A stretch of 64,000 nucleotides of DNA from NCBI RefSeq assembly GCF_000964425.1, contig NZ_BANF01000012.1, forward strand, positions 62,001 through 126,000, in the 5' to 3' direction. This stretch comes from Komagataeibacter intermedius TF2. Lineage in GTDB: Bacteria > Pseudomonadota > Alphaproteobacteria > Acetobacterales > Acetobacteraceae. Both the position numbers and the translations under genes were made by a program. A model generated the notes under the pieces. The model searched no databases. It saw nothing but the letters and a program-made list of their open reading frames with translations, and had not been told where the DNA came from. The first letter of the stretch is position 1, and each line of letters begins with the position of its first letter. This document shows positions 1 to 64,000 of this stretch, in pieces.

Positions 1-30
1 TTCCGGAGCCTGTATGACGCCTTGCGGCGA

Positions 31-1944
<1,914 letters not shown>

Positions 1945-2074
1945 TCAGATACTCTCCTTTTCAGCGGCCTGCCCGGACCCGAAGCATCGGGGCGGACCCT
2001 TTCTTCCATATCGTGCCGGTGATGGGGCGGACTGTCTGTTCCACATCCGCCCATGGCACCGGTGTTACCATCCG

Positions 2075-2103
2075 ATGTAGGCAGCCCCCGCGCAGCTTTC
2101 AAG
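2075..2103 (-). promoter_or_regulatory. Candidate RpoH (sigma-32) promoter of dnaK
   Basis: On the minus strand CTTGAAA (2103-2097) is followed, 18 nt after CTTG, by CCTACATCGG (from 2081). This is close to the alphaproteobacterial heat-shock promoter pattern CTTG-N17-CYTATNT. It would start transcription about 125 nt upstream of the dnaK ATG, separately from any grpE transcript. The match is by eye and the spacer is one base longer than the consensus I recall. Confidence 0.5.
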
Positions 2104-2130
2104 GGTCTGAAGACATGCGCGGAAACGATT

Positions 2131-2736
2131 TCACCCTGCCTGCGCCGGCCCCTTTGACACGACAACCATTGCCGGCTTGAGCAGCCGCCCGTGCAGCGTC
2201 CATGCGGGGGTCCAGGCCTCCATCACGGTGCCCTGCGCGTGTTCGTCGCTATGCTGTTCGGCCATGGCCTGGTGGAGGTTGGCGTCAAAGGGCTTGCCCT
2301 TTGCGTCGTCCGCCTTGATGCCATTGCGTTCCAGAATACCCACGAACGACCGTTCGGTGCTTTCGATCCCTTCGCGCATGCGGGTCAGGATGCTGTCCTC
2401 GCCTTCGGTCGGCTGGGGCAGGCTGGCCAGCGCGCGCTTGAGGTTTTCGGCCGCTTCGACCACGTCCTTGGCGAATTTCTGCACGGCGTACTGCCGGGCG
2501 TCTTCCACCTCGCGCTTGGCGCGGTTGCGCACGTTCTGGGTTTCGGCTTCCGCACGGACCCATTTGTCACGCAGGGTCGCGACCTCGGCCTCCAGTTCGG
2601 CTATGCGCGGATCGACCGCGGCCTGCCCGGCCTGAGCTTCCGGCGCCTGACCGGAATGTTCGGCCGTCGCGGGGTTGGGTGTGCCGTCGCCGGTTGCGGC
2701 ATCGGCAAAGGGGGTGGGGTCTGTGTTCTCGCTCAT
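2131..2736 (-). CDS. grpE: Nucleotide exchange factor GrpE
   Basis: Homodimeric co-chaperone that releases ADP from DnaK. From the chosen ATG the product is 201 residues: an acidic, Pro/Gly/Thr-rich disordered N-terminus (about 1-45), a long charged helix starting IAELEAEVATLRDKWVRAEAE, and a C-terminal beta domain with the family pattern DANLHQAM and TLHGRLLKPAMV. An in-frame upstream ATG would add 30 residues that do not look like GrpE, so I start at MSENTDP. It is divergent from chvI (243 bp between starts) and upstream of dnaK. Confidence 0.95.
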   Translation of the reverse strand: MSENTDPTPFADAATGDGTPNPATAEHSGQAPEAQAGQAAVDPRIAELEAEVATLRDKWVRAEAETQNVRNRAKREVEDARQYAVQKFAKDVVEAAENLKRALASLPQPTEGEDSILTRMREGIESTERSFVGILERNGIKADDAKGKPFDANLHQAMAEQHSDEHAQGTVMEAWTPAWTLHGRLLKPAMVVVSKGPAQAG

Positions 2737-2979
2737 GCTCTTACAAGTAGGTAACGGCTGGCCAATGGACAAGGCATTGCGTTCCCGGCAGGCATGCCGT
2801 TTTTGCGCAACTTGTGCCGATTCCATGGAACAGCCGGAACGTCATGGACGTTCCAGTGAAGCAGGATACCCGCATCCCCTCATGACATGCGGGTGAATAT
2901 GACGCTATGCTACATACGTGCGCCGGACAAGGACCGGCGCCCATGCCCGCATCGGCAGAGGAGCGAAAAGAGACCCCCC

Positions 2980-3690
2980 ATGGAGCCAACGAAACAGACG
3001 ATCGTGCTGGTTGACGATGACAGGAACATCCTGACCTCCGTGCAGATGACGCTGGAGGCGGAGGGATTCATTGTCCGCACCTATACCGATGGCGAAAGTG
3101 CGCTGCATGGTCTGTCATCACGGCCGGCGGATCTGGCGGTGCTGGACATCAAGATGCCGCGCATGGATGGTATGGAACTGCTGCAGCGCCTGCGCGCGCG
3201 GTCGCAGCTGCCGATCATTTTCCTGTCTTCCAAGGATGAAGAGGTCGACCAGCTGATGGGCCTGCGGCTGGGGGCGGATGACTACATCACCAAGCCCTTT
3301 TCCCAGCGCCTGCTGCTGGAACGCATCCGCGCGCTGCTGCGCCGCAACGAGGTCAGCCGCAGCGAGGCGGCAGGCGTAAGCCCCACCGGCACCATGGTGC
3401 GGGGCGGGCTGTCGCTGGATGAAACGCGGCACCAGTGCTTGTGGCATGGCCGCGATATCCAGCTTACGGTCACCGAATTCCTGCTGGTCAAGGCGCTTGC
3501 CGCACGCCCCGGCCTGGTCAAGTCACGTGACCAGCTGATTGACGCGGCGTATGGCGAGAACATCTATGTCGATGACCGTACGATCGACAGCCACATCAAG
3601 CGCGTGCGCAAGAAGTTTCGCCAGGTCGATGAGGAATTCAACCAGATCGAGACCCTGTACGGGATCGGCTACCGTTACAAGGAAGAATGA
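2980..3690 (+). CDS. chvI: OmpR-family response regulator ChvI-like
   Basis: DNA-binding response regulator, 236 residues. The receiver domain (about 5-120) carries the acidic pocket VDDD, phosphoacceptor Asp56 in [10 protein letters not shown] and the KPF lysine. The C-terminal winged helix ends with the typical [16 protein letters not shown] and GIGYRY segments. The start [11 protein letters not shown] is chosen because the receiver fold begins there; an in-frame upstream extension lacks homology. Its stop overlaps the kinase start by 4 bp (ATGA), so the pair is translationally coupled. In many alphaproteobacteria ChvI/ChvG (BvrRS, ExoS) respond to acid and envelope stress and sit next to hprK; here hprK is 20 kb away. 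Confidence 0.93.
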
Positions 3691-5480
3691 CCCAGCCGGT
3701 GCCGCGTCCCGTTCTTTCCCTGCCTCCGGCTGTCCTCACTCCCCTGCGCCGCCTGATCCCGCGTCGGTGGAGCGGGGAGGGCAGGAACGCGGTCGCGGAA
3801 TTCATGGAATACCGCACCCGGCTGGTCTCGCCGCTCATGCGGCGCATCCTGCTGGTCAATACACTGCCGCTGGGGCTGCTGGCGCTGACGCTGCTGTATC
3901 TGACGCAGTTCCAGAACAGCCTGCTGGAAGCCGAGGTTTCGGCCCTGCGTGAACAGGCCCGCATCTATGCCGGCGCGCTGGGACAGAGTGCCGTCATCGT
4001 CTCGCGCCATGACGTGACGCTGGAACCCAATCTTGCCCGCCCGCTGCTGCTGCGCCTGACCGAACCAAGCCCCAGCGCACATGCCCGCCTGTTCGCCCCC
4101 GACGGGCAGATCGTGGCGGACAGCCGCGTGGAACAGGCCGGGCGCCACGGCAATGCCGACAGTCCCCCAGCGCCACCCGCTGCGGAAGAAGACGAGCATT
4201 CCCCGCTGTATCCCCCGTCGGTCAACATGGGCGAACGGCTGTACAACTGGCTTCTGGCGCAGCTGCCCACCCTGTCGGGTGAGCGGATCATGACGCTGGA
4301 CACGCCCGATTCCGATCCTTCCATCCAGCCCGTGACCCAGCCAAATGGCACGCGGGTCATGGAAATCCCGCCCTATATCCGCCGTAACGCCAACCACCAG
4401 CTTATGGTTACGGTGGCCGAACCCGTCATGCATGACGGGCGGACGACGGTGGGCATCATCCAGCTTACGCGCGAAGCGCGTGACGTGGACCGTTCGCTGT
4501 TTGCCGTGCGGTCATCCATCCTGTCGCTGTTCCTCATGGCGCTGGCGCTGACCATCCTGCTGTCGTGGTACCTGTCACTGACCATCGCGCGTCCGCTGCT
4601 GCGGCTGGCGGCGTCCGCCCATACCATGCGCGAATCCTCCAGCCGCACGGACGTGGTGCCCGAACGCCTGCTGGCGCGACGCGATGAAATCGGCGAAGTC
4701 GCCCGCGCGCTTCAGGACAGCGCCAGCGCGCTATGGGCCCGCATGGACGCCATCGAACGGTTTGCCGCCGATGTCAGCCATGAAATCAAGAACCCGCTCT
4801 CCTCCATCCGCTCGGCCATCGAAAGCCTGCTGCGCATCGACGATCCCGTACGCCAGCAGCGGCTGCTGTCGATCATTAATGATGACGTGCGGCGACTCGA
4901 CCGCCTGATTACCGACATTGCCGATGCCAGCCGCGTGGATGCCGAACTGTCGCGCGCGCGCGCGGAACCGGTGGCCATCGTGCCGCTGCTGTCGGTGCTG
5001 GTGGAAATACACCAGACGACCCGCCAGCCGGGACAGCCCTATATGGCGGTGGCCAGCAGTGGCGACAGTCCCGAACGGCGGCTGACCGTCCTTGCGGTGG
5101 AAGACAGGCTGGTGCAGGTGCTGCGCAACCTGATCGGCAATGCGATTTCCTTTTCCCCGCCCGATGGCAAGATCCTGCTGAGCGCGGTGCCGGCAGGCGG
5201 CATGGTTGAGATCGCGGTCAGTGATGAAGGACCGGGCATTCCGCAGGCCAAGCTGGACAATATTTTCGACCGTTTTTATTCGGAACGCCCCAGCAGCGAG
5301 AATTTCGGGCAGCATTCAGGCCTTGGCCTGTCCATCAGCAAGCAGATCATCGAAGCCCTGCGCGGCACCATAAGTGCCGAAAACCGCATCGATGCCGATG
5401 GCCATGTTCAGGGCGCGCGCTTCGTGATCTGCCTGCCGCGGGTGGATGTGAAGCCGGAGGTCAGCCGACCTCATCCGTAG
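3687..5480 (+). CDS. chvG: Sensor histidine kinase ChvG-like
   Basis: Membrane sensor kinase, 597 residues, partner of the preceding regulator. A first transmembrane helix ([20 protein letters not shown], about residues 52-71) and a second near residue 275 enclose a periplasmic sensor domain of about 200 residues. A HAMP region follows, then the H-box [12 protein letters not shown] with phosphoacceptor near His365, the N-box [12 protein letters not shown] and the G-box DEGPGIP. The last 20 bp overlap the convergent 3' end of pqqE. The organisation matches the ChvG/ExoS/BvrS family. Confidence 0.92.
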
Positions 5481-6567
5481 CGCGGGCATACCGGCGGTAG
5501 CGGAATGGCGGCGGTTCGGCAGGCAGGGTTTCCAGCACCCGGACAACACGGTCATGATCGGGTGCCCGGCTGCACACCGGATCGGTCGCACGCGCGTCCC
5601 CTGCCAGGGCCAGAGCCTGACAGCGGCAGCCCCCCCAGTCCTTTTCCCGCTGGTCACAGCTGCGACACGGCTGGGGCATCCAGTCCGTACCCCGGAACAT
5701 GGTGAACAGCGGGGAGGCGCGCCAGATATGCGCCAGCGTGTCATGCCGCACATCGGGAAAGGCGACATTGGGGATCGTCTCGGCCGCATGGCAGGGCAGT
5801 ACCCGCCCGGATGGGGAAATATTGATGAACCGACGCCCCCAGCCCCCCATGCAGGGTTTGGGACGGTCGGCATAATAATCGGGCGTGACGTAATCTATGG
5901 TCAGGCGGCCTGCATATTTCTGACGCGCCGCCTCCACTGCCTGCGTGGTCTGTTCAAGCTGTGCCGCCGTGGGCATGAGGGCTGCGCGATTGGCCAGCCC
6001 CCAGCCATAATACTGCGTATGCGCGATCTCGACCCGGCGCGCGCCCATTTCCACAGCCGCATCAAGCATCTGCGGCACGCGGTCGGCATTTTCGCGGTAG
6101 ATGACGAAATTCAGCGTCAGTGGCATGCCATCCGCCGCAATCAGACGTGCGGCTTCCAGCTTGCGCGCCTGCGCGCCCTTCATGCCGCCCACATGTTCGG
6201 CATTGGCGGTATCAATATCCTGAAAGGACAGCTGGACATGATCCAGCCCGGCATCCACCAGAACGGGAAAGGTCTTCTCGTTCAGCAGCACGCCGGAGGT
6301 AATGAGGTTGGTATACAGCCCCAGCCCCACCGCATGGCGGATCAGGTCGGGCAGGTCGGGGCGGCTCATCGGTTCCCCGCCGGAGAAATGGACCTGCAGC
6401 ACGCCCATTTCCGCGGCCTGGTCCAGCACGCTGATCCAGTCCTGCGTGGACAGTTCGTTGCGGCGCGGTTCCAGCGCCAGCGGGTTGGAACAGTACGGGC
6501 ACTGCAACGGACAGCGATGCGTCAGTTCCGCCAGAAGGCTCATGGGGGAAAGAATGGTTTCTGTCAT
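5461..6567 (-). CDS. pqqE: PqqA peptide cyclase PqqE (radical SAM/SPASM)
   Basis: Radical SAM enzyme that forms the Glu-Tyr carbon-carbon crosslink in the PqqA precursor, the first committed step of pyrroloquinoline quinone synthesis. The 368-residue protein has the CxxxCxxC cluster motif at Cys19, Cys23 and Cys26 (HRCPLQCPYCSNP). Its C-terminal SPASM cysteines are visible in CMGGWGRRF, LPCHAAE and CRSCDQREKDWGGCRC. Start and upstream stop overlap by 4 bp with pqqD, as expected for proteins that form a complex. It converges on chvG with a 20-bp overlap. Confidence 0.97.
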   Translation of the reverse strand: MTETILSPMSLLAELTHRCPLQCPYCSNPLALEPRRNELSTQDWISVLDQAAEMGVLQVHFSGGEPMSRPDLPDLIRHAVGLGLYTNLITSGVLLNEKTFPVLVDAGLDHVQLSFQDIDTANAEHVGGMKGAQARKLEAARLIAADGMPLTLNFVIYRENADRVPQMLDAAVEMGARRVEIAHTQYYGWGLANRAALMPTAAQLEQTTQAVEAARQKYAGRLTIDYVTPDYYADRPKPCMGGWGRRFINISPSGRVLPCHAAETIPNVAFPDVRHDTLAHIWRASPLFTMFRGTDWMPQPCRSCDQREKDWGGCRCQALALAGDARATDPVCSRAPDHDRVVRVLETLPAEPPPFRYRRYARATDEVG

Positions 6568-6845
6568 GCCACCAGCACCTGCCGTGTCATAAGGTCACTG
6601 ACCATGACATGGACATCGCGGCCGATCACATCAACCGGGGCCGCGAAACGGTTGGCCAGGTCCGCCACGATCTGGCCCAGCGTGCGCGTGCCATCAACCA
6701 GTTTCAGCACCTCGGCCGCGATGGGATCGGGGATGAAGGCGCGTTCGGGGGCCTGGATGATCCACCGTTCACGCACGCGGTCATGCTGTAGCCGGACCCC
6801 GCGCGCGAAACGGATGACGCTGTCGTCCGTAAGACCTGTGGTCAT
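6564..6845 (-). CDS. pqqD: PQQ biosynthesis peptide chaperone PqqD
   Basis: Small (93-residue) RiPP-recognition protein that binds PqqA and delivers it to PqqE. The sequence has the PqqD pattern RFARGVRLQHDRVRERWIIQ, then GTRTLGQIVADLA and a C-terminal RDVHVMVSDL helix. Both ends overlap neighbours by 4 bp (pqqC stop/pqqD start, pqqD stop/pqqE start), so translation of pqqCDE is coupled. Confidence 0.95.
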   Translation of the reverse strand: MTTGLTDDSVIRFARGVRLQHDRVRERWIIQAPERAFIPDPIAAEVLKLVDGTRTLGQIVADLANRFAAPVDVIGRDVHVMVSDLMTRQVLVA

Positions 6846-7579
6846 GTCGCATCCGGACGGAACGCGCCGGGGGGAATGCGCGCAGGATTGACGTAGGCGT
6901 ATTCCAGTTCATCCAGCATGGCCCACAACACACCACACTTGAATTTCAGCGCGCCCAGCACCGCCTGCTGCTGTTCGGGCGTGCGGGCATGTTCCCTGAC
7001 ATATCCCAGCGCGAAGTCGGAATCACGCGGGGCCTGCGTCAGGCGCGGCTGGAAGTAGGCCAGCGTTTCGGGCGTGATGAAATCATAATGCCGCAGCATG
7101 CCTGCGACCCGCTCACTGATAATGGTGGGCGAGAACAGTTCGGTCAGCGACGAGGCGATGGCTTCGAGAATGGACCGGTCGCGCACGAACGCCACATAGG
7201 CATCCACCGCGAACCGCGTGGCGGGCAGCAGCCCTTCGAGCGATTCGACATAGCCGCGGTCCAGCCCCAGCCCGTCGGTCAGCTTCAGCCAGCGTGCCAC
7301 GCCACCCGTGCCCGGCGCATCGCCATCATGGTCCACCAGCCGCCTGCGCCATTCACGCCGCAGTTCCGCCGTGGGCAGGCGGGCAAGCAGCGTTGCGTCC
7401 TTGGCCGGGATGCTGGCCTGGTAATAATAGCGGTTCAGCGCCCATGCCTGTACCTGACCGCGCTTCAGCCGCCCGTCATGCAACGCACGGTGGAAGGGGT
7501 GCAGGTTGTGATAGCGTTCCGCCCCGATGGCGCGCAGTGCGGCTTCCAGTTCATCGGGGGAAAGCAGGGGTGCGCTCAT
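6842..7579 (-). CDS. pqqC: Pyrroloquinoline-quinone synthase PqqC
   Basis: Cofactorless oxidase that carries out the final ring closure and eight-electron oxidation to PQQ. From MSAPLLSPDELEAALRAIG the product is 245 residues, the usual family length; an in-frame ATG 12 codons upstream lies inside pqqB and is less likely. Recognisable PqqC segments include YHNLHPFHRALHDGRL, NRYYYQASIPAKDA and the C-terminal LKFKCGVLWAMLDELEYAY. The start overlaps the pqqB stop by 4 bp. Confidence 0.96.
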   Translation of the reverse strand: MSAPLLSPDELEAALRAIGAERYHNLHPFHRALHDGRLKRGQVQAWALNRYYYQASIPAKDATLLARLPTAELRREWRRRLVDHDGDAPGTGGVARWLKLTDGLGLDRGYVESLEGLLPATRFAVDAYVAFVRDRSILEAIASSLTELFSPTIISERVAGMLRHYDFITPETLAYFQPRLTQAPRDSDFALGYVREHARTPEQQQAVLGALKFKCGVLWAMLDELEYAYVNPARIPPGAFRPDAT

Positions 7580-8499
7580 GCCGTAATCCTCATCCCGTCG
7601 TGGGAGACTTCCCACCCTGCGGCCTCGACGGCGGCGCGTTCGGGCGAATCCGCCAGAAGGACAGGGTTGGAATTGTTGATATGTATGAAAATCCTGCGTT
7701 TGATGCCCAGGTCACGCAGGGCTGCAATGGTGCCGTCCATGCCATCAATGGACATATGGCCCATGCGGCGGCCGGTTTTTTCACCCAGTCCCGCACGGAC
7801 CATCTCGTCATCTACCCATAGCGTGCCATCAAAGAACACGGCATCCGCCCCACGCAGGCGCACGCGCAGGTTGTCGGTCATGCGCGCGCAGCCGGGCACG
7901 AAACAGACACGATGCCGCCCGTCGGATATTTCCAGCCCGACCGTTTCGCCATTTTCACAGATTGCCGCCGGGTCCGGCCCGGACTCGGCATAAAGCGGGA
8001 CTTTGCCCGGTACCGCGAACGGCACGATGGTCAGCCCGGCAGGCATGCCGTCACCCAGCTTCAGCGCCAGTGGCTGATCGAGTCCCATGGGCGTGCGGGT
8101 CACGACCGCGCGGTTCAGGGCTTCAAAAATGGGATTGGCGTCCAGCATGGACAGCACTTCGGGTGTTGCCAGCAGGGTAAAGGGCTGGCGTTCGCGCAGG
8201 GTCAGCAGGCCGGTGATTGTATCCACCTCGCCGCCCGTCAGGATGACACCAGCGATGGGCGTGGACCGCAGGCCTTCGCTGGGGTGCAGGGCCGGGGTCT
8301 GGTTTATCTGGGTTCGCAGGTCGGGGGAGGCATTGACCACGAACCAGTTCTTTCCATCCCCACTTATGGCGATGGAAGCCTGTGTGCGGGGCAGGGCTGC
8401 CGGATCGCCGGCCCTGGCCCGCCTGCAACCGGGAGCGTTGGAATTCCATTGTGGAAATCCGCCACCCGCCGCCGCGCCGAGAACGATAATGTCGATCAT
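7576..8499 (-). CDS. pqqB: PQQ biosynthesis protein PqqB (metallo-beta-lactamase fold)
   Basis: Metallo-hydrolase-fold oxygenase that hydroxylates the crosslinked tyrosine during PQQ assembly. The 307-residue protein opens with the family signature VLGAAAGGGFPQWN and contains DGTLWVDDEM, GHMSIDG and IHINNSNPVL. The metal-site segment I recall from pseudomonad PqqB as IDHTTGLL reads VDTITGLL here, so the His next to the Asp is Thr. The gene begins 60 bp after the pqqA stop, with a terminator-like hairpin between them. Confidence 0.95.
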   Translation of the reverse strand: MIDIIVLGAAAGGGFPQWNSNAPGCRRARAGDPAALPRTQASIAISGDGKNWFVVNASPDLRTQINQTPALHPSEGLRSTPIAGVILTGGEVDTITGLLTLRERQPFTLLATPEVLSMLDANPIFEALNRAVVTRTPMGLDQPLALKLGDGMPAGLTIVPFAVPGKVPLYAESGPDPAAICENGETVGLEISDGRHRVCFVPGCARMTDNLRVRLRGADAVFFDGTLWVDDEMVRAGLGEKTGRRMGHMSIDGMDGTIAALRDLGIKRRIFIHINNSNPVLLADSPERAAVEAAGWEVSHDGMRITA

Positions 8500-8520
8500 G
8501 GACGCAGACTGTAAAAGAAA

Positions 8521-8549
8521 ATCGCCGCCTGTGCGAGACAGGCGGCGAT
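8521..8549 (-). terminator. Attenuator/terminator hairpin between pqqA and pqqB
   Basis: A perfect 11-bp inverted repeat (ATCGCCGCCTG, 7-nt loop, CAGGCGGCGAT) lies 9 bp after the pqqA stop. On the minus strand it is followed within a few bases by TTTCTTTT. It should stop most transcripts after pqqA and let a fraction run into pqqBCDE, giving excess precursor peptide over the enzymes. Confidence 0.8.
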
Positions 8550-8558
8550 GTTTCCATC

Positions 8559-8639
8559 TTACTTCTTTTCGCCACAGACGTAGCTGTTGATCTCGGCGCC
8601 CAGGGGGACTTCAACGATCTTGGGGGTATTCCAGGCCAT
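8559..8639 (-). CDS. pqqA: PQQ precursor peptide PqqA
   Basis: A 26-residue ribosomal precursor of PQQ. It starts MAWNTPKIVEV and carries the substrate pair Glu16 and Tyr20 in GAEINSY, the two residues that PqqE joins. GGAGAG lies 6 nt before the ATG. It is the first gene of pqqABCDE. Confidence 0.97.
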   Translation of the reverse strand: MAWNTPKIVEVPLGAEINSYVCGEKK

Positions 8640-8692
8640 GGGACTCTCCATTGATTGCAGTTCCAGAAGGCGGCAGGCCTTCGTCTATGGGT

Positions 8693-8721
8693 ATTTGACC
8701 CCTGTCCAATCCTGCTTTCAA
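8693..8721 (-). promoter_or_regulatory. Candidate sigma-70 promoter of pqqA
   Basis: Minus-strand TTGAAA (8721-8716) and TCAAAT (8698-8693) are separated by 17 nt, about 45-50 nt upstream of the pqqA start codon. The -35 is a 5/6 match and the -10 a 4/6 match. The remaining upstream DNA to 8934, shared with the divergent permease gene, shows only short inverted repeats (for example CACG-TTAG-CGTG near 8756). Confidence 0.35.
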
Positions 8722-8934
8722 GTACCGTCTCCCGCCATATGGGGCCCAAAAATTCACGTTAGCGTGTACGCACCGCCGCCCCCTGCAATGGTTGCGTAGC
8801 GGGAATGTGCCAAAAACCTTGGTCCTGCCCCCCATATGCCGCCATAAGGAACGGATTGGTACGATACGAATTCAGCGGGCACAGGAAACGCCACAGCCGT
8901 TGGGGCCACGCCAGCACCACCTCAGGACCTGATC

Positions 8935-10197
8935 ATGCCGCCCGAGACAGAGCCATCCCCTCAACAACCATCTTATGAACAGGTGCAGCAGCAGCGCGCC
9001 ATCGAGGTCATGCGCCACAGCCGCATCGACACGCGCACCGCCTGCCTTCTTCTGCTAAGCGTGCTGGCGGTTTTCTATACCCTGTATTTCGCGTCCGCCA
9101 TCATCCTGCCCATGATCCTGGCGCTGGTGGTGAACCTGCTGCTGTCCACGCCGCTGCGCTTCCTGCACACACGGCTGCGCCTGCCCAAGCCGCTGGCGGC
9201 CCTGTGCCTGATCCTGTGCGTGTTCGGCATTGTCGGCGCGGTGGGCACCGCGATTTCCGTTCCCGCCACCGGCTGGCTGGAACGCGCGCCCGAGGCGATC
9301 AATACGCTGCAGGAACGCCTTGCCTTCCTGCGCGGTCCGTTCCAGCTCCTGACCAGCGCATCCGACCGTATCCATAATTTCATGACCATCGCGGGCGGGC
9401 ATGTGGACCACCCGGCCGCCGTAACCGATACGGCCGATGGGCATGTCATCGTGGTTTCAACCCCCAGCACGGGCGGGCTGGACCGGTTCAGTTCGTCCAT
9501 CCTGCTGGGCACGCAGGCCTTCATGGGCCAGTTCTTCACCATGATCCTGATGCTGTTCTTCCTGCTGGCGCAGGGGGACAGCCTGCTGCGCCGCTTTGTG
9601 GAGATCATGCCGACCTTCGCCGACAAACGGCGCACGGTGCAGATCGCCTACCAGATCGAACGGAACGTTTCACAGTATCTGGCCACCATCACCATCATCA
9701 ACAGCCTTGTCGGGCTGGTGAACATGGCGCAGTGCTGGCTGCTGGGCATGCCCAACCCGCTGCTGTGGGGGGTGATGGCGTTCCTGCTGAACTACATCCC
9801 CATTATCGGGCCGATGATGGGGATCATCATCTATTTCCTTGTGGGACTGTTCGTTTACCCATCCGCATGGCAGGCGCTGCTGCCACCTGCCATCTACCTG
9901 TGCATCCACCTGACGGAAGGGGAGACGATCACCCCCATGGTGCTGGCGCGGCGGTTCACGCTCAACCCGGTGCTGGTCATGGCGTCACTGATGTTCTGGG
10001 ACTGGCTGTGGGGTATTTTCGGGGCGTTCCTGTCGGTGCCTCTGCTGGCGGTGTTCAAGATCATCTGCGATCATGTCGAGATCCTGACCCCGATCGGTCA
10101 TATCGTGGGGGGGCCTGCACGTACCACCCCGCCCAAACCGCTGTTTACGGATGCACCCGACCAGCCTGATGACAGGCAGGCAGGACAGGATGACTAG
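8935..10197 (+). CDS. AI-2E family transporter (PerM/YdiK-like permease)
   Basis: Integral membrane protein of 420 residues with about eight predicted helices: paired helices near residues 38-80, a soluble stretch around 100-180, then a dense C-terminal membrane block. The C-terminal pattern GVMAFLLNYIPIIGPMMG and FGAFLSVPLLAVFKIICDH is characteristic of the AI-2E/PerM family. Members export small molecules or ions, and the substrate cannot be read from sequence. It is divergent from pqqA and its stop is only 3 bp from the convergent FNR-type regulator. Confidence 0.85.
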   Translation: MPPETEPSPQQPSYEQVQQQRAIEVMRHSRIDTRTACLLLLSVLAVFYTLYFASAIILPMILALVVNLLLSTPLRFLHTRLRLPKPLAALCLILCVFGIVGAVGTAISVPATGWLERAPEAINTLQERLAFLRGPFQLLTSASDRIHNFMTIAGGHVDHPAAVTDTADGHVIVVSTPSTGGLDRFSSSILLGTQAFMGQFFTMILMLFFLLAQGDSLLRRFVEIMPTFADKRRTVQIAYQIERNVSQYLATITIINSLVGLVNMAQCWLLGMPNPLLWGVMAFLLNYIPIIGPMMGIIIYFLVGLFVYPSAWQALLPPAIYLCIHLTEGETITPMVLARRFTLNPVLVMASLMFWDWLWGIFGAFLSVPLLAVFKIICDHVEILTPIGHIVGGPARTTPPKPLFTDAPDQPDDRQAGQDD

Positions 10198-10200
10198 GTA

Positions 10201-10968
10201 TCAGGTATTGCCGGCCGCCAGCACGTCAAGCTTTGCCGCCGATACGATGGTGATGGCATAGCCCTTGCCCACCTCGATCATGCCCTGGCTGCGCATCCAG
10301 CTGAGCGTGCGGCTGACGGTTTCGATGGTCAGGCCAAGGTAATCGGCAATATCACCACGTGTCATGGGCAGGTGCAGGCGGCCGCCATTACTTTCGTGAC
10401 CGGGCAGCTGGCTTGCATGCATCTGGTCCAGCAGGAAGCTGGCCACGCGTTCGCGCGCGGTCTTGCGCCCGAGCAGCAGCATCTGGTTCTGGGCTGCGAC
10501 AAGTTCGTTGGACGCTTCTTCCAGCAGGCGACGTTCCAGCTTGGGAAAATCATCCAGCAGGTCAGCCATCTTGTCGCGTGAAAAACGGCAGACCCGTACC
10601 GTATCGACCGCTTCCGCGCCAAAGGCGTAATTGTCCGACACCGCAAGCCCGAGGAAATGCCCGGGCGAGGCGAACCCCGTGATCTGCCGCCGCCCATCAG
10701 GCAATGCCTTGAACAGCTTCACCGTGCCGGACGTAACGTTGAAAAAGTCGGTGGCCGGCGCGCCTTCCTCGATAAAACCGCGCCCGGGGGGGATAATGGT
10801 TTCCACCGCCGCGTCCGACAGGCGGGAAATGTCATCCGGCCCGATCACGCTGCACACGCTGGTGGGGCGGACGCTGCATGTCGTGCAGAAATCCGTCTGC
10901 ACGCCGGACGACCCGATGACGATACGCCGAGGCCTCGATTCAAACTGACACGAAGGCATATCCGACAT
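10201..10968 (-). CDS. Oxygen-responsive Crp/Fnr regulator (FnrN/FixK type)
   Basis: Transcription factor of 255 residues. The N-terminus has Cys28-X2-Cys31-X7-Cys39 and a fourth Cys127 in RVCRFSRD, the arrangement of [4Fe-4S]-bearing FnrN-type sensors. The C-terminal winged helix contains GDIADYLGLTIETVSRTL, with the Glu-x-x-Ser-Arg contacts that read TTGAT half-sites. Two perfect TTGAT-N4-ATCAA boxes lie just upstream at 11089 and 11664. The first is about 120 bp from this start and could allow autoregulation. Likely a low-oxygen activator/repressor; direct oxygen sensing is inferred from the cysteines. Confidence 0.9.
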   Translation of the reverse strand: MSDMPSCQFESRPRRIVIGSSGVQTDFCTTCSVRPTSVCSVIGPDDISRLSDAAVETIIPPGRGFIEEGAPATDFFNVTSGTVKLFKALPDGRRQITGFASPGHFLGLAVSDNYAFGAEAVDTVRVCRFSRDKMADLLDDFPKLERRLLEEASNELVAAQNQMLLLGRKTARERVASFLLDQMHASQLPGHESNGGRLHLPMTRGDIADYLGLTIETVSRTLSWMRSQGMIEVGKGYAITIVSAAKLDVLAAGNT

Positions 10969-11088
10969 AAATTATTCCTAATCACTTTCAGGCGCCTGCG
11001 TTCCGGCGCCGAAGTAACCGGACATGCCTGGCTCCCTAGAAATACACTAAATGCATTTGCCAAGATGCTGGAGAGTATGGCCGATGGA

Positions 11089-11102
11089 TTGATGTAAATC
11101 AA
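11089..11102. promoter_or_regulatory. Perfect FNR/FixK box
   Basis: TTGAT-GTAA-ATCAA is an exact match to the FNR consensus TTGAT-N4-ATCAA. It lies between the divergent FnrN-type gene (start 10968) and the GNAT-like gene (start about 11199), so either or both could be targets. Confidence 0.8.
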
Positions 11103-11198
11103 TGCGTTCCGCCGTGAAATATCAGGTAAACAGGCATGTAACCAATAAAAACCTCCAACCCGAGGAAAATCCGACGCGTGCAGGCCGTCCCCCCGCCT

Positions 11199-11663
11199 AT
11201 GGTCCGACGACTGGACCCTGCAGATGTCCCGTTGCTCTATCCGTTGATCAGGATCGCCCTGCCGCATATCTCCATGCGGGACTGGATACGCATCGGTCGC
11301 AGGCTGGCCCGGTCCGGTCCCCGCGTGCGGGAAGGGATTCTGGTCGCCCATTACGGCATTGCCCGTCCCCCCTGCGCCATGGCCACCTTCCGCCGGGGGT
11401 TCGACCTGTATTCGGGTGATACGCTGACATCGGATTACATCATCACCCTGTCCTATACCCAGCGGCAGAAGATCGTGGATGCGCTGATCCCGGCCATGGA
11501 AACACTGGCACGCGAACTGGGATGCGATGCAATACGCACGTTTTCCTATAGTAACCAGGCGATAAATCAGGACAGTCCGGTCCGGAAACTGTGTTCCACA
11601 AGCCACATTACCGAAAGAACAGTCAGGCTGGACCGTAATAAGGAAATAGTTCACCTGTCCTGA
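11199..11663 (+). CDS. GNAT-like acyltransferase-fold protein
   Basis: About 154 residues from MVRRLDPADV; an in-frame start 7 codons upstream (11178) is also possible. The order of elements resembles a GNAT fold: an opening RRLDPADVPLLYPL, strands GILVAHYGIA and MATFRRGFDLYS, YIITLSYTQRQKIVDALI, and a helix ALIPAMETLARELGCDAIRTF. The usual acetyl-CoA P-loop (Q/R-x-x-G-x-G/A) is not visible, so the activity is unknown. It lies between two perfect FNR boxes, suggesting oxygen-regulated expression. Function not recognised beyond the fold. Confidence 0.6.
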   Translation: MVRRLDPADVPLLYPLIRIALPHISMRDWIRIGRRLARSGPRVREGILVAHYGIARPPCAMATFRRGFDLYSGDTLTSDYIITLSYTQRQKIVDALIPAMETLARELGCDAIRTFSYSNQAINQDSPVRKLCSTSHITERTVRLDRNKEIVHLS

Positions 11664-11677
11664 TTGATTCACATCAA
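11664..11677. promoter_or_regulatory. Perfect FNR/FixK box upstream of ompW
   Basis: TTGAT-TCAC-ATCAA is a second exact FNR box. It is centred about 113 bp upstream of the ompW start codon and begins immediately after the GNAT-like stop codon. ompW and hemN are FNR-controlled in other bacteria, which fits this position. Confidence 0.8.
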
Positions 11678-11783
11678 AGCCGAATGCTAGGTGGGCGTGA
11701 TTTCTGCACCTGACAAATCAAATTGAACATTCTTAACGATCCCGTCTGCATGCCAGCCGGAATGAAACTAGGGTCTGCTCACG

Positions 11784-12572
11784 ATGAAGAACATTCGTAA
11801 ACTCGCCATGTCGGCTGCACTGGGCGCCACGGCACTGGCACCTGTCGCGGTCCATGCGCAGACGACAGCACCCTCCACCTATGTCAACGCACCGCTGGCA
11901 AAGCCCGTGGCCGTGGCGCAGCCGCGTAACGGCCACTGCGGTATCTTCCAGACCTGCGCGACCACCAAGATCGGCCTGGGCAAGGGTGACTTCATGATCC
12001 GCCTGTCCGCCGTTGGCGTGCTGCCGGAAGATCGTGACAGCCGCGTCTGGGCCAACGGTGCGCCGCTGGCTGGCACCCGGATCAAGACCACCAACCAGGT
12101 CATGCCTGAACTGACGTTCGAATACTTCCTGACCGACAACATCTCGCTGGACCTGATCGCGACCAGCACCCGTCATGAAGTGGCGGCCGAAGGTGGCGCC
12201 GTGGGTGGCAAGCTTGATGTGGGCAGCGCATGGGTGCTGCCGCCGACGGTGACCGTCGCGTGGCATTTCCGTCCGCACAAGCGCCTGAACCCGTATGTAG
12301 GTGTTGGTGGCACGTTCATGTGGTTCCACAACATGAATGCCGCGAACAACGGCCTGACCAGCAAGCTGAACTCCGGCTTCACGGGTGGCCCGTCCATCAA
12401 CGCCGGTGTGGATTACCAGCTGGTTGGCAACTGGTTCTTCAACTTCGACGTGAAGCAGATGTTCGTGCGCATGCACGCATGGGCTGAAAACTCCAACGAA
12501 AGCGTGCATGTCACGGCCCACGACTCGCTGGACCCGACCGTCGTTTCCGCTGGTATCGCCTACCGGTTCTAA
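11784..12572 (+). CDS. ompW: OmpW-family outer membrane protein
   Basis: Eight-stranded outer membrane beta-barrel protein, 262 residues. A signal peptide MKNIRKLAMSAALGATALAP...VHAQ ends near residue 26. The mature part shows OmpW landmarks: KGDFMIRLSAVGVLPED, the alternating strand FEYFLTDNISLDLIA, WVLPPTVTVAWHF, and a C-terminal strand ending in Tyr-Arg-Phe. hemN follows 4 bp later, so the two are probably cotranscribed from the FNR-box promoter. OmpW proteins are proposed to move small hydrophobic compounds. Confidence 0.9.
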   Translation: MKNIRKLAMSAALGATALAPVAVHAQTTAPSTYVNAPLAKPVAVAQPRNGHCGIFQTCATTKIGLGKGDFMIRLSAVGVLPEDRDSRVWANGAPLAGTRIKTTNQVMPELTFEYFLTDNISLDLIATSTRHEVAAEGGAVGGKLDVGSAWVLPPTVTVAWHFRPHKRLNPYVGVGGTFMWFHNMNAANNGLTSKLNSGFTGGPSINAGVDYQLVGNWFFNFDVKQMFVRMHAWAENSNESVHVTAHDSLDPTVVSAGIAYRF

Positions 12573-12576
12573 TGGC

Positions 12577-13944
12577 ATGAACGCGGCGGACAGTTCCCTG
12601 CTTTCCCGCTATGGGGGCAACCTGCCGCGTTACACCAGCTACCCCACCGCGGCGCAGTTCAGTGACGCGGTGGGACCGGACGACAGCCGTGCGTGGCTGT
12701 CCTCCCTCCCGGCGGACCAGCCGGTTTCCCTTTATTTGCATGTTCCTTTCTGTGACACGCTATGCCGGTTCTGCGGGTGCAATACCGCCGTTCTGCGCAA
12801 TGTGGATGCGCGGGCCGCCTATGCCGCCCTGCTGCATGAGGAACTGCGCCGCATCATCACCCTGATCGGCCCCGGCCGCCGGGTCACGCACCTGCAATGG
12901 GGCGGCGGCACGCCCACGACCCTGCCGGGCAGTGCGATGCGCCGTATCATGCAGGCCATCCGCCGGGATTTCGACATTGCCCCGGACGCTGAAATCAGCA
13001 TCGAGGTCGATCCCCGGCATCTTCCCCCCGACTATCCGGCCCTTCTGCATGAACTCGGGTTCAACCGCGCCAGCATGGGCGTGCAGGACCTTGACGCGGA
13101 CGTGCAGGATGCATGTGGCCGGATCCAGAGCTGGGAACAGACCAGCGACTGCCTGAACGCCCTGCGCACTGCCGGGGTGAACTCCATCAACATCGACCTG
13201 ATCTATGGCCTGCCACGGCAGGATACGGCAGGCGTGGCGCGCACGGCCCGCGCGGTGGCCAGCCTGCGCCCGGACCGGCTGGCGGTATTCGGTTACGCGC
13301 ATGTGCCATGGAAACAGAAGCGCCAGAACCTGATGCCGGTGGGCGACCTGCCTGGTCCACAGGCGCGCATTGCCCAGCGCGCGGCGATTGACGCGACCCT
13401 GCGGAGCGAAGGCTTCCTGCCGGTGGGCCTGGATCATTACGTCAGCCCGCACGACAGCATGGCCCGTGCCATGGCCACTGGCACGCTGCACCGTAATTTC
13501 CAGGGCTATACCACCGATACGGCACCAGCCCTGATCGGCGTGGGAGCATCGGCCATTTCCTCGCTTCCCGGCGGCATGACGCAGAATGCCGTCTCGTCCG
13601 CCGCCTATGCCCGGCTTATGGGAAACAGCGCCGACAGCCTGCCTGTCGTGCGCGGCGTCAGGCTGGATGCGGATGATCATGTGCGCGCCGCGATCATAGA
13701 ACAGGTCATGTGCGACCTGCAGGTCGATCTGGCGAGGATCTGCGCGCGGTATCACCTGCCTGTCCGCCATTTTGACCCCGAACTGTCCCATCTGGCCCTC
13801 ATGGTGGCAGATGGGCTGGTCCGCATCACCGGCCGCCAGATACAGGTCACGGAAAAGGGGCGCCAGTTCGTGCGCCATGTCGCCGCCGCCTTCGACCGGT
13901 ACCTGACAGCCGACAGCACCACCCGCCACGCCAGCGCCCTGTAA
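12577..13944 (+). CDS. hemN: Oxygen-independent coproporphyrinogen III oxidase HemN
   Basis: Radical SAM enzyme converting coproporphyrinogen III to protoporphyrinogen IX without oxygen. 455 residues, typical of HemN. The N-terminal RYTSYPTAAQFS is a HemN hallmark, followed by the cluster motif HVPFCDTLCRFCGC (CxxxCxxCxC), GGGTPTTL and the substrate region GVQDLDADVQ. The ATG lies 4 bp after the ompW stop. Control by the upstream FNR box would switch on this anaerobic haem step at low oxygen. Confidence 0.95.
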   Translation: MNAADSSLLSRYGGNLPRYTSYPTAAQFSDAVGPDDSRAWLSSLPADQPVSLYLHVPFCDTLCRFCGCNTAVLRNVDARAAYAALLHEELRRIITLIGPGRRVTHLQWGGGTPTTLPGSAMRRIMQAIRRDFDIAPDAEISIEVDPRHLPPDYPALLHELGFNRASMGVQDLDADVQDACGRIQSWEQTSDCLNALRTAGVNSINIDLIYGLPRQDTAGVARTARAVASLRPDRLAVFGYAHVPWKQKRQNLMPVGDLPGPQARIAQRAAIDATLRSEGFLPVGLDHYVSPHDSMARAMATGTLHRNFQGYTTDTAPALIGVGASAISSLPGGMTQNAVSSAAYARLMGNSADSLPVVRGVRLDADDHVRAAIIEQVMCDLQVDLARICARYHLPVRHFDPELSHLALMVADGLVRITGRQIQVTEKGRQFVRHVAAAFDRYLTADSTTRHASAL

Positions 13945-14001
13945 CCCACAGGCCGCCGCCCCCGACGGCAGCGCAGGCCCGGAGCAGCAGAACCCTTTCC
14001 C

Positions 14002-14643
14002 ATGGAAACGAATTGCGTCATCGCGGCCCTTGCCGCCACGCCGGCTACGCCGTGGCCCTTTGCACACTGGCAGCTTTATGACGTGCTGCCCGCGCCGGTG
14101 GCCGCGGCACTGGTGACATGGACGCCAGATGCCCGTTTTATCGGCGGCGACAGTGGCGGCCAGCGGGCGGGACGCAACGGGAAACGACTGTTCATCACGC
14201 CGGCGCAACGCGCGGCAAACACGGCGCTGGACCATCTGGCGACCCTGTTTGACACGGCGCAGACCCGCGCCGCCTTTTCGGACAGATGCGACGCCCATCT
14301 TGAAAACGCGGCCCTGCGCCTTGAACTATGCCTTGATACGGATGGTTTCTGGCTGGAACCCCATACCGATATCGGGGCCAAGCGACTGACGCTTGTGGTC
14401 TCACTGTCCATGGGCGCGCAGGCGGCGCAGTGGGGCACCGACCTCATGACCGCATCGGGCGTGGCCGTGGCGCGGGCTTCGGGCGTGTTCAATTCGGGGC
14501 TGCTGTTCATACCATCCGCCCGGTCATGGCACGGCTTCGTCCCGCGCCCGATGTCGGGCATCCGCAGGACACTGATCGTCAACTATGTCGGCCCGGAATG
14601 GCGGGCAACGGAAGAACTGGCCCGCGGGACGGCAGCACCCTGA
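14002..14643 (+). CDS. 2-oxoglutarate/Fe(II)-dependent oxygenase family protein
   Basis: 213 residues with the facial triad of the 2OG-Fe(II) oxygenase fold: His-x-Asp in EPHTDIGAKRLTL, a distal His in SWHGF, and the 2OG-binding Arg in GIRRTLIVNYV. The double-stranded beta-helix core spans about residues 105-200. It follows hemN by 57 bp on the same strand and may share its transcript. The substrate is unknown; related small members hydroxylate amino acids or sugars. Confidence 0.75.
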   Translation: METNCVIAALAATPATPWPFAHWQLYDVLPAPVAAALVTWTPDARFIGGDSGGQRAGRNGKRLFITPAQRAANTALDHLATLFDTAQTRAAFSDRCDAHLENAALRLELCLDTDGFWLEPHTDIGAKRLTLVVSLSMGAQAAQWGTDLMTASGVAVARASGVFNSGLLFIPSARSWHGFVPRPMSGIRRTLIVNYVGPEWRATEELARGTAAP

Positions 14644-14788
14644 ACGCCCCCCATTGCACGGGCCGAAGGAACGGAATGCGCAACAAGCCTTTATTCGCGC
14701 ACCAAACGGTTCTAGGAAGCACTGCTATATAGTGTAATCCCATTCATCCCATGTCACCCCGGTCATGACGCAAGAGGACAACAGAGGT

Positions 14789-16441
14789 ATGAGCGAGACC
14801 CCGCGCGAGACTATGGAATTCGATGTCGTTATTGTTGGCGGCGGCCCATCGGGGCTGGCGGCGGCGATCCGGCTGCGGCAGGTCGCCCCCGAGGCGAGCG
14901 TCTGCCTGATTGAGAAAGGCAGCGAGATTGGCGCCCATATCCTGTCCGGCGCCGTGATCGAACCCCGTGCGCTTGCGGAACTCCTGCCGCACTGGCGTGA
15001 GGAAGGGGCCCCGCTGAACACACCCGTGACAGAGGAGCAGATGCTCTATCTGACACGGAACGGCAGCCTTGAAATCCCGTTCCTTGACCGCGTGATGCCG
15101 CACATGAACAACCACGGCAACCATATCGTGAGCCTGGGCGATTTCTGCCGCTGGCTTGCGGGCCGGGCGGAAGAACTGGGGGTCGAGATCTATCCCGGTT
15201 TCGCAGGCGCGGAAGTGCTGGTGGATGACAGCGGCCGGGTGACTGGTGTCGCCACCGGGGACATGGGCATCGGTCGCGATGGCAAGCCGGGCGACAATTA
15301 CGCGCCGGGCATGGAACTGCGCGCGAAATACACGCTGTTTGCGGAAGGCTGCCGCGGGTCGCTGACCAAGCAGGTCACGGCAATGTACAACCTGCGCAAG
15401 GGCGTGGACCCGCAGACCTACGGGCTGGGTATCAAGGAACTGTGGGAAATCCCCAGGGAAATGCATCGCCCCGGACTGGTGCAGCACAGCTTTGGCTGGC
15501 CGCTGGATGACCGGACCTATGGCGGGGCGTGGATGTACCATTTTGGCGACAACCTGGTGTCCTACGGGTTTGTCACCGGACTGGACTATCCCAACACGTG
15601 GCTGTCCCCGTTTGATGAAATGCAGCGCGTGAAGCTGCATCCGGCCTTCCGCCCGTATTTCGAGGGCGGACGCCGCATCGCCTATGGCGCGCGCGCGCTG
15701 TCCGAAGGGGGAATCCAGTCCATTCCGCGCCTGACCTTCCCCGGCGGGGCGCTGATTGGCGATACGGCGGGCTTCCTGAACGTGCCCAAGATCAAGGGTA
15801 CCCACACGGCCATGAAGTCGGGCATGCTGGCGGCGGAAGCACTGGCGGAAGCACTGGCGGAAGCACTGGCGACGGACCGGGTGGAACCGGGGTCCTATAC
15901 CCGCCGCATCCGGGATTCCTGGCTGTGGACGGAACTGCGTTCGGTGCGCAACATCCGTCCCGCCTTCGCCAGATTCGGCATGAAGGGCGGCGCGCTGTAT
16001 TCGGGCATCGACGCCATGCTGCTGCGTGGCCGCGCGCCATGGACGCTGCATACGCGGCACAGCGACAATGAAGTGCTGGAACCGGCCTCGATTTCGGAAA
16101 AGATCAGCTACCCCAAGCCGGATGGCAAGATCACGTTCGATCGCCTGTCCTCGGTCTTCCTGTCCAATACCAATCATGAAGAAGACCAGCCGGTTCACCT
16201 GAAGGTCCGCAACATGTCGCTGTGGAAGACGGTGAACTGGGATGTGTTCCGCTCCCCCGAAAGCCGGTACTGCCCGGCGGCCGTCTATGAAGTGGCGGAT
16301 GAAGGCACGGACCCGCACCTGCAGATCAACGCGCAGAACTGCGTCCACTGCAAGACATGCGACATCAAGGACCCCGCCCAGAACATTGACTGGGTCACGC
16401 CGGAGGGGGCGGGCGGCCCGAACTATCCCGGCGGGATGTAA
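14789..16441 (+). CDS. Electron transfer flavoprotein-ubiquinone oxidoreductase
   Basis: Inner-membrane-associated FAD and [4Fe-4S] enzyme that passes electrons from ETF to ubiquinone. 550 residues from MSETPRE, chosen because AGAGG precedes it; an ATG 8 codons upstream has no such site. The FAD-binding [21 protein letters not shown] segment lies near the N-terminus, [13 protein letters not shown] follows, and the cluster cysteines are in [13 protein letters not shown] near the C-terminus. Residues around 350-360 contain an AEAL tandem expansion. The two ETF subunit genes follow on the same strand. Confidence 0.95.
15833..15868 (+). repeat. Three tandem 12-bp repeats inside ETF-QO
   Basis: Three exact copies of GCGGAAGCACTG in a row encode repeated Ala-Glu-Ala-Leu. 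The number of copies is a multiple of three bases, so slippage here changes protein length without shifting frame. Confidence 0.9.
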
Positions 16442-16512
16442 TCATATGGCGGGTACGGTATGTATCTGCCACACCGATTGCCCTTATCCGAAGACAGACA
16501 GGCAAATATGCA

Positions 16513-17262
16513 ATGAAGGTTCTTGTACCCGTTAAGCGCGTGATTGATTACAACATCAAACCGCGAGTGAAAGCCGATGGTTCCGGTGTTGAAACTGCCG
16601 GCGTCAAGATGTCCATGAATCCGTTTGATGAAATCGCGGTCGAGGAAGCCGTGCGCCTGAAGGAAAAAGGCGTCGTGAGCGAAATCGTCGCGGTTTCGAT
16701 CGGCGAGCCCAAGGCGCAGGACACACTGCGTACGGCCATGGCCATGGGGGCCGACCGCTCCATCCTGGTGGAAACCGATGTGGTGACCGAACCGCTTTCG
16801 GTGGCCAAGGTGCTCAAGGCACTGGTGGAAAAGGAAAAGCCCGACCTGATCATCCTTGGCAAGCAGGCCATTGACGATGACATGAACGCCACCGGGCAGA
16901 TGCTGGCGGGCCTGCTGGGCCGCCCGCAGGCGACCTTTGCCTCCAGGGTGGAGGTCGCCGATGGCGCGGTAACTGTCACGCGCGAGATTGATGGCGGATC
17001 CCAGACCGTGAAGCTGGCGCTGCCAGCCATCATTACCGCGGACCTGCGCCTGAACGAGCCGCGCTACGCTTCGCTGCCCAACATCATGAAGGCACGCAAG
17101 AAGCCGATGGAAAAGATCACGCCTGCCGACCTGGGCGTGGACATGACGCCGCGGCTGAGCGTGGTCTCGGTTGCCGAACCGCCCGAACGCAAGGCGGGGA
17201 TCAAGCTCGACTCGGCAGCGGAACTGGTGTCGCGTCTGCGTAACGAAGCAAAGGTGATCTGA
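16513..17262 (+). CDS. etfB: Electron transfer flavoprotein subunit beta
   Basis: Small subunit of the heterodimeric ETF, which carries electrons from flavin dehydrogenases to ETF-QO. 249 residues beginning [14 protein letters not shown], with the AMP/FAD-domain segments [32 protein letters not shown] and the signature [28 protein letters not shown]. Ends 2 bp before etfA, so the two are cotranscribed. Confidence 0.96.
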
Positions 17263-17264
17263 TC

Positions 17265-18203
17265 ATGACCGTACTCGTTTATCTGGATCATGAAGGCGGG
17301 GCGATCCGCCAGGCCTCGCGTTCCGCCATTGCGGCAGCCAGTCAGCTGGGCGATGTCGATGTGCTGGTCACCGGGCCAGACGCGGCGGACGCCGCAAAAT
17401 CCGCCGCCGCCATTCCGGGCGTGAAAAAGGTGCTGCAGGTCACCGACACCACCGGCAGCAGCGAACTGGCCGAACCGGTTGCCGCCCTGCTGGCGGATCT
17501 GGCGTCGGGTTACAGCCACATCCTGGCGGCGTCATCCGCCACGGCCAAGAACGTCCTGCCGCGCACGGCCGCGCTGCTGGATGTGCAGCCGATCCCCGAT
17601 ATCGTCGCCATCAATGATGCCGATACCTTTGTCCGCCCCATCTATGCCGGCAGCGCGCTGGCGACGGTAAAGTCGGCGGATGCGAAAAAGATCATCACGG
17701 TCCGCGCATCTTCCTTCGATCCGGTGGCAAGCGAAGGCGGCAATGCGGTGATCGAGGACGTGGCCCTGCCCGCAGGCCCGGGTGGTTCCACCTTCGTCGC
17801 CACCGAACTGTCGAAGTCCGAACGGCCGGAACTGGAATCCGCCCGCGTTGTGGTTTCGGGCGGCAATGGCATGCTGAATGAAGAAAACTTCAAGCTGCTG
17901 GAACCTCTGGCCGACCGTCTGGGTGCTGCCATCGGCGCCTCGCGCGCAGCGGTGGACAAGGGCTTCGTGTCCAACGAATACCAAGTGGGCCAGACCGGCA
18001 AGATCGTGGCGCCGGAACTGTATATCGCCATGGGGATTTCGGGGCAGATCCAGCATCTGGCCGGAATGAAGGACAGCAAGGTGATCGTTGCAGTCAACAA
18101 GGACCCCGAAGCGCCGATCTTCCAGGTCGCGGATTACGGGATCGTGGGCGACCTGTTCACCATCCTGCCGCAGCTTGAAGCGGAACTGGACAAGGCAGGC
18201 TGA
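17265..18203 (+). CDS. etfA: Electron transfer flavoprotein subunit alpha
   Basis: FAD-binding large subunit of ETF, 312 residues. The C-terminal FAD domain shows [49 protein letters not shown] and [22 protein letters not shown]. Forms a unit with etfB and the ETF-QO gene upstream. No acyl-CoA dehydrogenase is adjacent. A strong terminator follows. Confidence 0.96.
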
Positions 18204-18234
18204 CGCCTGACTGCTTCATACGCATGAGATTAAG

Positions 18235-18264
18235 GGGCGCGGAGGGAGACTTCCGCGCCCTTTT
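18235..18264 (+). terminator. Rho-independent terminator after etfA
   Basis: A 9-bp perfect stem (GGGCGCGGA, 8-nt loop, TCCGCGCCC) is followed directly by TTTT, 31 bp after the etfA stop. It lies between etfA and the convergent small gene. Confidence 0.85.
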
Positions 18265-18274
18265 CCATGCATGC

Positions 18275-18478
18275 CTATTCATTTTCCAGCACGGCATGGG
18301 CGCGGGCGACCACGGTGTCGTATTCCTGCTGTGTCAGGTCACCGCGATGCAGCATTTCGCTAGCCCGCGCCAGCGCGTCGCGCGCGTGGGTCGCATCCGG
18401 TATCGGATAACGCCGCCCCGGCAGGGCAAAGGCTGAATCCGGCAGGGCATTGCGTTCGGCCGCAGTCAGTCTGGACAT
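18275..18478 (-). CDS. Small hypothetical protein (DUF6582-like pattern)
   Basis: 67 residues, starting MSRLTAAERNALPDSAFALP; GGGAGGA lies 6 nt before the ATG, which decides the start over an ORF extended 35 codons upstream. The pattern LPDSAFALPGRRYPIPDATHARDALARA resembles a short domain that I recall from phage head-processing and other small proteins (DUF6582-like), followed by a helical tail GDLTQQEYDTVVARAHAVL. Cytoplasmic, no cysteine or membrane segment. Function unknown. Confidence 0.65.
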   Translation of the reverse strand: MSRLTAAERNALPDSAFALPGRRYPIPDATHARDALARASEMLHRGDLTQQEYDTVVARAHAVLENE

Positions 18479-18600
18479 TGGTATTCCTCCCTCGACGGAA
18501 TGGCTTCCACCAGCGTGGAAACCTGCCCCACAGTAGAGAAAGCCAATCGGGACAAGATACGTAAAAGACGGATGGCACCCCATTATTTTATGCCATACGC

Positions 18601-18634
18601 AAAAAAACAGGGTCCCTCATTACGAGGGACCCTG
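18601..18634 (-). terminator. Strong orphan Rho-independent terminator (minus strand)
   Basis: An 11-bp perfect stem (CAGGGTCCCTC, loop ATTAC, GAGGGACCCTG) is followed on the minus strand by seven T. No protein-coding gene lies upstream of it on that strand, so it probably ends a short non-coding RNA. The gap 18479-18969 otherwise holds AT-rich DNA, this terminator, and the paired repeats at 18792-18834. Confidence 0.75.
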
Positions 18635-18791
18635 CCAGGGGGATGCGAACACTGGAGGCGCTGCACCCATTCCGGTATTTTTTCCGGATATTCTTTGTAT
18701 TTATGGAAGCCTGATCGCTTCGTGTGATTCTGTATGGCATGCTTATTTTAACAGGTCAACATAAATATAAATAAAAATGAAATTTTACTTT

Positions 18792-18834
18792 TTTTGCACT
18801 GCACAATTCATCTATTTATTTTGCACCGCACAAT
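18792..18834. repeat. Two 16-bp direct repeats upstream of the MATE gene
   Basis: TTTTGCACTGCACAAT (18792-18807) and TTTTGCACCGCACAAT (18819-18834) differ at one base and start 27 bp apart. Each has an imperfect dyad TTGnnCnGnnCAA. They lie about 140-180 bp upstream of the MATE start in AT-rich DNA and look like tandem operator sites. Confidence 0.6.
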
Positions 18835-18969
18835 GGGCTGACAATATATACGGCATGCACCCGTATTTTTTTGGACCAGTCGAAAAGACTGGCTGCATAT
18901 GGGCCTTGTGCCCGGTTTCATTGCCCCGCATCATGCACGCCACGAGCGCGGCAGCTCCGGCCTGACCAT

Positions 18970-20430
18970 ATGAACGCCAGCAGACAGGACACCCGAATGG
19001 GGGGACATACCGTAACCCGATCAAAAGCCACCTTCTGCACGGGACATATCGTTCGCCACGTTGTGGTCATGGCCGGGACCGGCGCCATCGGGCTCATGGC
19101 GGTCTTCATTGTCGACCTGCTGAACCTTTTCTACATCTCATGGCTGGGTGATCCCGCGCTGACTGCCGCAATCGGGTTTTCCGGCGTAATCAGCTATGTG
19201 CAGATTGCCGTGTCCATCGGCCTGTCCATCGGCATCGGGGCCATTACCGGCCGACTGATTGGCGCAGGCAAGACGGAGCAGGCGCAACGTGTCGCGTCTT
19301 CCTTCGGCATGTTCATGATGGGCGCGTGTCTGGTAATCGGCCTGTTCACGGCATGGCTGGCCACACCGCTGCTTGCACTGCTGGGGGCGAAGGGGGAAGC
19401 CGCGCGACAGGCAACCCTTTTCCTGGAAATCGTCTCACCCGGGCTGCCGCTGATCGCGGCGGGAATGGGGTGCTCGGGCCTGTTGCGCGCCATTGGGGCG
19501 GCGCGCATTTCCATGAACGTGACCCTGATGGGGGCCATGATCTCGGCCATTGCCGATCCGCTGCTGATCGTGGTGATGGGGCTGGGGCTGAAGGGGGCGG
19601 CGATCAGCACCATCCTTTCGCGTCTGGCCGTAGCACTTGTGGGTTTTCGCTGCGCACGCCGGCACGGGCTGCTGGCGCTGCCAGTGCGCACCCATATCAT
19701 GGCGGATACCCGTCTGGTGGGGCAGGTGGCGATGCCTGCCATCCTGACCAATCTGGCGACCCCGGTGGGCGGCGTGTTCGTCACCCATGCCATGGCCAGC
19801 TTCGGGCTGGCGGCCATTGCGGGGCAGGCGACCATCGACCGGATCGTACCGGTGGCGTTCGCATTCGTCTTTGCCCTGACGGGATCGGTGGGGCCGATCA
19901 TGTCGCAGAACCTGGGGGCGGGAAAGCTGGACCGGGTGCGCGACACGCTGGTGGCCTCCCTGTGGCTGGTTGCGGGCTGTGTGGCCATCACCTGGGCCAT
20001 TCTGTTCCTGGCGCAGGACATTGTGGTGCGGGTGTTTTCGGCGCAGGGCACGGCGGCCATGCTGATCCACCTGTTCTGTAACTGGACAATTGCCGGTTAT
20101 GTTTTTATCGGCATGCTGTTCGTGGCCAATTCCGCCTTCAACAATCTGGGCTTCCCGCTGTATTCGACCCTGTTCAACTGGGGGCGGGCGACACTGGGCA
20201 CCATTCCGTTCGTATGGTTTGGCATGCAGTTCGGTCCTGCCGGCGTACAGGTGGGGCAGGTGCTGGGGTGCGTGCTGTTCGGGTCCTGCGCGGTCATGAC
20301 CGCCTTTGGCGTGGTCCGCAGGCTGCATCCGGGCGACAGGGCGACAGAACCGGCCATGCCGGATCTTCCCCCCGCACAGACGGGCGAGGCAGGGCTGATC
20401 GAACTCGACGAACTCGATCATTCCACCTGA
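18970..20430 (+). CDS. MATE-family efflux transporter
   Basis: Multidrug/toxin exporter of about 486 residues with 12 predicted membrane helices in two six-helix halves. Typical MATE segments are IVDLLNLFYISWLGDPALTA, GFSGVISYVQIAVSIGLSIG and, in the second half, ATIDRIVPVAFAFVFALTGSVGPI followed by QNLGAGKLDRVRDTL. Start uncertain: ATG at 18970 or at 18997, the latter preceded by AGGA; a longer ORF from 18871 adds an unlikely Arg/Cys-rich leader. Paired 16-bp repeats upstream may be its operator. The substrate is not readable. Confidence 0.9.
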   Translation: MNASRQDTRMGGHTVTRSKATFCTGHIVRHVVVMAGTGAIGLMAVFIVDLLNLFYISWLGDPALTAAIGFSGVISYVQIAVSIGLSIGIGAITGRLIGAGKTEQAQRVASSFGMFMMGACLVIGLFTAWLATPLLALLGAKGEAARQATLFLEIVSPGLPLIAAGMGCSGLLRAIGAARISMNVTLMGAMISAIADPLLIVVMGLGLKGAAISTILSRLAVALVGFRCARRHGLLALPVRTHIMADTRLVGQVAMPAILTNLATPVGGVFVTHAMASFGLAAIAGQATIDRIVPVAFAFVFALTGSVGPIMSQNLGAGKLDRVRDTLVASLWLVAGCVAITWAILFLAQDIVVRVFSAQGTAAMLIHLFCNWTIAGYVFIGMLFVANSAFNNLGFPLYSTLFNWGRATLGTIPFVWFGMQFGPAGVQVGQVLGCVLFGSCAVMTAFGVVRRLHPGDRATEPAMPDLPPAQTGEAGLIELDELDHST

Positions 20431-20520
20431 GCCGAAGATTGGCAGATTCTGGAAACGTTTTTGAAATCGCAAGCGGAGGTCGGACAGTATATGTCCACAA
20501 TCCGATAGATATGGCACGCT

Positions 20521-20544
20521 GAACAGGCAGATACGTGCCTGTTC
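20521..20544. terminator. Hairpin between the MATE gene and tRNA-Ala
   Basis: A 9-bp perfect stem (GAACAGGCA, loop GATACG, TGCCTGTTC), 90 bp after the MATE stop and 60 bp beyond the 3' end of the convergent tRNA gene. There is no T-run on either side, so an intrinsic terminator role is uncertain. Confidence 0.35.
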
Positions 20545-20604
20545 TCACTGAAACAGCCAGACTACTCTATTCTGTTTTTCCGAGGGGGTACCAGATAAGG
20601 AATC

Positions 20605-20680
20605 TGGTGGAGCCAAGGGGAGTCGAACCCCTGACCTCCTGAATGCCATTCAGGCGCTCTCCCAACTGAGCTATGGCCCC
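20605..20680 (-). tRNA. tRNA-Ala(GGC)
   Basis: 76-nt cloverleaf with encoded CCA. The acceptor stem GGGGCCA/TGGCTCC contains the G3-U70 pair that identifies tRNA-Ala. The anticodon stem-loop is CCTGA-ATGGCAT-TCAGG, giving GGC. The T-arm has GGTTCGA. Confidence 0.97.
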
Positions 20681-20777
20681 ACTGTCCTGACTGACTGGCC
20701 GTTTGGATGGCCTGCCGTGGTCCGGTTCGCGGGGTATAACCGTAAGCCCTGGGCAATGCAACCCCCCACAATCCAAT

Positions 20778-21422
20778 TTATTGCAAGATGATATGCTGTG
20801 CCCGAAATGCCTGCAGCACCGCCAGCAGGGGCAGGCCCATAATGGCGGAATGTTCCCCTTCCATCCGGGAAAACAGGTGAATGCCCATGCCCTCCAGCCG
20901 GTAGCACCCGACACAGGACAGAATCGCATCGCCTTCGATCGCCAGGTACCGCTCGAGAAAGGAGTCGCTGAACGCACGCATGTGCAGCACGGGACAGGCG
21001 ACATGCCGCCATATCTCGATCCCGTCACGCAGCATCACCACCGCCGTATGCAGGACATGCGGCCTGCCGCGCAGCATGCGTAACTGCTGGCGGGCCCTGT
21101 CCATGCTTTCCGGCTTGTCAAACCATGCCCCATCACATGACAGCATCTGGTCCGCCCCGATCACGATCGCGCCGCTGTCCGCACTGACGGCGCGGGCCTT
21201 GGCGCGGGCCAGTTCAAGGGCCGTCTGCCCCGGCGCCATGCCGCGGGCACGGGCGTGCTCGCGAATGGCATGTTCATCGACATCCGCCGATCTGTAATCC
21301 GCCCGCACTCCCGCCGATTCCAGCAGCCTCCGCCGTGCGCTGGAGCGACTGGCGAGTACTATCGCGGACGACTCCGCCTGTAATGGCGGGGGCTTTAGTA
21401 CTAAATTCGAGTCGTCTGGCAT
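20778..21422 (-). CDS. maf: Maf-family nucleotide pyrophosphatase
   Basis: House-cleaning nucleoside triphosphate pyrophosphatase acting on non-canonical or bulk nucleotides. 214 residues from MPDDSNL, with GGAGAGGG just before the ATG; the ORF continues upstream into the origin-like region, where coding is not credible. Maf signatures: IVLASRSSARRRLLESAG (the SxR motif), ALELARAKARAV, GADQMLSCDG and the GCYRLEGMGIHLF segment. Divergent from hemE across the candidate origin, a gene order shared with other alphaproteobacterial origins. Confidence 0.9.
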   Translation of the reverse strand: MPDDSNLVLKPPPLQAESSAIVLASRSSARRRLLESAGVRADYRSADVDEHAIREHARARGMAPGQTALELARAKARAVSADSGAIVIGADQMLSCDGAWFDKPESMDRARQQLRMLRGRPHVLHTAVVMLRDGIEIWRHVACPVLHMRAFSDSFLERYLAIEGDAILSCVGCYRLEGMGIHLFSRMEGEHSAIMGLPLLAVLQAFRAQHIILQ

Positions 21423-21828
21423 TGCCCTCTCCGTACTGCCGAAGTGAAACATGAATTTCAGCACGTTCGAGTACTGGGGTACATGGGGACAGTACTCCAA
21501 ACAATTCTGTGCCGTACCGAGTACCGTGGACAACGGGTACACCTCCGTTCGCGGTGGGTTGTACACAGGCTTGTGTCGGTACATTCTGGATAACTGCCCA
21601 CAGGCACGGGAATCCTTGGAGTCGGAAACTGTACACTCTGTGGGAAAAGTGGGGTACATTTTCGGAAACGTGGGTACCCCGTCATCCACAGCACTTAAAG
21701 CACATCAAAAATTTTCTTTCTCTTTTCTTTTATTGTTTTGAAAGAGGCGCGCGCGTCGTACCTGCCCGCTATCCGTCACGGCGAAAGTACGAGATAGTCC
21801 GGCCACAACGAAACAGAACGACGGATCG
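21423..21828. other. oriC: Candidate chromosomal replication origin (maf-hemE intergenic region)
   Basis: A 406-bp non-coding region between divergent maf and hemE. GTAC occurs at 21433, 21471, 21479, 21492, 21514, 21521, 21537, 21561, 21579, 21631, 21654, 21674, 21758 and 21787, about ten times the random expectation. Ten of these keep a 18-24 bp (mostly 21-24) spacing apart from one skipped slot. DnaA-box-like nonamers TTGTACACA (21559) and TCATCCACA (21682) each differ by one base from TTATNCACA. An AT-rich tract of about 50 bp follows (about 21692-21741). GANTC sites occur at 21610 and 21619. In Caulobacter and Rickettsia the origin lies beside hemE, and in Caulobacter maf is close by. 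Confidence 0.65.
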
Positions 21829-22890
21829 ATGACTGAAACACGCAAACCCCTGCTCGCCACCCTGTTGGGAGAGGCAACATGGCCACCTCCGGTATGGCTG
21901 ATGCGGCAGGCGGGCCGGTTTCTGCCAGAATTCCGGGCATTGCGTGAAAAAGCGGATTTCATAACCCGCTGCATGACCCCGGATATGGCGGTGGACCTCA
22001 CGCTGCAGCCCATCCGGCGCTTTGGCATGGATGGGGCGATCCTGTTTTCCGATATCCTCATCCTGCCATGGGCAATGGGACAGTCGCTGGAATTCGTGCC
22101 CGGCAGGGGACCGGTCCTGGGTGCGGTCCGTTCACAGGCCGACCTGGACCGGCTGGACCCCACGCGGGTGGAACAGGCGACCCGCCCGGTCATGGAAACG
22201 CTGGGACGGCTGCGCAAGGCTGTTGACGGGCCGGAAGCGATCGGTCCGGCCAGACCGGGACAGGTCACGCTGATCGGCTTTGCCGGCGCGCCGTTCACGG
22301 TGGCGTGCTACATGGTGGAAGGCCATGGATCGCGTGAGTTCGAGGAAACGCGCAGGCTGGCCTATACCGATCCCGCATTCTTTGACCGGCTGATCGACCT
22401 GCTGACCACCGCCACGGCGGATATGCTGTGCAACCAGATCACGGCCGGGGCGGAAGCGGTCATGCTGTTCGACAGCTGGTCGGGCCTGCTGCCGCCGTCA
22501 CAGTTCCGCAAGCATGTCATTGAACCCGCGCGCCGGATTACCGAAATCATCAACGCCCGCCACCCCGGCGTGCCGGTTATCGGCTTCCCGCGTCTGGCCG
22601 GGCTTATGGCGATTGAATACGGGCATGTGACCGGCGTGAACGCGATGGCGCTGGATACCGGGGCTGACATGAAGGCCGTGGCGGAAAAAGTGCCCGACAC
22701 GCTGGTGCTGCAGGGCAACCTTGACCCGATCCGCGTGCTGGCGGGTGGCGAAGGCATGCGTGCCGAAGCCCGCGCCATCCGTGATGCGATGAAGGGACGC
22801 CCCCATGTCTTCAATCTTGGCCATGGGGTCATTCCGACCACGCCCCCCGAACATGTGGGCGACCTGATCAAGACCATACGGGATGTATGA
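21829..22890 (+). CDS. hemE: Uroporphyrinogen decarboxylase
   Basis: Cytoplasmic enzyme that removes four carboxylates from uroporphyrinogen III to make coproporphyrinogen III. 353 residues, the usual length. Signature PPVWLMRQAGRFLPEFR near residue 20 and the second signature region GFAGAPFTVACYMVEG near residue 145; DSWSGLLP and GFPRLAG follow. First gene of a short run with a HAD phosphatase and hemJ on the same strand. Its start is next to the candidate origin. Confidence 0.97.
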   Translation: MTETRKPLLATLLGEATWPPPVWLMRQAGRFLPEFRALREKADFITRCMTPDMAVDLTLQPIRRFGMDGAILFSDILILPWAMGQSLEFVPGRGPVLGAVRSQADLDRLDPTRVEQATRPVMETLGRLRKAVDGPEAIGPARPGQVTLIGFAGAPFTVACYMVEGHGSREFEETRRLAYTDPAFFDRLIDLLTTATADMLCNQITAGAEAVMLFDSWSGLLPPSQFRKHVIEPARRITEIINARHPGVPVIGFPRLAGLMAIEYGHVTGVNAMALDTGADMKAVAEKVPDTLVLQGNLDPIRVLAGGEGMRAEARAIRDAMKGRPHVFNLGHGVIPTTPPEHVGDLIKTIRDV

Positions 22891-23607
22891 ATGATGTTAC
22901 CTGCCGCCCTGCGTCCTGATGGCGCGCTCAGACTGGTCATTTTTGACTGTGACGGTGTCCTGATCGATAGCGAGGGACCGTCGTGCCGCATGATTGCGCG
23001 CACCTTGCGTGAATATGGTCTGGCCATCAGTGACGAGGACGCGGTCCGGCGCTTCGCCGGTCACGCCCTGACGGCGCTGAAACATGAAATCGAACAGGCG
23101 GAGGGCATAACCCTGCCCGATGACTGGCCTGCGCAGATGCAGCGCAACCTTGTCACCCTCATGCGCAGCGAGGCGGAAACCATAGACGGTGCGCCCGCCA
23201 TGCTGCGCGGGGTGGCGGCGCTGGGCCTGCCCTACCGGATCGGTTCCAATTCCTCGGTCATGGAAATGGAGGCGAAATTCGGCCGCACCGGGCTGGATGA
23301 ACTGATCGCGCCCGCGCACATCCATTCTGCCCGTGACATGGGCCAGCCCAAGCCGGACCCGGCGGTCTATCTGGCGGCGGCGAAGGCGCAGGGCGTACCG
23401 CCTGAAAACTGCATCGTGCTGGAAGATACCGATACCGGCGCGCGCGCGGCACAGGCGGCGGGCATGGCATGCGTACTGTTAAGGTCTGCCGACCTGCCCG
23501 CGCCGTCATGGCCGGGGCTGTTGCGGATCACGCATCTTGACCAGTTCGTGCCGTTGCTGCGGCGTGTCCTGGACAGCCAGAAGCCACACGGCGCCGCGCA
23601 TGATTGA
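22891..23607 (+). CDS. HAD-superfamily (IA) phosphatase
   Basis: 238-residue hydrolase. Motif I VIFDCDGVLIDSE supplies the nucleophile and acid/base Asp, motif II is in RIGSNSS, motif III Lys is in GQPKPDPAVYLAAAK, and motif IV is LEDTDTGARAAQAAGM. The helical cap after motif I marks subfamily IA, similar to phosphoglycolate phosphatase or beta-phosphoglucomutase-like enzymes; the substrate is not readable. The start codon directly follows the hemE stop (no gap) and the end overlaps hemJ by 8 bp. Confidence 0.85.
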   Translation: MMLPAALRPDGALRLVIFDCDGVLIDSEGPSCRMIARTLREYGLAISDEDAVRRFAGHALTALKHEIEQAEGITLPDDWPAQMQRNLVTLMRSEAETIDGAPAMLRGVAALGLPYRIGSNSSVMEMEAKFGRTGLDELIAPAHIHSARDMGQPKPDPAVYLAAAKAQGVPPENCIVLEDTDTGARAAQAAGMACVLLRSADLPAPSWPGLLRITHLDQFVPLLRRVLDSQKPHGAAHD

Positions 23608-24049
23608 TGCGCTGGCGTCCATCATGCTGTGGCTGAAGGCATTCCACATCATGTCATTCATTGCATGGATGGCGGGGCTGTTCTATCTGCCGCGGCTGTT
23701 TGTCTATCACTGCCAGGTGGCGCCGGGCACGGCGGAATCCGAACGGTTCAAGGTGATGGAATACAAGCTGCTGCGCTTCATCATGATGCCGGCCATGATC
23801 AGCACATTCCTGTTCGGTGGCCTGCTGTCGGCCATTCCGGGGCTGGTTGACTGGCATTCAGGCTGGTGGATCACCAAGCTTGCCTGCGTGCTGGCGATGG
23901 CGGGGTTCAATGGCGCGTGCGGGCGGTGGCGGCGTGATTTCGCCAATGACCGTAATACCCGGCCCGAACGGTTCTATCGCATGGCCAATGAGGTGCCGAC
24001 CGTTCTCATGATGATCATCGTGATCATGGTGGTGGTCCGCCCGTTCTGA
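23600..24049 (+). CDS. hemJ: Protoporphyrinogen IX oxidase HemJ
   Basis: Membrane haem-containing protein that oxidises protoporphyrinogen IX. 149 residues with four predicted helices. The family pattern LWLKAFHIMSFIAWMAGLFYLPRLFVYH contains the conserved His used for haem binding, and the lysine-bearing VMEYKLLRFIMMPAM follows. Start ATG overlaps the HAD gene end by 8 bp. With hemE in the same run and hemN at 12.6 kb, three haem pathway genes lie in the window. Confidence 0.9.
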   Translation: MIDALASIMLWLKAFHIMSFIAWMAGLFYLPRLFVYHCQVAPGTAESERFKVMEYKLLRFIMMPAMISTFLFGGLLSAIPGLVDWHSGWWITKLACVLAMAGFNGACGRWRRDFANDRNTRPERFYRMANEVPTVLMMIIVIMVVVRPF

Positions 24050-24075
24050 GACGGGCGGACACATAACTGACCGGA

Positions 24076-24525
24076 TCAGAGCAGGGACTTGCCCTGCTTC
24101 AGCACGGCATTGCACACTTTGGTCGACACTTTCTGCTTGAGGTTCCCGGTCAGCGACGACAGCGAGAACGTGTTGCCGTTGCCGGTATCCAGGATACCGT
24201 TCTGGCCGTTGGTGTACTGGCTGCTGGAGGTATCAAGGCCAGCCTTCTGCTTCAGCGAGGACAGCAGCGTGGTGGGGCTGTTGCCCTGCAGGTAGTTGTT
24301 CTGCACGCAGTAGCTCAGCAGGCCCGTGACGTTGGAGGGAGCCAGCGACGAGACGGACGGCACGTTCAGGCCGCTGCCCGACAGCAGGCCGGCCGCCTTG
24401 CCAAGTTCACCCGACGAGCCACCAGTCAGGCCGCCAAAGCCCTGTGCATGGGCAGGCGCGCCGGACAGGGCGGCCGCAAGCGGCAGGGCCGCGACGAGCG
24501 TCAGGAAACGGTTCGTTTTTTTCAT
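24076..24525 (-). CDS. DUF2501 family secreted protein
   Basis: 149 residues with a clear signal peptide (MKKTNRFLTLVAALPLAAALSGAPAHA, cleavage near 27). The mature part is Gly/Ser/Leu-rich, with two cysteines (LLSYCVQNN and KVCNAVLKQ) that could form a disulphide. The central LLSYCVQNNYL and C-terminal VCNAVLKQGKSLL resemble the DUF2501/YjjA family, of unknown function. AGGAG precedes the start. Convergent with hemJ, 26 bp between stops. Confidence 0.75.
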   Translation of the reverse strand: MKKTNRFLTLVAALPLAAALSGAPAHAQGFGGLTGGSSGELGKAAGLLSGSGLNVPSVSSLAPSNVTGLLSYCVQNNYLQGNSPTTLLSSLKQKAGLDTSSSQYTNGQNGILDTGNGNTFSLSSLTGNLKQKVSTKVCNAVLKQGKSLL

Positions 24526-24625
24526 TTAATGATAACTCCTGAAATCCGGCCCGAAGGAAAGCCAAGGCCGCAATACCTGTTATATCCGCCTTCGCCGTGG
24601 GGGGGATAGCCCGCCGTCACGGCTT

Positions 24626-24946
24626 TTATGCAATGCCGACCATAAGCATGCCGTAGATCTTGCCCATGACGGGCATCACCACATACTGCAGCAGGAGCAG
24701 CAGTACGAGCGGGCTGAGGTCGATATTGCCAATGTTCGGCAGGATGTTGCGGATGGGGCGCAGCACCGGCTCGGTCATGCGGAACAGGAAGTTGGAGATG
24801 TTCCAGACAATCTGGTTGCGCGGGTCCAGAATGCCGAAGCCCAGCAGGAAGCTGAACAGACAGGCCAGCATCACCACATAGTAATAAAGCTGTATGAGCT
24901 CAGCCAGCAGGTTAAAGATAATGGTGATCAACGGGCCAACCTTCAT
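24626..24946 (-). CDS. YggT family membrane protein
   Basis: 106 residues from MKVGPLITIIFN. Two hydrophobic segments (about 5-38 and 75-100) flank the family signature RMTEPVLRPIRNILPNIGNIDLSPL. YggT proteins are small inner-membrane proteins linked in various bacteria to osmotic stress and septum-related processes; the precise role is not known. The start is chosen because the preceding 15 in-frame codons do not resemble the family. Upstream, on the other strand, is tRNA-Ala(CGC). Confidence 0.85.
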   Translation of the reverse strand: MKVGPLITIIFNLLAELIQLYYYVVMLACLFSFLLGFGILDPRNQIVWNISNFLFRMTEPVLRPIRNILPNIGNIDLSPLVLLLLLQYVVMPVMGKIYGMLMVGIA

Positions 24947-25090
24947 GGATGATGGGAAACAGAATTTAGTGTCCGGCACGCCCGCATACAACTGCTATGA
25001 CGGCGCCGGGCAGGAGAGAAAAGCGATTGTGCGCCCAAAAATGGGTCTTGACTTACTGCCTGTGCGCGGTATCTATCGCGCGAGGAATGT

Positions 25091-25166
25091 GGGGCTGTAG
25101 CTCAGATGGGAGAGCGCCTCGTTCGCAATGAGGAGGTCAGGGGTTCGATTCCCCTCAGCTCCACCA
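25091..25166 (+). tRNA. tRNA-Ala(CGC)
   Basis: 76-nt cloverleaf with encoded CCA. The acceptor stem GGGGCTG/CAGCTCC again has the G3-U70 alanine identity pair. The anticodon stem-loop CCTCG-TTCGCAA-TGAGG gives CGC, reading GCG, a frequent codon in this GC-rich DNA. Confidence 0.97.
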
Positions 25167-25258
25167 CTTTCCTTACTTTCCAGAATTAAATACTGTTCGA
25201 CAGACAGGCTCCACACGGAACTGACCTGTGTTTGCGGGCTTTCTTTCAGACGACTGTA

Positions 25259-25606
25259 TCAGGACAGTGTGTCGTCAGCCTGTGCGGGCAGGGCGACCAG
25301 TTCGATTTCCGCCAGCTGTCCGGCCCGTTCAAACTGCTTGCCCAGCCGCAGCGTCGTGGCGGGGCAGGTGCGGCCGAACAGATCGTTCAGAAGGGGAAAG
25401 CAGGTGCTGAACCCGTCGGTTTCACGCAGCGTGAAGGTGATGCGGGTGACATTGTCCGCCCCCATGCCCTGCTGGTCCAGCCGGGCCATGCCCGTTGCCA
25501 GCGCCTGCCGGATCTGGGGAAACAGGTCAGCGGGGAACTGTCCGGTTGTGGCATCGACGCCGGTCAGGTGCCGGATGTGTATTTCCGGTGAAGGGCGGAA
25601 CGGCAT
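25259..25606 (-). CDS. RidA/YjgF-family protein
   Basis: 115 residues from MPFRPSPEIHIRHLTG; GGAAG lies 5 nt before this ATG, although a start 4 codons upstream (25618) is also open. The pattern VTRITFTLRETDGFSTCFPLLNDLFGRTCPATTLRL matches the RidA core, including the strand that carries the conserved Arg. RidA proteins deaminate reactive enamine/imine intermediates; this divergent member may differ. It is divergent from hprK. Confidence 0.7.
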   Translation of the reverse strand: MPFRPSPEIHIRHLTGVDATTGQFPADLFPQIRQALATGMARLDQQGMGADNVTRITFTLRETDGFSTCFPLLNDLFGRTCPATTLRLGKQFERAGQLAEIELVALPAQADDTLS

Positions 25607-25692
25607 GATTTCTTCCATTGGAGTCAGAATCACAAAATGGTCATGTTTTGTCCATAAAAAATTTTCCATCCCCGAAATGACGTTTCTCGTCC

Positions 25693-26136
25693 ATGAATGA
25701 ACTGGTCCAGATCCATGCGTCCTGCGCCGCGCGGGGGGCGCAGGGCATCATGCTCTGCGGGCCGTCGGGTGCCGGGAAATCCGACCTGCTGCTGCGCCTG
25801 ATCGACGCGGGGTATGATCTTGTGGCCGATGACAGGGTCTGCATGCATGCGGGCTGGGCCAGCGCGCCCCCGGCCCTTGCGGGGCTGCTGGAAGTGCGCG
25901 GCATCGGGATCGTGCGCATGGCCTATCGCGCGCGCGTGCGCGTTGTGGCTGTTGCAAGGCTGGTTTCTCCCACGGATTACCCGCCGCGACTCCCCCCGGC
26001 GCCCAAGCGTGATAAGGTAGTGGGGCAGCCGGTATTTTTCCTTGATCCGGCGCAGCCCTCCGCCGTGGCCCGGATCGGGCTGGTGCTGGATTGCGTTGCC
26101 GGTGACAGGCAACTGCTGGATGAAAGACAGATGTGA
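25693..26136 (+). CDS. hprK: HPr kinase/phosphorylase, short alphaproteobacterial form
   Basis: Phosphorylates HPr on its regulatory serine. 147 residues, equivalent only to the catalytic half of the long Firmicutes enzyme, as is usual in alphaproteobacteria. Walker A GPSGAGKS at residues 23-30, DLVADDRV next, then the HprK signature LLEVRGIGIVRM, and PVFFLDPAQP. First gene of hprK-rapZ-EIIA-HPr-EI. In many relatives chvIG lies directly upstream, but not here. Confidence 0.92.
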   Translation: MNELVQIHASCAARGAQGIMLCGPSGAGKSDLLLRLIDAGYDLVADDRVCMHAGWASAPPALAGLLEVRGIGIVRMAYRARVRVVAVARLVSPTDYPPRLPPAPKRDKVVGQPVFFLDPAQPSAVARIGLVLDCVAGDRQLLDERQM

Positions 26137-26258
26137 TATCGTCGCCACTTTCCATTGCCGCCCGTTCAGGGAACAATGGATTCACGAAAAGGTTCCGATC
26201 CCGCCATGAGACAGCGATTTGTCACTGGGCATGTGGCTGACAGAAGTCAGGGTTTTGC

Positions 26259-27242
26259 GTGACTGACACCATGCATGAAGACACACCCCTTCCCCGTCGT
26301 ATCCTGCTTGTCACCGGGCTGTCCGGGGCAGGCAAGTCCTCGATCCTGCGTATTCTGGAGGATCTGGGGCACGAGGTGATCGACAACCCGCCGCTGGGCA
26401 TGCTGGATGAAATCGTGGCGCGTGCCGAACGTCCGGTGGCGGTAGGTGTGGATTCCCGCACGCGCGGGTTCGATGCGTCCGCCGTGCTGGAGGCGCTGGC
26501 GCGGCTGCGGGTCAACCCGGCCCTGAATGCGGAACTGATTTACGCAACAGCCGAGGAAAGCGTCCTGCTGCGCCGTTATACGGCCACCCGCAGGCGTCAC
26601 CCGCAGGCCGTCCATGGCACCGTGAAGGAAGGGATCGAGGCTGAAATCCGCCTGACATCCCCCCTGCGTGAAGCGGCGGATGTGGTGATCGACACCTCCG
26701 ACCTGCCCCCGCCGGAACTGCGCCAGCTGGTCGAGGCCCGGTTCGGGGAATGGACGGCGGGGGGACTCGATGGCCTGACGGTGGCCCTCATGTCATTCGC
26801 CTTTCCCGCCGGCCTGCCGCGGGAAGCGGACATGGTGTTTGATGCCCGCTTCCTGACCAATCCCTATTATGATCCAGCCCTGTCCGCCATGACCGGGCTG
26901 GATCAGGACGTGGCTGACTATGTGGCCCGTGACCCGGATTACCAGGAATTCCTTGACCGGATTGCAGGACTGCTGGAACTGGTGCTGCCGCGCTTCGTGC
27001 AGGAAGGCAAGAAATACGCCACCATCGCCATCGGCTGTTCGGGGGGGCGGCACCGCTCCGTCACGCTGGTGGAGGCCCTTGCCCTCAGGCTTGCGCAACG
27101 CGTCGGGCATACCCATCCACATGATGCATGGCCGGTGGTGATCATGCATCGTGAACTGGCCCGTCAGGGCCGCAGCAGCTGGCGGTGGGCCAACCGGCCC
27201 CGCGGGCTGCCGGAAACAACGGAGCAGAAAGACCCGCAATGA
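26259..27242 (+). CDS. rapZ: RapZ/YvcJ-family nucleotide-binding protein
   Basis: 327 residues starting at GTG (26259), with an alternative ATG 4 codons later. An N-terminal P-loop domain shows LLVTGLSGAGKSSILRILEDLG. The C-terminal domain has the signature KKYATIAIGCSGGRHRSVTLVE followed by VIMHREL. In E. coli RapZ controls glmS through an RNase E-dependent sRNA; in alphaproteobacteria its role is less clear, though it stays in the PTS cluster. Its stop overlaps the EIIA start (ATGA). Confidence 0.92.
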   Translation: MTDTMHEDTPLPRRILLVTGLSGAGKSSILRILEDLGHEVIDNPPLGMLDEIVARAERPVAVGVDSRTRGFDASAVLEALARLRVNPALNAELIYATAEESVLLRRYTATRRRHPQAVHGTVKEGIEAEIRLTSPLREAADVVIDTSDLPPPELRQLVEARFGEWTAGGLDGLTVALMSFAFPAGLPREADMVFDARFLTNPYYDPALSAMTGLDQDVADYVARDPDYQEFLDRIAGLLELVLPRFVQEGKKYATIAIGCSGGRHRSVTLVEALALRLAQRVGHTHPHDAWPVVIMHRELARQGRSSWRWANRPRGLPETTEQKDPQ

Positions 27243-27697
27243 TCGGTCTTGTGTTCGTGATGCATGGTGTCCTGGGCGAGACCCTGAAGGGGGAACTCGA
27301 ACATGTGGTCGGTCCGCAGGCGCAGGCAGCGGTGTTCAACGTCACCGCCACCTCCCTGCCTGGAACATGCCGTACGGCATTGCAGCAGGCCATCGACTCG
27401 GTCGATAGCGGTCAGGGCGTCATCCTGCTGACTGACATGTTTGGCAGCACGCCATCGAATGTCGCGGTCTCCGTTCTGGAAACCGACAGGGTGGAAGTGC
27501 TGGCGGGGGTCAACATGCCCATGCTGGTCAAGCTGGCGCAGATGCGGGGCCATGCGGATATGCAGGAATGCCTCAATGGCGCGGAAGCGGCAGGCAGGCG
27601 GTACATATCCGTGGCGTCCCACCTGCCAGCAGCGTGCCTGTCCGGGGTTGGGGAATGCGTGGGCGAGGCGGACAGCGTGGCAGGCCACGGTGGCTGA
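27239..27697 (+). CDS. PTS EIIA component, mannose family (regulatory)
   Basis: 152 residues with the phosphorylatable His9 in LVFVMHGVLGETL and the ManX-type segment VILLTDMFGSTPSNVAVS. No EIIB, EIIC or EIID genes are nearby, so phosphate from EI and HPr probably ends in regulation, not sugar uptake. Overlaps rapZ by 4 bp and HPr by 8 bp. Confidence 0.9.
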   Translation: MIGLVFVMHGVLGETLKGELEHVVGPQAQAAVFNVTATSLPGTCRTALQQAIDSVDSGQGVILLTDMFGSTPSNVAVSVLETDRVEVLAGVNMPMLVKLAQMRGHADMQECLNGAEAAGRRYISVASHLPAACLSGVGECVGEADSVAGHGG

Positions 27698-27986
27698 AGC
27701 GGTCGCGCAGCCCGCATCGCATCAGGCGGATGTGGAGATCGTGAACCAGCGCGGGCTGCATGCACGCGCGGCCGCGAAATTCGTGACGGTGGCGGAAAAA
27801 TTCGATGCGGGCGTTGATGTCGCCCATGCGGGCATGACGGTTTCGGGCCATTCCATCATGGGTCTCATGATGCTGGGCGCGGGCAGGGGGGAGACAGTCA
27901 CCATCACGACCTCCGGCCCACAGGGGCCGCAGGCGCTCAGGGCCCTGACGCGGCTGGTCGGGGCCGGGTTTGATGAAGACGACTGA
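27690..27986 (+). CDS. ptsH: Phosphocarrier protein HPr
   Basis: 98 residues from a GTG that overlaps the EIIA stop by 8 bp. Active His24 is in NQRGLHARAAAKFV and the HprK target Ser55 is in GHSIMGLMML. The 31-residue spacing equals the canonical His15/Ser46 distance, so both phosphorylation sites are intact. About nine extra residues precede the usual start of the fold. Confidence 0.93.
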   Translation: MAEAVAQPASHQADVEIVNQRGLHARAAAKFVTVAEKFDAGVDVAHAGMTVSGHSIMGLMMLGAGRGETVTITTSGPQGPQALRALTRLVGAGFDEDD

Positions 27987-29811
27987 ACGCCGCCCGAAGC
28001 AGCGCCCCCGCGCGGGGGAAGTCCGGCTGGAAGGCCAGCCCGTCTCATCCGGGGTTGCGATCGGTTATGCCGCCGTCGCGCATGAACCGGCCCCGCCGCC
28101 AGTGGACATGGCGCGCAGCGACTGTGATCCCGCGCATGAACGTACCCGCCTGCATGACGCCATAAGCCGTTCCGTCGCCCAGCTTGGCCGGTTGCATGAC
28201 CGTCTGGCGCTGCTGCCGGAAGACGGACAGGTGGAAATCGGCTCCCTGCTGGAAGTCTACCGCCGGATGCTCGGGCCGTCGCGTCTGCGACGCGGGATCG
28301 AGGCGCGGCTGGAGCAGGGCATGCTGGCCGAAGCCGCCGTCATGCAGGAAACCGAGGCACTGGCCGCCCTCATGCTGGCCCCGCCCGGTCGTCCCGCGCC
28401 GCAGGGGGAAGACGCCGTGGCCGCGCGCAGGCGGGCGGGCGAATTCCGTGAAATCGGGCGCAGGCTGGTCCGTAACCTCAGCGGCACGCCCTACCGGTCC
28501 TTTTCCGCCCTGCCCGATGGGGCCATCCTGGTCGCGGAGCAGTTGCGTCCCGCCGACGCCGCCCTGATCGATCCATCCCGTATTGCCGCCGTCGTGACGG
28601 AAGAAGGCGGCAGCACCGGGCATACCGCCATCCTGCTGCGTGCGCTGGGCATTCCCGCCGTGCTGGCGGCCCATGGCCTGCTGGCGCAGGTGGGACGGCG
28701 CACGCGGCTGGTGGTGGACGGGGCGACGGGACGGGTCATCGTGCGGCCGTCCAGCCGCACGGCTGCGGCGGCCCGGGTCGAGGTTGCATCCTACGCCCGC
28801 GAACGCCAGATGCTTGGCCGCCTGCGTCGCCTGCCCGCGCGGCTGTCCAGCGGGGAGGTGCTGACGCTTCAGGCCAACCTGGAAATCCCGGCCGAACTGC
28901 CCATGGTCGCGCAGTCAGGGGCGGCGGGTATCGGGCTGCTGCGCAGTGAATTCCTGTTCATGAATACGGATACGCTGCCTGATGAAGCACTGCAGGAAGC
29001 CATCTACCTACCCCTGATCGAGGCCATGGCGGGGGACCCGGTCACGATCCGCGTGGTGGACTGGGGTAGCGAAAAAAATAGCGATGCCCTGTCACGCGTG
29101 GGAATTGGCAATGGGGGCGACGCCAATCCGGCGCTGGCGGTGCGGGGCATCCGGCTGCTGCTCCAGCACCGCGCGCTGCTGGAAACGCAGTTCGCCGCGA
29201 TCCTGCGCGCGGCCCATGCGGGGCCGGTAAGGGTGCTGCTGCCCATGGTCTCCCTGCTGGAGGAACTGCAGGCCGCGCGCGATATCTATGCCCGCGTCGG
29301 GCGCAGGCTACGGCGCAGGGGGGTGAAGATTCCGGATCCCCTGCCGCCGCTTGGCATCATGATCGAAACGCCCGCCGCGGCCCTCATGGCGGACGTGCTG
29401 GCGCAGGAGGCCGAATTCCTGGCCATCGGCACGAATGACCTGACCATGTACACCCTTGCCGCCGACCGTGTCGCGACGGATGTGGCGGCATTGTATGACC
29501 CGCTGCACCCGGCCGTGCTGCGGCTTGTGCGCATGACGGCGGATGCGGGGCTGCGGCAGCGCAGGCCGGTTTCCGTCTGTGGGGAACTGGCGTCCGATCC
29601 GCTGGCGGTGCCGCTGCTGGTGGGGCTGGGGGTACGGTCTTTTTCCATGCATGCGTCTGCGGTGCCACGGGTCAAGCGGGCCATCCGGGCCGCCGCCATG
29701 GATGACTGCCGCCGCATGGCCTGCCGTGCGCTGGAAGCAACGGACGGGCAGGAAGTCCGCGCCATGCTGGCGCAGTATGCCCACACCCTGCAGCACCCGG
29801 AAGACGGATAG
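27973..29811 (+). CDS. ptsI: PTS enzyme I (PEP-protein phosphotransferase)
   Basis: 612 residues from an ATG overlapping the HPr end by 14 bp. The N-terminal domain contains the phosphohistidine site near His217 in EEGGSTGHTAILLRALGIPAV. The PEP-binding TIM barrel follows with EFLFMNTDTLP, AIGTNDLTMYTLAADR and the catalytic Cys in VSVCGELASDP. It has no N-terminal GAF domain, so it is not PtsP. The segment TIRVVDWGSEKNSDAL replaces the more usual DIGGDK form. Together with HPr, HprK and EIIA it forms a permease-less regulatory PTS. Confidence 0.93.
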   Translation: MKTTERRPKQRPRAGEVRLEGQPVSSGVAIGYAAVAHEPAPPPVDMARSDCDPAHERTRLHDAISRSVAQLGRLHDRLALLPEDGQVEIGSLLEVYRRMLGPSRLRRGIEARLEQGMLAEAAVMQETEALAALMLAPPGRPAPQGEDAVAARRRAGEFREIGRRLVRNLSGTPYRSFSALPDGAILVAEQLRPADAALIDPSRIAAVVTEEGGSTGHTAILLRALGIPAVLAAHGLLAQVGRRTRLVVDGATGRVIVRPSSRTAAAARVEVASYARERQMLGRLRRLPARLSSGEVLTLQANLEIPAELPMVAQSGAAGIGLLRSEFLFMNTDTLPDEALQEAIYLPLIEAMAGDPVTIRVVDWGSEKNSDALSRVGIGNGGDANPALAVRGIRLLLQHRALLETQFAAILRAAHAGPVRVLLPMVSLLEELQAARDIYARVGRRLRRRGVKIPDPLPPLGIMIETPAAALMADVLAQEAEFLAIGTNDLTMYTLAADRVATDVAALYDPLHPAVLRLVRMTADAGLRQRRPVSVCGELASDPLAVPLLVGLGVRSFSMHASAVPRVKRAIRAAAMDDCRRMACRALEATDGQEVRAMLAQYAHTLQHPEDG

Positions 29812-29994
29812 GGGCCATTGCCTGTCTGGCTTGGTGCGCATGCCACCACTGGCGGACAGCCGGCCGTGCTGTCGGGGCCGTTTCCCGACCGGCAGGGGGC
29901 CATTATGACATTTCGCTTATTGCCCCGCCTCCTGCGGTTGGACTAAGCCTCCCGCATTGGCTCATTTCCAGCTTGCGTGAAAGGTCACCCGCTG

Positions 29995-31575
29995 ATGACC
30001 CCCCCGAAGACCGTGCCGGTTCGGCGTGCCCTGATTTCCGTTTCCGACAAGAAGGGCCTGCTTGACCTTGCCCGCGCCCTTGTCGCCCATGGCGCGGAAA
30101 TCCTCTCGACGGGTGGTTCCGCCCGAACCCTGCGCGAGGCCGGGATCGCCGTGCGCGACGTGTCCGAACATACCGGCTTCCCGGAAATCCTTGATGGTCG
30201 CGTCAAGACACTGGTGCCGCAGGTGCATGGTGGCATCCTGGGGCGGCGGGACCTGCCCGCGCATGTCAGCCAGATGGAAGAGCACGGGATCGCCCCGATC
30301 GACCTCGTGGCCGTCAACCTGTACCCGTTCGAGGCCACGGTGGCGTCCGGCGCCGGTGCGGATGACTGTATCGAGAATATCGACATTGGTGGCCCCGCCC
30401 TGATCCGTGCCGCGGCCAAGAACCACGCCCATGTCGCCATCGTCACCGATCCGGCGCAGTATGGCGACATCATTACCGCGCTGGAAAACGGCGGCACCAC
30501 GCTTGCGCAGCGCAGGATACTGGCCGGTGCCGCCTATGCCCGCACGGCGGCGTATGACGCCGCCATCGCCGCATGGTTTGCAAAACAGGAAGGCGAAGAA
30601 CTCCCGCCGCGCATGATCGTCGCCGGTGAAAAGCGCGAGAGCCTGCGTTACGGCGAAAACCCGCACCAGAAAGCGGCTTTCTATACCGACGGGTCCACCC
30701 GCCCCGGTGTGGCTACCGCAACACAGGTGCAGGGCAAGTCCCTGTCTTACAACAATATCAACGACACGGATGCGGCGTTCGAGGCCGTGGCCGAATTTGA
30801 CGCGCCCGCCGTGGTGATCGTCAAGCACGCCAATCCCTGTGGGGTGGCCGTGGCGGCGACACAGGCGGAAGCATGGGACAGGGCGCTGCGGTGCGACCCC
30901 GTTTCGGCCTTTGGTGGGATCGTGGCGCTCAACCGCACGCTGGAAGCCGAAGCGGCATCGCGCATCGCTGCGATTTTCACCGAAGTGATCGTCGCCCCCG
31001 ATGCAACCGAGGAGGCGCGGCAGATCCTTGCGCGCAAAAAGAACCTGCGCCTGCTGCTGACCGGCGCGCTGCCGGACCCGGCAGCCGGTGGCGTGGTGGT
31101 GCGGTCGGTGGCTGGCGGTTTCCTGGCGCAGACGCGCGATAATGGCCGCATCACGCCCGACGCCCTGAAGGTGGTGACAAAGCGCGCGCCGACTCCAGCG
31201 GAAATGGCGGACCTGATCTTTGCCTTCCGCGTGGCCAAGCACGTCAAGTCGAACGCCATTGTCTATGCCAGGGGCCAGAGCACGGTGGGGATTGGCGCAG
31301 GTCAGATGAGCCGCGTTGATTCCGCGCGCATCGCCGCGACCAAAAGCGCCGATGCGGCAAAGGAAGCGGGCATTGACCATCCGCTGACACAGGGCAGCGT
31401 CGTGGCGTCGGACGCGTTCTTCCCCTTCGCGGACGGTCTTGAGGCCGCCATCGCCGCAGGCGCCACCGCCGTGATCCAGCCCGGAGGCTCCATCCGTGAT
31501 GACGAGGTGATCGCCGCCGCCGACAGGGCCGGCATCGCGATGGTTTTCACAGGTATGCGCCATTTCCGGCACTGA
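29995..31575 (+). CDS. purH: Bifunctional AICAR transformylase/IMP cyclohydrolase
   Basis: Last two steps of IMP synthesis. 526 residues from [27 protein letters not shown] lies about 10 nt upstream, and an in-frame GTG 6 codons earlier is less likely. The N-terminal IMP cyclohydrolase has [17 protein letters not shown] and [16 protein letters not shown]. The transformylase half has [10 protein letters not shown] and the catalytic Lys-His in [12 protein letters not shown]. Ends GMRHFRH as expected. Confidence 0.97.
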
Positions 31576-31673
31576 TCCCACAGCCAGCCCCCTTGCCTGC
31601 GCGCCGGGGATGGCATGAGATAGCACGCCCGGTGGACGACCGGGGTTAAGACAGACGAAAGACGGGTACCCGC

Positions 31674-32447
31674 ATGGACATTCATCGACGTTCCTCCTGC
31701 CGCCTGCTTGCGGGCGTGCTTGTGGCTGGCAGTCTGGCGGCGGGCGGTGCCCATGCCGCCGGCAAGGGCGGCGCACAGCCCGCACCGGCCGCCCCGGCTG
31801 CGGCGCAGGTCGCGCCGGTGTTCGACATGAGCCCCCTGCCGGTCACCACCGGCCAGATGACGCAGTATATCCTGAGCCCGGCGGGACAGCTGTCGGGCAT
31901 GCTGCTTGCCGATGGCACGCAGGTCTTTTTCTCCCATGACCTTGGCGAGCAGCTTCCCGCCATCGCGCGTCCGGGCGAACAGGTCAGCGTCAATGGTCTG
32001 AAAGGCATTGGTCGTCCCATCGTGCGGGCCTATGCCGTAACGGGTCCGCGTGGGCGCCGTATAGCCGACGTGCGCCCCCCCGCCACGGCGCCGATGCCGG
32101 TGGAATCCCCCAGTATCGGGCCGGACGTGCCGGTGGACGGCACCATCCTTGCCCCGCTGTATGACATGCAGGGCGGGGTGCAGGGCGTGATCATGCGCGA
32201 CCACAGCGTCGTGTATGTGGGGGAAAAGAATGCCAGCCGTCTTGTCGCATGGCTCAAACCGGGGGCGACGCTGCATGCCATCGGCACGGGCGTCACGGGG
32301 GACCATGGGACCGCGATCAACGCGCGTGAGATCGGACCCGACGTGAACCAGGCCATTCATGTCGAACCCGCTGATGCTCCCCCGCCCGGCGCGTTCCCCG
32401 GCAGTGCCGGGTATGACGTCATACCCGGTGGTTCCTCGGGCGATTAA
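31674..32447 (+). CDS. Secreted protein with duplicated beta-rich domain, function unknown
   Basis: 257 residues. Signal peptide ends near residue 28 ([18 protein letters not shown]), then an Ala/Pro-rich linker. Two similar halves follow: [21 protein letters not shown]...[13 protein letters not shown] and [19 protein letters not shown]...[13 protein letters not shown]. Both read as small beta-barrels of OB-like pattern, joined by a Pro-rich linker. Likely periplasmic. It stands directly upstream of the F0 ATP synthase operon. I do not recognise a named family. Confidence 0.7.
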
Positions 32448-32486
32448 AAGTCGGGCGTACTCCCGATATGGGAAAAAAAGATGCAG

Positions 32487-32510
32487 GGGTGGCGTGTTTG
32501 TTTGCCACCC
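32487..32510 (+). terminator. Hairpin after the secreted protein gene
   Basis: A 7-bp stem (GGGTGGC, 10-nt T-rich loop, GCCACCC) 40 bp after the stop. It has no clean T-run after it, so termination would be partial. Confidence 0.35.
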
Positions 32511-32515
32511 GTTGC

Positions 32516-32544
32516 TTGACAGGTTATTGCAGCATCGTTAGCTA
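32516..32544 (+). promoter_or_regulatory. Candidate promoter of the F0 operon
   Basis: A perfect -35 TTGACA is followed after 17 nt by the poor -10 TAGCTA, about 30 nt upstream of the atpI start. The -35 is convincing and the -10 is not. Confidence 0.35.
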
Positions 32545-32572
32545 GCGCCTGCACCCTTGGGAGGTGCGAGAA

Positions 32573-32914
32573 GTGGATAAGGATAACGATCCGTCCGACG
32601 AGTCCTTTGACCGGCGACTGGAAGCGGCCCGTGAGCGTCTGAACCCGCCCGCAGCCGTGGAACGTGACACCGGTGGGACACTGTCCGATCTGGGCCTGGT
32701 GATCAGGTCAGGAACGGAACTTGTGTCGGCGCTTGTGGTCGGGGTTGCGATTGGCTGGGGGCTTGACCACTGGCTGCATACGAAGCCCTGGTTCCTTATT
32801 GTCTTTTCGCTTCTGGGCGGTGTGGCAGGTGTGCTTAATGTCTGGCGTCTTGTCAGGCCCGATGCCATAAACACTAAGGCAACGGGACCGGATGACGGTC
32901 CCGGACGGATATAG
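32573..32914 (+). CDS. atpI: ATP synthase assembly protein AtpI
   Basis: 113 residues from a GTG placed 8 nt after GGGAGG; another GTG three codons earlier would sit on top of the ribosome site. A charged N-terminus (about 1-45) is followed by two membrane helices (SALVVGVAIGWGLDHWL and FLIVFSLLGGVAGVLNVWRL). AtpI/AtpZ proteins help assemble the c-ring and may carry Mg2+. It heads atpI-B-E-F'-F, the usual place. Confidence 0.88.
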   Translation: MDKDNDPSDESFDRRLEAARERLNPPAAVERDTGGTLSDLGLVIRSGTELVSALVVGVAIGWGLDHWLHTKPWFLIVFSLLGGVAGVLNVWRLVRPDAINTKATGPDDGPGRI

Positions 32915-32926
32915 GGAAGAACGAAG

Positions 32927-33676
32927 TTGGCGGCCGGATCATCCATCGACGCGCTCGGTCAGTTCGAGCTCCATCCAGTTTTGGGTGCACTTGGCGAATC
33001 CCTGCGGTTCAGCCAGTCCCCCATGATGATGATTGTTGCCGCCATTGTGGTTCTGGCATTCCTGTATGTGGGCATGCGGCCCGCTGCGGTGGTGCCGGGG
33101 CGGCTGCAGTCCGCGGCCGAAATGTGCTACGACTTCATCTACAACATGGCGGTTGATACGATTGGCCCGGAAGGCCGGGCTTTCTTCCCGTTCGTGTTCA
33201 CGCTGTTCTTCTTCATCCTGGCCGGGAATTACCTCGGCCTGCTGCCCTTCTCCTTTGCCTTCACCAGCCATATCGCCGTGACGCTGGCGCTGGCGCTGAT
33301 GGTGTTCTGCCTCTCGATCATCGTGTCGCTCAAGGTGCAGGGGGCGAAATTCTTTGCCCACTTCATGCCTGCCGGCGCCCCCAAGGCCCTGGCCCCGCTG
33401 TTGATTCCGATCGAGATCCTTTCCTTTCTTTCGCGTCCCGTGAGCCTGTCGATCCGTCTGTTTGCCAACATGGTCGCCGGTCACGTGATGTTCGACATGT
33501 TTGCCGCCTTCACGATCATGCTGGCCGGTCTGGGCTTCTTCGGTGACATCATCGCCGTTGGTCCCGTGGTCATCAATATCGCGCTGATGGCACTCGAATT
33601 GCTGGTTGGCGCCTTGCAGGCCTATGTGTTTGCAATCCTTACCTGCATCTATCTGAGGGAGGCGGTGGCCCACTAA
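32927..33676 (+). CDS. atpB: F0F1 ATP synthase subunit a
   Basis: Proton half-channel subunit, 249 residues, starting at TTG (AGGGAAG upstream). Five to six membrane helices. The essential Arg lies in [13 protein letters not shown], and the C-terminal helix [25 protein letters not shown] is typical. 12 bp after atpI. Confidence 0.97.
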
Positions 33677-33737
33677 CGGGTCGCTCCCCGCTTCCATCTA
33701 TTTCAATCCAGAACGTCTGAAACAAGGAAAACAAGAC

Positions 33738-33962
33738 ATGGATATCGCAGCAGCCCGTGAAATTGGTGCCGGTATCGCCGTTATCGCCCTCGCTGGCGTT
33801 GGCATTGGCCTGGGTAACATCTTCTCCACGCTGGTCAGCAGCATCGCGCGCAACCCGTCCGCGCGTCCGCACGTGTTCGGTCTCGGCATGCTGGGCTTCG
33901 CCCTGACGGAAGCCGTCGCCCTGTATGCGCTTCTGATCGCGTTCCTGATCCTGTTCGTCTGA
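33738..33962 (+). CDS. atpE: F0F1 ATP synthase subunit c
   Basis: 74-residue hairpin that forms the rotor ring. Helix 1 has the packing motif GVGIGLGN and helix 2 the ion-binding Glu58 in [13 protein letters not shown]. The polar loop ARNPSARP joins them. Confidence 0.97.
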
Positions 33963-33978
33963 TACGCTGGAGGCGAAC

Positions 33979-34593
33979 ATGGCGCGCGCCGTGATGTATG
34001 ACAACATCCGAAGGGCGGGGACTTTCCTGGCCCCGTCCGCGCTGGCTCTGCCGCTGATGGCCATGGTAGCCCCTGGCGCGCGCGCCGAGGGCATGCCCCA
34101 GCTTGATTTTGGCAATCCCTATGTCATCGGACAGGTGATATGGGGCGCTGGCATTTTCCTGGTCCTGTACCTTCTGCTGAGCCGTTCGGCCCTGCCGAAG
34201 GTGGAAAAGGTCCTGTCGCTGCGTCGTCAGACGATTGAGACGGATCTCGGGATTGCGCACAAGGCCAAGACCCGCGCTGATGAAGCAGTGGCCGATCTGC
34301 ATGAAGCCCGCCGCAAGGCGCTGGCGGATGCACAGGCCAATGTGGACAAGGTTGTCGAGGAGGCGCGTCTTGCCGCCGCCCGGCAGACCGAGGAAATGAA
34401 TGCGCGTCTGGCGACGGAAATCCAGGATGCCGAAACCCGCATTGCACAGGCACGTGGGCAGGCGCTGGCATCCGTGCGCGAGATTTCGACAACGACGGCG
34501 GAAACGCTGATCCATCAGTTATCCGGCATTGCCGCCCCGGCCGATTTCGTGACGGCAAAGGTCGGTTCTGCTGCGGCAGCACGTGGTCTCTGA
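33979..34593 (+). CDS. F0F1 ATP synthase subunit b'
   Basis: Peripheral stalk subunit of the divergent b' type, 204 residues. A membrane helix (GQVIWGAGIFLVLYLLLSRSALP, about 51-73) is followed by a long coiled coil from KVEKVLSLRRQTIE to ASVREISTTTAETL. The first 36 residues end in ALALPLMAMVAPGARAEG and look like a cleavable signal peptide, so the N-terminus may be processed. GGAGG precedes the ATG. Confidence 0.93.
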   Translation: MARAVMYDNIRRAGTFLAPSALALPLMAMVAPGARAEGMPQLDFGNPYVIGQVIWGAGIFLVLYLLLSRSALPKVEKVLSLRRQTIETDLGIAHKAKTRADEAVADLHEARRKALADAQANVDKVVEEARLAAARQTEEMNARLATEIQDAETRIAQARGQALASVREISTTTAETLIHQLSGIAAPADFVTAKVGSAAAARGL

Positions 34594-34623
34594 CGCGCTG
34601 CCCAAGACAGACAGGTCATAATC

Positions 34624-35118
34624 ATGTTTCATGATCCCCGTTTCTGGTCGGCTGTTGCCTTTGTCCTGTTTTTTGTCCTGTTCGGGCGTTCACTGTGGAA
34701 ACCCCTGGTGAGCGCGCTGGACGGACGGGCAGAGCGCATCCGCGCGGAGCTGGATGAAGCGGCGCGTCTGCGCCGTGAGGCCGAACAGATGCTTGAGGAT
34801 GCGACGCGGGACCGGGAAGCGGCTCTGGCCGAGGCCAAGGAACTGGTCGAACATTCCCTGCGTGAAGCCGCCAACATTGCAGTCAAGGCCCGTCAGGACG
34901 CCGAGGACATCGCAGCCCGGCGTGAACAGATGGCCAAGGACCGGATTGCATCGGCGGAACGTTCCGCCCTGCGTGAAGTCCGTGAAACGGCTGTTGATAT
35001 CGCCATTCAGGCCACGCGGGAAACGCTGGCTGCAAGCCTGCCTGCTGATACGGACGGCAAGATTATCGACAAGTCCATCGGTGACCTGCCGGCGGCCCTG
35101 TCACAGCGCGCTGCCTGA
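34624..35118 (+). CDS. atpF: F0F1 ATP synthase subunit b
   Basis: Second peripheral stalk subunit, 164 residues. One N-terminal membrane helix (FWSAVAFVLFFVLFGRSLWKPL) and a charged coiled coil running to SASLPADT. It pairs with b' in photosynthetic and alphaproteobacterial enzymes. The F1 genes are not in this window. Confidence 0.95.
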   Translation: MFHDPRFWSAVAFVLFFVLFGRSLWKPLVSALDGRAERIRAELDEAARLRREAEQMLEDATRDREAALAEAKELVEHSLREAANIAVKARQDAEDIAARREQMAKDRIASAERSALREVRETAVDIAIQATRETLAASLPADTDGKIIDKSIGDLPAALSQRAA

Positions 35119-35139
35119 TCACCGTTGGTGACAACCGGC

Positions 35140-35889
35140 ATGACAGGGGATGGGGCGGAAGACCGCCCCGTTGTCTCCATTATCGCGGCTGTGCTGAACG
35201 AGGGACCGAATATCCGTCCCCTGTGTCAGGAAATCGCCGCTGTCCTTGGTCAGTTGCCCCGTGCCGAAGTCATCTTTGTCGATGACGGCAGCACGGATGA
35301 CACCGTGGCGGAACTTGAAGCCGTAAGGCGCGACGGTATCCTGCCCGACCTGCGTATCCTTGGCCATGATACGGTTTACGGGAAGTCTGCTGGCCTGCGT
35401 ACCGGCGTTGAGGCCGCACGGGGTGAGTGGGTTATCCTGCTGGATGGCGATGGGCAGGACAATCCTGCCGATTTCATACCCATGCTGGACATGTGCCGCA
35501 CGGCAAAGGGGCGTGCCCCACTGGTCGTGGGTGTGCGGACCAAGCGGCGTGACACCATGTCACGCAGGCTGGCATCGCGTTTTGCAAATGCCCTGCGCAG
35601 CCGTCTGCTAAATGATGGCTGTCCCGATACGGGGGCATCGCTGAAAGCGTTCCGGCGCGAGGATTTCCTTGCACTGCCGCAGTTTGAAGGGCTGCACCGT
35701 TTCCTGCCCTCCCTTATGGGCAGACGGGGGGTGCCGCTGGCCTGTTATTCGGTTCATCACCGGAACCGGCTGTATGGAACGTCCAAATATACCAACCTTA
35801 ATCGGGCTATTGTCGGCATCCGGGACATACTGGGTGTCATGTGGCTGAACAACCGCGCCAGGATACCGAAACGCGTTACTGAACGCTGA
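35140..35889 (+). CDS. GT2 glycosyltransferase, polyprenyl-phosphate sugar synthase-like
   Basis: 249 residues from MTGDGAEDRPVVSIIAA (an in-frame TTG five codons upstream is possible). The GT-A fold shows IIAAVLNEGPNI, IFVDDGSTDDTV, the DxD-like LLDGDGQDNP and DTGASLKAFRRED, closest to dolichol/undecaprenyl-phosphate mannose synthases (DPM1/ArnC group). It has no C-terminal membrane helices. It probably loads a sugar on undecaprenyl phosphate for the ArnT-like enzyme encoded next; the sugar is not readable. Confidence 0.8.
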   Translation: MTGDGAEDRPVVSIIAAVLNEGPNIRPLCQEIAAVLGQLPRAEVIFVDDGSTDDTVAELEAVRRDGILPDLRILGHDTVYGKSAGLRTGVEAARGEWVILLDGDGQDNPADFIPMLDMCRTAKGRAPLVVGVRTKRRDTMSRRLASRFANALRSRLLNDGCPDTGASLKAFRREDFLALPQFEGLHRFLPSLMGRRGVPLACYSVHHRNRLYGTSKYTNLNRAIVGIRDILGVMWLNNRARIPKRVTER

Positions 35890-35902
35890 AGGGACCGTGC
35901 CC

Positions 35903-37570
35903 ATGACGCGCCTGACATTGCGCCACTATATCCTTGTGGCGCTGTCCGTGTTTGTCCTGTTCCTGCCGGGGCGTGCATCGCTTCCTCCGCTCGATCGTGA
36001 TGAGCCGCGTTATATGGAAGCCACGGCCCAGATGCTGCACAGCGGCAATTATGTCGATGTCCGGTTTCTGGATCAGCCCCGCTATCTCCAGCCTGCCGGC
36101 ATATACTGGCTTGAAGCCACTGCCGTGCGCCTGACGGGCATGGAGGGCAGGCATGTGGTCTGGCCCTACCGGATTCCCTCCCTTCTGGCGGTAACTGGTT
36201 CCGCCGTGCTGACGGCGTGGATCGGGGCTGCCCTGTTCGGGCCGATGTGCGGCCTGCTGGCTGCGGGTCTGCTGGCTGTCTCGGTGCTGGTGACGGCCGA
36301 AGGGCGCATGGCCACCATTGATACGACCCTGCTGCTGTTTGTGCTGCTGGCACAATGCGGTTTGCTGCGGGCGTATCTGGATCGCGAACGTGACCTTGCC
36401 ACGCCGCTGGCTGCGGCCCTGCTGTACTGGATCGCGCTGGGCTGCGGGTTGATGCTGAAGGGGCCAGTCATCCTGATCCCCGGATTTGGCACGCCTCTTG
36501 CACTGGCATTGGTGGAACGGCGCATTGACTGGTGGAAACGGCTGCGTCCGGCATGGGGCTGGCTGGTCATGCTGGCCATCGTGCTGCCGTGGTGCATCGC
36601 CATCGGGGTAATCAGCCACGGGGACTTCTTTTCACGGGCGGTCGGGCGCAATTTCCTCGGTAAGGTCGCCAGTGGACAGGAAACGCATGGCCTGCCGCCG
36701 GGCTATCATCTGGTGGCGTTCGCCATTGCGTTCTGGCCGGGGTCGGTTTTTGCCGCCATGGGCCTGCCTTTTGTATGGGAACGCCGGTTTCAGCCGCATG
36801 TGCGCTACCTGCTGTGCTGGATCGTGCCGCACTGGCTGGTGTTCGAGGCCATTGCGACCAAGCTGCCGCATTACGTGCTGCCAACCTATCCGGCCATTGC
36901 CATTCTGACTGCGGCGGCGATTGTATCCTTCCCCACCGATTGGGAATGGCCACGGGCAATCTGGGCGCGCAGCCTGCTTGCGGCCTATGGGCTGATCTGG
37001 TTCACGGTTGGGTCGGTTCTGGCGTTTGCGGGACCGGTGCTGCTGTGGCGCATGGAAGGCATGATGTCGCCTGCCGCCATGCTGGTACCTGCGGGCGTGC
37101 TACCGCTGCTGGCCCTATCCGGTTACCTGATCCTGCACCGGCAGGCGTTGCACGCGGCCATGGCGGCGATAGCTGCGGCCGTCATCATCCATGTCGGTCT
37201 GTTTACAACCGTCATTCCCCGGTTGCAGACCATATGGCTCAGCCCCCGCCTTGCGGCGATGGTCGATGCGCATCGGCCCTGTGCCCGGACCATTGTGGCT
37301 TCGACCTCGGATTCGGAACCCAGCCTTGTCTTCCTGCTGGGGCAGGATACGCGGCTGGTCAATGCCACGGCTGCGGCGGACTTCCTGCAGCAGAACCAGA
37401 AATGCGGCATGGCGCTGGTGGGGGCACAGGATCTGGCGGCATTTAGTGCCCGTGTTATGGAAAATGGTCTGGATGTGCATGAACTGGGGCAGCAGGCGGG
37501 ACTGAATTATTCAACCGGCAAGCATCTGGAAATCGGATTATATGCTGTCGTTCCGCCGGCAGCGCCGTAA
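35903..37570 (+). CDS. ArnT-like glycosyltransferase (PMT/GT83 family)
   Basis: 555-residue polytopic membrane enzyme. The catalytic first periplasmic loop carries the paired acidic motif PPLDRDEPRYMEATAQML, and the second loop has VGRNFLGKVASGQETHG and PPGYHLVAF. About 12 helices and a C-terminal periplasmic domain of about 130 residues follow. ArnT relatives transfer a sugar from undecaprenyl phosphate to lipid A. GAAGGGA lies 8 nt before the ATG. Paired with the preceding GT2. In acetic acid bacteria, lipid A is reported to carry mannose, which fits, but the substrate is an inference. Confidence 0.82.
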   Translation: MTRLTLRHYILVALSVFVLFLPGRASLPPLDRDEPRYMEATAQMLHSGNYVDVRFLDQPRYLQPAGIYWLEATAVRLTGMEGRHVVWPYRIPSLLAVTGSAVLTAWIGAALFGPMCGLLAAGLLAVSVLVTAEGRMATIDTTLLLFVLLAQCGLLRAYLDRERDLATPLAAALLYWIALGCGLMLKGPVILIPGFGTPLALALVERRIDWWKRLRPAWGWLVMLAIVLPWCIAIGVISHGDFFSRAVGRNFLGKVASGQETHGLPPGYHLVAFAIAFWPGSVFAAMGLPFVWERRFQPHVRYLLCWIVPHWLVFEAIATKLPHYVLPTYPAIAILTAAAIVSFPTDWEWPRAIWARSLLAAYGLIWFTVGSVLAFAGPVLLWRMEGMMSPAAMLVPAGVLPLLALSGYLILHRQALHAAMAAIAAAVIIHVGLFTTVIPRLQTIWLSPRLAAMVDAHRPCARTIVASTSDSEPSLVFLLGQDTRLVNATAAADFLQQNQKCGMALVGAQDLAAFSARVMENGLDVHELGQQAGLNYSTGKHLEIGLYAVVPPAAP

Positions 37571-37593
37571 GTACTGTTTCGGAACGATCCGGT

Positions 37594-37635
37594 GATAAAA
37601 GTTTCTGGGTGCCTCCTTTTTCAAAAAGGCGGCAT
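37594..37635. repeat. REP-like palindrome 1
   Basis: A 12-bp imperfect stem TGCCTCCTTTTT / AAAAAGGCGGCA around a central C, with outer arm GATAAAAGTTTCTGGG. Same family as the repeats near 38000, 40464, 50128, 53341 and 54580. Lies after the ArnT-like stop. Confidence 0.7.
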
Positions 37636-37649
37636 TCCCTGAAGCTTTT

Positions 37650-37996
37650 GGGGCCTGCTGGGAATAAAAGTGTCTTGATGCGATTCAAAGCCTGTATGGA
37701 TCGCTTTGTGCTGACGGACGCCCAATGGGCGAAGATGATCCCCCGATGTTCTGGCAAGAAGACGGATCGGGGTTGCGCCTCTTCCCTAACCAGCGGATTT
37801 CGGGACGTTTTTTGCAGACAGGGCATTCGATGTCCACCGGATCGTGGACACCACACGCGCGCAAGGCGCCTGCGTGGTCATTCCCCAGCGCAGGAACCGC
37901 ATCCCATGCGGAGCGACAGGACAGACAGATCCTTTGCAGCCATGATTCATCTCACAGCCGCAATCATCAGTTCACGATAATTCCCGACAGCCCCTG
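37650..37996 (+). mobile_element. Internally deleted IS5-family relic A
   Basis: Ends are inverted repeats GGGGCCTGCTGGGAA (37650) and TTCCCGACAGCCCC (37981). Inside is a transposase remnant: an N-terminal MDRFVLTDAQWAKMIP typical of IS5/IS1031-type transposases, a scrambled middle, and an in-frame C-terminus DRSFAAMIHLTAAIISSR. The conserved DDE core is missing, so it cannot move by itself. The last 80 bp are nearly identical to relic B at 54.6 kb. The right end abuts half of a REP palindrome. It accounts for most of the gene-free stretch 37571-38043. Confidence 0.8.
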
Positions 37997-38025
37997 AAAA
38001 AAGGCGGCACCCAGAAATTTTTATC
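37997..38025. repeat. REP-like half palindrome 2
   Basis: AAAAAAGGCGGCACCCAGAAATTTTT is the near-perfect reverse complement of the outer arm of palindrome 1, so the two arms flank relic A as an inverted repeat of about 28 bp. Confidence 0.65.
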
Positions 38026-38043
38026 CTTTTATCGGTTGCCGGG

Positions 38044-38280
38044 TCAGGACTTGAACCAGACCTCGACCGGGCCCTTGACCTTCATGGCCATCGGGTTGCC
38101 GAAACGGTCGGTGCCACGACCCACGGCCAGACGCACCCAGCCCTCGCTTATGCAGTATTCCTCGACATTGTTTTTCTCGATGCCCTTGAAACGCACGCCA
38201 ATGCCGCGATCAAGCAGGGCCTCGTTGTAAAAGGGGCTGGCGGGATTGACGGACAGACGGTCCGGCGGGGTATTGGTCAT
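38044..38280 (-). CDS. DUF3297 family protein
   Basis: 78 residues from MTNTPPDRLSVNP; the ORF extends upstream into DNA shared with yigZ but the family begins here. Pattern PFYNEALLDRGIGVRFKG, NNVEEYCISEGWVRLAVGR and GNPMAMKVKGPVEVWF matches DUF3297, small cytoplasmic proteins of unknown function common in proteobacteria. Downstream of yigZ on the same strand, with 58 bp between. Confidence 0.8.
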   Translation of the reverse strand: MTNTPPDRLSVNPASPFYNEALLDRGIGVRFKGIEKNNVEEYCISEGWVRLAVGRGTDRFGNPMAMKVKGPVEVWFKS

Positions 38281-38338
38281 ATCTGGTCTTTTTCCGTATG
38301 GTGAAGGTGAAACGCTGTCTGACATAGCGGCAATGCCG

Positions 38339-38965
38339 TTAGTCTCCAACACCCTGCATGCCGTCTTCCTCCACCGCGCGGATCAATGCCTGCCCACGGG
38401 TAATGTCGGTTATGCGGGTGCGGACCTCCGCCTCCCTTGCCGCGGGCAGGGTGATCTGCATGCCAACGCCCTGCGCGCCGAAATCCTCGCCCACGATCTG
38501 GCAGTCCATGCTTTCCAGTCGGGCGCGCAACAGGGCATGGTCGGAAAAACCGCAGCCAAACGTCAGGGACACCATGTCCACGATCGGGATGCGTTCCGCC
38601 GTGCGCAGGCATTCCGCAGCTGTCCCGCCATAGGCCCGCACCAGACCACCCGCGCCCAGCTTGGTGCCGCCAAACCACCGCGTGACCACGACCACAGTGC
38701 GGTCAAAGCCCTGTCCCTCGATCACCTGCAGGATGGGGCGGCCCGCCGTGCCGCCGGGTTCGCCCGCGTCATCGCTGCGATAGGTCTGGCCGATCAGGTA
38801 GGCCCAGCAGTTGTGGGTGGCGTCGGGATCGCTGACGGATGCAATGAATTCCATGGCATCCGCAGGGGTGGAGGCGGGGGCCGCCTGCGCCAGGAAGATG
38901 CTTTTCTTCACCTCCCGCTCCAGCATGACGGGTTCGCGCAGCATGAAGCGTTCGGGAGTACTCAC
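38339..38965 (-). CDS. yigZ: YigZ/IMPACT family protein (UPF0029)
   Basis: 208 residues. The UPF0029 core shows KKSIFLAQAAPAST, THNCWAYLIG, DDAGEPGGTAGRPILQVIEG and the signature VVVTRWFGGTKLGAGGLVRAYGG, followed by the small DUF1949-like C-terminal domain. Related to eukaryotic IMPACT, which acts in translation control; the bacterial role is unclear. Its start overlaps the radA stop by 4 bp, so the two are coupled. Confidence 0.92.
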   Translation of the reverse strand: MSTPERFMLREPVMLEREVKKSIFLAQAAPASTPADAMEFIASVSDPDATHNCWAYLIGQTYRSDDAGEPGGTAGRPILQVIEGQGFDRTVVVVTRWFGGTKLGAGGLVRAYGGTAAECLRTAERIPIVDMVSLTFGCGFSDHALLRARLESMDCQIVGEDFGAQGVGMQITLPAAREAEVRTRITDITRGQALIRAVEEDGMQGVGD

Positions 38966-40368
38966 CCCGCCGCCTCCTCCATGGCTCCCGTAAACAGGCT
39001 GACCAGATCGCCCAGATGGCCGATTTCCTGTATGCCCAGCCCGTCCGGGGCCGTGGGCTTGCGGTTGCCGCGTGCGATACGGCGCGGCAGGAAGGCCTGC
39101 TCGAATCCCAGCTTGTGGGCTTCCTTCAGGCGTGTATCGGGCTGCGAGACCTGACGGATCTCGCCCGACAGGCCGACCTCGCCAAAATAGACCGAGCCCG
39201 CGCTGGTGGGCTGCCCGGTCGCGGCGGAAACAAGGGCGGCAGCCACCGCCATGTCGGCTGCCGGTTCACCCACCCGCAGGCCGCCTGCGATATTGAGGTG
39301 GACATCCATGGTGTTGAGCTTGATGCCGCACCGCGCTTCCAGCACGGCCAGCAGCATGTTCAGCCGCCCCGTATCCCATCCCACGACCGCGCGCCGCGCG
39401 CCGCCATCCCCTGCCTTGGGAGACAGCAGGGCCTGCACCTCCAGCAGGACGGGGCGTGTGCCCTCCATGCCCGCGAACACGGCGGACCCCGCGATATGCC
39501 CACGCCGTTCAGCCAGAAACAGGGCGGAGGGATTGGGTACTTCTTCCAGTCCCTGATCGGTCATGGCGAACACGCCGATTTCGTCAGTCGCGCCAAAACG
39601 GTTCTTGGCCGCGCGCAGGATACGGAACTGGTGCCCACGGTCGCCTTCAAAATACATGACCGCATCGACCATGTGTTCCAGCACGCGGGGACCGGCCAGC
39701 GCCCCTTCCTTTGTCACGTGCCCCACCAGAATCAGGCTGAAGCCACGCTGCTTGGCCAGGCGGATCAGTTCAAACGCGCAGGCGCGGACCTGGCTTACGG
39801 TACCCGGCGCGCTTTCCACCGTTTCCATCCACATGGTCTGGATGGAATCGATCACGACCAGCGCCAGATCCTTTTCCGCATCCAGCGTTGCGGCGATATC
39901 AGCCACATTGATGGCGGCGGCCAGTTCCAGCGTCGGCGCTTCCAGCCCCAGCCTGCGCGCGCGCAGGCGGATCTGGTCCACCGCTTCCTCGCCCGATATG
40001 TACATGACCTTGCGCCCTGCACGGGCCAGGGCGCATGCGCCCTGCAGCAGCAGCGTCGACTTGCCGATACCCGGGTCACCACCCACCAGCACGACGGATG
40101 CCGGAACCAGCCCACCGCCCAGCACGCGGTCCAGTTCCCCGATACGGGTTTCAATGCGCGGCGGCGGCGGCGTGTCGCCCGCAAGGCCGACAAGGTTGAT
40201 GCGGCTGCCGGCGCGCCTGCGGGCATTGGTGCCGCCGGTTGCGGTGGGTTCGACCGTTTCCTCGACTATGCTGTTCCATGCGCCGCAGGCATCGCACCGG
40301 CCCGACCACTTGGAAAAGACCGCCCCGCAGGACTGGCAGACAAAACGGTTAGCGGGCCGACGCGCCAT
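38962..40368 (-). CDS. radA: DNA repair protein RadA
   Basis: RecA-like helicase that branch-migrates recombination intermediates. 468 residues. N-terminal zinc finger CQSCGAVFSKWSGRCDACGAW, Walker A GGDPGIGKST, Walker B LVVIDSIQT, the RadA motif KNRFGATDE, and a C-terminal Lon-like domain (GIKLNTMDVHLNIAGGLRV, AAALVSAATGQP). First gene of radA-yigZ on the minus strand. Confidence 0.96.
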   Translation of the reverse strand: MARRPANRFVCQSCGAVFSKWSGRCDACGAWNSIVEETVEPTATGGTNARRRAGSRINLVGLAGDTPPPPRIETRIGELDRVLGGGLVPASVVLVGGDPGIGKSTLLLQGACALARAGRKVMYISGEEAVDQIRLRARRLGLEAPTLELAAAINVADIAATLDAEKDLALVVIDSIQTMWMETVESAPGTVSQVRACAFELIRLAKQRGFSLILVGHVTKEGALAGPRVLEHMVDAVMYFEGDRGHQFRILRAAKNRFGATDEIGVFAMTDQGLEEVPNPSALFLAERRGHIAGSAVFAGMEGTRPVLLEVQALLSPKAGDGGARRAVVGWDTGRLNMLLAVLEARCGIKLNTMDVHLNIAGGLRVGEPAADMAVAAALVSAATGQPTSAGSVYFGEVGLSGEIRQVSQPDTRLKEAHKLGFEQAFLPRRIARGNRKPTAPDGLGIQEIGHLGDLVSLFTGAMEEAAG

Positions 40369-40463
40369 GATGGCTCCTTGGACAAGAACAGATCGTGTAT
40401 ATCATATATGGAACGACCGGCCGCAAAAGTCAGAGGGCGCATGAAAAGCCCCTGGCCAAACGG

Positions 40464-40516
40464 GACAAAAGTTTTTGGTGACGCTTTTTTCAAAAAGGCG
40501 GCGCCAGAAAAATTCT
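40464..40516. repeat. REP-like palindrome 3
   Basis: An imperfect inverted repeat around TTTTTTCAAAAA: left arm AAAAGTTTTTGGTGACGC, right arm GGCGGCGCCAGAAAAATT. Located just past the mlaF stop, 95 bp upstream of the radA start. Could end the mla transcript. Confidence 0.65.
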
Positions 40517-40529
40517 GTTTCCCTATCAA

Positions 40530-41327
40530 TCAGTTCCGCACATCAACCTTGATCGGCCCTTCGCGGCGACCGTGGGTAAACTGGTCCACCACCGGATTGC
40601 CACTGTCGAACAGCCTTGACGGCAGCCCCTGCCAGATCAGCCTACCCTCATACAGCATGCCGACCCGGTCCCCGATCCGCTGGGCGGAGGCCATGTCATG
40701 CGTAATGGCGATGGCGGTCGATCCCAGCCTGCGCACGCAGTCGGCAATCAGCCCGTCAATCACGGCCCCCATGATAGGGTCCAGCCCGGTTGTCGGTTCA
40801 TCGAAGAACAGGATTTCAGGACGTGCCGCAATCGCACGCGCCAGCCCCACGCGTTTCTGCATGCCCCCTGACAGTTCGGATGGCGACAGCGCGCCCACGG
40901 CAGGGTCCATGCCCACCTGTTCCAGCAGGGCGCCCGCGCGTTCGCGGGCCTGTGCGCGGGTAATGCGCGGCCCATGACCCGCGCGTGCCGCAGCAATCAG
41001 GCCGAATGTCACGTTTTCCCACACGCTCAGGCTGTCAAACAGCGCGCCATTCTGGAACAGCATGCCGATCCGGGCCATGTAGGGTTCACGCTGGCGGGGC
41101 GAAAGCGTCGTGACATCCACGCCGTCAATCTCGATGGAACCCGCATCGGGCGTAATCAGCCCCAGTATGCAGCGCAGCAGCACCGACTTGCCCGTGCCCG
41201 ACCCGCCGATGACCACGAACGACGTGCCGCCCATGACATCAAGGTCCACCCCATCCAGCACCACCTTGGGGCCAAACGCCTTTTTCAGGCCGCGGATGCG
41301 GATCTTGGGTGTCTGTGTGTCGGTCAT
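40530..41327 (-). CDS. mlaF: MlaF-like ABC transporter ATPase (phospholipid transport)
   Basis: 265 residues from MTDTQTPKIRIRGLKKAFG; the ORF runs 86 codons further upstream through mlaE and that part is not coding. Walker A GGSGTGKSVLLRCILG, the ABC signature LSGGMQKRVGLARAIA, Walker B EILFFDEPTTGLDP and the H-loop AITHDM are intact. The start overlaps the mlaE stop by 4 bp. MlaF/MlaE form an inner-membrane complex moving glycerophospholipids between membranes. The usual third gene, mlaD, does not follow. Confidence 0.9.
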   Translation of the reverse strand: MTDTQTPKIRIRGLKKAFGPKVVLDGVDLDVMGGTSFVVIGGSGTGKSVLLRCILGLITPDAGSIEIDGVDVTTLSPRQREPYMARIGMLFQNGALFDSLSVWENVTFGLIAAARAGHGPRITRAQARERAGALLEQVGMDPAVGALSPSELSGGMQKRVGLARAIAARPEILFFDEPTTGLDPIMGAVIDGLIADCVRRLGSTAIAITHDMASAQRIGDRVGMLYEGRLIWQGLPSRLFDSGNPVVDQFTHGRREGPIKVDVRN

Positions 41328-42109
41328 TGGGAAAAGAACACGTCTGTCAGGAGGTAGTCGAATGTCAGCAGCAGGATCGAGGCCGCGACCACGGCCGCCG
41401 TCGTCGCCGCCCCCACGCCTTCGGCCCCGCCCCGGCTGTGATAGCCGTGATAGCAGCCCATAAGCGCGATCAGGAACCCGAAGATGGCTGCCTTTACCAG
41501 CCCCACCGTCACGTCCATGACCTTGAGCGAGGCAATCGTGGCCGTGATATAGGCGGACGCCGAGAAATCCAGCTTCATCACGCACACGGTAAACCCGCCC
41601 AGCACGCCCAGTATGTCGGCCACCAGCACAAGGAACGGCAGCGCCAGCGTGCCCGCCACCAGCCGTGGCGTGACAAGGTACTTGATGGGATTGGTGGACA
41701 GGGTGGTCAGCGCGTCGATCTGGTCGGTCACGCGCATGGTGCCGATTTCAGCCGACATGGCGGCTCCGACCCGGCCCGCCACCATCAACCCCGCCAGCAC
41801 TGGCCCCAGTTCACGCGTAACCGCAAGAATGACAATGCCCGCAATGGCGTTCTGGGCATGGTACTGGGCAAAACCGGTATAGGACTGGAGTGCGATCACC
41901 CCACCCGAAAACAGCGCCGTCAGTGCAACAACCGGCAGCGAGAAATAGCCGATTTCAACCAGCGTGCCCCACAGCGTGCGCCAGTAAAAGGGGGGACGGA
42001 CCACATGCGACAGGGCAACGGCGGCAAACAGCGCCACCCGCCCCGCCATGCGGACGATATCCAGAACGGCCCTGCCCAATCCGGCAATAAAATCGAGTAC
42101 GCCGTTCAC
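41324..42109 (-). CDS. mlaE: MlaE-like ABC transporter permease
   Basis: 261 residues, five to six helices. The MlaE family pattern is visible in GYFSLPVVALTALFSGGVIALQSY, ELGPVLAGLMVAGRVGAAMSAEIGTMRVTDQIDAL and LVTPRLVAGTLALPFL. It is the permease partner of the overlapping ATPase gene. Confidence 0.92.
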   Translation of the reverse strand: MNGVLDFIAGLGRAVLDIVRMAGRVALFAAVALSHVVRPPFYWRTLWGTLVEIGYFSLPVVALTALFSGGVIALQSYTGFAQYHAQNAIAGIVILAVTRELGPVLAGLMVAGRVGAAMSAEIGTMRVTDQIDALTTLSTNPIKYLVTPRLVAGTLALPFLVLVADILGVLGGFTVCVMKLDFSASAYITATIASLKVMDVTVGLVKAAIFGFLIALMGCYHGYHSRGGAEGVGAATTAAVVAASILLLTFDYLLTDVFFSQ

Positions 42110-42233
42110 GACGCCTCCCGCGCATGAGGGTGATCGCCAGACCGGACGACAGGTTCAGCAGACATATCCCTGCCGTAGCGCGGCAGGCCACCCACGTCAA
42201 AGCGAAAGCGCATGATGGACCACGCCCACGGGC

Positions 42234-43472
42234 CTACGGCACGCCGGAACCTCCCGCGCGCCGGTTGCACGCATGCCGCCACATGTTGCACGCCACCATG
42301 CAGCCCACACCCGCCATGACCACCACCGCCAGCGGCGCAGGCGTGCGGAAGGCGACATGACCCAGAATGAAGCCACTGGCCGCCGCAAGGGAAAACTGGA
42401 TGGTGCCCATCAGTGCCGAGGCGCTCCCCGCCTGGTGACCATGGTGGGTCAACGCCAGCACAGTGGCATTCGGCCCGATAAACCCGAGGCAGCCGGTAAT
42501 GCTGCTGATCAGCACACAGACCAGCGCCGGATGGGCAGGTCCCGCAACGCCCGCAAGCGACAGCACCAGGCACATGGTTGCCGCCAGCAGGCAGCATGCA
42601 ATGCCACCATCAAGCAGCCGCGACAGGTCGATCCGGTGCACAAGGCTGCCGTTCGTCTGCGCGCAGGCAATGAATATTCCCGCATTCAGCCCGAAAAACA
42701 CCCCGAACTGCGTGGGCGTGAACCCCAGCAGATGTTCGAACACCATGGGCGCGGAGGTGATGTAGGCAAACATGACGAACGAGGAAAAACTGTTGATCAG
42801 CGCGCTGGACATGAACACCGGTTCACGCACCAGCCCGCCGTAACGGGCGATCGTGCCGGTCAGGGAAAAGGCGATGCGCCTGTCCACAGGCATGGTGTCG
42901 GGCATGGTGGCCAGCACCGTGCCCAGTCCCGCCGCGCCATAGATGACCGCAATAATGAAAATCCACCGCCAGTGCCCCATCATCAGCACCAGGCTGCCCA
43001 GCGACGGCGCAAGGATGGGCATGACCCCGAACACCAGCATGAGCTGTGACATCATGCGCGCGCCGACGGCCCCTGTCGCCACGTCGCGCACGATGGCGCG
43101 TGGCAGGACCGCGCATGCCGCCCCGCCCAGCGCCGAGACAAACCGGCACAGGCAGAACAAATCGAAGCTGGCGGCCATGGCGCACCCGACCGATCCCACC
43201 GTAAACAGCACCAGACCGCCCAGCAGCGGCAGCCTGCGGCCCAGCCGGTCGGAAATGGGGCCAAGACTGAACTGCCCCACCGCCAGCCCCGCGAACCACG
43301 CCGCCAGCGTGACCTGACTGGCGCCCGCATGGCCACCGGCCAGTTCCGCATCCATGATGGGAAAGGCGGGCAGGTACATATCGGTCGCCAGCGGGCCGAT
43401 GGCCGTCAGCAGCCCCAGCAGGGCAATCATCCAGAACGGCATGGCAGGGGCGGAAAGGCTACGCGGAGGCAT
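42234..43472 (-). CDS. Bcr/CflA-type MFS drug efflux transporter
   Basis: 412 residues with 12 predicted helices. The first-half motif GPISDRLGRRLPLLGGL and the opening TAIGPLATDMYLPAFPIM are typical of the Bcr/CflA (DHA1) group, as is GAACAVLPRAIVRDV. It probably exports drugs or small metabolites by proton antiport. Separate from the mla genes (124 bp). Confidence 0.88.
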   Translation of the reverse strand: MPPRSLSAPAMPFWMIALLGLLTAIGPLATDMYLPAFPIMDAELAGGHAGASQVTLAAWFAGLAVGQFSLGPISDRLGRRLPLLGGLVLFTVGSVGCAMAASFDLFCLCRFVSALGGAACAVLPRAIVRDVATGAVGARMMSQLMLVFGVMPILAPSLGSLVLMMGHWRWIFIIAVIYGAAGLGTVLATMPDTMPVDRRIAFSLTGTIARYGGLVREPVFMSSALINSFSSFVMFAYITSAPMVFEHLLGFTPTQFGVFFGLNAGIFIACAQTNGSLVHRIDLSRLLDGGIACCLLAATMCLVLSLAGVAGPAHPALVCVLISSITGCLGFIGPNATVLALTHHGHQAGSASALMGTIQFSLAAASGFILGHVAFRTPAPLAVVVMAGVGCMVACNMWRHACNRRAGGSGVP

Positions 43473-43587
43473 GGGAATCCGAAGGACAGGGGGATCAGGA
43501 CGGCGGCGGACGCCGCGCTATCGGCATATCCACGAATTCCCGGCACCTTGTCCATGATCCATGGTGCATGAAACACATGCGCGTCCG

Positions 43588-43607
43588 GGCGGGCCGTGTG
43601 GCCCGCC
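43588..43607 (-). terminator. Hairpin after gmk
   Basis: 8-bp perfect stem GGCGGGCC-GTGT-GGCCCGCC just past the gmk stop, without a T-run. Confidence 0.4.
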
Positions 43608-43615
43608 TGTGCAGG

Positions 43616-44278
43616 TCAGATACCGAAGCTGGCCACCAGGTCCGCCAGCCCCACCTGCCGGTGGCGTTCCAGCCTGGCCGCCACCAGCACGGCGCGGGCT
43701 TCCGCGATGGCCGTGTCGAGGTCGGAATTGATGATGACGTGGTCGAATTCATTCCAGTGCGAGATCTCGTCCCGCGCGGCCTGCATGCGGCGCGCGATTT
43801 CATCCACCTCGTCCGATGCGCGGCCATGCAGGCGGCGTTCGAGTTCCTCGATCGAAGGCGGCAGCACGAACAGGCTGATCACATCCCCCGGCAGGGCGGC
43901 GCGGATCTGGCGGTGCCCCTGCCAGTCGATGTCGAACACCATGTCGCGCCCCTCCGACAGGGCCTGTTCCACCGGGGCGCGGGGGGTGCCGTATCCCCGG
44001 CCGAACACGGTCGCCCATTCCAGCATCTCGCCCGCGTCCGCCATGCGGGTGAATTCGTCCATGCTGCGGAAATGGTAATGGATACCGTCCGTTTCCCCCG
44101 GTCGCGGCTGCCGGGTGGTCACGGACACGGAATGCAGCAGCTGCGGCTCCGACGCCCGTAACGCATTGGCAATGGTTGACTTGCCCGCACCCGATGGCGC
44201 TGAAATAACCAGACAGACCCCACGGCGCCGGACCGGGGCCACGGGGGGCGTGCGGGGGGGAATGGGTGCTTGGGTCAT
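43616..44278 (-). CDS. gmk: Guanylate kinase
   Basis: Phosphorylates GMP to GDP. 220 residues. P-loop VISAPSGAGKSTIANAL near residue 25, GMP-binding SVTTRQPRPGETDGIHYHF and DIDWQGHRQIR. About 20 extra Pro/Arg-rich residues precede the fold, so a start at a later codon is possible but none is clearly better. Confidence 0.95.
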   Translation of the reverse strand: MTQAPIPPRTPPVAPVRRRGVCLVISAPSGAGKSTIANALRASEPQLLHSVSVTTRQPRPGETDGIHYHFRSMDEFTRMADAGEMLEWATVFGRGYGTPRAPVEQALSEGRDMVFDIDWQGHRQIRAALPGDVISLFVLPPSIEELERRLHGRASDEVDEIARRMQAARDEISHWNEFDHVIINSDLDTAIAEARAVLVAARLERHRQVGLADLVASFGI

Positions 44279-44368
44279 GCGGGTCTCCTTGGCGGTGGCG
44301 GTTCAAATGCGCGCCGGATGCATAAACGGGGTAGCGCAGTTCTAACAGGGAGTATGTAGTCTGCGAAT

Positions 44369-45202
44369 ATGAAACAGGATTCGATACTCATTACCGGCGC
44401 GTCCTCGGGGATCGGGCGCGGACTTGCCCTTGCCCTTGCCCGGCCGGGACGCACGCTGCATCTGGGTGGCCGCAATGCCGACGCCCTGCGTGACGTGGCG
44501 ACACGCTGCATTGCACGTGGCGCCGATGCCCGCGTGCAGGTGCGTGACGTGCGCGACCAGGCCGGCATGGAAAAATGGATCGGGAGCGCGGGCCCGCTGG
44601 ACCTGGTTTTTGCATGCGCGGGCATTACCGCCTCTACCCGTGGGGGGGATGACGCGCCCCATGAACCCGATGCGCAGGTCCGCCGCATGTTCGCGACCAA
44701 CGTGGATGGCGTGCTGAACACGGTGCTGCCCGCGCTGCATGTCATGCGCGCGCAGCCACGCGGAAGCGATGGGGTGCGCGGACGTATCTGCGCCATGTCA
44801 TCGGTGGCGGGGCTTGTCTCCTTCCCCGGCACGCCATCCTACTGCGCGTCCAAGGCGGCGGTGGACCGCTTCATGGTGGCGACAGGGGCCAACATGAAGC
44901 GGGCGGGCATTGTCATGTCCAGCGTGTGCTGCGGCTTTGTCGCCACCCCCATGACGGCGCAGAACGATTTCCACATGCCCGGCCTGACCCAGACGGGGGA
45001 CGCCGTGCGCACCATCCTGTCCGGCGTTGCACGCGGCAGGCGGCGCATCTCGTTCCCGTGGTGGCTGACGGCGGGATCGCGGTTCATGGACCTGCTGCCG
45101 GTCAAAATCGCCGAATACTATTATTACCGCCAGCCCGCAGGGCAGGCAGGCACCATGGCGGAAACCGGGCTGGCGGCGGACCATGCCACGCCATCCACCT
45201 GA
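44369..45202 (+). CDS. Short-chain dehydrogenase/reductase
   Basis: 277 residues. NAD(P)-binding ILITGASSGIGRGLALALA at the N-terminus, FACAGITAS in place of NNAG, catalytic Ser in CAMSSVAGLVSF and the YxxxK motif in YCASKAAVDRF. The C-terminus ends with a basic, aromatic stretch near LPVKIAEYYYYR. Substrate unknown. An RND pump gene follows 63 bp later on the same strand and may be cotranscribed. Confidence 0.9.
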   Translation: MKQDSILITGASSGIGRGLALALARPGRTLHLGGRNADALRDVATRCIARGADARVQVRDVRDQAGMEKWIGSAGPLDLVFACAGITASTRGGDDAPHEPDAQVRRMFATNVDGVLNTVLPALHVMRAQPRGSDGVRGRICAMSSVAGLVSFPGTPSYCASKAAVDRFMVATGANMKRAGIVMSSVCCGFVATPMTAQNDFHMPGLTQTGDAVRTILSGVARGRRRISFPWWLTAGSRFMDLLPVKIAEYYYYRQPAGQAGTMAETGLAADHATPST

Positions 45203-45265
45203 CCATGCCGACCTGAATTCCGTCTGAATCAAGGATAACATGACCCGAACATCCGGAAACAGGCC

Positions 45266-48200
45266 GTGAACCTGTGCCGTATTTTCATCCTGCGCCCGGT
45301 TGCAACCACCCTGCTGGCAGCGGCCATCGTCCTTTCGGGGCTTTTTGCCTACCGGATACTGCCGGTGGGCGACCTGCCGGATATCGCGGTACCCGTCATT
45401 TACGTCGTGGCCAATCAGCCCGGGGCATCACCCCAGCAGATGGCCAGTTCCGTCACTACCCCGCTGGAACGCAGGCTGGGGCAGATCGCGGGCATAAGCG
45501 AGATTGAATCCGATTCCAGTCAGGATAGCGCCTTTATCCTGCTGACCTTCAATGATTCGACCAATATAGATTCCGCCGCCAACGATGTGGAAGCAGCCCT
45601 GCGCGCGGCCCGCGCCGACATGCCCGCGACGCTGGAATCACAGCCGGAATACTGGAAGGCCAACCCGTCGGAAAACCCGATCATGATCCTGGCCCTGACA
45701 TCGGAAACGCAGCCGATGTCGGAGCTGTATGATATTGCCAAGACACGCCTGCAGCCCCTGCTGTCACAGGTACAGGGCGTTGGCTGGGTCGAGTTGATGG
45801 GCAGTTCCCCACCTGCGGTCAGGGTGGAAATCAATCCGTGGCCCCTGTTCAAATACGGGCTGGGGTTCGAGGACATCCGTTCGGCCCTGGCGTCGGCCAA
45901 CGCCAATACCCCCAAGGGCGTGATCGAGAACGACACCACGCGCTACACCCTCGCCACCAATGACCAGGCGCGGACGGCAGCACAGTACCGCGACCTTGTC
46001 ATCGGCTACCGCGACAACCGCCCCGTGCGGCTGCAGGATGTGGCCTACGTGCATAACGGGGTGGAAAACGAACGCAAGGTCGGCTTCCTGAACGGGCACA
46101 GGGCCGCCATGGCCATTATCCTGCCGCGTGCGGGCGCCAATGTCATTCGCGTCACCGATGAAATCAAGGCCCGCCTTCCCGCCCTGCGCGCGGCCCTGCC
46201 GGGTGGGGTGACGCTGACCCCGGCCATGGACCGTTCCATCACCATCCGCGCGTCACTGGCCGATACGCAGTGGACGCTGCTGGCGTCGGTGGTGCTGGTG
46301 GTGGGTGTGGTGCTGGTGTTCCTGCGCACGCCGCGTTCCACCCTGATTCCCGCCATTACGGTGCCTATTTCGCTGGCGGGGACGGTGGCGGTCATGTCGC
46401 TGTTCCATTTCTCGCTTGATATCCTGTCCCTTATGGCGCTGACCATCGCGACCGGCTTCGTGGTGGATGACGCCATCGTGGTGCTGGAAAACATCGCCCG
46501 CCACATGGAGGCGGGCATGGGACGGATGCAGGCCGCCCTTCAGGGATCGCGTGAGATCGGGTTCACCGTCATGTCGATCACCATATCGCTGGTGGCGGTG
46601 TTCCTGCCGCTGCTGCTGCTGGGGGGGACGCCGGGGAAGGTCTTTTTCGAATTTTCCATGACGCTGGCCATTACCGTCACCGTTTCGCTGGTGCTTGCCC
46701 TCAGCCTGACGCCGATGATGTGCAGCCTTCTGCTGGAAGTCAGCCACGACACGCCCCTGCCCGCGGGTGCTGCGTGGTGGCGGCGCTGGCCGCGCGCGGT
46801 GGGCGACTGGCTGGAAGCGGGCTACCTGCACCTGCTGCGGTTTTATGAACGCACGCTGGATGTGGCGCTGCGCCACCATGTGCTGACCGCCGTGAGCCTG
46901 CCGCTGAGCCTGGCGGTCATGGTCGGGGTGATCGTGCTCATGCCCAAGGGAATATTGCCCAAGGAAGACGTGGCCATGGTCATGAGCTTCTTCCGTGCCG
47001 ACCAGACCACGTCATTTCCCGCCATGACGGACAAGATCCGCGCCATAAGTGACGCCCTGACCGCCGACAGGGATGCGCAGGAAGTCATCGCCTTTTCAGG
47101 CGACACCAATATCGAAGGGCAGGCCTTTGCCCAGATGGTGGACCGTACGAAGCGCGATGACGGCCCCGATGAAATGATCGAACGCATCCACAAGCGGCTG
47201 GCCAATATCCCGGGGCTCGATGTCTCCCTGTTTTCGGCAGGGGACATAAGCGGCGGCGGCGGGCGGCAGAAGGAAGGGGCGTACCGCTACCTGCTGACCA
47301 GCGATGACGCGGACGCCCTGTATACATGGGTGCCCGCGCTGACCGCGGCCCTGCGCACGGCGCCTGCCCTGCGGGATGTCACGACGGACATCATGAACAA
47401 TGGCGCGGCCATCCATGCTGACATCATCCGCGACCTTGCCGCGCGGTACCTGATCACGCCACAACTGGTCAGCAACACGCTGTATGACGCATTTGGCCAG
47501 CGCATCGCGTCCAACATCTCCACCTCGCTTGCGACCTACCATGTGGTGATGGAGGTGGCGGACCAGTACCGCACGTCCCCCGACATCCTGCAGTCATTCC
47601 GTATTTCCACCGCTGGCGGCAGTCCCGGCGGCGGCACGGTGTCCAATACGGTCCGCGCCCGCATGGCGACCACCACGCAGGCCAGCACCAGCACGCAGTT
47701 GAGCCAGCAGTCCTTCCGCAACGAAATCGCCAACAGGCTGGCGGGCGGGGCGGGCGCGTCAAACGGGTCGGCCGTATCATCCAGCACCGAAACCATGCTG
47801 CCCCTTTCCAACGTGGCGCGGCTTGAACACCATCCCACCGCCATTACCGTATCGCACAAGGGCGGGTCCGTATCCGCCGCCATTTCCTTCAACCTCGCCC
47901 CCGGCATGGCATTGAGCGACGCCACCGCCACCATTGCCGACACCATGGTCCGGATGCATGTGCCGCCTTCCATCCATGGCGGGTTTACCGGGCAGGCGGC
48001 GCAGTTCCAGTCCGCCATCATCAACGAGGTGCTGATCTTCATCGCCGCCCTTGTGACAATCTATGTGACGCTGGGCATCCTGTATGAAAGCTACATTCAC
48101 CCGCTGACCATCATGTCCACCCTGCCGTCAGCCGGGGTGGGGGCGGTGCTGGCGCTGTGGGTGCTGGGGCAGGAGTTTTCCCTGATCACCATGATCGGAA

Positions 48201-48559
48201 TGATCCTGCTGGTGGGGATCGTCAAGAAAAACGCCATCCTGATCGTGGATTTCGCGCTGCATGCGGAACGCGACCGCGGGCTGTCCCCGCAGCAGGCCAT
48301 ACGGGACGCCTGCATCCAGCGTTTCCGCCCGATCCTCATGACCACGCTGGCGGCAGCGCTGGGCGCCGTGCCACTGATTACAAATGGCGGCTACGGAGTG
48401 GAAATGCGTCGCCCGCTGGGCATTACGGTGGTGGGGGGACTGATGATGAGCCAGCTGCTGACGCTGTACACCACGCCGGTCATTTACCTGTACATGGAAC
48501 ACATCCGCACATGGACCCGGCGCACCGCCGCCCGGCTGCTTTTGCGCAGGGTGGGATAA
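45266..48559 (+). CDS. RND-family efflux permease (MdtBC/HAE1-like)
   Basis: 1097 residues, starting at GTG, with 12 helices and two large periplasmic loops. The first helix begins IFILRPVATTLLAAAIVLSG and is followed by DLPDIAVPV and GASPQQMASSVTTPLE. The proton-relay acidic pair is in TGFVVDDAIVVLEN, and the second-half LVGIVKKNAILIVDFA is typical. Closest in style to MdtB/MdtC. No periplasmic adaptor or TolC gene is adjacent, so it must borrow partners or act alone. Confidence 0.93.
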   Translation: MNLCRIFILRPVATTLLAAAIVLSGLFAYRILPVGDLPDIAVPVIYVVANQPGASPQQMASSVTTPLERRLGQIAGISEIESDSSQDSAFILLTFNDSTNIDSAANDVEAALRAARADMPATLESQPEYWKANPSENPIMILALTSETQPMSELYDIAKTRLQPLLSQVQGVGWVELMGSSPPAVRVEINPWPLFKYGLGFEDIRSALASANANTPKGVIENDTTRYTLATNDQARTAAQYRDLVIGYRDNRPVRLQDVAYVHNGVENERKVGFLNGHRAAMAIILPRAGANVIRVTDEIKARLPALRAALPGGVTLTPAMDRSITIRASLADTQWTLLASVVLVVGVVLVFLRTPRSTLIPAITVPISLAGTVAVMSLFHFSLDILSLMALTIATGFVVDDAIVVLENIARHMEAGMGRMQAALQGSREIGFTVMSITISLVAVFLPLLLLGGTPGKVFFEFSMTLAITVTVSLVLALSLTPMMCSLLLEVSHDTPLPAGAAWWRRWPRAVGDWLEAGYLHLLRFYERTLDVALRHHVLTAVSLPLSLAVMVGVIVLMPKGILPKEDVAMVMSFFRADQTTSFPAMTDKIRAISDALTADRDAQEVIAFSGDTNIEGQAFAQMVDRTKRDDGPDEMIERIHKRLANIPGLDVSLFSAGDISGGGGRQKEGAYRYLLTSDDADALYTWVPALTAALRTAPALRDVTTDIMNNGAAIHADIIRDLAARYLITPQLVSNTLYDAFGQRIASNISTSLATYHVVMEVADQYRTSPDILQSFRISTAGGSPGGGTVSNTVRARMATTTQASTSTQLSQQSFRNEIANRLAGGAGASNGSAVSSSTETMLPLSNVARLEHHPTAITVSHKGGSVSAAISFNLAPGMALSDATATIADTMVRMHVPPSIHGGFTGQAAQFQSAIINEVLIFIAALVTIYVTLGILYESYIHPLTIMSTLPSAGVGAVLALWVLGQEFSLITMIGMILLVGIVKKNAILIVDFALHAERDRGLSPQQAIRDACIQRFRPILMTTLAAALGAVPLITNGGYGVEMRRPLGITVVGGLMMSQLLTLYTTPVIYLYMEHIRTWTRRTAARLLLRRVG

Positions 48560-48629
48560 AAAAATCTTTCGATAATTGAAAAAGGGGGTTGCGGGGTGCG
48601 GCAGGGTCAGTTAAAAGCCGCCTCACAGC

Positions 48630-48706
48630 GCACCCGTAGCTCAACTGGATAGAGCACCAGACTACGAATCTGGGGGTTAGAGGTTCGAGTCCTTTCGGGT
48701 GCGCCA
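48630..48706 (+). tRNA. tRNA-Arg(ACG)
   Basis: 77-nt cloverleaf with encoded CCA. Acceptor stem GCACCCG/CGGGTGC, anticodon stem-loop CCAGA-CTACGAA-TCTGG giving ACG, T-loop GGTTCGAGT. Confidence 0.97.
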
Positions 48707-48899
48707 CTTTCCTTGAAAATCAGTTGGTCCTGTTATGGCGCGGCCTGTTCGGTCCGTGCCTGTCCGCATGTCCTGCCGCGTGGCTGCAGGACTGTGCCGC
48801 CATGAAATCATGCCCGGTTCAAAAGATGAGGTGCCTGCCGCCCCTGTGGCTGCTACACCGTTCCCTGATTTTTCCATTCGCTGAATTCAGGAATCAAGA

Positions 48900-50114
48900 A
48901 TGAGCGGGCCCAGCCTCCCCGAAAACATTCCCCCCCACGCGCCATCAGCAGGCCCTGGCGGCATTGGGGGCTGGATTGACCGCAGGCTTCCGGTCATCAG
49001 CGGCTTTCGGCAGGAATATATTGATTTCCGCATGCCGAAAAACCTGAATGCCCTGTGGAATTTCGGGGCGATCCTGACCACCGTTCTGGTGCTGATGCTG
49101 GCGACGGGCATTTTCCTGGCCATGAACTATACCCCGACCTCCGCCGGGGCGTTCATGTCGGTGGAAATGATCGAACGTCAGCTTCCGGGTGGGTGGATGC
49201 TGCGCGCGATGCACATGACGGGGGCCAGCCTGTTCATGGCCGCCCTGTATATCCACCTGTTCCGTGGGCTGTATTACGGGTCATACAAGCAGCCGCGCGA
49301 AATCCTGTGGCTGAGCGGGCTGGGCCTGCTGCTTATGGTCATGGTCACGGCATTCGCGGGGTATGTGCTGCCATGGGGGCAGATGTCGTACTGGGGGGCG
49401 GATGTCGCGGGCAAGGCGGTTGGCGCCGTGCCGGTCATTGGCGGCACGCTGGAACACATCATGGAAGGCAGCGACCATCTGGGGGATATTTTCATCCACC
49501 GCTTTTTCGTGCTGCATTTCCTCATGGCGTTCGCCATTGTGGCTGTCGTGGCCATTCATGTGGTGGCGCTGCATGTCAGCGGGCCGAACAACCCCGATGG
49601 CAGGCCGGTGCCCGAACGCCAGACCGTGCCCTTCCATCCCTATTACACCACCAAGGATCTGACGGGTCTCGTGCTGTTCGCGCTGGTTTTCGTGGCGCTG
49701 GCCTTCCTGTGGCCGGACCTGCTGTCGGAGCCGGAAAATTATCGTCCCGCCAACCCCATGCACACGCCTGCCGATATTGAACCGGAATGGTATTTCCTGC
49801 CGTTCTACGGCCTGCTGCAATCCGTGCCGTCCAAGTTTGGTGGCCTGCTGGCGGCGGCGGGATCGATCCTGGTCCTGTTCGCGGTGCCCTGGCTGGACCG
49901 TTCGCCCATCCGTTCGGCACGTTTCCGCCCGGCCTGCCGGATCGGCATGGCGGGACTGGTCATATCGTTCGTGCTGATGGGACTGGTGGGCCGGCATCAT
50001 GCCGAAGGGGGCTGGATGATCGCAGGCCGGGTCGCGGCACTATATTATTTCGGCTATTTCCTTGTGCTGCTGCCGCTATGCGCGCGGCGCGAAGGGCAGC
50101 AGACCGAAGGCTGA
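48900..50114 (+). CDS. petB: Cytochrome b of a bc1-type complex
   Basis: 404-residue membrane protein carrying both b haems and the quinol site. Haem-ligand histidines are seen in LRAMHMTGASLFMAALYIHLFRG and HRFFVLHFLM...AIHVVALH. The Qo-site signature PEWYFLPFY is intact, and GYVLPWGQMSYWG is typical. Full length with no frame break. The Rieske (petA) and cytochrome c1 (petC) genes that normally flank it are absent: tRNA-Arg lies upstream and a REP repeat downstream. Confidence 0.95.
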   Translation: MSGPSLPENIPPHAPSAGPGGIGGWIDRRLPVISGFRQEYIDFRMPKNLNALWNFGAILTTVLVLMLATGIFLAMNYTPTSAGAFMSVEMIERQLPGGWMLRAMHMTGASLFMAALYIHLFRGLYYGSYKQPREILWLSGLGLLLMVMVTAFAGYVLPWGQMSYWGADVAGKAVGAVPVIGGTLEHIMEGSDHLGDIFIHRFFVLHFLMAFAIVAVVAIHVVALHVSGPNNPDGRPVPERQTVPFHPYYTTKDLTGLVLFALVFVALAFLWPDLLSEPENYRPANPMHTPADIEPEWYFLPFYGLLQSVPSKFGGLLAAAGSILVLFAVPWLDRSPIRSARFRPACRIGMAGLVISFVLMGLVGRHHAEGGWMIAGRVAALYYFGYFLVLLPLCARREGQQTEG

Positions 50115-50127
50115 ACAACCAAAGGTG

Positions 50128-50168
50128 GTTCTGGTGATGCTTTTTTCAAAAAAGCGGTGCTCGGAAAC
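50128..50168. repeat. REP-like palindrome 4
   Basis: GTTCTGGTGATGC-TTTTTTCAAAAAA-GCGGTGCTCGGAAAC, an imperfect inverted repeat of the same family, between the convergent petB and DUF2721 genes. It may act as a two-way terminator. Confidence 0.7.
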
Positions 50169-50217
50169 GTATGCTATTTACCGATAAATGACTTTAGAAC
50201 AGCATCCGGACATCGCG

Positions 50218-50733
50218 TCAGTCCACGATGTTGTTCAGCATGTCCTTCTTGTGCGGCAGGAAGGTCGTGACCCGCAGGCCATGCCACGCGACAAGGCTGT
50301 CCCCAAGGAACATGGCCAGCGCAATAACGGTGCACACCAGCGCATTGCCGAACATGAGTACCAGCCACCACGCAATGGCCGAATCCCGAACGCTGCCCAT
50401 GAACAGGGCAAAGGCCGAACCACAGGCTGACGCCCCACCCACCCCCGCGAACAGGATGGAGGCATCCAGCAGCAGGGTGCGGTAATGCAGATGCGTCAAC
50501 CGGCGTAACAGCAGCCCCGCACTTTCGCTGCCCTTGTCATCCGCATTTTCCAGCTTGTCACGTACTGTCTCGATATGATCACTGACACGGGCCAGTCGCG
50601 TGTTGAACATGTTCAGCAGCGTCCCGATACCCGACAGCATGAAAACAGGTGTCAGGGCGGTCTGGATCAGATGGGCCACGCCATCGACGGATGCATCGGG
50701 AACAAGGCCGGGAAAGGCAGACACGGCAGGCAT
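50218..50733 (-). CDS. DUF2721 family membrane protein
   Basis: 171 residues from MPAVSAFPG. An N-terminal membrane-associated segment (IQTALTPVFMLSGIGTLLNMFNTRLARVSDH) is the DUF2721 hallmark; a charged helix and two further membrane helices follow (ILFAGVGGASACGSAFALFMG and WWLVLMFGNALVCTVIALAMF). Function unknown. Convergent with petB. Confidence 0.8.
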   Translation of the reverse strand: MPAVSAFPGLVPDASVDGVAHLIQTALTPVFMLSGIGTLLNMFNTRLARVSDHIETVRDKLENADDKGSESAGLLLRRLTHLHYRTLLLDASILFAGVGGASACGSAFALFMGSVRDSAIAWWLVLMFGNALVCTVIALAMFLGDSLVAWHGLRVTTFLPHKKDMLNNIVD

Positions 50734-50826
50734 ATCCTTGGTTACGCGCAAAGCCTGCGTTTTTTGGGGTTATCCCCGCCTGCGTCAAGGGGTACAGCCC
50801 ATCTTATCCACAGTTAGGGAAATCCC

Positions 50827-51099
50827 ATGTCACATAATTACGCCACACCGCTGACACCGGAAAAACGGCTGGCACGGGTACTGACGCGCATACCGGCGGA
50901 CTGGACGGTGAACATTGACCGCCAGCCGTCATCAACGGGAACGGGACAGTGGCGCGCACGCCTGACCATGCCCGGACACGAAGTGCAGGACTGGACCTCC
51001 TCCCATGAAACAATGGTCGATGCGCTGGAAGCCGCATGGCGACAGGCCCGCACGGTCGTGAATGCGGCGATGGGCAAACGGGATACAGTCAATAATTAA
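50827..51099 (+). CDS. Small hypothetical protein
   Basis: 90 residues, AGGGAAA upstream of the ATG. Soluble, with charged and aromatic residues: RLARVLTRIPADWTVNIDRQ, then RARLTMPGHEVQDW and a C-terminal helix MVDALEAAWRQARTVV. The pattern of strands and helix suggests a small alpha/beta fold. No family recognised. Confidence 0.6.
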   Translation: MSHNYATPLTPEKRLARVLTRIPADWTVNIDRQPSSTGTGQWRARLTMPGHEVQDWTSSHETMVDALEAAWRQARTVVNAAMGKRDTVNN

Positions 51100-51543
51100 C
51101 CAATAGAATACAAACACAGCTTCGTGATTTGATATTCTGTATTTCTGACTACCCGTAACGAACTTGTGTATTTTTTTACTGGCCACAGGGCAGAAAAGCA
51201 TGCGCACACGATTGTTTGATGCATCGTGACGAATGTTACGAAACCACGTCGTTATTCCGTTTTCCTGTCCTTTCGTACTGCGATATCGTACGCTTTCGGT
51301 CAGAAAACGCACATGTGTTCCCGACTGACCATATTTTGAACATTGTATGAAAAAGAAGGAAGATTGGCTAACGAATCCATCTGGATAGACGCCCTTCCCC
51401 TACGCCGCCATCCCGCATGCGGGGAAAAATCCCTATGTTATTACAGGACTGTCATGTCCCCGGACCGGGCCTGCCGGACCAGATGGGGCCCATTGACCCG
51501 CAGGGTTTTATACAACAGGAATGCGGACAGGGAGTTTAATACT
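51100..51543. other. AT-rich intergenic region upstream of a porin gene
   Basis: 444 bp without a credible gene. It is markedly more AT-rich than its neighbours, holds a distant inverted pair CGTAAC/GTTACG (about 51155 and 51235), a CGTAC-N9-GTACG repeat near 51279, and a short palindrome CCCGCATGCGGG at about 51412. Likely the regulatory leader of the porin; no promoter stands out. Confidence 0.4.
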
Positions 51544-53316
51544 ATGTCGGCAGGAAAATTGGCGCGTATTGGCGCGGTAGTTGTAATGGCAAGCGGAAGC
51601 GCATCCCTTGCCTTTCCCGAAGATGCGCGGGCTGACGATTATAGTGAACTCCTCGACATCCTGAAGGCCAAGGGCAGCCTGACACAGGGCGAGTACAGGG
51701 GGCTGCTGGCCCATCACATGCAGCATGTGCACGAGGCGGCAGCCGCCTCCAGCCGCGCGCCGCAGTACATGCCCGCACAACGCCACATGGCCGTTCCCAC
51801 GTCCGCCCACGATCAGGTGCGCACCGCCATGGGCCACCCGATCCAGCCCCCCGGCCAGATCGGCATTGGTGGTGGTGGCATGGACCCCGACTATGTGCTG
51901 GCGCAGGCGCAGCAGGCGGCGGCCAGCGCGCAGGCCAGCGCGGCATCGGCTGAATCCACGTGGCTGGCGGCCCAGCATTCCATGGGTCTTGGCGGCGGCC
52001 TGTCATTCGTGCGCATGGAGAAATATGAGGCTGGCAAGGGCCTGACCTTCAAGGCAGGCCCGATCGACATCAACCTGTCGGGCTTCATCAACGGGTTCTA
52101 TACCTATAACAGCCCGGCCGGCGGCATGCCGGTCGCAGGCGGCGTCTCGACCGGGTCGAGCGGGTTCGATTCCTCGGCGCTGCGTAACGGCCTGCTGCCT
52201 GCGGGCCTGATCCTGAAGCTCAAGACCACGCAGAACGGCATCGACCTTGCCGCCGTCATGGGCATGTATCCCGGCATCGACAATGCCAAGAACGGCGCCA
52301 TGAATGCCAATACCGGCGGCAGCCCGGTGGGCCTTGGCACCGCCGGCATCGATTTTCGTCAGGTGTACGTGACGGCGGGCAACAAGAAATGGGGCACGTT
52401 CAAGATCGGTCGTGACCTTGGCATCTTTGGCGGTGACGCGATCCTTGATGATGCGACCCTGCTGAGTGTCGGCTCCACCGGCAGCAACTCGGCTCCGGGT
52501 AATACGTCGCTTGGCCGTATTGGCGTCGGTTATGTGTATGCCGACTGGATCCCGCAGATTTCGTATCAGTCGCCCACCATTAAGGGATTCCAGGGCACGA
52601 TCGGCATCCTGCAGCCGCTGGATGAGTTTGATTTCTCGGGTGATGACGCCAACGGCAATGCCTATTCGGCAGGCTCCACCCAGCACAGTTCGCCCATGAT
52701 CCAGGGCAAGGTAACCTATGACTTCAAGATCGGTGGACTGAGTGCCCGCATCTGGGCCAGCTTCCTGACGCAGCATCAGCAAGACCTGACGGTCAGCAAG
52801 ACGACAACGGTTTCCACCCAACTGCTTGAGGAAAATGGTGGCATTTATAACATGACCACCAGCAGTACCGCGGATGTTTCCGTCATTCCGGGTCAGAAAC
52901 ACGGCGTCACGGCGGAAGCAGGCGAAATCGGTACGAAGCTGACCTATGGTCCGGCGCAGTTCGTGGGCTACTACTACCGTGGCAGCGGCCTGGGCACGAC
53001 CGGCCTGTTCTTTGACGGCGTGGCCAGCAACGGGCGCAAGCGTGCATCGGAAGGCTATTATGTCCAGATGATGTATAACTTCACCAAGAAGTTCAAACTG
53101 GTCGGAAGCTATGGTGTCAGTAACCTGTATCAGGCCCCCGGCGAGAACGATCCCGATCTGGTCCGTCGCAACGAATCCGAAGTGGGCGCCGCCTATTACA
53201 AGATGACCGACTGGCTGAACCTTGTGGCGGAATATGCCCATACCAGTTCGGCAGCCCACGGCCCGTACAAAGAAAGCGACAACAGTGCATCGGGCGGTAT
53301 GATCCTGCTGTTCTGA
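51544..53316 (+). CDS. Outer membrane porin
   Basis: 590 residues from MSAGKLARIG; GGGAG lies 9 nt before this ATG and the ORF upstream is not signal-like. A signal peptide runs to about residue 30 (SLAFPEDARA). The N-terminal segment DYSELLDILKAKGSLTQGEYRGLLAHH is typical of acetobacterial porins, followed by an Ala/Gln-rich helical linker and a C-terminal beta-barrel of about 400 residues (TFKIGRDLGIFGGDA, ending GGMILLF with terminal Phe). Probably a general or anion-selective porin; selectivity is not readable. Confidence 0.85.
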   Translation: MSAGKLARIGAVVVMASGSASLAFPEDARADDYSELLDILKAKGSLTQGEYRGLLAHHMQHVHEAAAASSRAPQYMPAQRHMAVPTSAHDQVRTAMGHPIQPPGQIGIGGGGMDPDYVLAQAQQAAASAQASAASAESTWLAAQHSMGLGGGLSFVRMEKYEAGKGLTFKAGPIDINLSGFINGFYTYNSPAGGMPVAGGVSTGSSGFDSSALRNGLLPAGLILKLKTTQNGIDLAAVMGMYPGIDNAKNGAMNANTGGSPVGLGTAGIDFRQVYVTAGNKKWGTFKIGRDLGIFGGDAILDDATLLSVGSTGSNSAPGNTSLGRIGVGYVYADWIPQISYQSPTIKGFQGTIGILQPLDEFDFSGDDANGNAYSAGSTQHSSPMIQGKVTYDFKIGGLSARIWASFLTQHQQDLTVSKTTTVSTQLLEENGGIYNMTTSSTADVSVIPGQKHGVTAEAGEIGTKLTYGPAQFVGYYYRGSGLGTTGLFFDGVASNGRKRASEGYYVQMMYNFTKKFKLVGSYGVSNLYQAPGENDPDLVRRNESEVGAAYYKMTDWLNLVAEYAHTSSAAHGPYKESDNSASGGMILLF

Positions 53317-53335
53317 TACCGGTGGGGACCACGTG

Positions 53336-53385
53336 ATACCCCCCCCGCCTTTTGAAAAAGGGGGTGCCCGGAAACTTTTATTATT
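53336..53385. repeat. REP-like repeat 5
   Basis: CCCCCCGCCTTTTGAAAAAGGGGGTGCCCGGAAACTTTT-type arm of the same family, 20 bp after the porin stop. Confidence 0.5.
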
Positions 53386-53462
53386 CCGCTTCCCGCCCCG
53401 ATTGCCGGGATACCGCACGTGCCTGATACTGGCCCCTGCACACACCGGCGAAAGGGAAGCGG

Positions 53463-54551
53463 ATGTCCACATCACCACACTGGCCATTGCGGGTAGGTCT
53501 CGTCGGCTACGGTTTTGCCGGCCGCACCTTTCACGCCCCCCTGATCGCCGCGATACCGGGGCTCAGGCTTGTCGCCATCAGTTCGGGACAACCAGAGGCG
53601 GTCCTGCGCGACTGGCCGGAGGTCACGGTCACGGCGACCCCCGATGCCCTGTTTGCCCTGCCCGATCTGGACATGGTGGTGATCGCCACCCCGAATACCA
53701 CCCATGCCGACCTTGCCATCGCAGCATTACGCGCCGGACTGCATGTGGTGGTGGACAAGCCGTTCACCATTACACTGGCGCAGGCGCGTATGGTGGCGCA
53801 GGTTGCGCGTGAACAGGGGCGGTTCCTGTCCGTTTTCCAGAACCGGCGATGGGACAGCGATTTTCTGGGCATCCACACCCTGATCTCAAACGGACAGGTC
53901 GGGCAGGTGACCGAACTGGAATCGCGCATGGACCGTTTCCGTCCGCAGGTGCGTGAACGCTGGCGCGAAACGGATGAAGCCGGATGCGGCCTGTGGTTCG
54001 ACCTTGGCCCGCATATGGCTGATCAGGCCCTGCAACTGTTCGGCCTGCCGGATCATGTACAGGCCAGTCTGGCCCATCAGCGCGATGATGCGCGCGGCGA
54101 TGACTGGGCATATGTGCTGCTGACATATGGGGAAAGGCGGGTCAGCCTGCATTGCAGCCTGCTCTCGGCATGGAGCGGCCCACGCTTTGTCGTGCATGGT
54201 ACACGCGGCACGGTGCTCAAACGCAAGACCGATCAGCAGGAAAACCAGCTTCGCTCCGGCATGTGCCCCGGGGATCAGGGCTGGGGGGAAGACCCTGATG
54301 ACCTGCTTGTGTTCGACGGCAGCGAAACGCCGCGCGCATTTCCCACCCCGCCGGGCGATTACCGGATCTATTACGCCATGCTGCGCGATGCGATCATGGG
54401 GCGGGGATATAACCCCGTGCCCCCCATACAGGCTGTGGCCCTGATGGCGGTGCTGGAAACCTGCGTGGATTCCAGCCAGCGCCGGATGGCGCTTCCCCTG
54501 CCCCTGACGGAACAGGAACAAGACGACTGGCACCAGTCATGTCAGAACTGA
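53463..54551 (+). CDS. Gfo/Idh/MocA-family oxidoreductase
   Basis: 362 residues. An N-terminal Rossmann domain with VGLVGYGFAGRTFHAPLIAA, AISSGQPEAV and the EKP-like VDKPFTITLAQARMV. The C-terminal substrate domain has FLSVFQNRRWDSDF and CGLWFDLGPHMADQALQLFG, with the conserved His. Acts on sugars or cyclic polyols with NAD(P); the substrate is not readable. Stands alone between two REP repeats. Confidence 0.9.
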   Translation: MSTSPHWPLRVGLVGYGFAGRTFHAPLIAAIPGLRLVAISSGQPEAVLRDWPEVTVTATPDALFALPDLDMVVIATPNTTHADLAIAALRAGLHVVVDKPFTITLAQARMVAQVAREQGRFLSVFQNRRWDSDFLGIHTLISNGQVGQVTELESRMDRFRPQVRERWRETDEAGCGLWFDLGPHMADQALQLFGLPDHVQASLAHQRDDARGDDWAYVLLTYGERRVSLHCSLLSAWSGPRFVVHGTRGTVLKRKTDQQENQLRSGMCPGDQGWGEDPDDLLVFDGSETPRAFPTPPGDYRIYYAMLRDAIMGRGYNPVPPIQAVALMAVLETCVDSSQRRMALPLPLTEQEQDDWHQSCQN

Positions 54552-54579
54552 TTCGGTAAATATCCATGAAATAAAAAAG

Positions 54580-54603
54580 AAGTTTCTGGTGCAGCTTTTT
54601 TCA
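54580..54603. repeat. REP-like palindrome 6, left arm
   Basis: AGTTTCTGGTGCAGCTTTTTTCA, whose reverse complement matches the right arm TGAAAAAAGCTTCGCC at about 54864-54880. IS relic B separates the two arms. Confidence 0.7.
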
Positions 54604-54853
54604 GGGCCTGTTGGGAATGATCGTGAACTGATGATTGCGGCTGTGAGATGGATCATGGCAGCAAAGGATATGTCTGTCCTGTCGCTCCGCATGGCGATGC
54701 GCCTGAACTCCTTGACCTTGCAGAAGACGGTCTCGATGAGATGGCGCGCTTTGAACAGGGCTTCATCGAACGGGCGTCCGTCAATATCAAGCGATCCATA
54801 TCGACTTCGAACCACATCTGGGTCCTTTAGAAAACTCAATCCCCAACAGGCTC
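54604..54853 (-). mobile_element. Internally deleted IS5-family relic B
   Basis: A 250-bp element bounded by inverted repeats GGGCCTGTTGGGAAT and ATCCCCAACAGGCTC. Only the transposase C-terminus remains, reading on the minus strand: EALFKARHLIETVFCKVKEF with the DDE-family catalytic Glu region, then SFAAMIHLTAAIISSR. Same IS as relic A but with a different internal deletion. It sits in the centre of a REP palindrome and explains the gene-free stretch 54552-54950 together with its REP arms. Confidence 0.8.
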
Positions 54854-54950
54854 TGGAAGCGTTTTGAAAAAAGCTTCGCCAAAGACTTTTCCATGAAAAA
54901 GGCCGCATCCTTTCGGGTGCGGCCTTTTGCGTATCCCCGTAGCGGCGGGA

Positions 54951-57545
54951 TCATTCCTCGTCGATCGGGCGCTTGGGGAGAAGGGCTGGCACGAAGACCA
55001 GCGTCGCCACCAGCGTGCAGGCCAGTGACAGCAGCAGCAGCCGGCCCATGCTGGCCGTGCCCGGATGGTGGGACGCCGCAAGTGACCCGAAGGCCGTGCC
55101 CGTTGTCAGCGCGGAAAACAGCACCGCGCGCGCCGTCGGGCTGGACAGGGGCAGCTTGATCCCCGCCCGCCAGTTCATGACGAAATAGATGTTGAACGAC
55201 ACGCCAACCCCCAGCAGCAGAGGAAGCGCGATGATGTTGGCGAAGTTCAGCTGCTCCGGCACTACAATGATCAGGATGACCGTCATCAACGCCGACAGCA
55301 GCAGCGGCGCCAGCACCAGCGCCGTATCCAGCAGCTTGCGCAGGGCCACCGCCAGGATGATGGCGATCATCACGATGGCGGCGGCCGCTGCCGTGACAAA
55401 AGCATGCACCATGGTCGCCGCACTCTGCACGATGTCGATGGCGGACCCCGCCGCCATGGGAGCGACCTTCTGGATTTCCCCCACATAGGTGTGCAGCGCC
55501 CGGTTGCCTTTCATGTCCTTTGTCGGGTGGACCTCGACCAGTGCACGTCCGTCGGGCAGCAGGTAGTCGTGCGCCAGCTGCGCGGGCACGTCGGAAATCG
55601 CAACCGGTTTCACCTGCAGCATGTCGCGCAGCATGTTCAGCTGCATGGGCAGGAAGCGCACCAGTGCCTCGTTCGTGGCCAGCACACGCTGGTCATCCGC
55701 CTGCGACAGGTGGGCCAGCGCCGACTGGATGCGGCGCAGCGGATCATCGGCGGGCAGCTTGTCCATCACGCCGCCAAGTGCCGCCGCCGTCTTTGCCGCC
55801 GCCGTGCGCAGGGCGTCCGCATCCGGCGCGGGTGCCGGGTTGGACACCAGCAGCGTCGGCAGCATGATGTTCGCGGCATCCTGGATCAGGGGCAGCTTGT
55901 CCTTCTGGTCCGCAGGCACCAGCGACCCCAGCCACAATGCATCATGCACCATAGGCAGGCCCGAGAGTTTGTCGGACATGGTGGCGGCCTGATCCAGGTT
56001 CGGCATCAGCACATCCACCGTATAGGGGGAATACTGCGGCTCCGACATCAGCATGCCCAGCGTGACCATTCCCTCCGATTTGGGATTCTTGGTATGCAGC
56101 GGGTCCGCGTCAAAGGTCAGGCGGGGAATAAGGGCCACGCCCACCAGCGCGATCACCACGAAAACCCCAAGGATCGGCTTGCGATGATGGCGGATCGCCA
56201 CGTCAACCGGGCGGGCGAAGGCAAACCCGATCTTGCCGTGCCCGGACGTGGGCCGGAACAGCCGCAGCAGGGCGGGCAGCAGTGTCAGCGTGCAGATGAA
56301 GGCGAACAGCATGCCGAACCCGGCAATCAGCCCAAGCTGGGCCACGCCGACAAAGGCAGTCGGGGTAAAGGCAAGGAACCCTGCCGAGGTCGCCATGGCG
56401 GCGACAAGGATCTGATGCCCGGTTTCATTGCCGGTCTGTTCAAGTGCGTCCAGCAGCCCCGGTGAGGAGCCGTCCGGCAGGGCCTGCGCGCGGAACCGGA
56501 CCGAGAACTGGATGGCGAAGTCCACCGCGATGCCCACGAACAGAATGGCGAACGCGACCGAAATCAGGTTCAGCTTGCCCACCACGATTGCCGCAAAACC
56601 GGTGGTCAGCAGCAGGCCGGAGACCAGCGTGATGATGATGGGAATGATGATGCGCCACGTATGCACCGCCAGGATCAGCCACAGCGAAACCAGCACCAGA
56701 GATCCCAGCAGGCCAGCCACCATGCCTTCGGCCACGGTGGCGAATTCCTCATCCGCAATCTGGGTATCACCGGTAATGTGGACATGCGCCCGGCCACTCT
56801 GGACAAATGGCAGGCTGCTGGCGGCGTTGCGGATGGCGTCCGACGCGGCTCCGCCGGGCTGGAAGGAATCATAATCCAGCTTGGGCTGTGTCACGACAAA
56901 CTGGTACTTGCCGCCAAGGTCCGCCAGGTCGCCCGCCAGCAGGCGTTCCCACGACAGGGGTTCGGGCGTGCCCGAGACCGAGTGCTGCAGCGTCGTGGCG
57001 AACCCGTCCAGCGCGGCATGGAAGGGACCCAGGTCGGCCTGTCCCTGACTTATGCCCAGCGCGATCAGGTTCAGTGCGTTGAACAGCCCGCGTCCTGACG
57101 GGTCGGCGGCCAGTTCACTCAGGAACGGCTGCGCGGTGATGGTGGTGTTCAGCACCCGCTCCAGCGCCTTGGGGTCAAGGAACATGAGGCCGTTGCGCAC
57201 CAGGTAGGGGTCGGTCTGGGGGGTGGTGACGTAATTGAAATGGGCGTGGTCGTCACGCAGCTTCGCCGCCAGCGCCAGCGCGGTCTGCTGCGCCTCTTCC
57301 GGCAGGGCCGCGTCAATCACGGCGACAAGCTGGTCCTGTTTCTGGGGAAACAGCCGCCCCATCTCATCCGACCGCTTTTTCCAGTCCAGTGAGGCCGAGA
57401 ACATCGTTCCCGTATCCGTGGTCACGCCCAGCAGCGCGTAACTGGCATAGGTTGCGCCTATGATCAGGAACGCAAAGACCAGCACCACCGCAATGGCACG
57501 ACGGGAACAGAAAGCGACAAGGCGCCCAAGCGGTACCGATAGCAT
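54951..57545 (-). CDS. hpnN: Hopanoid-associated RND transporter HpnN (MMPL family)
   Basis: 864-residue inner membrane protein with 12 helices in two blocks and two periplasmic domains. The opening RLVAFCSRRAIAVVLVFAFL, the SSD-like helices (IAILFVGIAVDFAIQFSVRFR) and the second-half ANIIALPLLLGVGVSFNIYFVMNWR fit HpnN, which moves hopanoids to the outer membrane. An hpnL-like gene lies 141 bp upstream on the same strand. Other hopanoid genes are outside the window. Confidence 0.88.
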   Translation of the reverse strand: MLSVPLGRLVAFCSRRAIAVVLVFAFLIIGATYASYALLGVTTDTGTMFSASLDWKKRSDEMGRLFPQKQDQLVAVIDAALPEEAQQTALALAAKLRDDHAHFNYVTTPQTDPYLVRNGLMFLDPKALERVLNTTITAQPFLSELAADPSGRGLFNALNLIALGISQGQADLGPFHAALDGFATTLQHSVSGTPEPLSWERLLAGDLADLGGKYQFVVTQPKLDYDSFQPGGAASDAIRNAASSLPFVQSGRAHVHITGDTQIADEEFATVAEGMVAGLLGSLVLVSLWLILAVHTWRIIIPIIITLVSGLLLTTGFAAIVVGKLNLISVAFAILFVGIAVDFAIQFSVRFRAQALPDGSSPGLLDALEQTGNETGHQILVAAMATSAGFLAFTPTAFVGVAQLGLIAGFGMLFAFICTLTLLPALLRLFRPTSGHGKIGFAFARPVDVAIRHHRKPILGVFVVIALVGVALIPRLTFDADPLHTKNPKSEGMVTLGMLMSEPQYSPYTVDVLMPNLDQAATMSDKLSGLPMVHDALWLGSLVPADQKDKLPLIQDAANIMLPTLLVSNPAPAPDADALRTAAAKTAAALGGVMDKLPADDPLRRIQSALAHLSQADDQRVLATNEALVRFLPMQLNMLRDMLQVKPVAISDVPAQLAHDYLLPDGRALVEVHPTKDMKGNRALHTYVGEIQKVAPMAAGSAIDIVQSAATMVHAFVTAAAAAIVMIAIILAVALRKLLDTALVLAPLLLSALMTVILIIVVPEQLNFANIIALPLLLGVGVSFNIYFVMNWRAGIKLPLSSPTARAVLFSALTTGTAFGSLAASHHPGTASMGRLLLLSLACTLVATLVFVPALLPKRPIDEE

Positions 57546-57686
57546 GACGAGTATTCAGCCCTTCAGAAACCTACGTCGTGCCGCATGAGGCGCGGCAGTC
57601 GGTGAAGAGGCCCGGTTTGGCCCATGATGTGGTCCCGATGCAAGGTGGTTCTTTGTCACACGACGTGACCGCGCATGGCGCAGGCG

Positions 57687-58697
57687 TCATGACTGACCGG
57701 GCAGGTGCGCTTCCCCTGCGGTGGACGGGTCGGGTCGGATCCAGCGTATTTCCATGACCTGCCATGCCACGAGCGACGGCAGGCCCCATGCAATCTCCCG
57801 CAGGCGCTTGATCAGCGACAGCGCGATCCCCACCTGCGGCGACAGGCCGAACAGCCCCCCGATGATGATATACCCCCCCTCCGACACGCCCAGCGCGCCA
57901 GGTACGGCGAAGCCTGCGGATTTTGCCGCCTGTCCCACGCTTTCGATCACAAAACTGTCAGCAAGCGAAAGCGGATGCCCCATGGCCTTGAGCACAAGGA
58001 AAACCTCGAACGTGCCGAGCGACCAGCCCAGCAGCTGCAACGCGCCCGCGCGCAGCGAATTTTCATGCGCGCGGTAAAGGGCGATGATCTCGGCATGCAG
58101 GCCGCGGATGTCATCCACCCCGTCCCATCCCAGATGGGCCGCGATGCGCACCAGCAGCTTTTCCACAAGGGAAACGGCGCCCAGATACTGGCTGCCAAAG
58201 AACACCATGCCCAGCAGGACGGCGGCCCCGGCGCTTTCCATCAGCTCATCCGTCACATGTGACCGGTTGACCAGGCAGAACAGCACCCCAAGCCCGATCA
58301 GCGTGAAGGTGACCTGGCTGAGCAGTTCGATCGTCAGGTCGCAGATCGTCGCGGCGGCGGCGCGCTTTATGCCCATGTTCTCGCGCCGGGCCATGAGGCG
58401 GGTGGTAATGACCTCCCCCCCCACCTGGGCCACCGGCAGCAGGTTGTTGATCCCTTCGCGCGCGCAGCGCAGCGCAAAAAAATCCATGAAGGCCAGCGGG
58501 GCGCGCCCGGTCCCGGCCAGCGTGCGCCATGCCTGCGCCGAGACACAGACCTGGCTTGCATGGAAAATGATGATGGCAGGGATGCTCCACCCTCCGGCCG
58601 CGATCAGCCGCAGGATGTCATGCAGACCAAAACGCCCCAGCATCCATATCGTCAGACCGATACCGAATGCCCCGGCGATGAAGGTAAGCTGCCGCAT
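57687..58697 (-). CDS. hpnL: HpnL-like flippase-fold membrane protein (UPF0104)
   Basis: 336 residues with about eight helices. Family signature LRCAREGINNLLPVAQVGGEVITTRLM, and the C-terminal ESVGQAAKSAGFAVPGALGVSEGGYIIIGGLFGLS typical of the lysylphosphatidylglycerol-synthase membrane domain family. In hopanoid producers the HpnL members lie beside hpn genes; proximity to hpnN supports that here. Exact activity unknown. Confidence 0.8.
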   Translation of the reverse strand: MRQLTFIAGAFGIGLTIWMLGRFGLHDILRLIAAGGWSIPAIIIFHASQVCVSAQAWRTLAGTGRAPLAFMDFFALRCAREGINNLLPVAQVGGEVITTRLMARRENMGIKRAAAATICDLTIELLSQVTFTLIGLGVLFCLVNRSHVTDELMESAGAAVLLGMVFFGSQYLGAVSLVEKLLVRIAAHLGWDGVDDIRGLHAEIIALYRAHENSLRAGALQLLGWSLGTFEVFLVLKAMGHPLSLADSFVIESVGQAAKSAGFAVPGALGVSEGGYIIIGGLFGLSPQVGIALSLIKRLREIAWGLPSLVAWQVMEIRWIRPDPSTAGEAHLPGQS

Positions 58698-58776
58698 TCG
58701 CCATCCCTGTCCGCAGTCCCTGAAACAGGACCGTTAAAAGGCTGTTTTCAGCCATTTAACCGGTCCTGTGCCTATC

Positions 58777-59262
58777 TTAACAGCCTCTGATTTTCTGAAG
58801 CAATGCGATACTTTCAACACAGGCGGCGACAGCTTCGCGGCCCTTGTTGTGCACGTCGTCGCGCGACCGGACCACGGCCTGTTCGTCCGTGTAGGTGGTC
58901 AGCACGCCAAAGGCGATCGGCACTTCGGTGTTCAGCGTCGCCTGCTGCAGGCCCACGGCGGTGCCAAGGCTTATGAATTCGAAATGCGCGGTATCGCCCT
59001 TGATCACGCAGCCAAGGCATACCACGCCGTCATACCGTCCGGTGCGCGCCAGCGTCTGTGCCAGCAGCGGCAGCTCATATGCCCCTGGCGCATACATGAT
59101 ATCGTCCGGTCGCATGGAAATGGCGTGTTCCTCCAGCCATGCCAGCGCGCCGTCACGCAGCCCATGGGTCACGTTTTCATTGAAACGGCTGACCACGATG
59201 GCGATGCGCGGCGCGTGGGCAAACTCAAGCTGTGCGGGAGTGGAGGGGATGTTGGTGCTCAT
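58777..59262 (-). CDS. ribH: 6,7-dimethyl-8-ribityllumazine synthase
   Basis: Penultimate riboflavin enzyme. 161 residues. Core signatures RIAIVVSRFNENVTHGL, PGAYELPLLAQTLA, CLGCVIKGDTAHFEFIS and IAFGVLTTYTDEQAVVRS. Last gene of ribD-ribE-ribBA-ribH. nusB, often next, does not follow. Confidence 0.97.
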   Translation of the reverse strand: MSTNIPSTPAQLEFAHAPRIAIVVSRFNENVTHGLRDGALAWLEEHAISMRPDDIMYAPGAYELPLLAQTLARTGRYDGVVCLGCVIKGDTAHFEFISLGTAVGLQQATLNTEVPIAFGVLTTYTDEQAVVRSRDDVHNKGREAVAACVESIALLQKIRGC

Positions 59263-59313
59263 ATCCGGCGTTTTCCGTTTTAAGGTGCAGAGAGTGTATG
59301 AAAATAACTTTTT

Positions 59314-60579
59314 TCAGTGGACGTCGGCTGTCGCGGGTTCGCACAGGGCATGCCCCATCCGGGTACGCTTGGCTTCCAGATAGGCCCGGTTGAATGGGTT
59401 GGGTTCCACCGCAAGAGTGATGCGTTCACGCACGTCAAAGCCATGGCGTTCCAGCGCACGCACCTTGTCAGGGTTGTTGGTCAGCAGGTCCAGCCGCTTT
59501 ACCCCCAGCGCGCGCAGGATGTCGGATGCCGCCTGCCAGTCACGTGCATCGGTCTGGAAACCCAGCCGGTGGTTGGCGTCCACCGTATCCAGTCCCTCGT
59601 CCTGCAGGGCATAGGCGCGGATCTTGTTGGCAAGGCCGATACCCCGCCCTTCATGCCCGCGCACATAGACCAGAACGCCGGATTCCGCCTGTCCGATCTG
59701 TTCCAGCGCGCCCTGAAGCTGCGCGCCGCAGTCGCATCGCAGCGACCCCAGCGCATCGCCCGTCACGCATTCCGAATGCAGCCGCACCAGCGGGACAGCG
59801 TCCGCGCGGTCGGGCTGTCCCTTGACCATGGCGACATGTTCGGTCCCGTCGGGCGCGCGGAAGGCGTGGATCATCATGTCCGGGCCGCCAAAGCGGCTGG
59901 GCAGGTGGGCGCGGGCAACCTGTTCGATGGCGGGTGGCGCATCCGGCCCGGCACCCAGCGGGTTGGCTTCCAGCCATTTCGCCAGTTCCGCAATGGACAG
60001 GATCTGCAGCCCATGGCGCGTGGCGTAGGGGCGCAGGTCGTCCATGCGGGCCATGGTGCCATCCTCGTTCATGATCTCGCAGATCACGGCGGCCGGGATC
60101 AGGCCCGCCATGCGGGCAAGGTCCACCGATGCCTCCGTATGGCCGGGCCGCGCCACCGTCCCGCCCGGCACCGCGCGCAGCGGGAAGATATGCCCGGGGG
60201 ATACCAGATCCGCAGGCTTCGCATCGGGCGCTGCGGCCACCAGCACGGTTTCGGCGCGGTCGGCAGCCGAAATGCCGGTGGTGACGCCCTCACGCGCCTC
60301 GATCGACACGGTAAAGGCCGTGCCGCGCGGGCAGGTGTTCACCTGTGTCATCATGGGCAGGTTGAGCTGCGCAACGCGTTCGGGCGACATGGGCATGCAC
60401 ACCAGTCCGCGCGCATGCGTGACCATGAAGTTCATGGCGTCCGGCGTCATGAGTTCGGCGGCCATGACCAGGTCGCCTTCGTTCTCGCGGTCCTCGTCAT
60501 CCACAAGGATGATCATCCCGCCCCGGCGGATGGTGGCAACGGCCTGTGCCAGTGCCGGGGGCATCAACGATACTGACAT
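59314..60579 (-). CDS. ribBA: Bifunctional RibBA (DHBP synthase/GTP cyclohydrolase II)
   Basis: 421 residues. N-terminal DHBP synthase: MIILVDDEDRENEGDLVMAAE, RGLVCMPMSPERV and GHTEASVDLARMAG. C-terminal GTP cyclohydrolase II with all three zinc cysteines (CVTGDALGSLRCDCG), the catalytic region VYVRGHEGRGIGLANK and LLTNNPDKV. GGAGAG precedes the ATG. Overlaps the ribE 3' end by 16 bp. Confidence 0.95.
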   Translation of the reverse strand: MSVSLMPPALAQAVATIRRGGMIILVDDEDRENEGDLVMAAELMTPDAMNFMVTHARGLVCMPMSPERVAQLNLPMMTQVNTCPRGTAFTVSIEAREGVTTGISAADRAETVLVAAAPDAKPADLVSPGHIFPLRAVPGGTVARPGHTEASVDLARMAGLIPAAVICEIMNEDGTMARMDDLRPYATRHGLQILSIAELAKWLEANPLGAGPDAPPAIEQVARAHLPSRFGGPDMMIHAFRAPDGTEHVAMVKGQPDRADAVPLVRLHSECVTGDALGSLRCDCGAQLQGALEQIGQAESGVLVYVRGHEGRGIGLANKIRAYALQDEGLDTVDANHRLGFQTDARDWQAASDILRALGVKRLDLLTNNPDKVRALERHGFDVRERITLAVEPNPFNRAYLEAKRTRMGHALCEPATADVH

Positions 60580-61181
60580 ACGCTCTCCACATATTTTGCG
60601 ATGACATCGACTTCGATATTCACGGGGTCCCCTGCCTTCAGGGCGCCAAGGGTCGTATGGTCCCAGGTGTGGGGGATGATCATCAGTGCGATGCGGAATT
60701 CATCCGCGTCACAGCCCCCTTCGCCCGGCGCGCCGACGTCGTTCAGCGTCAGGCTGATGCCGTCGATCGTGATCGACCCCTTTTCCACCAGATAGCGGCG
60801 CAGGCGGGCCGGCACGGTGAAGGTGATGTGACGGGCCTCCCCTTCCTGCCGCACCGCCGCAAGCCGTCCCGTTCCATCCACATGTCCCTGCACGATGTGG
60901 CCCGACAGGCGGGTGGTGGGGGTAACTGCGCGTTCAAGGTTGACGGTGTGGCCTGACGCAAGCCGTCCCAGCGCCGTGCGGTCCAGCGTTTCCGAACTGA
61001 TGAAGAACGTGGCCGTGCCCGCCGCGTCGAACGACGTGACCGTCAGGCACACGCCATTGACGGCAATGCTTTCGCCCATGGTCAGGTCGGGAATGCCGGT
61101 GGCCACGGTTATGTCCAGGTCCCGGTCCTGCCGGCGTGCGGCGGTAATGCGGCCCTGATGTTCGATAATGCCGGAAAACAT
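60564..61181 (-). CDS. ribE: Riboflavin synthase alpha subunit
   Basis: 205 residues in two similar lumazine-binding halves, starting MFSGIIEHQGRI. The first half has GESIAVNGVCLTVTSF and the second VEKGSITIDGISLTLNDV. The linker GHIVQGHVDGTGRL is typical. The ATG lies 2 bp after the ribD stop. Confidence 0.96.
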   Translation of the reverse strand: MFSGIIEHQGRITAARRQDRDLDITVATGIPDLTMGESIAVNGVCLTVTSFDAAGTATFFISSETLDRTALGRLASGHTVNLERAVTPTTRLSGHIVQGHVDGTGRLAAVRQEGEARHITFTVPARLRRYLVEKGSITIDGISLTLNDVGAPGEGGCDADEFRIALMIIPHTWDHTTLGALKAGDPVNIEVDVIAKYVESVCQYR

Positions 61182-61183
61182 GC

Positions 61184-62281
61184 TTACTCCTTCACCGCGG
61201 CCAGTTCGGGAAACAGGCGCAGTGGCGTCACGTCCCCCTCCCGCACGCGTATGCTGTAATGATCGGCGCCATCATGGTCCGCAGTGATGGCCAGCCAGTC
61301 GTGCCACAGGTTCCGCGCCGTGATTTCCGCCAGAAGCTGCGGCCCCGCTTCCACCATGGCCCACGTGACCCCGGCCTGACCCAGCATGTCGGGCAGGGCC
61401 GTGATGTCGGTACAGACCTGCACCGCAAAGCCACGGTCATGCGCGGCCTGCAGGTAGGCGGCGTCGACTTCCCCCGTGCGGGTGCAGATGGCCAGCACAC
61501 GTGGCGCGCGGTCCGGATGGTCGGCCACCCGGCGTACGTTCAGGCCCGGATTGTCGGCGCGGATGGTGCCGCCCGTGGTAATCACCGCATCCGTTGCGCG
61601 CCGCAGGCGGTGCGCAAGGTCCAGCGACGCGGCGGAGGTAAAGGTGGTACGGCCTGCTGGCGGCACCATGGAACCCGTGGCGTCGAGCGCCTGCTTGACC
61701 GTGATCCACGGCTGCCCCGTGCGCATGAAGTGGGTGAAAGGGGCCAGAAGGCTGCGGCACATGGCCTGTATTTCGCCCTGCGGGCCCGTGGGGCGCAGGA
61801 TGTGTACGTCGCAGCCATGCTGGCGCAGGTGGTCCGCCCCACCCCCTTCGACATGGGGATTGGGGTCGCGCACGCCGATCCAGACATCGCGGACCGGCGT
61901 CGCCAGCAGCGCCTGCGAACACGGGCCGGTGCGACCGGTATGGTTGCACGGTTCCAGTGTGACGACCGCCGTATGGGCACGATCCAGCAGGCCGCGTTCA
62001 CGGCACTGGTTTATGGCCTGTATTTCGGCATGGGGGGTTCCGGCGCGATGATGGCCGCCTGTCGCAAGGATGACGCCATCACGGTCCAGCAGGGCACAGC
62101 CCACTGGCGGATTGGGGGCGGTCGCGCCCACATGGCGGGCGGCCTCGTTCACCGCCGCGCGAAACGCCTGCGCGATGGCGGGGGGCATGTCTGGGCCTGA
62201 AGGGGGTGTGACACCCTGTGGCAACGCGTCCAAAACACAGTACTCCATCCATCCGGACGGACCCAGGGCGCGTAAAACCAT
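61184..62281 (-). CDS. ribD: Bifunctional deaminase/reductase RibD
   Basis: Second and third steps of riboflavin synthesis. The N-terminal deaminase has APNPPVGCALLD, the zinc ligands in GTPHAEIQAI and LEPCNHTGRTGPC; the reductase starts near FMRTGQPWITVKQALDATG. The start is uncertain. I choose ATG 62281 because GAAGG lies 7 nt before it (365 residues). ATG 62314, directly after the riboswitch, and ATG 62188, best matching the usual RibD N-terminus, are also in frame. First gene of the operon. Confidence 0.9.
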   Translation of the reverse strand: MVLRALGPSGWMEYCVLDALPQGVTPPSGPDMPPAIAQAFRAAVNEAARHVGATAPNPPVGCALLDRDGVILATGGHHRAGTPHAEIQAINQCRERGLLDRAHTAVVTLEPCNHTGRTGPCSQALLATPVRDVWIGVRDPNPHVEGGGADHLRQHGCDVHILRPTGPQGEIQAMCRSLLAPFTHFMRTGQPWITVKQALDATGSMVPPAGRTTFTSAASLDLAHRLRRATDAVITTGGTIRADNPGLNVRRVADHPDRAPRVLAICTRTGEVDAAYLQAAHDRGFAVQVCTDITALPDMLGQAGVTWAMVEAGPQLLAEITARNLWHDWLAITADHDGADHYSIRVREGDVTPLRLFPELAAVKE

Positions 62282-62284
62282 CGG

Positions 62285-62309
62285 CCTGCCTTCACGCACG
62301 GAAGGCAGG
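62285..62309 (-). promoter_or_regulatory. Hairpin that could hide the ribD ribosome site
   Basis: Perfect 9-bp stem CCTGCCTTC / GAAGGCAGG with a 7-nt loop, 12 nt after the FMN aptamer. Its 3' arm contains the GAAGG that would serve ATG 62281. TTTT follows a few bases later, so premature termination is an alternative. Confidence 0.55.
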
Positions 62310-62320
62310 GGCATAGTTTC

Positions 62321-62472
62321 CGTTCTCTTTCATCCGGACTGTAACCGTCGGTTCCGGAATTGCACCGGATCTGCTTGACCCCGCCCGCGTGTCCTGCGGC
62401 CGGGCGCTCGCGGACTTATGCCCCCTTACGGGAAACAAATACCGCCGGTGGGGAATTTCGCCCCGCCCTGAG
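62321..62472 (-). promoter_or_regulatory. FMN riboswitch (RFN element)
   Basis: Minus-strand sequence matches the RFN consensus along its length: GGGCGGGGCGAAATTCCCC, ACCGGCGGTA, CCGCGAGCG, GCAGATCCGGTGCAATTCC, then GACGGTTACAGTCCGGATG and AAGAGAA. FMN binding should shut off ribD-ribE-ribBA-ribH. The remaining DNA to 62585 is leader and promoter region. Confidence 0.96.
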
Positions 62473-62585
62473 AACGCCTGCGAACCGGGCGGCTGGCCCG
62501 ATTCGTATTCAGTAAGGTGATCTTGGGAATGATTTTAACGAATTGCAAGTGCGGCGATGGATAACCACGGTAAGTTATCGTGATT

Positions 62586-63476
62586 TCAGACGTTGTCTTC
62601 CCGGTGGCGTCCCGGATGCAGCAGGGAGGGAATGCGGCCATGATGGCCGAAATTGACCAGCCGCGCCTCTTCCACCTCGATCCGGCCCAGAAGCCGGGAG
62701 CGGATCAGCCATATCGCCAGTGCAGCCCCCATGAACGGCCCCAGCGCGTAGATCCAGAACGATTCCCACTGTCCCGCCACGATGGCGGGGCCAAAGCTGC
62801 GCGCAAGGTTGGAACTGTTGCCCGACAGCCATGCGGAAACCGGGTTGCAGAACAGGAAGAACAGGCCTCCCGCCCATGGCGTCAGCCATTTCAGGACCGG
62901 ATGCCCCGCCAGATAGCACAGCATCAGCACCAGCAGGGCCGTCAGCACCACTTCGGTCACCAGCGGCCAGATGATGGCGACCCCGGAGAAGGGAATGGTC
63001 GCGGCATAGGCGGAGGCCTGCACCATCTGCCCCCATCCGGGCAGGACATGCCCGAGTGCCGCCAGCAGTACGGTGGCAAGGCACGCTCCCGCCATCTGGG
63101 CCGCCACATACCCGCACAGGTCCACGACCCCCAGCCGTCCCGCCAGGCTGAACGCCAGCGACACGGAGGGACTGACATGTGCCCCGCTGACGCGTCCGAA
63201 CGGCGTGAAGGCCGCGACCGTGCCCGACAGTCCGAAAAACAGCCCGCACAGCGCCGTCTGCACAATGGGGTGGGGACCAAGGGCCCGGCCGATGGCGGTA
63301 TAGGGCGTGGTCAGGACCGTGACGGACACGATTCCGCAGATCATGAGCGCCACAGTCGCCACCAGTTCGCAGCCATACAGCTTCCAGTGGAAGGGATGAT
63401 CGGGGTGGGGCGCCCCGGCGAGTGGCCGGTCCTCGAGGGGGCGGGAACCGGGCAGCCGGGTTGCGGTCATGTCCAT
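62586..63476 (-). CDS. MIP-family channel (aquaporin/aquaglyceroporin) with altered NPA motifs
   Basis: 296 residues with six membrane helices. The loop B motif, normally GAHxNPAV, reads GAHVSPSVSLAF, so Asn-Pro-Ala is Ser-Pro-Ser. Loop E, normally NPAR, reads SSNLARSFGPA, Asn-Leu-Ala with the selectivity Arg retained. The second change matches the NLA of yeast Fps1, whose loop B is NPS. Fold residues elsewhere are intact (YGCELVATVALM, QMAGACLATVLLAAL). Probably passes glycerol or small acids, not only water. Extra N- and C-terminal tails of about 35 residues. Confidence 0.85.
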   Translation of the reverse strand: MDMTATRLPGSRPLEDRPLAGAPHPDHPFHWKLYGCELVATVALMICGIVSVTVLTTPYTAIGRALGPHPIVQTALCGLFFGLSGTVAAFTPFGRVSGAHVSPSVSLAFSLAGRLGVVDLCGYVAAQMAGACLATVLLAALGHVLPGWGQMVQASAYAATIPFSGVAIIWPLVTEVVLTALLVLMLCYLAGHPVLKWLTPWAGGLFFLFCNPVSAWLSGNSSNLARSFGPAIVAGQWESFWIYALGPFMGAALAIWLIRSRLLGRIEVEEARLVNFGHHGRIPSLLHPGRHREDNV

Positions 63477-63628
63477 TACTCCTTCATTCAGCCATGTAGA
63501 GGTCTTGAGTTAAGGGAAGGAATGGTGTGGAATAAACGCAATCATGCGAATATATGCCGTGCATGAGAATAGTTAATGCATAGCAGTTGAACGTTTTTTC
63601 TATATAGGATGTAAGCCATTCCTCTATT

Positions 63629-63668
63629 CCATCCGCCGTATGACGGATAAGGGATGGGAGTGGTTTTT
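63629..63668 (+). terminator. Terminator-like hairpin upstream of the right-edge gene
   Basis: CCATCC and GGATGG (63629-63657) enclose a smaller CCG/CGG stem, and six T follow (63663-63668). It lies 80 bp before the partial porin gene and might end a leader RNA. The rest of 63477-63746 is AT-rich with no gene seen. Confidence 0.35.
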
Positions 63669-63746
63669 TATCTGTCGCGTCCGTTTGTTACTGTATTCAT
63701 CATCAGTACATGCGCCGGGCGCGGGCAGGTGGTTTTTATTAACCGT

Positions 63747-64000
63747 ATGTTCAGGGGCAGACGCGCCAGACTGATGGATTACTGTTGGAAAGTGGATCGT
63801 GGTTCCTGTCATCCCGACGGGGCGCGCCGGCCGCGCCTGCTGCTGGGCGGGCTGGTGGTCATGCTGGGCGGTATGGTCGTATCCGATGGTGCCCGCGCGG
63901 ATGACATGGCGGAAATCCGCGCCCTGCACGCTGAAATGCGGCGGCTGGAAGCCAAGGTCGAACAGCTGGAAGCCCATCACGGCATGACGCATGGCACCCA
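63747..64000 (+). CDS. Porin-type outer membrane protein, N-terminal part (cut by window edge)
   Basis: 84 codons visible before the edge. A basic start, a signal segment LLLGGLVVMLGGMVVSDGARA, then ADDMAEIRALHAEMRRLEAKVEQLEAHH, a heptad-repeat coiled coil typical of the N-terminus of trimeric acetobacterial porins. ATG 63774 is an alternative start. Confidence 0.65.
   Translation, partial: MFRGRRARLMDYCWKVDRGSCHPDGARRPRLLLGGLVVMLGGMVVSDGARADDMAEIRALHAEMRRLEAKVEQLEAHHGMTHGT

Follow-up and report, generated by a model that had tools for sequence, protein, structure and literature searches.

Among the closest described counterparts of the locus analysed here is the Dam/GATC/SeqA system at the Escherichia coli origin, oriC, where a 4-bp palindrome is densely packed among the DnaA boxes (11 GATC in 232 bp). 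A second point of reference is Cori of Caulobacter, a hemE-type alphaproteobacterial origin with maf close by; the CtrA box has the motif TTAA-N7-TTAA. In the accessible text of Blow 2016, the motifs of four orphan methyltransferases cluster at putative origins: GATC, TTAA (Arthrobacter), CTCGAG (Nocardia) and CTAG (Haloarchaea, m4C) (PMC4752239). For Burkholderia cenocepacia, the available excerpt of another study describes methylated CACAG at the DnaA boxes of the origins (PMC7364216).

The Komagataeibacter window, by which we mean the whole 64-kb stretch of DNA under analysis, carries fourteen GTAC in 360 bp between the divergent maf and hemE genes (Table 1). As at oriC, a dense 4-bp palindrome lies among DnaA-like boxes, and as at Cori, the array origin lies beside hemE with maf near. 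We propose, with a probability of roughly 0.6, that these GTAC sites are methyltransferase targets whose hemimethylation would delay reinitiation, in a manner like that of Dam/GATC but built independently. Like the clusters in Blow 2016, the array is a non-coding motif cluster at a putative origin, and it goes with a methyltransferase gene, here one without an evident restriction partner. The four cases described there do not include GTAC in Acetobacteraceae, and GTAC and acetobacter-type names are absent from the main text as available (PMC4752239). Two further features are shown here for acetic acid bacteria: spacing that is constant to the base pair, and an origin that has moved and taken the array with it. 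B. cenocepacia likewise has a methylation motif at or in its origin DnaA boxes, but there, according to the excerpt, the methylation is on adenine and the motif is non-palindromic, unlike the acetic acid array (PMC7364216). Among the matches listed in a search of open-licence full-text literature, we found no report of a GTAC origin array. Origin clusters of methylation motifs are a known kind of element; what appears to be new is this motif, its group of hosts and an architecture fixed to the base pair.

All fourteen GTAC positions in the preliminary description of this region are exact, and the two GANTC sites and the AT-rich tract that it named are present. Its proposal that the array is helically phased did not survive analysis of the whole set, because the fourteen sites together are no more phased than randomly placed ones (P 0.68). 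The nine sites singled out there do show some 10.7-bp periodicity (P 0.02), but that choice had omitted sites only 7-8 bp away. The regularity of the array is one of conserved spacing, not of a single helical face. The fourteen sites make this the densest 360 bp of the 64-kb window for GTAC, the next independent place having three. The organism's own genome (G000) is a draft of 943 contigs, with the window on contig C932. A pattern search there found three GTAC within 72 bp at 21 places, seven of them in the array; the control for this search, the reversed pattern (CATG), gave 2907 matches and offers no yardstick for GTAC. The other places listed have at most two overlapping GTAC triples, and no denser GTAC cluster than the array was seen in this genome.

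Table 1. Positions of the array, its surroundings and the candidate methyltransferase gene (window coordinates unless genome and contig are given)
Feature	Coordinates	Strand	Basis
maf (Maf-like protein), left flank of candidate origin	20778..21422	-	PF02545, E 1.2e-43; start codon at 21422
maf-hemE intergenic candidate oriC with GTAC array	21423..21828	.	sequence; in four relatives, skew minimum close to or at orthologous array
Array of 14 GTAC	21433..21790	.	coordinates and density count
Individual GTAC sites	21433, 21471, 21479, 21492, 21514, 21521, 21537, 21561, 21579, 21631, 21654, 21674, 21758, 21787		
Upstream conserved GTAC block (21471, 21479, 21492, 21514, 21521) with GTAC-ATGGGGA-N-GTAC	21471..21524	+	
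TTGTCCACG, DnaA-box-like, after GTAC 21521	21525..21533	-	two mismatches
TTGTACACA, DnaA-box-like nonamer containing GTAC	21559..21567	+	two mismatches to TTATCCACA; GTAC at the column in 31/31 rows
Core GTAC-N66-GTAC-N19-GTAC-N16-GTAC (21561, 21631, 21654, 21674)	21561..21677	+	exact pattern, 134/299 genomes
TTATCCAGA, DnaA-box-like, in GTAC-poor gap	21585..21593	-	one mismatch; consensus GGATAa
Two GANTC (CcrM) sites, 21610 and 21619, in GTAC-poor gap	21610..21623	.	sequence
TTTCCCACA, DnaA-box-like, after GTAC 21631	21639..21647	-	two mismatches; consensus TGTGGGaAA
TCATCCACA, DnaA-box-like, after GTAC 21674	21682..21690	+	one mismatch; consensus ATcCACAG
AT-rich tract, candidate DNA unwinding element	21690..21739	.	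76% A+T; T-rich in alignment
hemE (uroporphyrinogen decarboxylase), right flank	21829..22890	+	TIGR01464 above cut-off, 351.8 bits; PF01208
Candidate GTAC methyltransferase gene	G000:C934:115060-115947	-	PF01555 the only Pfam match

It is very likely that the array region is the chromosome origin, as had been suggested from the window alone. We read GC skew in stretches of four relatives, and the minima given here are those of the cumulative curve over the stretches joined up on either side of the array. The minimum lies 109 bp from the array in G101 (23,861 and 23,970; first 60 kb), 751 bp in G117 (886,445 and 887,196; 690-965 kb), 8 kb in G060 of the same genus (1,974,951 and 1,966,805; 1.80-2.09 Mb, with a 10-kb gap before 2.10) and 30 kb in G025 (1,844,035 and 1,874,439; 1.75-1.935 Mb). 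The cumulative-skew check proposed earlier, run in these four genomes, thus places the minimum at or near the array; the 30-kb offset in G025 counts against our overall explanation. Sampled along their whole chromosomes, G060 and G025 each have two arms, one with mostly negative and the other with mostly positive skew, and some near-zero stretches; three further samples agree in G101, and G117 was read near the array only. The window by itself has its minimum at 14,759, 6.7 kb from the array, which is consistent but weak. Five DnaA-like nonamers with at most two mismatches occur in the window where about one is expected, none of them perfect, and an alignment of 31 regions shows DnaA-like boxes and the AT-rich tract to be conserved as well.

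A GTAC cluster at the orthologous position is found across many species, as judged from 80 hemE loci, 299 genomes and the 31-region alignment. The 80 named loci were picked by HemE similarity alone as the best 80 of 203 and are biased to near relatives, the closest named ones being K. oboediens, K. sp. FXV3, K. europaeus and K. swingsii. Over the 480 bp that precede hemE in these loci, the GTAC density is 25.1 per kb, compared with 1.0 per kb elsewhere, a 25-fold enrichment, while every other palindromic tetramer is enriched at most 1.5-fold. At least six GTAC lie in that 480-bp segment in 72 of the 80 loci, and the exact triple with steps of 23 and 20 bp is present in 70, so the spacing that we had been advised to compare is kept beside hemE in most near relatives. 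The ten loci without the triple are six from Bombella, one from Parasaccharibacter, one from strain B3987 and two metagenome bins, both of which have six GTAC at different spacing. Loci with the array range from 34% to 70% G+C. GANTC, too, is enriched at the array origins (3.6 per region, compared with 0.87 per 520 bp in the loci).

Across the order, the exact four-site core, with a first gap of 65-68, turned up in 134 of 299 genomes and 22 of 65 genera, once per genome. The control for this search, the same pattern reversed to CATG, was found in 5 genomes; in the loci, CATG is about seven times as common as GTAC. Specificity to the family, as first suggested, therefore holds for acetic acid bacteria together with some near relatives. 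The 31 aligned regions are non-redundant and the alignment was not anchored on GTAC, although regions were chosen for at least six GTAC. Here the GTAC columns have a mean conservation of 0.94, compared with 0.63 for the columns between them, and four GTAC columns are kept in all 31 rows. In an earlier, GTAC-anchored count the four sites appear in 28/28 rows by construction of the anchor, and we do not use that figure as evidence of conservation. Sites of the upstream block are present in 17-21 of 28 rows in the anchored count and in 23-31 of 31 rows in the unanchored alignment of regions with at least six GTAC.

Because the array sits between two divergent genes, its sites could regulate hemE and maf from a two-gene promoter region. 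Two genomes of the Bombella group, G032 and G117, have hemE without an array and carry the core 25-26 kb from it. The G032 core (L232:7534-7651, equivalent to G032:C21:59534-59651) lies about 26 kb from hemE, between genes for gluconate 2-dehydrogenase subunit 3 and a GMC oxidoreductase, with rho next. In G117, taken here as the genome of strain B3987, about 25 kb separate hemE from the array, which lies at the skew switch, so the array follows the origin and not hemE. We have rejected regulation of hemE and maf as the main role since the core occurs away from hemE, and we consider this reading extremely improbable. In G032 the core has moved away from hemE in one piece, which amounts to a natural origin transplant.

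The A. cerevisiae array (L098, from a strain other than KSO5) sits at hemE. The accessible part of a published report places the origin of A. cerevisiae KSO5 beside dnaA, at the GC-skew maximum (PMC13209655). Given the hemE-side array in the other strain, this suggests that the KSO5 prediction is misplaced.

Across the 31 regions, the flanks of 395 GTAC carry at most 0.12 bit at any position, so that the sites share nothing beyond the 4 bp. Methyltransferases typically recognize a bare 4-bp palindrome of this sort, whereas for a regulator it would be unusual. At orthologous sites, partial alternatives to GTAC are too few to distinguish methylation targets from protein-binding sites. The DnaA-like boxes lie among these sites, and the commonest such nonamer, TTGTACACA, has GTAC inside it (37 copies in 31 arrays) and shows GTAC at its column in every row. 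This favours a reading in which the GTAC are parts of DnaA-box variants that set the affinity for DnaA, with methylation irrelevant at the origin. Box-like nonamers with at most two mismatches that overlap GTAC number only 85, however, against 395 GTAC in the same regions. The boxes are also not clearly closer to GTAC than under random placement (0.65 and 0.55 in one comparison, 0.56 and 0.55 in another), and we rejected a preference of DnaA boxes for GTAC neighbours accordingly. We therefore give little credence to DnaA-box variants as an explanation of the array as a whole. Unlike Cori, these origins have no CtrA box and the GTAC array instead: the full box is found in none of the 31 regions exactly, in one of them with one mismatch, and nowhere in the window. 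Since full CtrA boxes are absent from the 31 regions, Caulobacter-style silencing of the origin does not seem to apply. In one small genome without the methyltransferase gene described below (L227, G066), the 480 bp upstream of hemE hold dense TGTGGATAAC / TTATCCACA repeats, not GTAC.

A profile search of the own genome gave four PF01555 matches. One is CcrM-like: its best NCBIfam match is CcrM at 622 bits, below the model cut-off of 830. A CcrM-like gene is present in 297 of the 299 genomes of the order, and loss of CcrM was rejected as the reason for a second methyltransferase on this ground. Another, the candidate GTAC methyltransferase, carries TSPPY, a motif that we take to link it to N4-cytosine enzymes, and its best solved matches are chains of cytosine-N4 methyltransferases. 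Its best NCBIfam matches, all below cut-off, are to adenine-specific families. The candidate is probably of the cytosine-N4 type, with the base uncertain in view of the adenine-type annotations. Its gene is flanked by mltA and a MauG-like gene, with tim44 and smr near, and the Pfam-named neighbours in the own genome include no restriction gene. An mltA homologue adjoins it in 8 of 9 other genomes compared. In two enzyme-positive genomes with less similar HemE (G010 and G067; loci L216 and L223), no more than about 8 kb separates hemE from the methyltransferase gene.

The presence of the array follows this gene, which is found in 134/134 genomes with the core and in 19/165 others; the co-occurrence is nested in one clade, so that a Fisher P does not count independent events. 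Three weak matches (G116, G264 and G286; E 2e-23, 4e-21 and 5e-68) were set aside, the others listed having E of 1e-91 or lower. The GTAC count upstream of hemE has a median of 8 in 42 enzyme-positive genomes and of 0.5, with a maximum of 2, in 12 enzyme-negative ones; these genomes are not a random sample, the 42 include G032 (count 0, array elsewhere), and G011 and G088 were left out of the enzyme-negative group. Of the 19 enzyme-positive genomes that lack the exact core, 18 were read at hemE: twelve have at least three GTAC (one of them eight) and six have one or two. The methyltransferase can thus exist without the array. G013, which is outside this sample, combines the enzyme with an array of eight GTAC that are spaced differently. 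The last site, GTACCCC, before the last DnaA-like box, is present in some enzyme-negative genomes too. Three enzyme-positive genomes with less similar HemE (G017, G033 and G067; loci L217, L220 and L223) have three to five GTAC at the origin, in G017 including a GTAC-TGGGGATA-GTAC pair, and these origins are possible intermediate steps of array growth. In a class-wide sample the gene occurs in 3 of 289 genomes, all Acetobacteraceae.

These data bear on the suggestion in the preliminary description that the array binds an initiator or origin regulator. Such a regulator, an activator or repressor specific for GTAC, would explain why much of the array has spacings that do not vary by a single base pair, more rigid than methylation alone needs, and why one GTAC is kept in some enzyme-less genomes; the methyltransferase would then be unrelated to the array and shared only by descent. 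Four base pairs offer little for a regulator to recognize, however, the enzyme gene is in every core-array genome, and GTAC counts at hemE track enzyme status. A binding array is probably the wrong kind of element, since the sites share only GTAC and go together with a methyltransferase of probable GTAC specificity. We regard the regulator reading as unlikely, but a protein may still read the GTAC array.

It is also conceivable that the enzyme serves mainly in genome-wide gene regulation or self-protection, with the origin cluster either a by-product or serving in repair or segregation. Orphan methyltransferases often regulate genes, according to the available text of Blow 2016 (PMC4752239), and GTAC occurs elsewhere in the loci at about one per kb. 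The 25-fold enrichment at the origin counts against this reading, as does the lack of any denser GTAC cluster among those seen in the own genome, which we hold to be very unlikely. Genome-wide avoidance of GTAC was discarded as uninformative, the observed/expected ratios being 0.83 and 0.49 in two enzyme-positive genomes. Small samples gave a ratio of 0.83 for enzyme-positive genomes and 0.66 for a mostly enzyme-negative set, the enzyme search having covered all of its genomes but G011 and G088.

The evidence for GTAC as the target comes from homologues. RsaI cuts GTAC, and in this class of methyltransferase the recognition part lies in the middle region. A homologue in Synechococcus phage ACG-2014j is 44% identical to the candidate along its length, the middle region included, and its gene overlaps one annotated as R.RsaI. 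The R.RsaI name is the depositor's annotation, neither Pfam nor NCBIfam matching the protein, and the phage methyltransferase homologue is itself annotated as a DNA adenine methylase. Relatives of the phage R gene lie on seven viral contigs. Six of these show a methyltransferase homologue directly after it (one cut short), among them a divergent pair at 35% for R and 44% for the methyltransferase, and the seventh contig ends at that point. On plasmids, the phage R gene had no match. The best plasmid relative of the methyltransferase, from Paracoccus alcaliphilus (52%), has no annotated restriction enzyme gene within 4 kb, and a GIY-YIG nuclease gene lies about 2 kb off. GTAC is the likely target of the methyltransferase, judging from these homologues beside annotated R.RsaI. 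The candidate would thus share its predicted motif with M.RsaI (GTAC, m4C), a comparison made through the viral homologues. Unlike M.RsaI, the array-linked enzyme has no restriction gene among its Pfam-named neighbours in the own genome, and it adjoins mltA there and in 8 of 9 other genomes. GTAC m4C is assigned to M.RsaI in the RsaI source strain, in the accessible part of one report (PMC6256690), and the excerpt of another describes persistent orphan GTAC m4C enzymes in archaea (PMC10609329).

Returning to methylation as the preferred reading, the likeliest function of the array would be to delay reinitiation, by letting the cell distinguish an origin that has just been copied and is hemimethylated from an old one. 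From the comparisons above, we infer that the enzyme methylates GTAC, which base it modifies, that the array would be methylated in cells, and that a reader protein would act on it to set timing. In our model, the sites would be methylated by a methyltransferase without an evident restriction partner, encoded elsewhere in the genome. Passage of the fork would leave them hemimethylated for a time, and this state would most likely prevent the DnaA complex from forming again on the boxes between them. The block could act through a reader protein other than SeqA, or through altered DnaA contacts at GTAC-containing boxes like TTGTACACA. Remethylation would then make the origin competent again. A search for SeqA (PF03925) found it in none of 21 genomes, 13 from the genus and 8 from other families of the class, while an E. 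coli control was positive, and for this reason the reader would be another protein or DnaA.

The proposed system would thus resemble Dam in having a methyltransferase without an evident restriction partner in the same genomes. It departs from Dam in that the motif is GTAC rather than GATC and the array-paired enzyme is a PF01555 protein with TSPPY, not a member of the Dam family. It departs from Dam/SeqA also in that SeqA was not found in the 21 genomes and a CcrM-like gene is present as well. E. coli has GATC at its dnaA promoter, according to the available text (PMC5390034). Unlike in E. coli, the 1.5 kb upstream of the own dnaA contain no GTAC, and a GTAC cluster at that gene was discarded as a candidate. 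In its fuller form, which we put forward tentatively and at somewhat short of even odds, our model describes an independent Dam/SeqA-like licensing system: N4-cytosine methylation of a fixed GTAC array would be layered on CcrM and would replace CtrA binding at the origin, with a new protein or DnaA as the reader.

If the methylation model is true, bacteria have evolved control of chromosome initiation by methylation more than once, and the chemistry probably differs between the cases. The hosts, which are used in industry and easy to grow, gave no SeqA match in the genomes searched and have origins that lack CtrA boxes; the analysis names a gene and a set of sites for testing. The pattern GTACN{65,68}GTACN19GTACN16GTAC can also serve as a sequence marker of the origin in many acetic acid bacteria, for which a published prediction may point elsewhere.

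Two minor observations concern other parts of the genome. The window contains an FMN riboswitch at 62318-62479 on the minus strand (RF00050, 110.9 bits). Two near-identical short elements, each with three GTAC around an AT-rich core, lie at G000:C784:5209-5241 and G000:C811:6694-6726.
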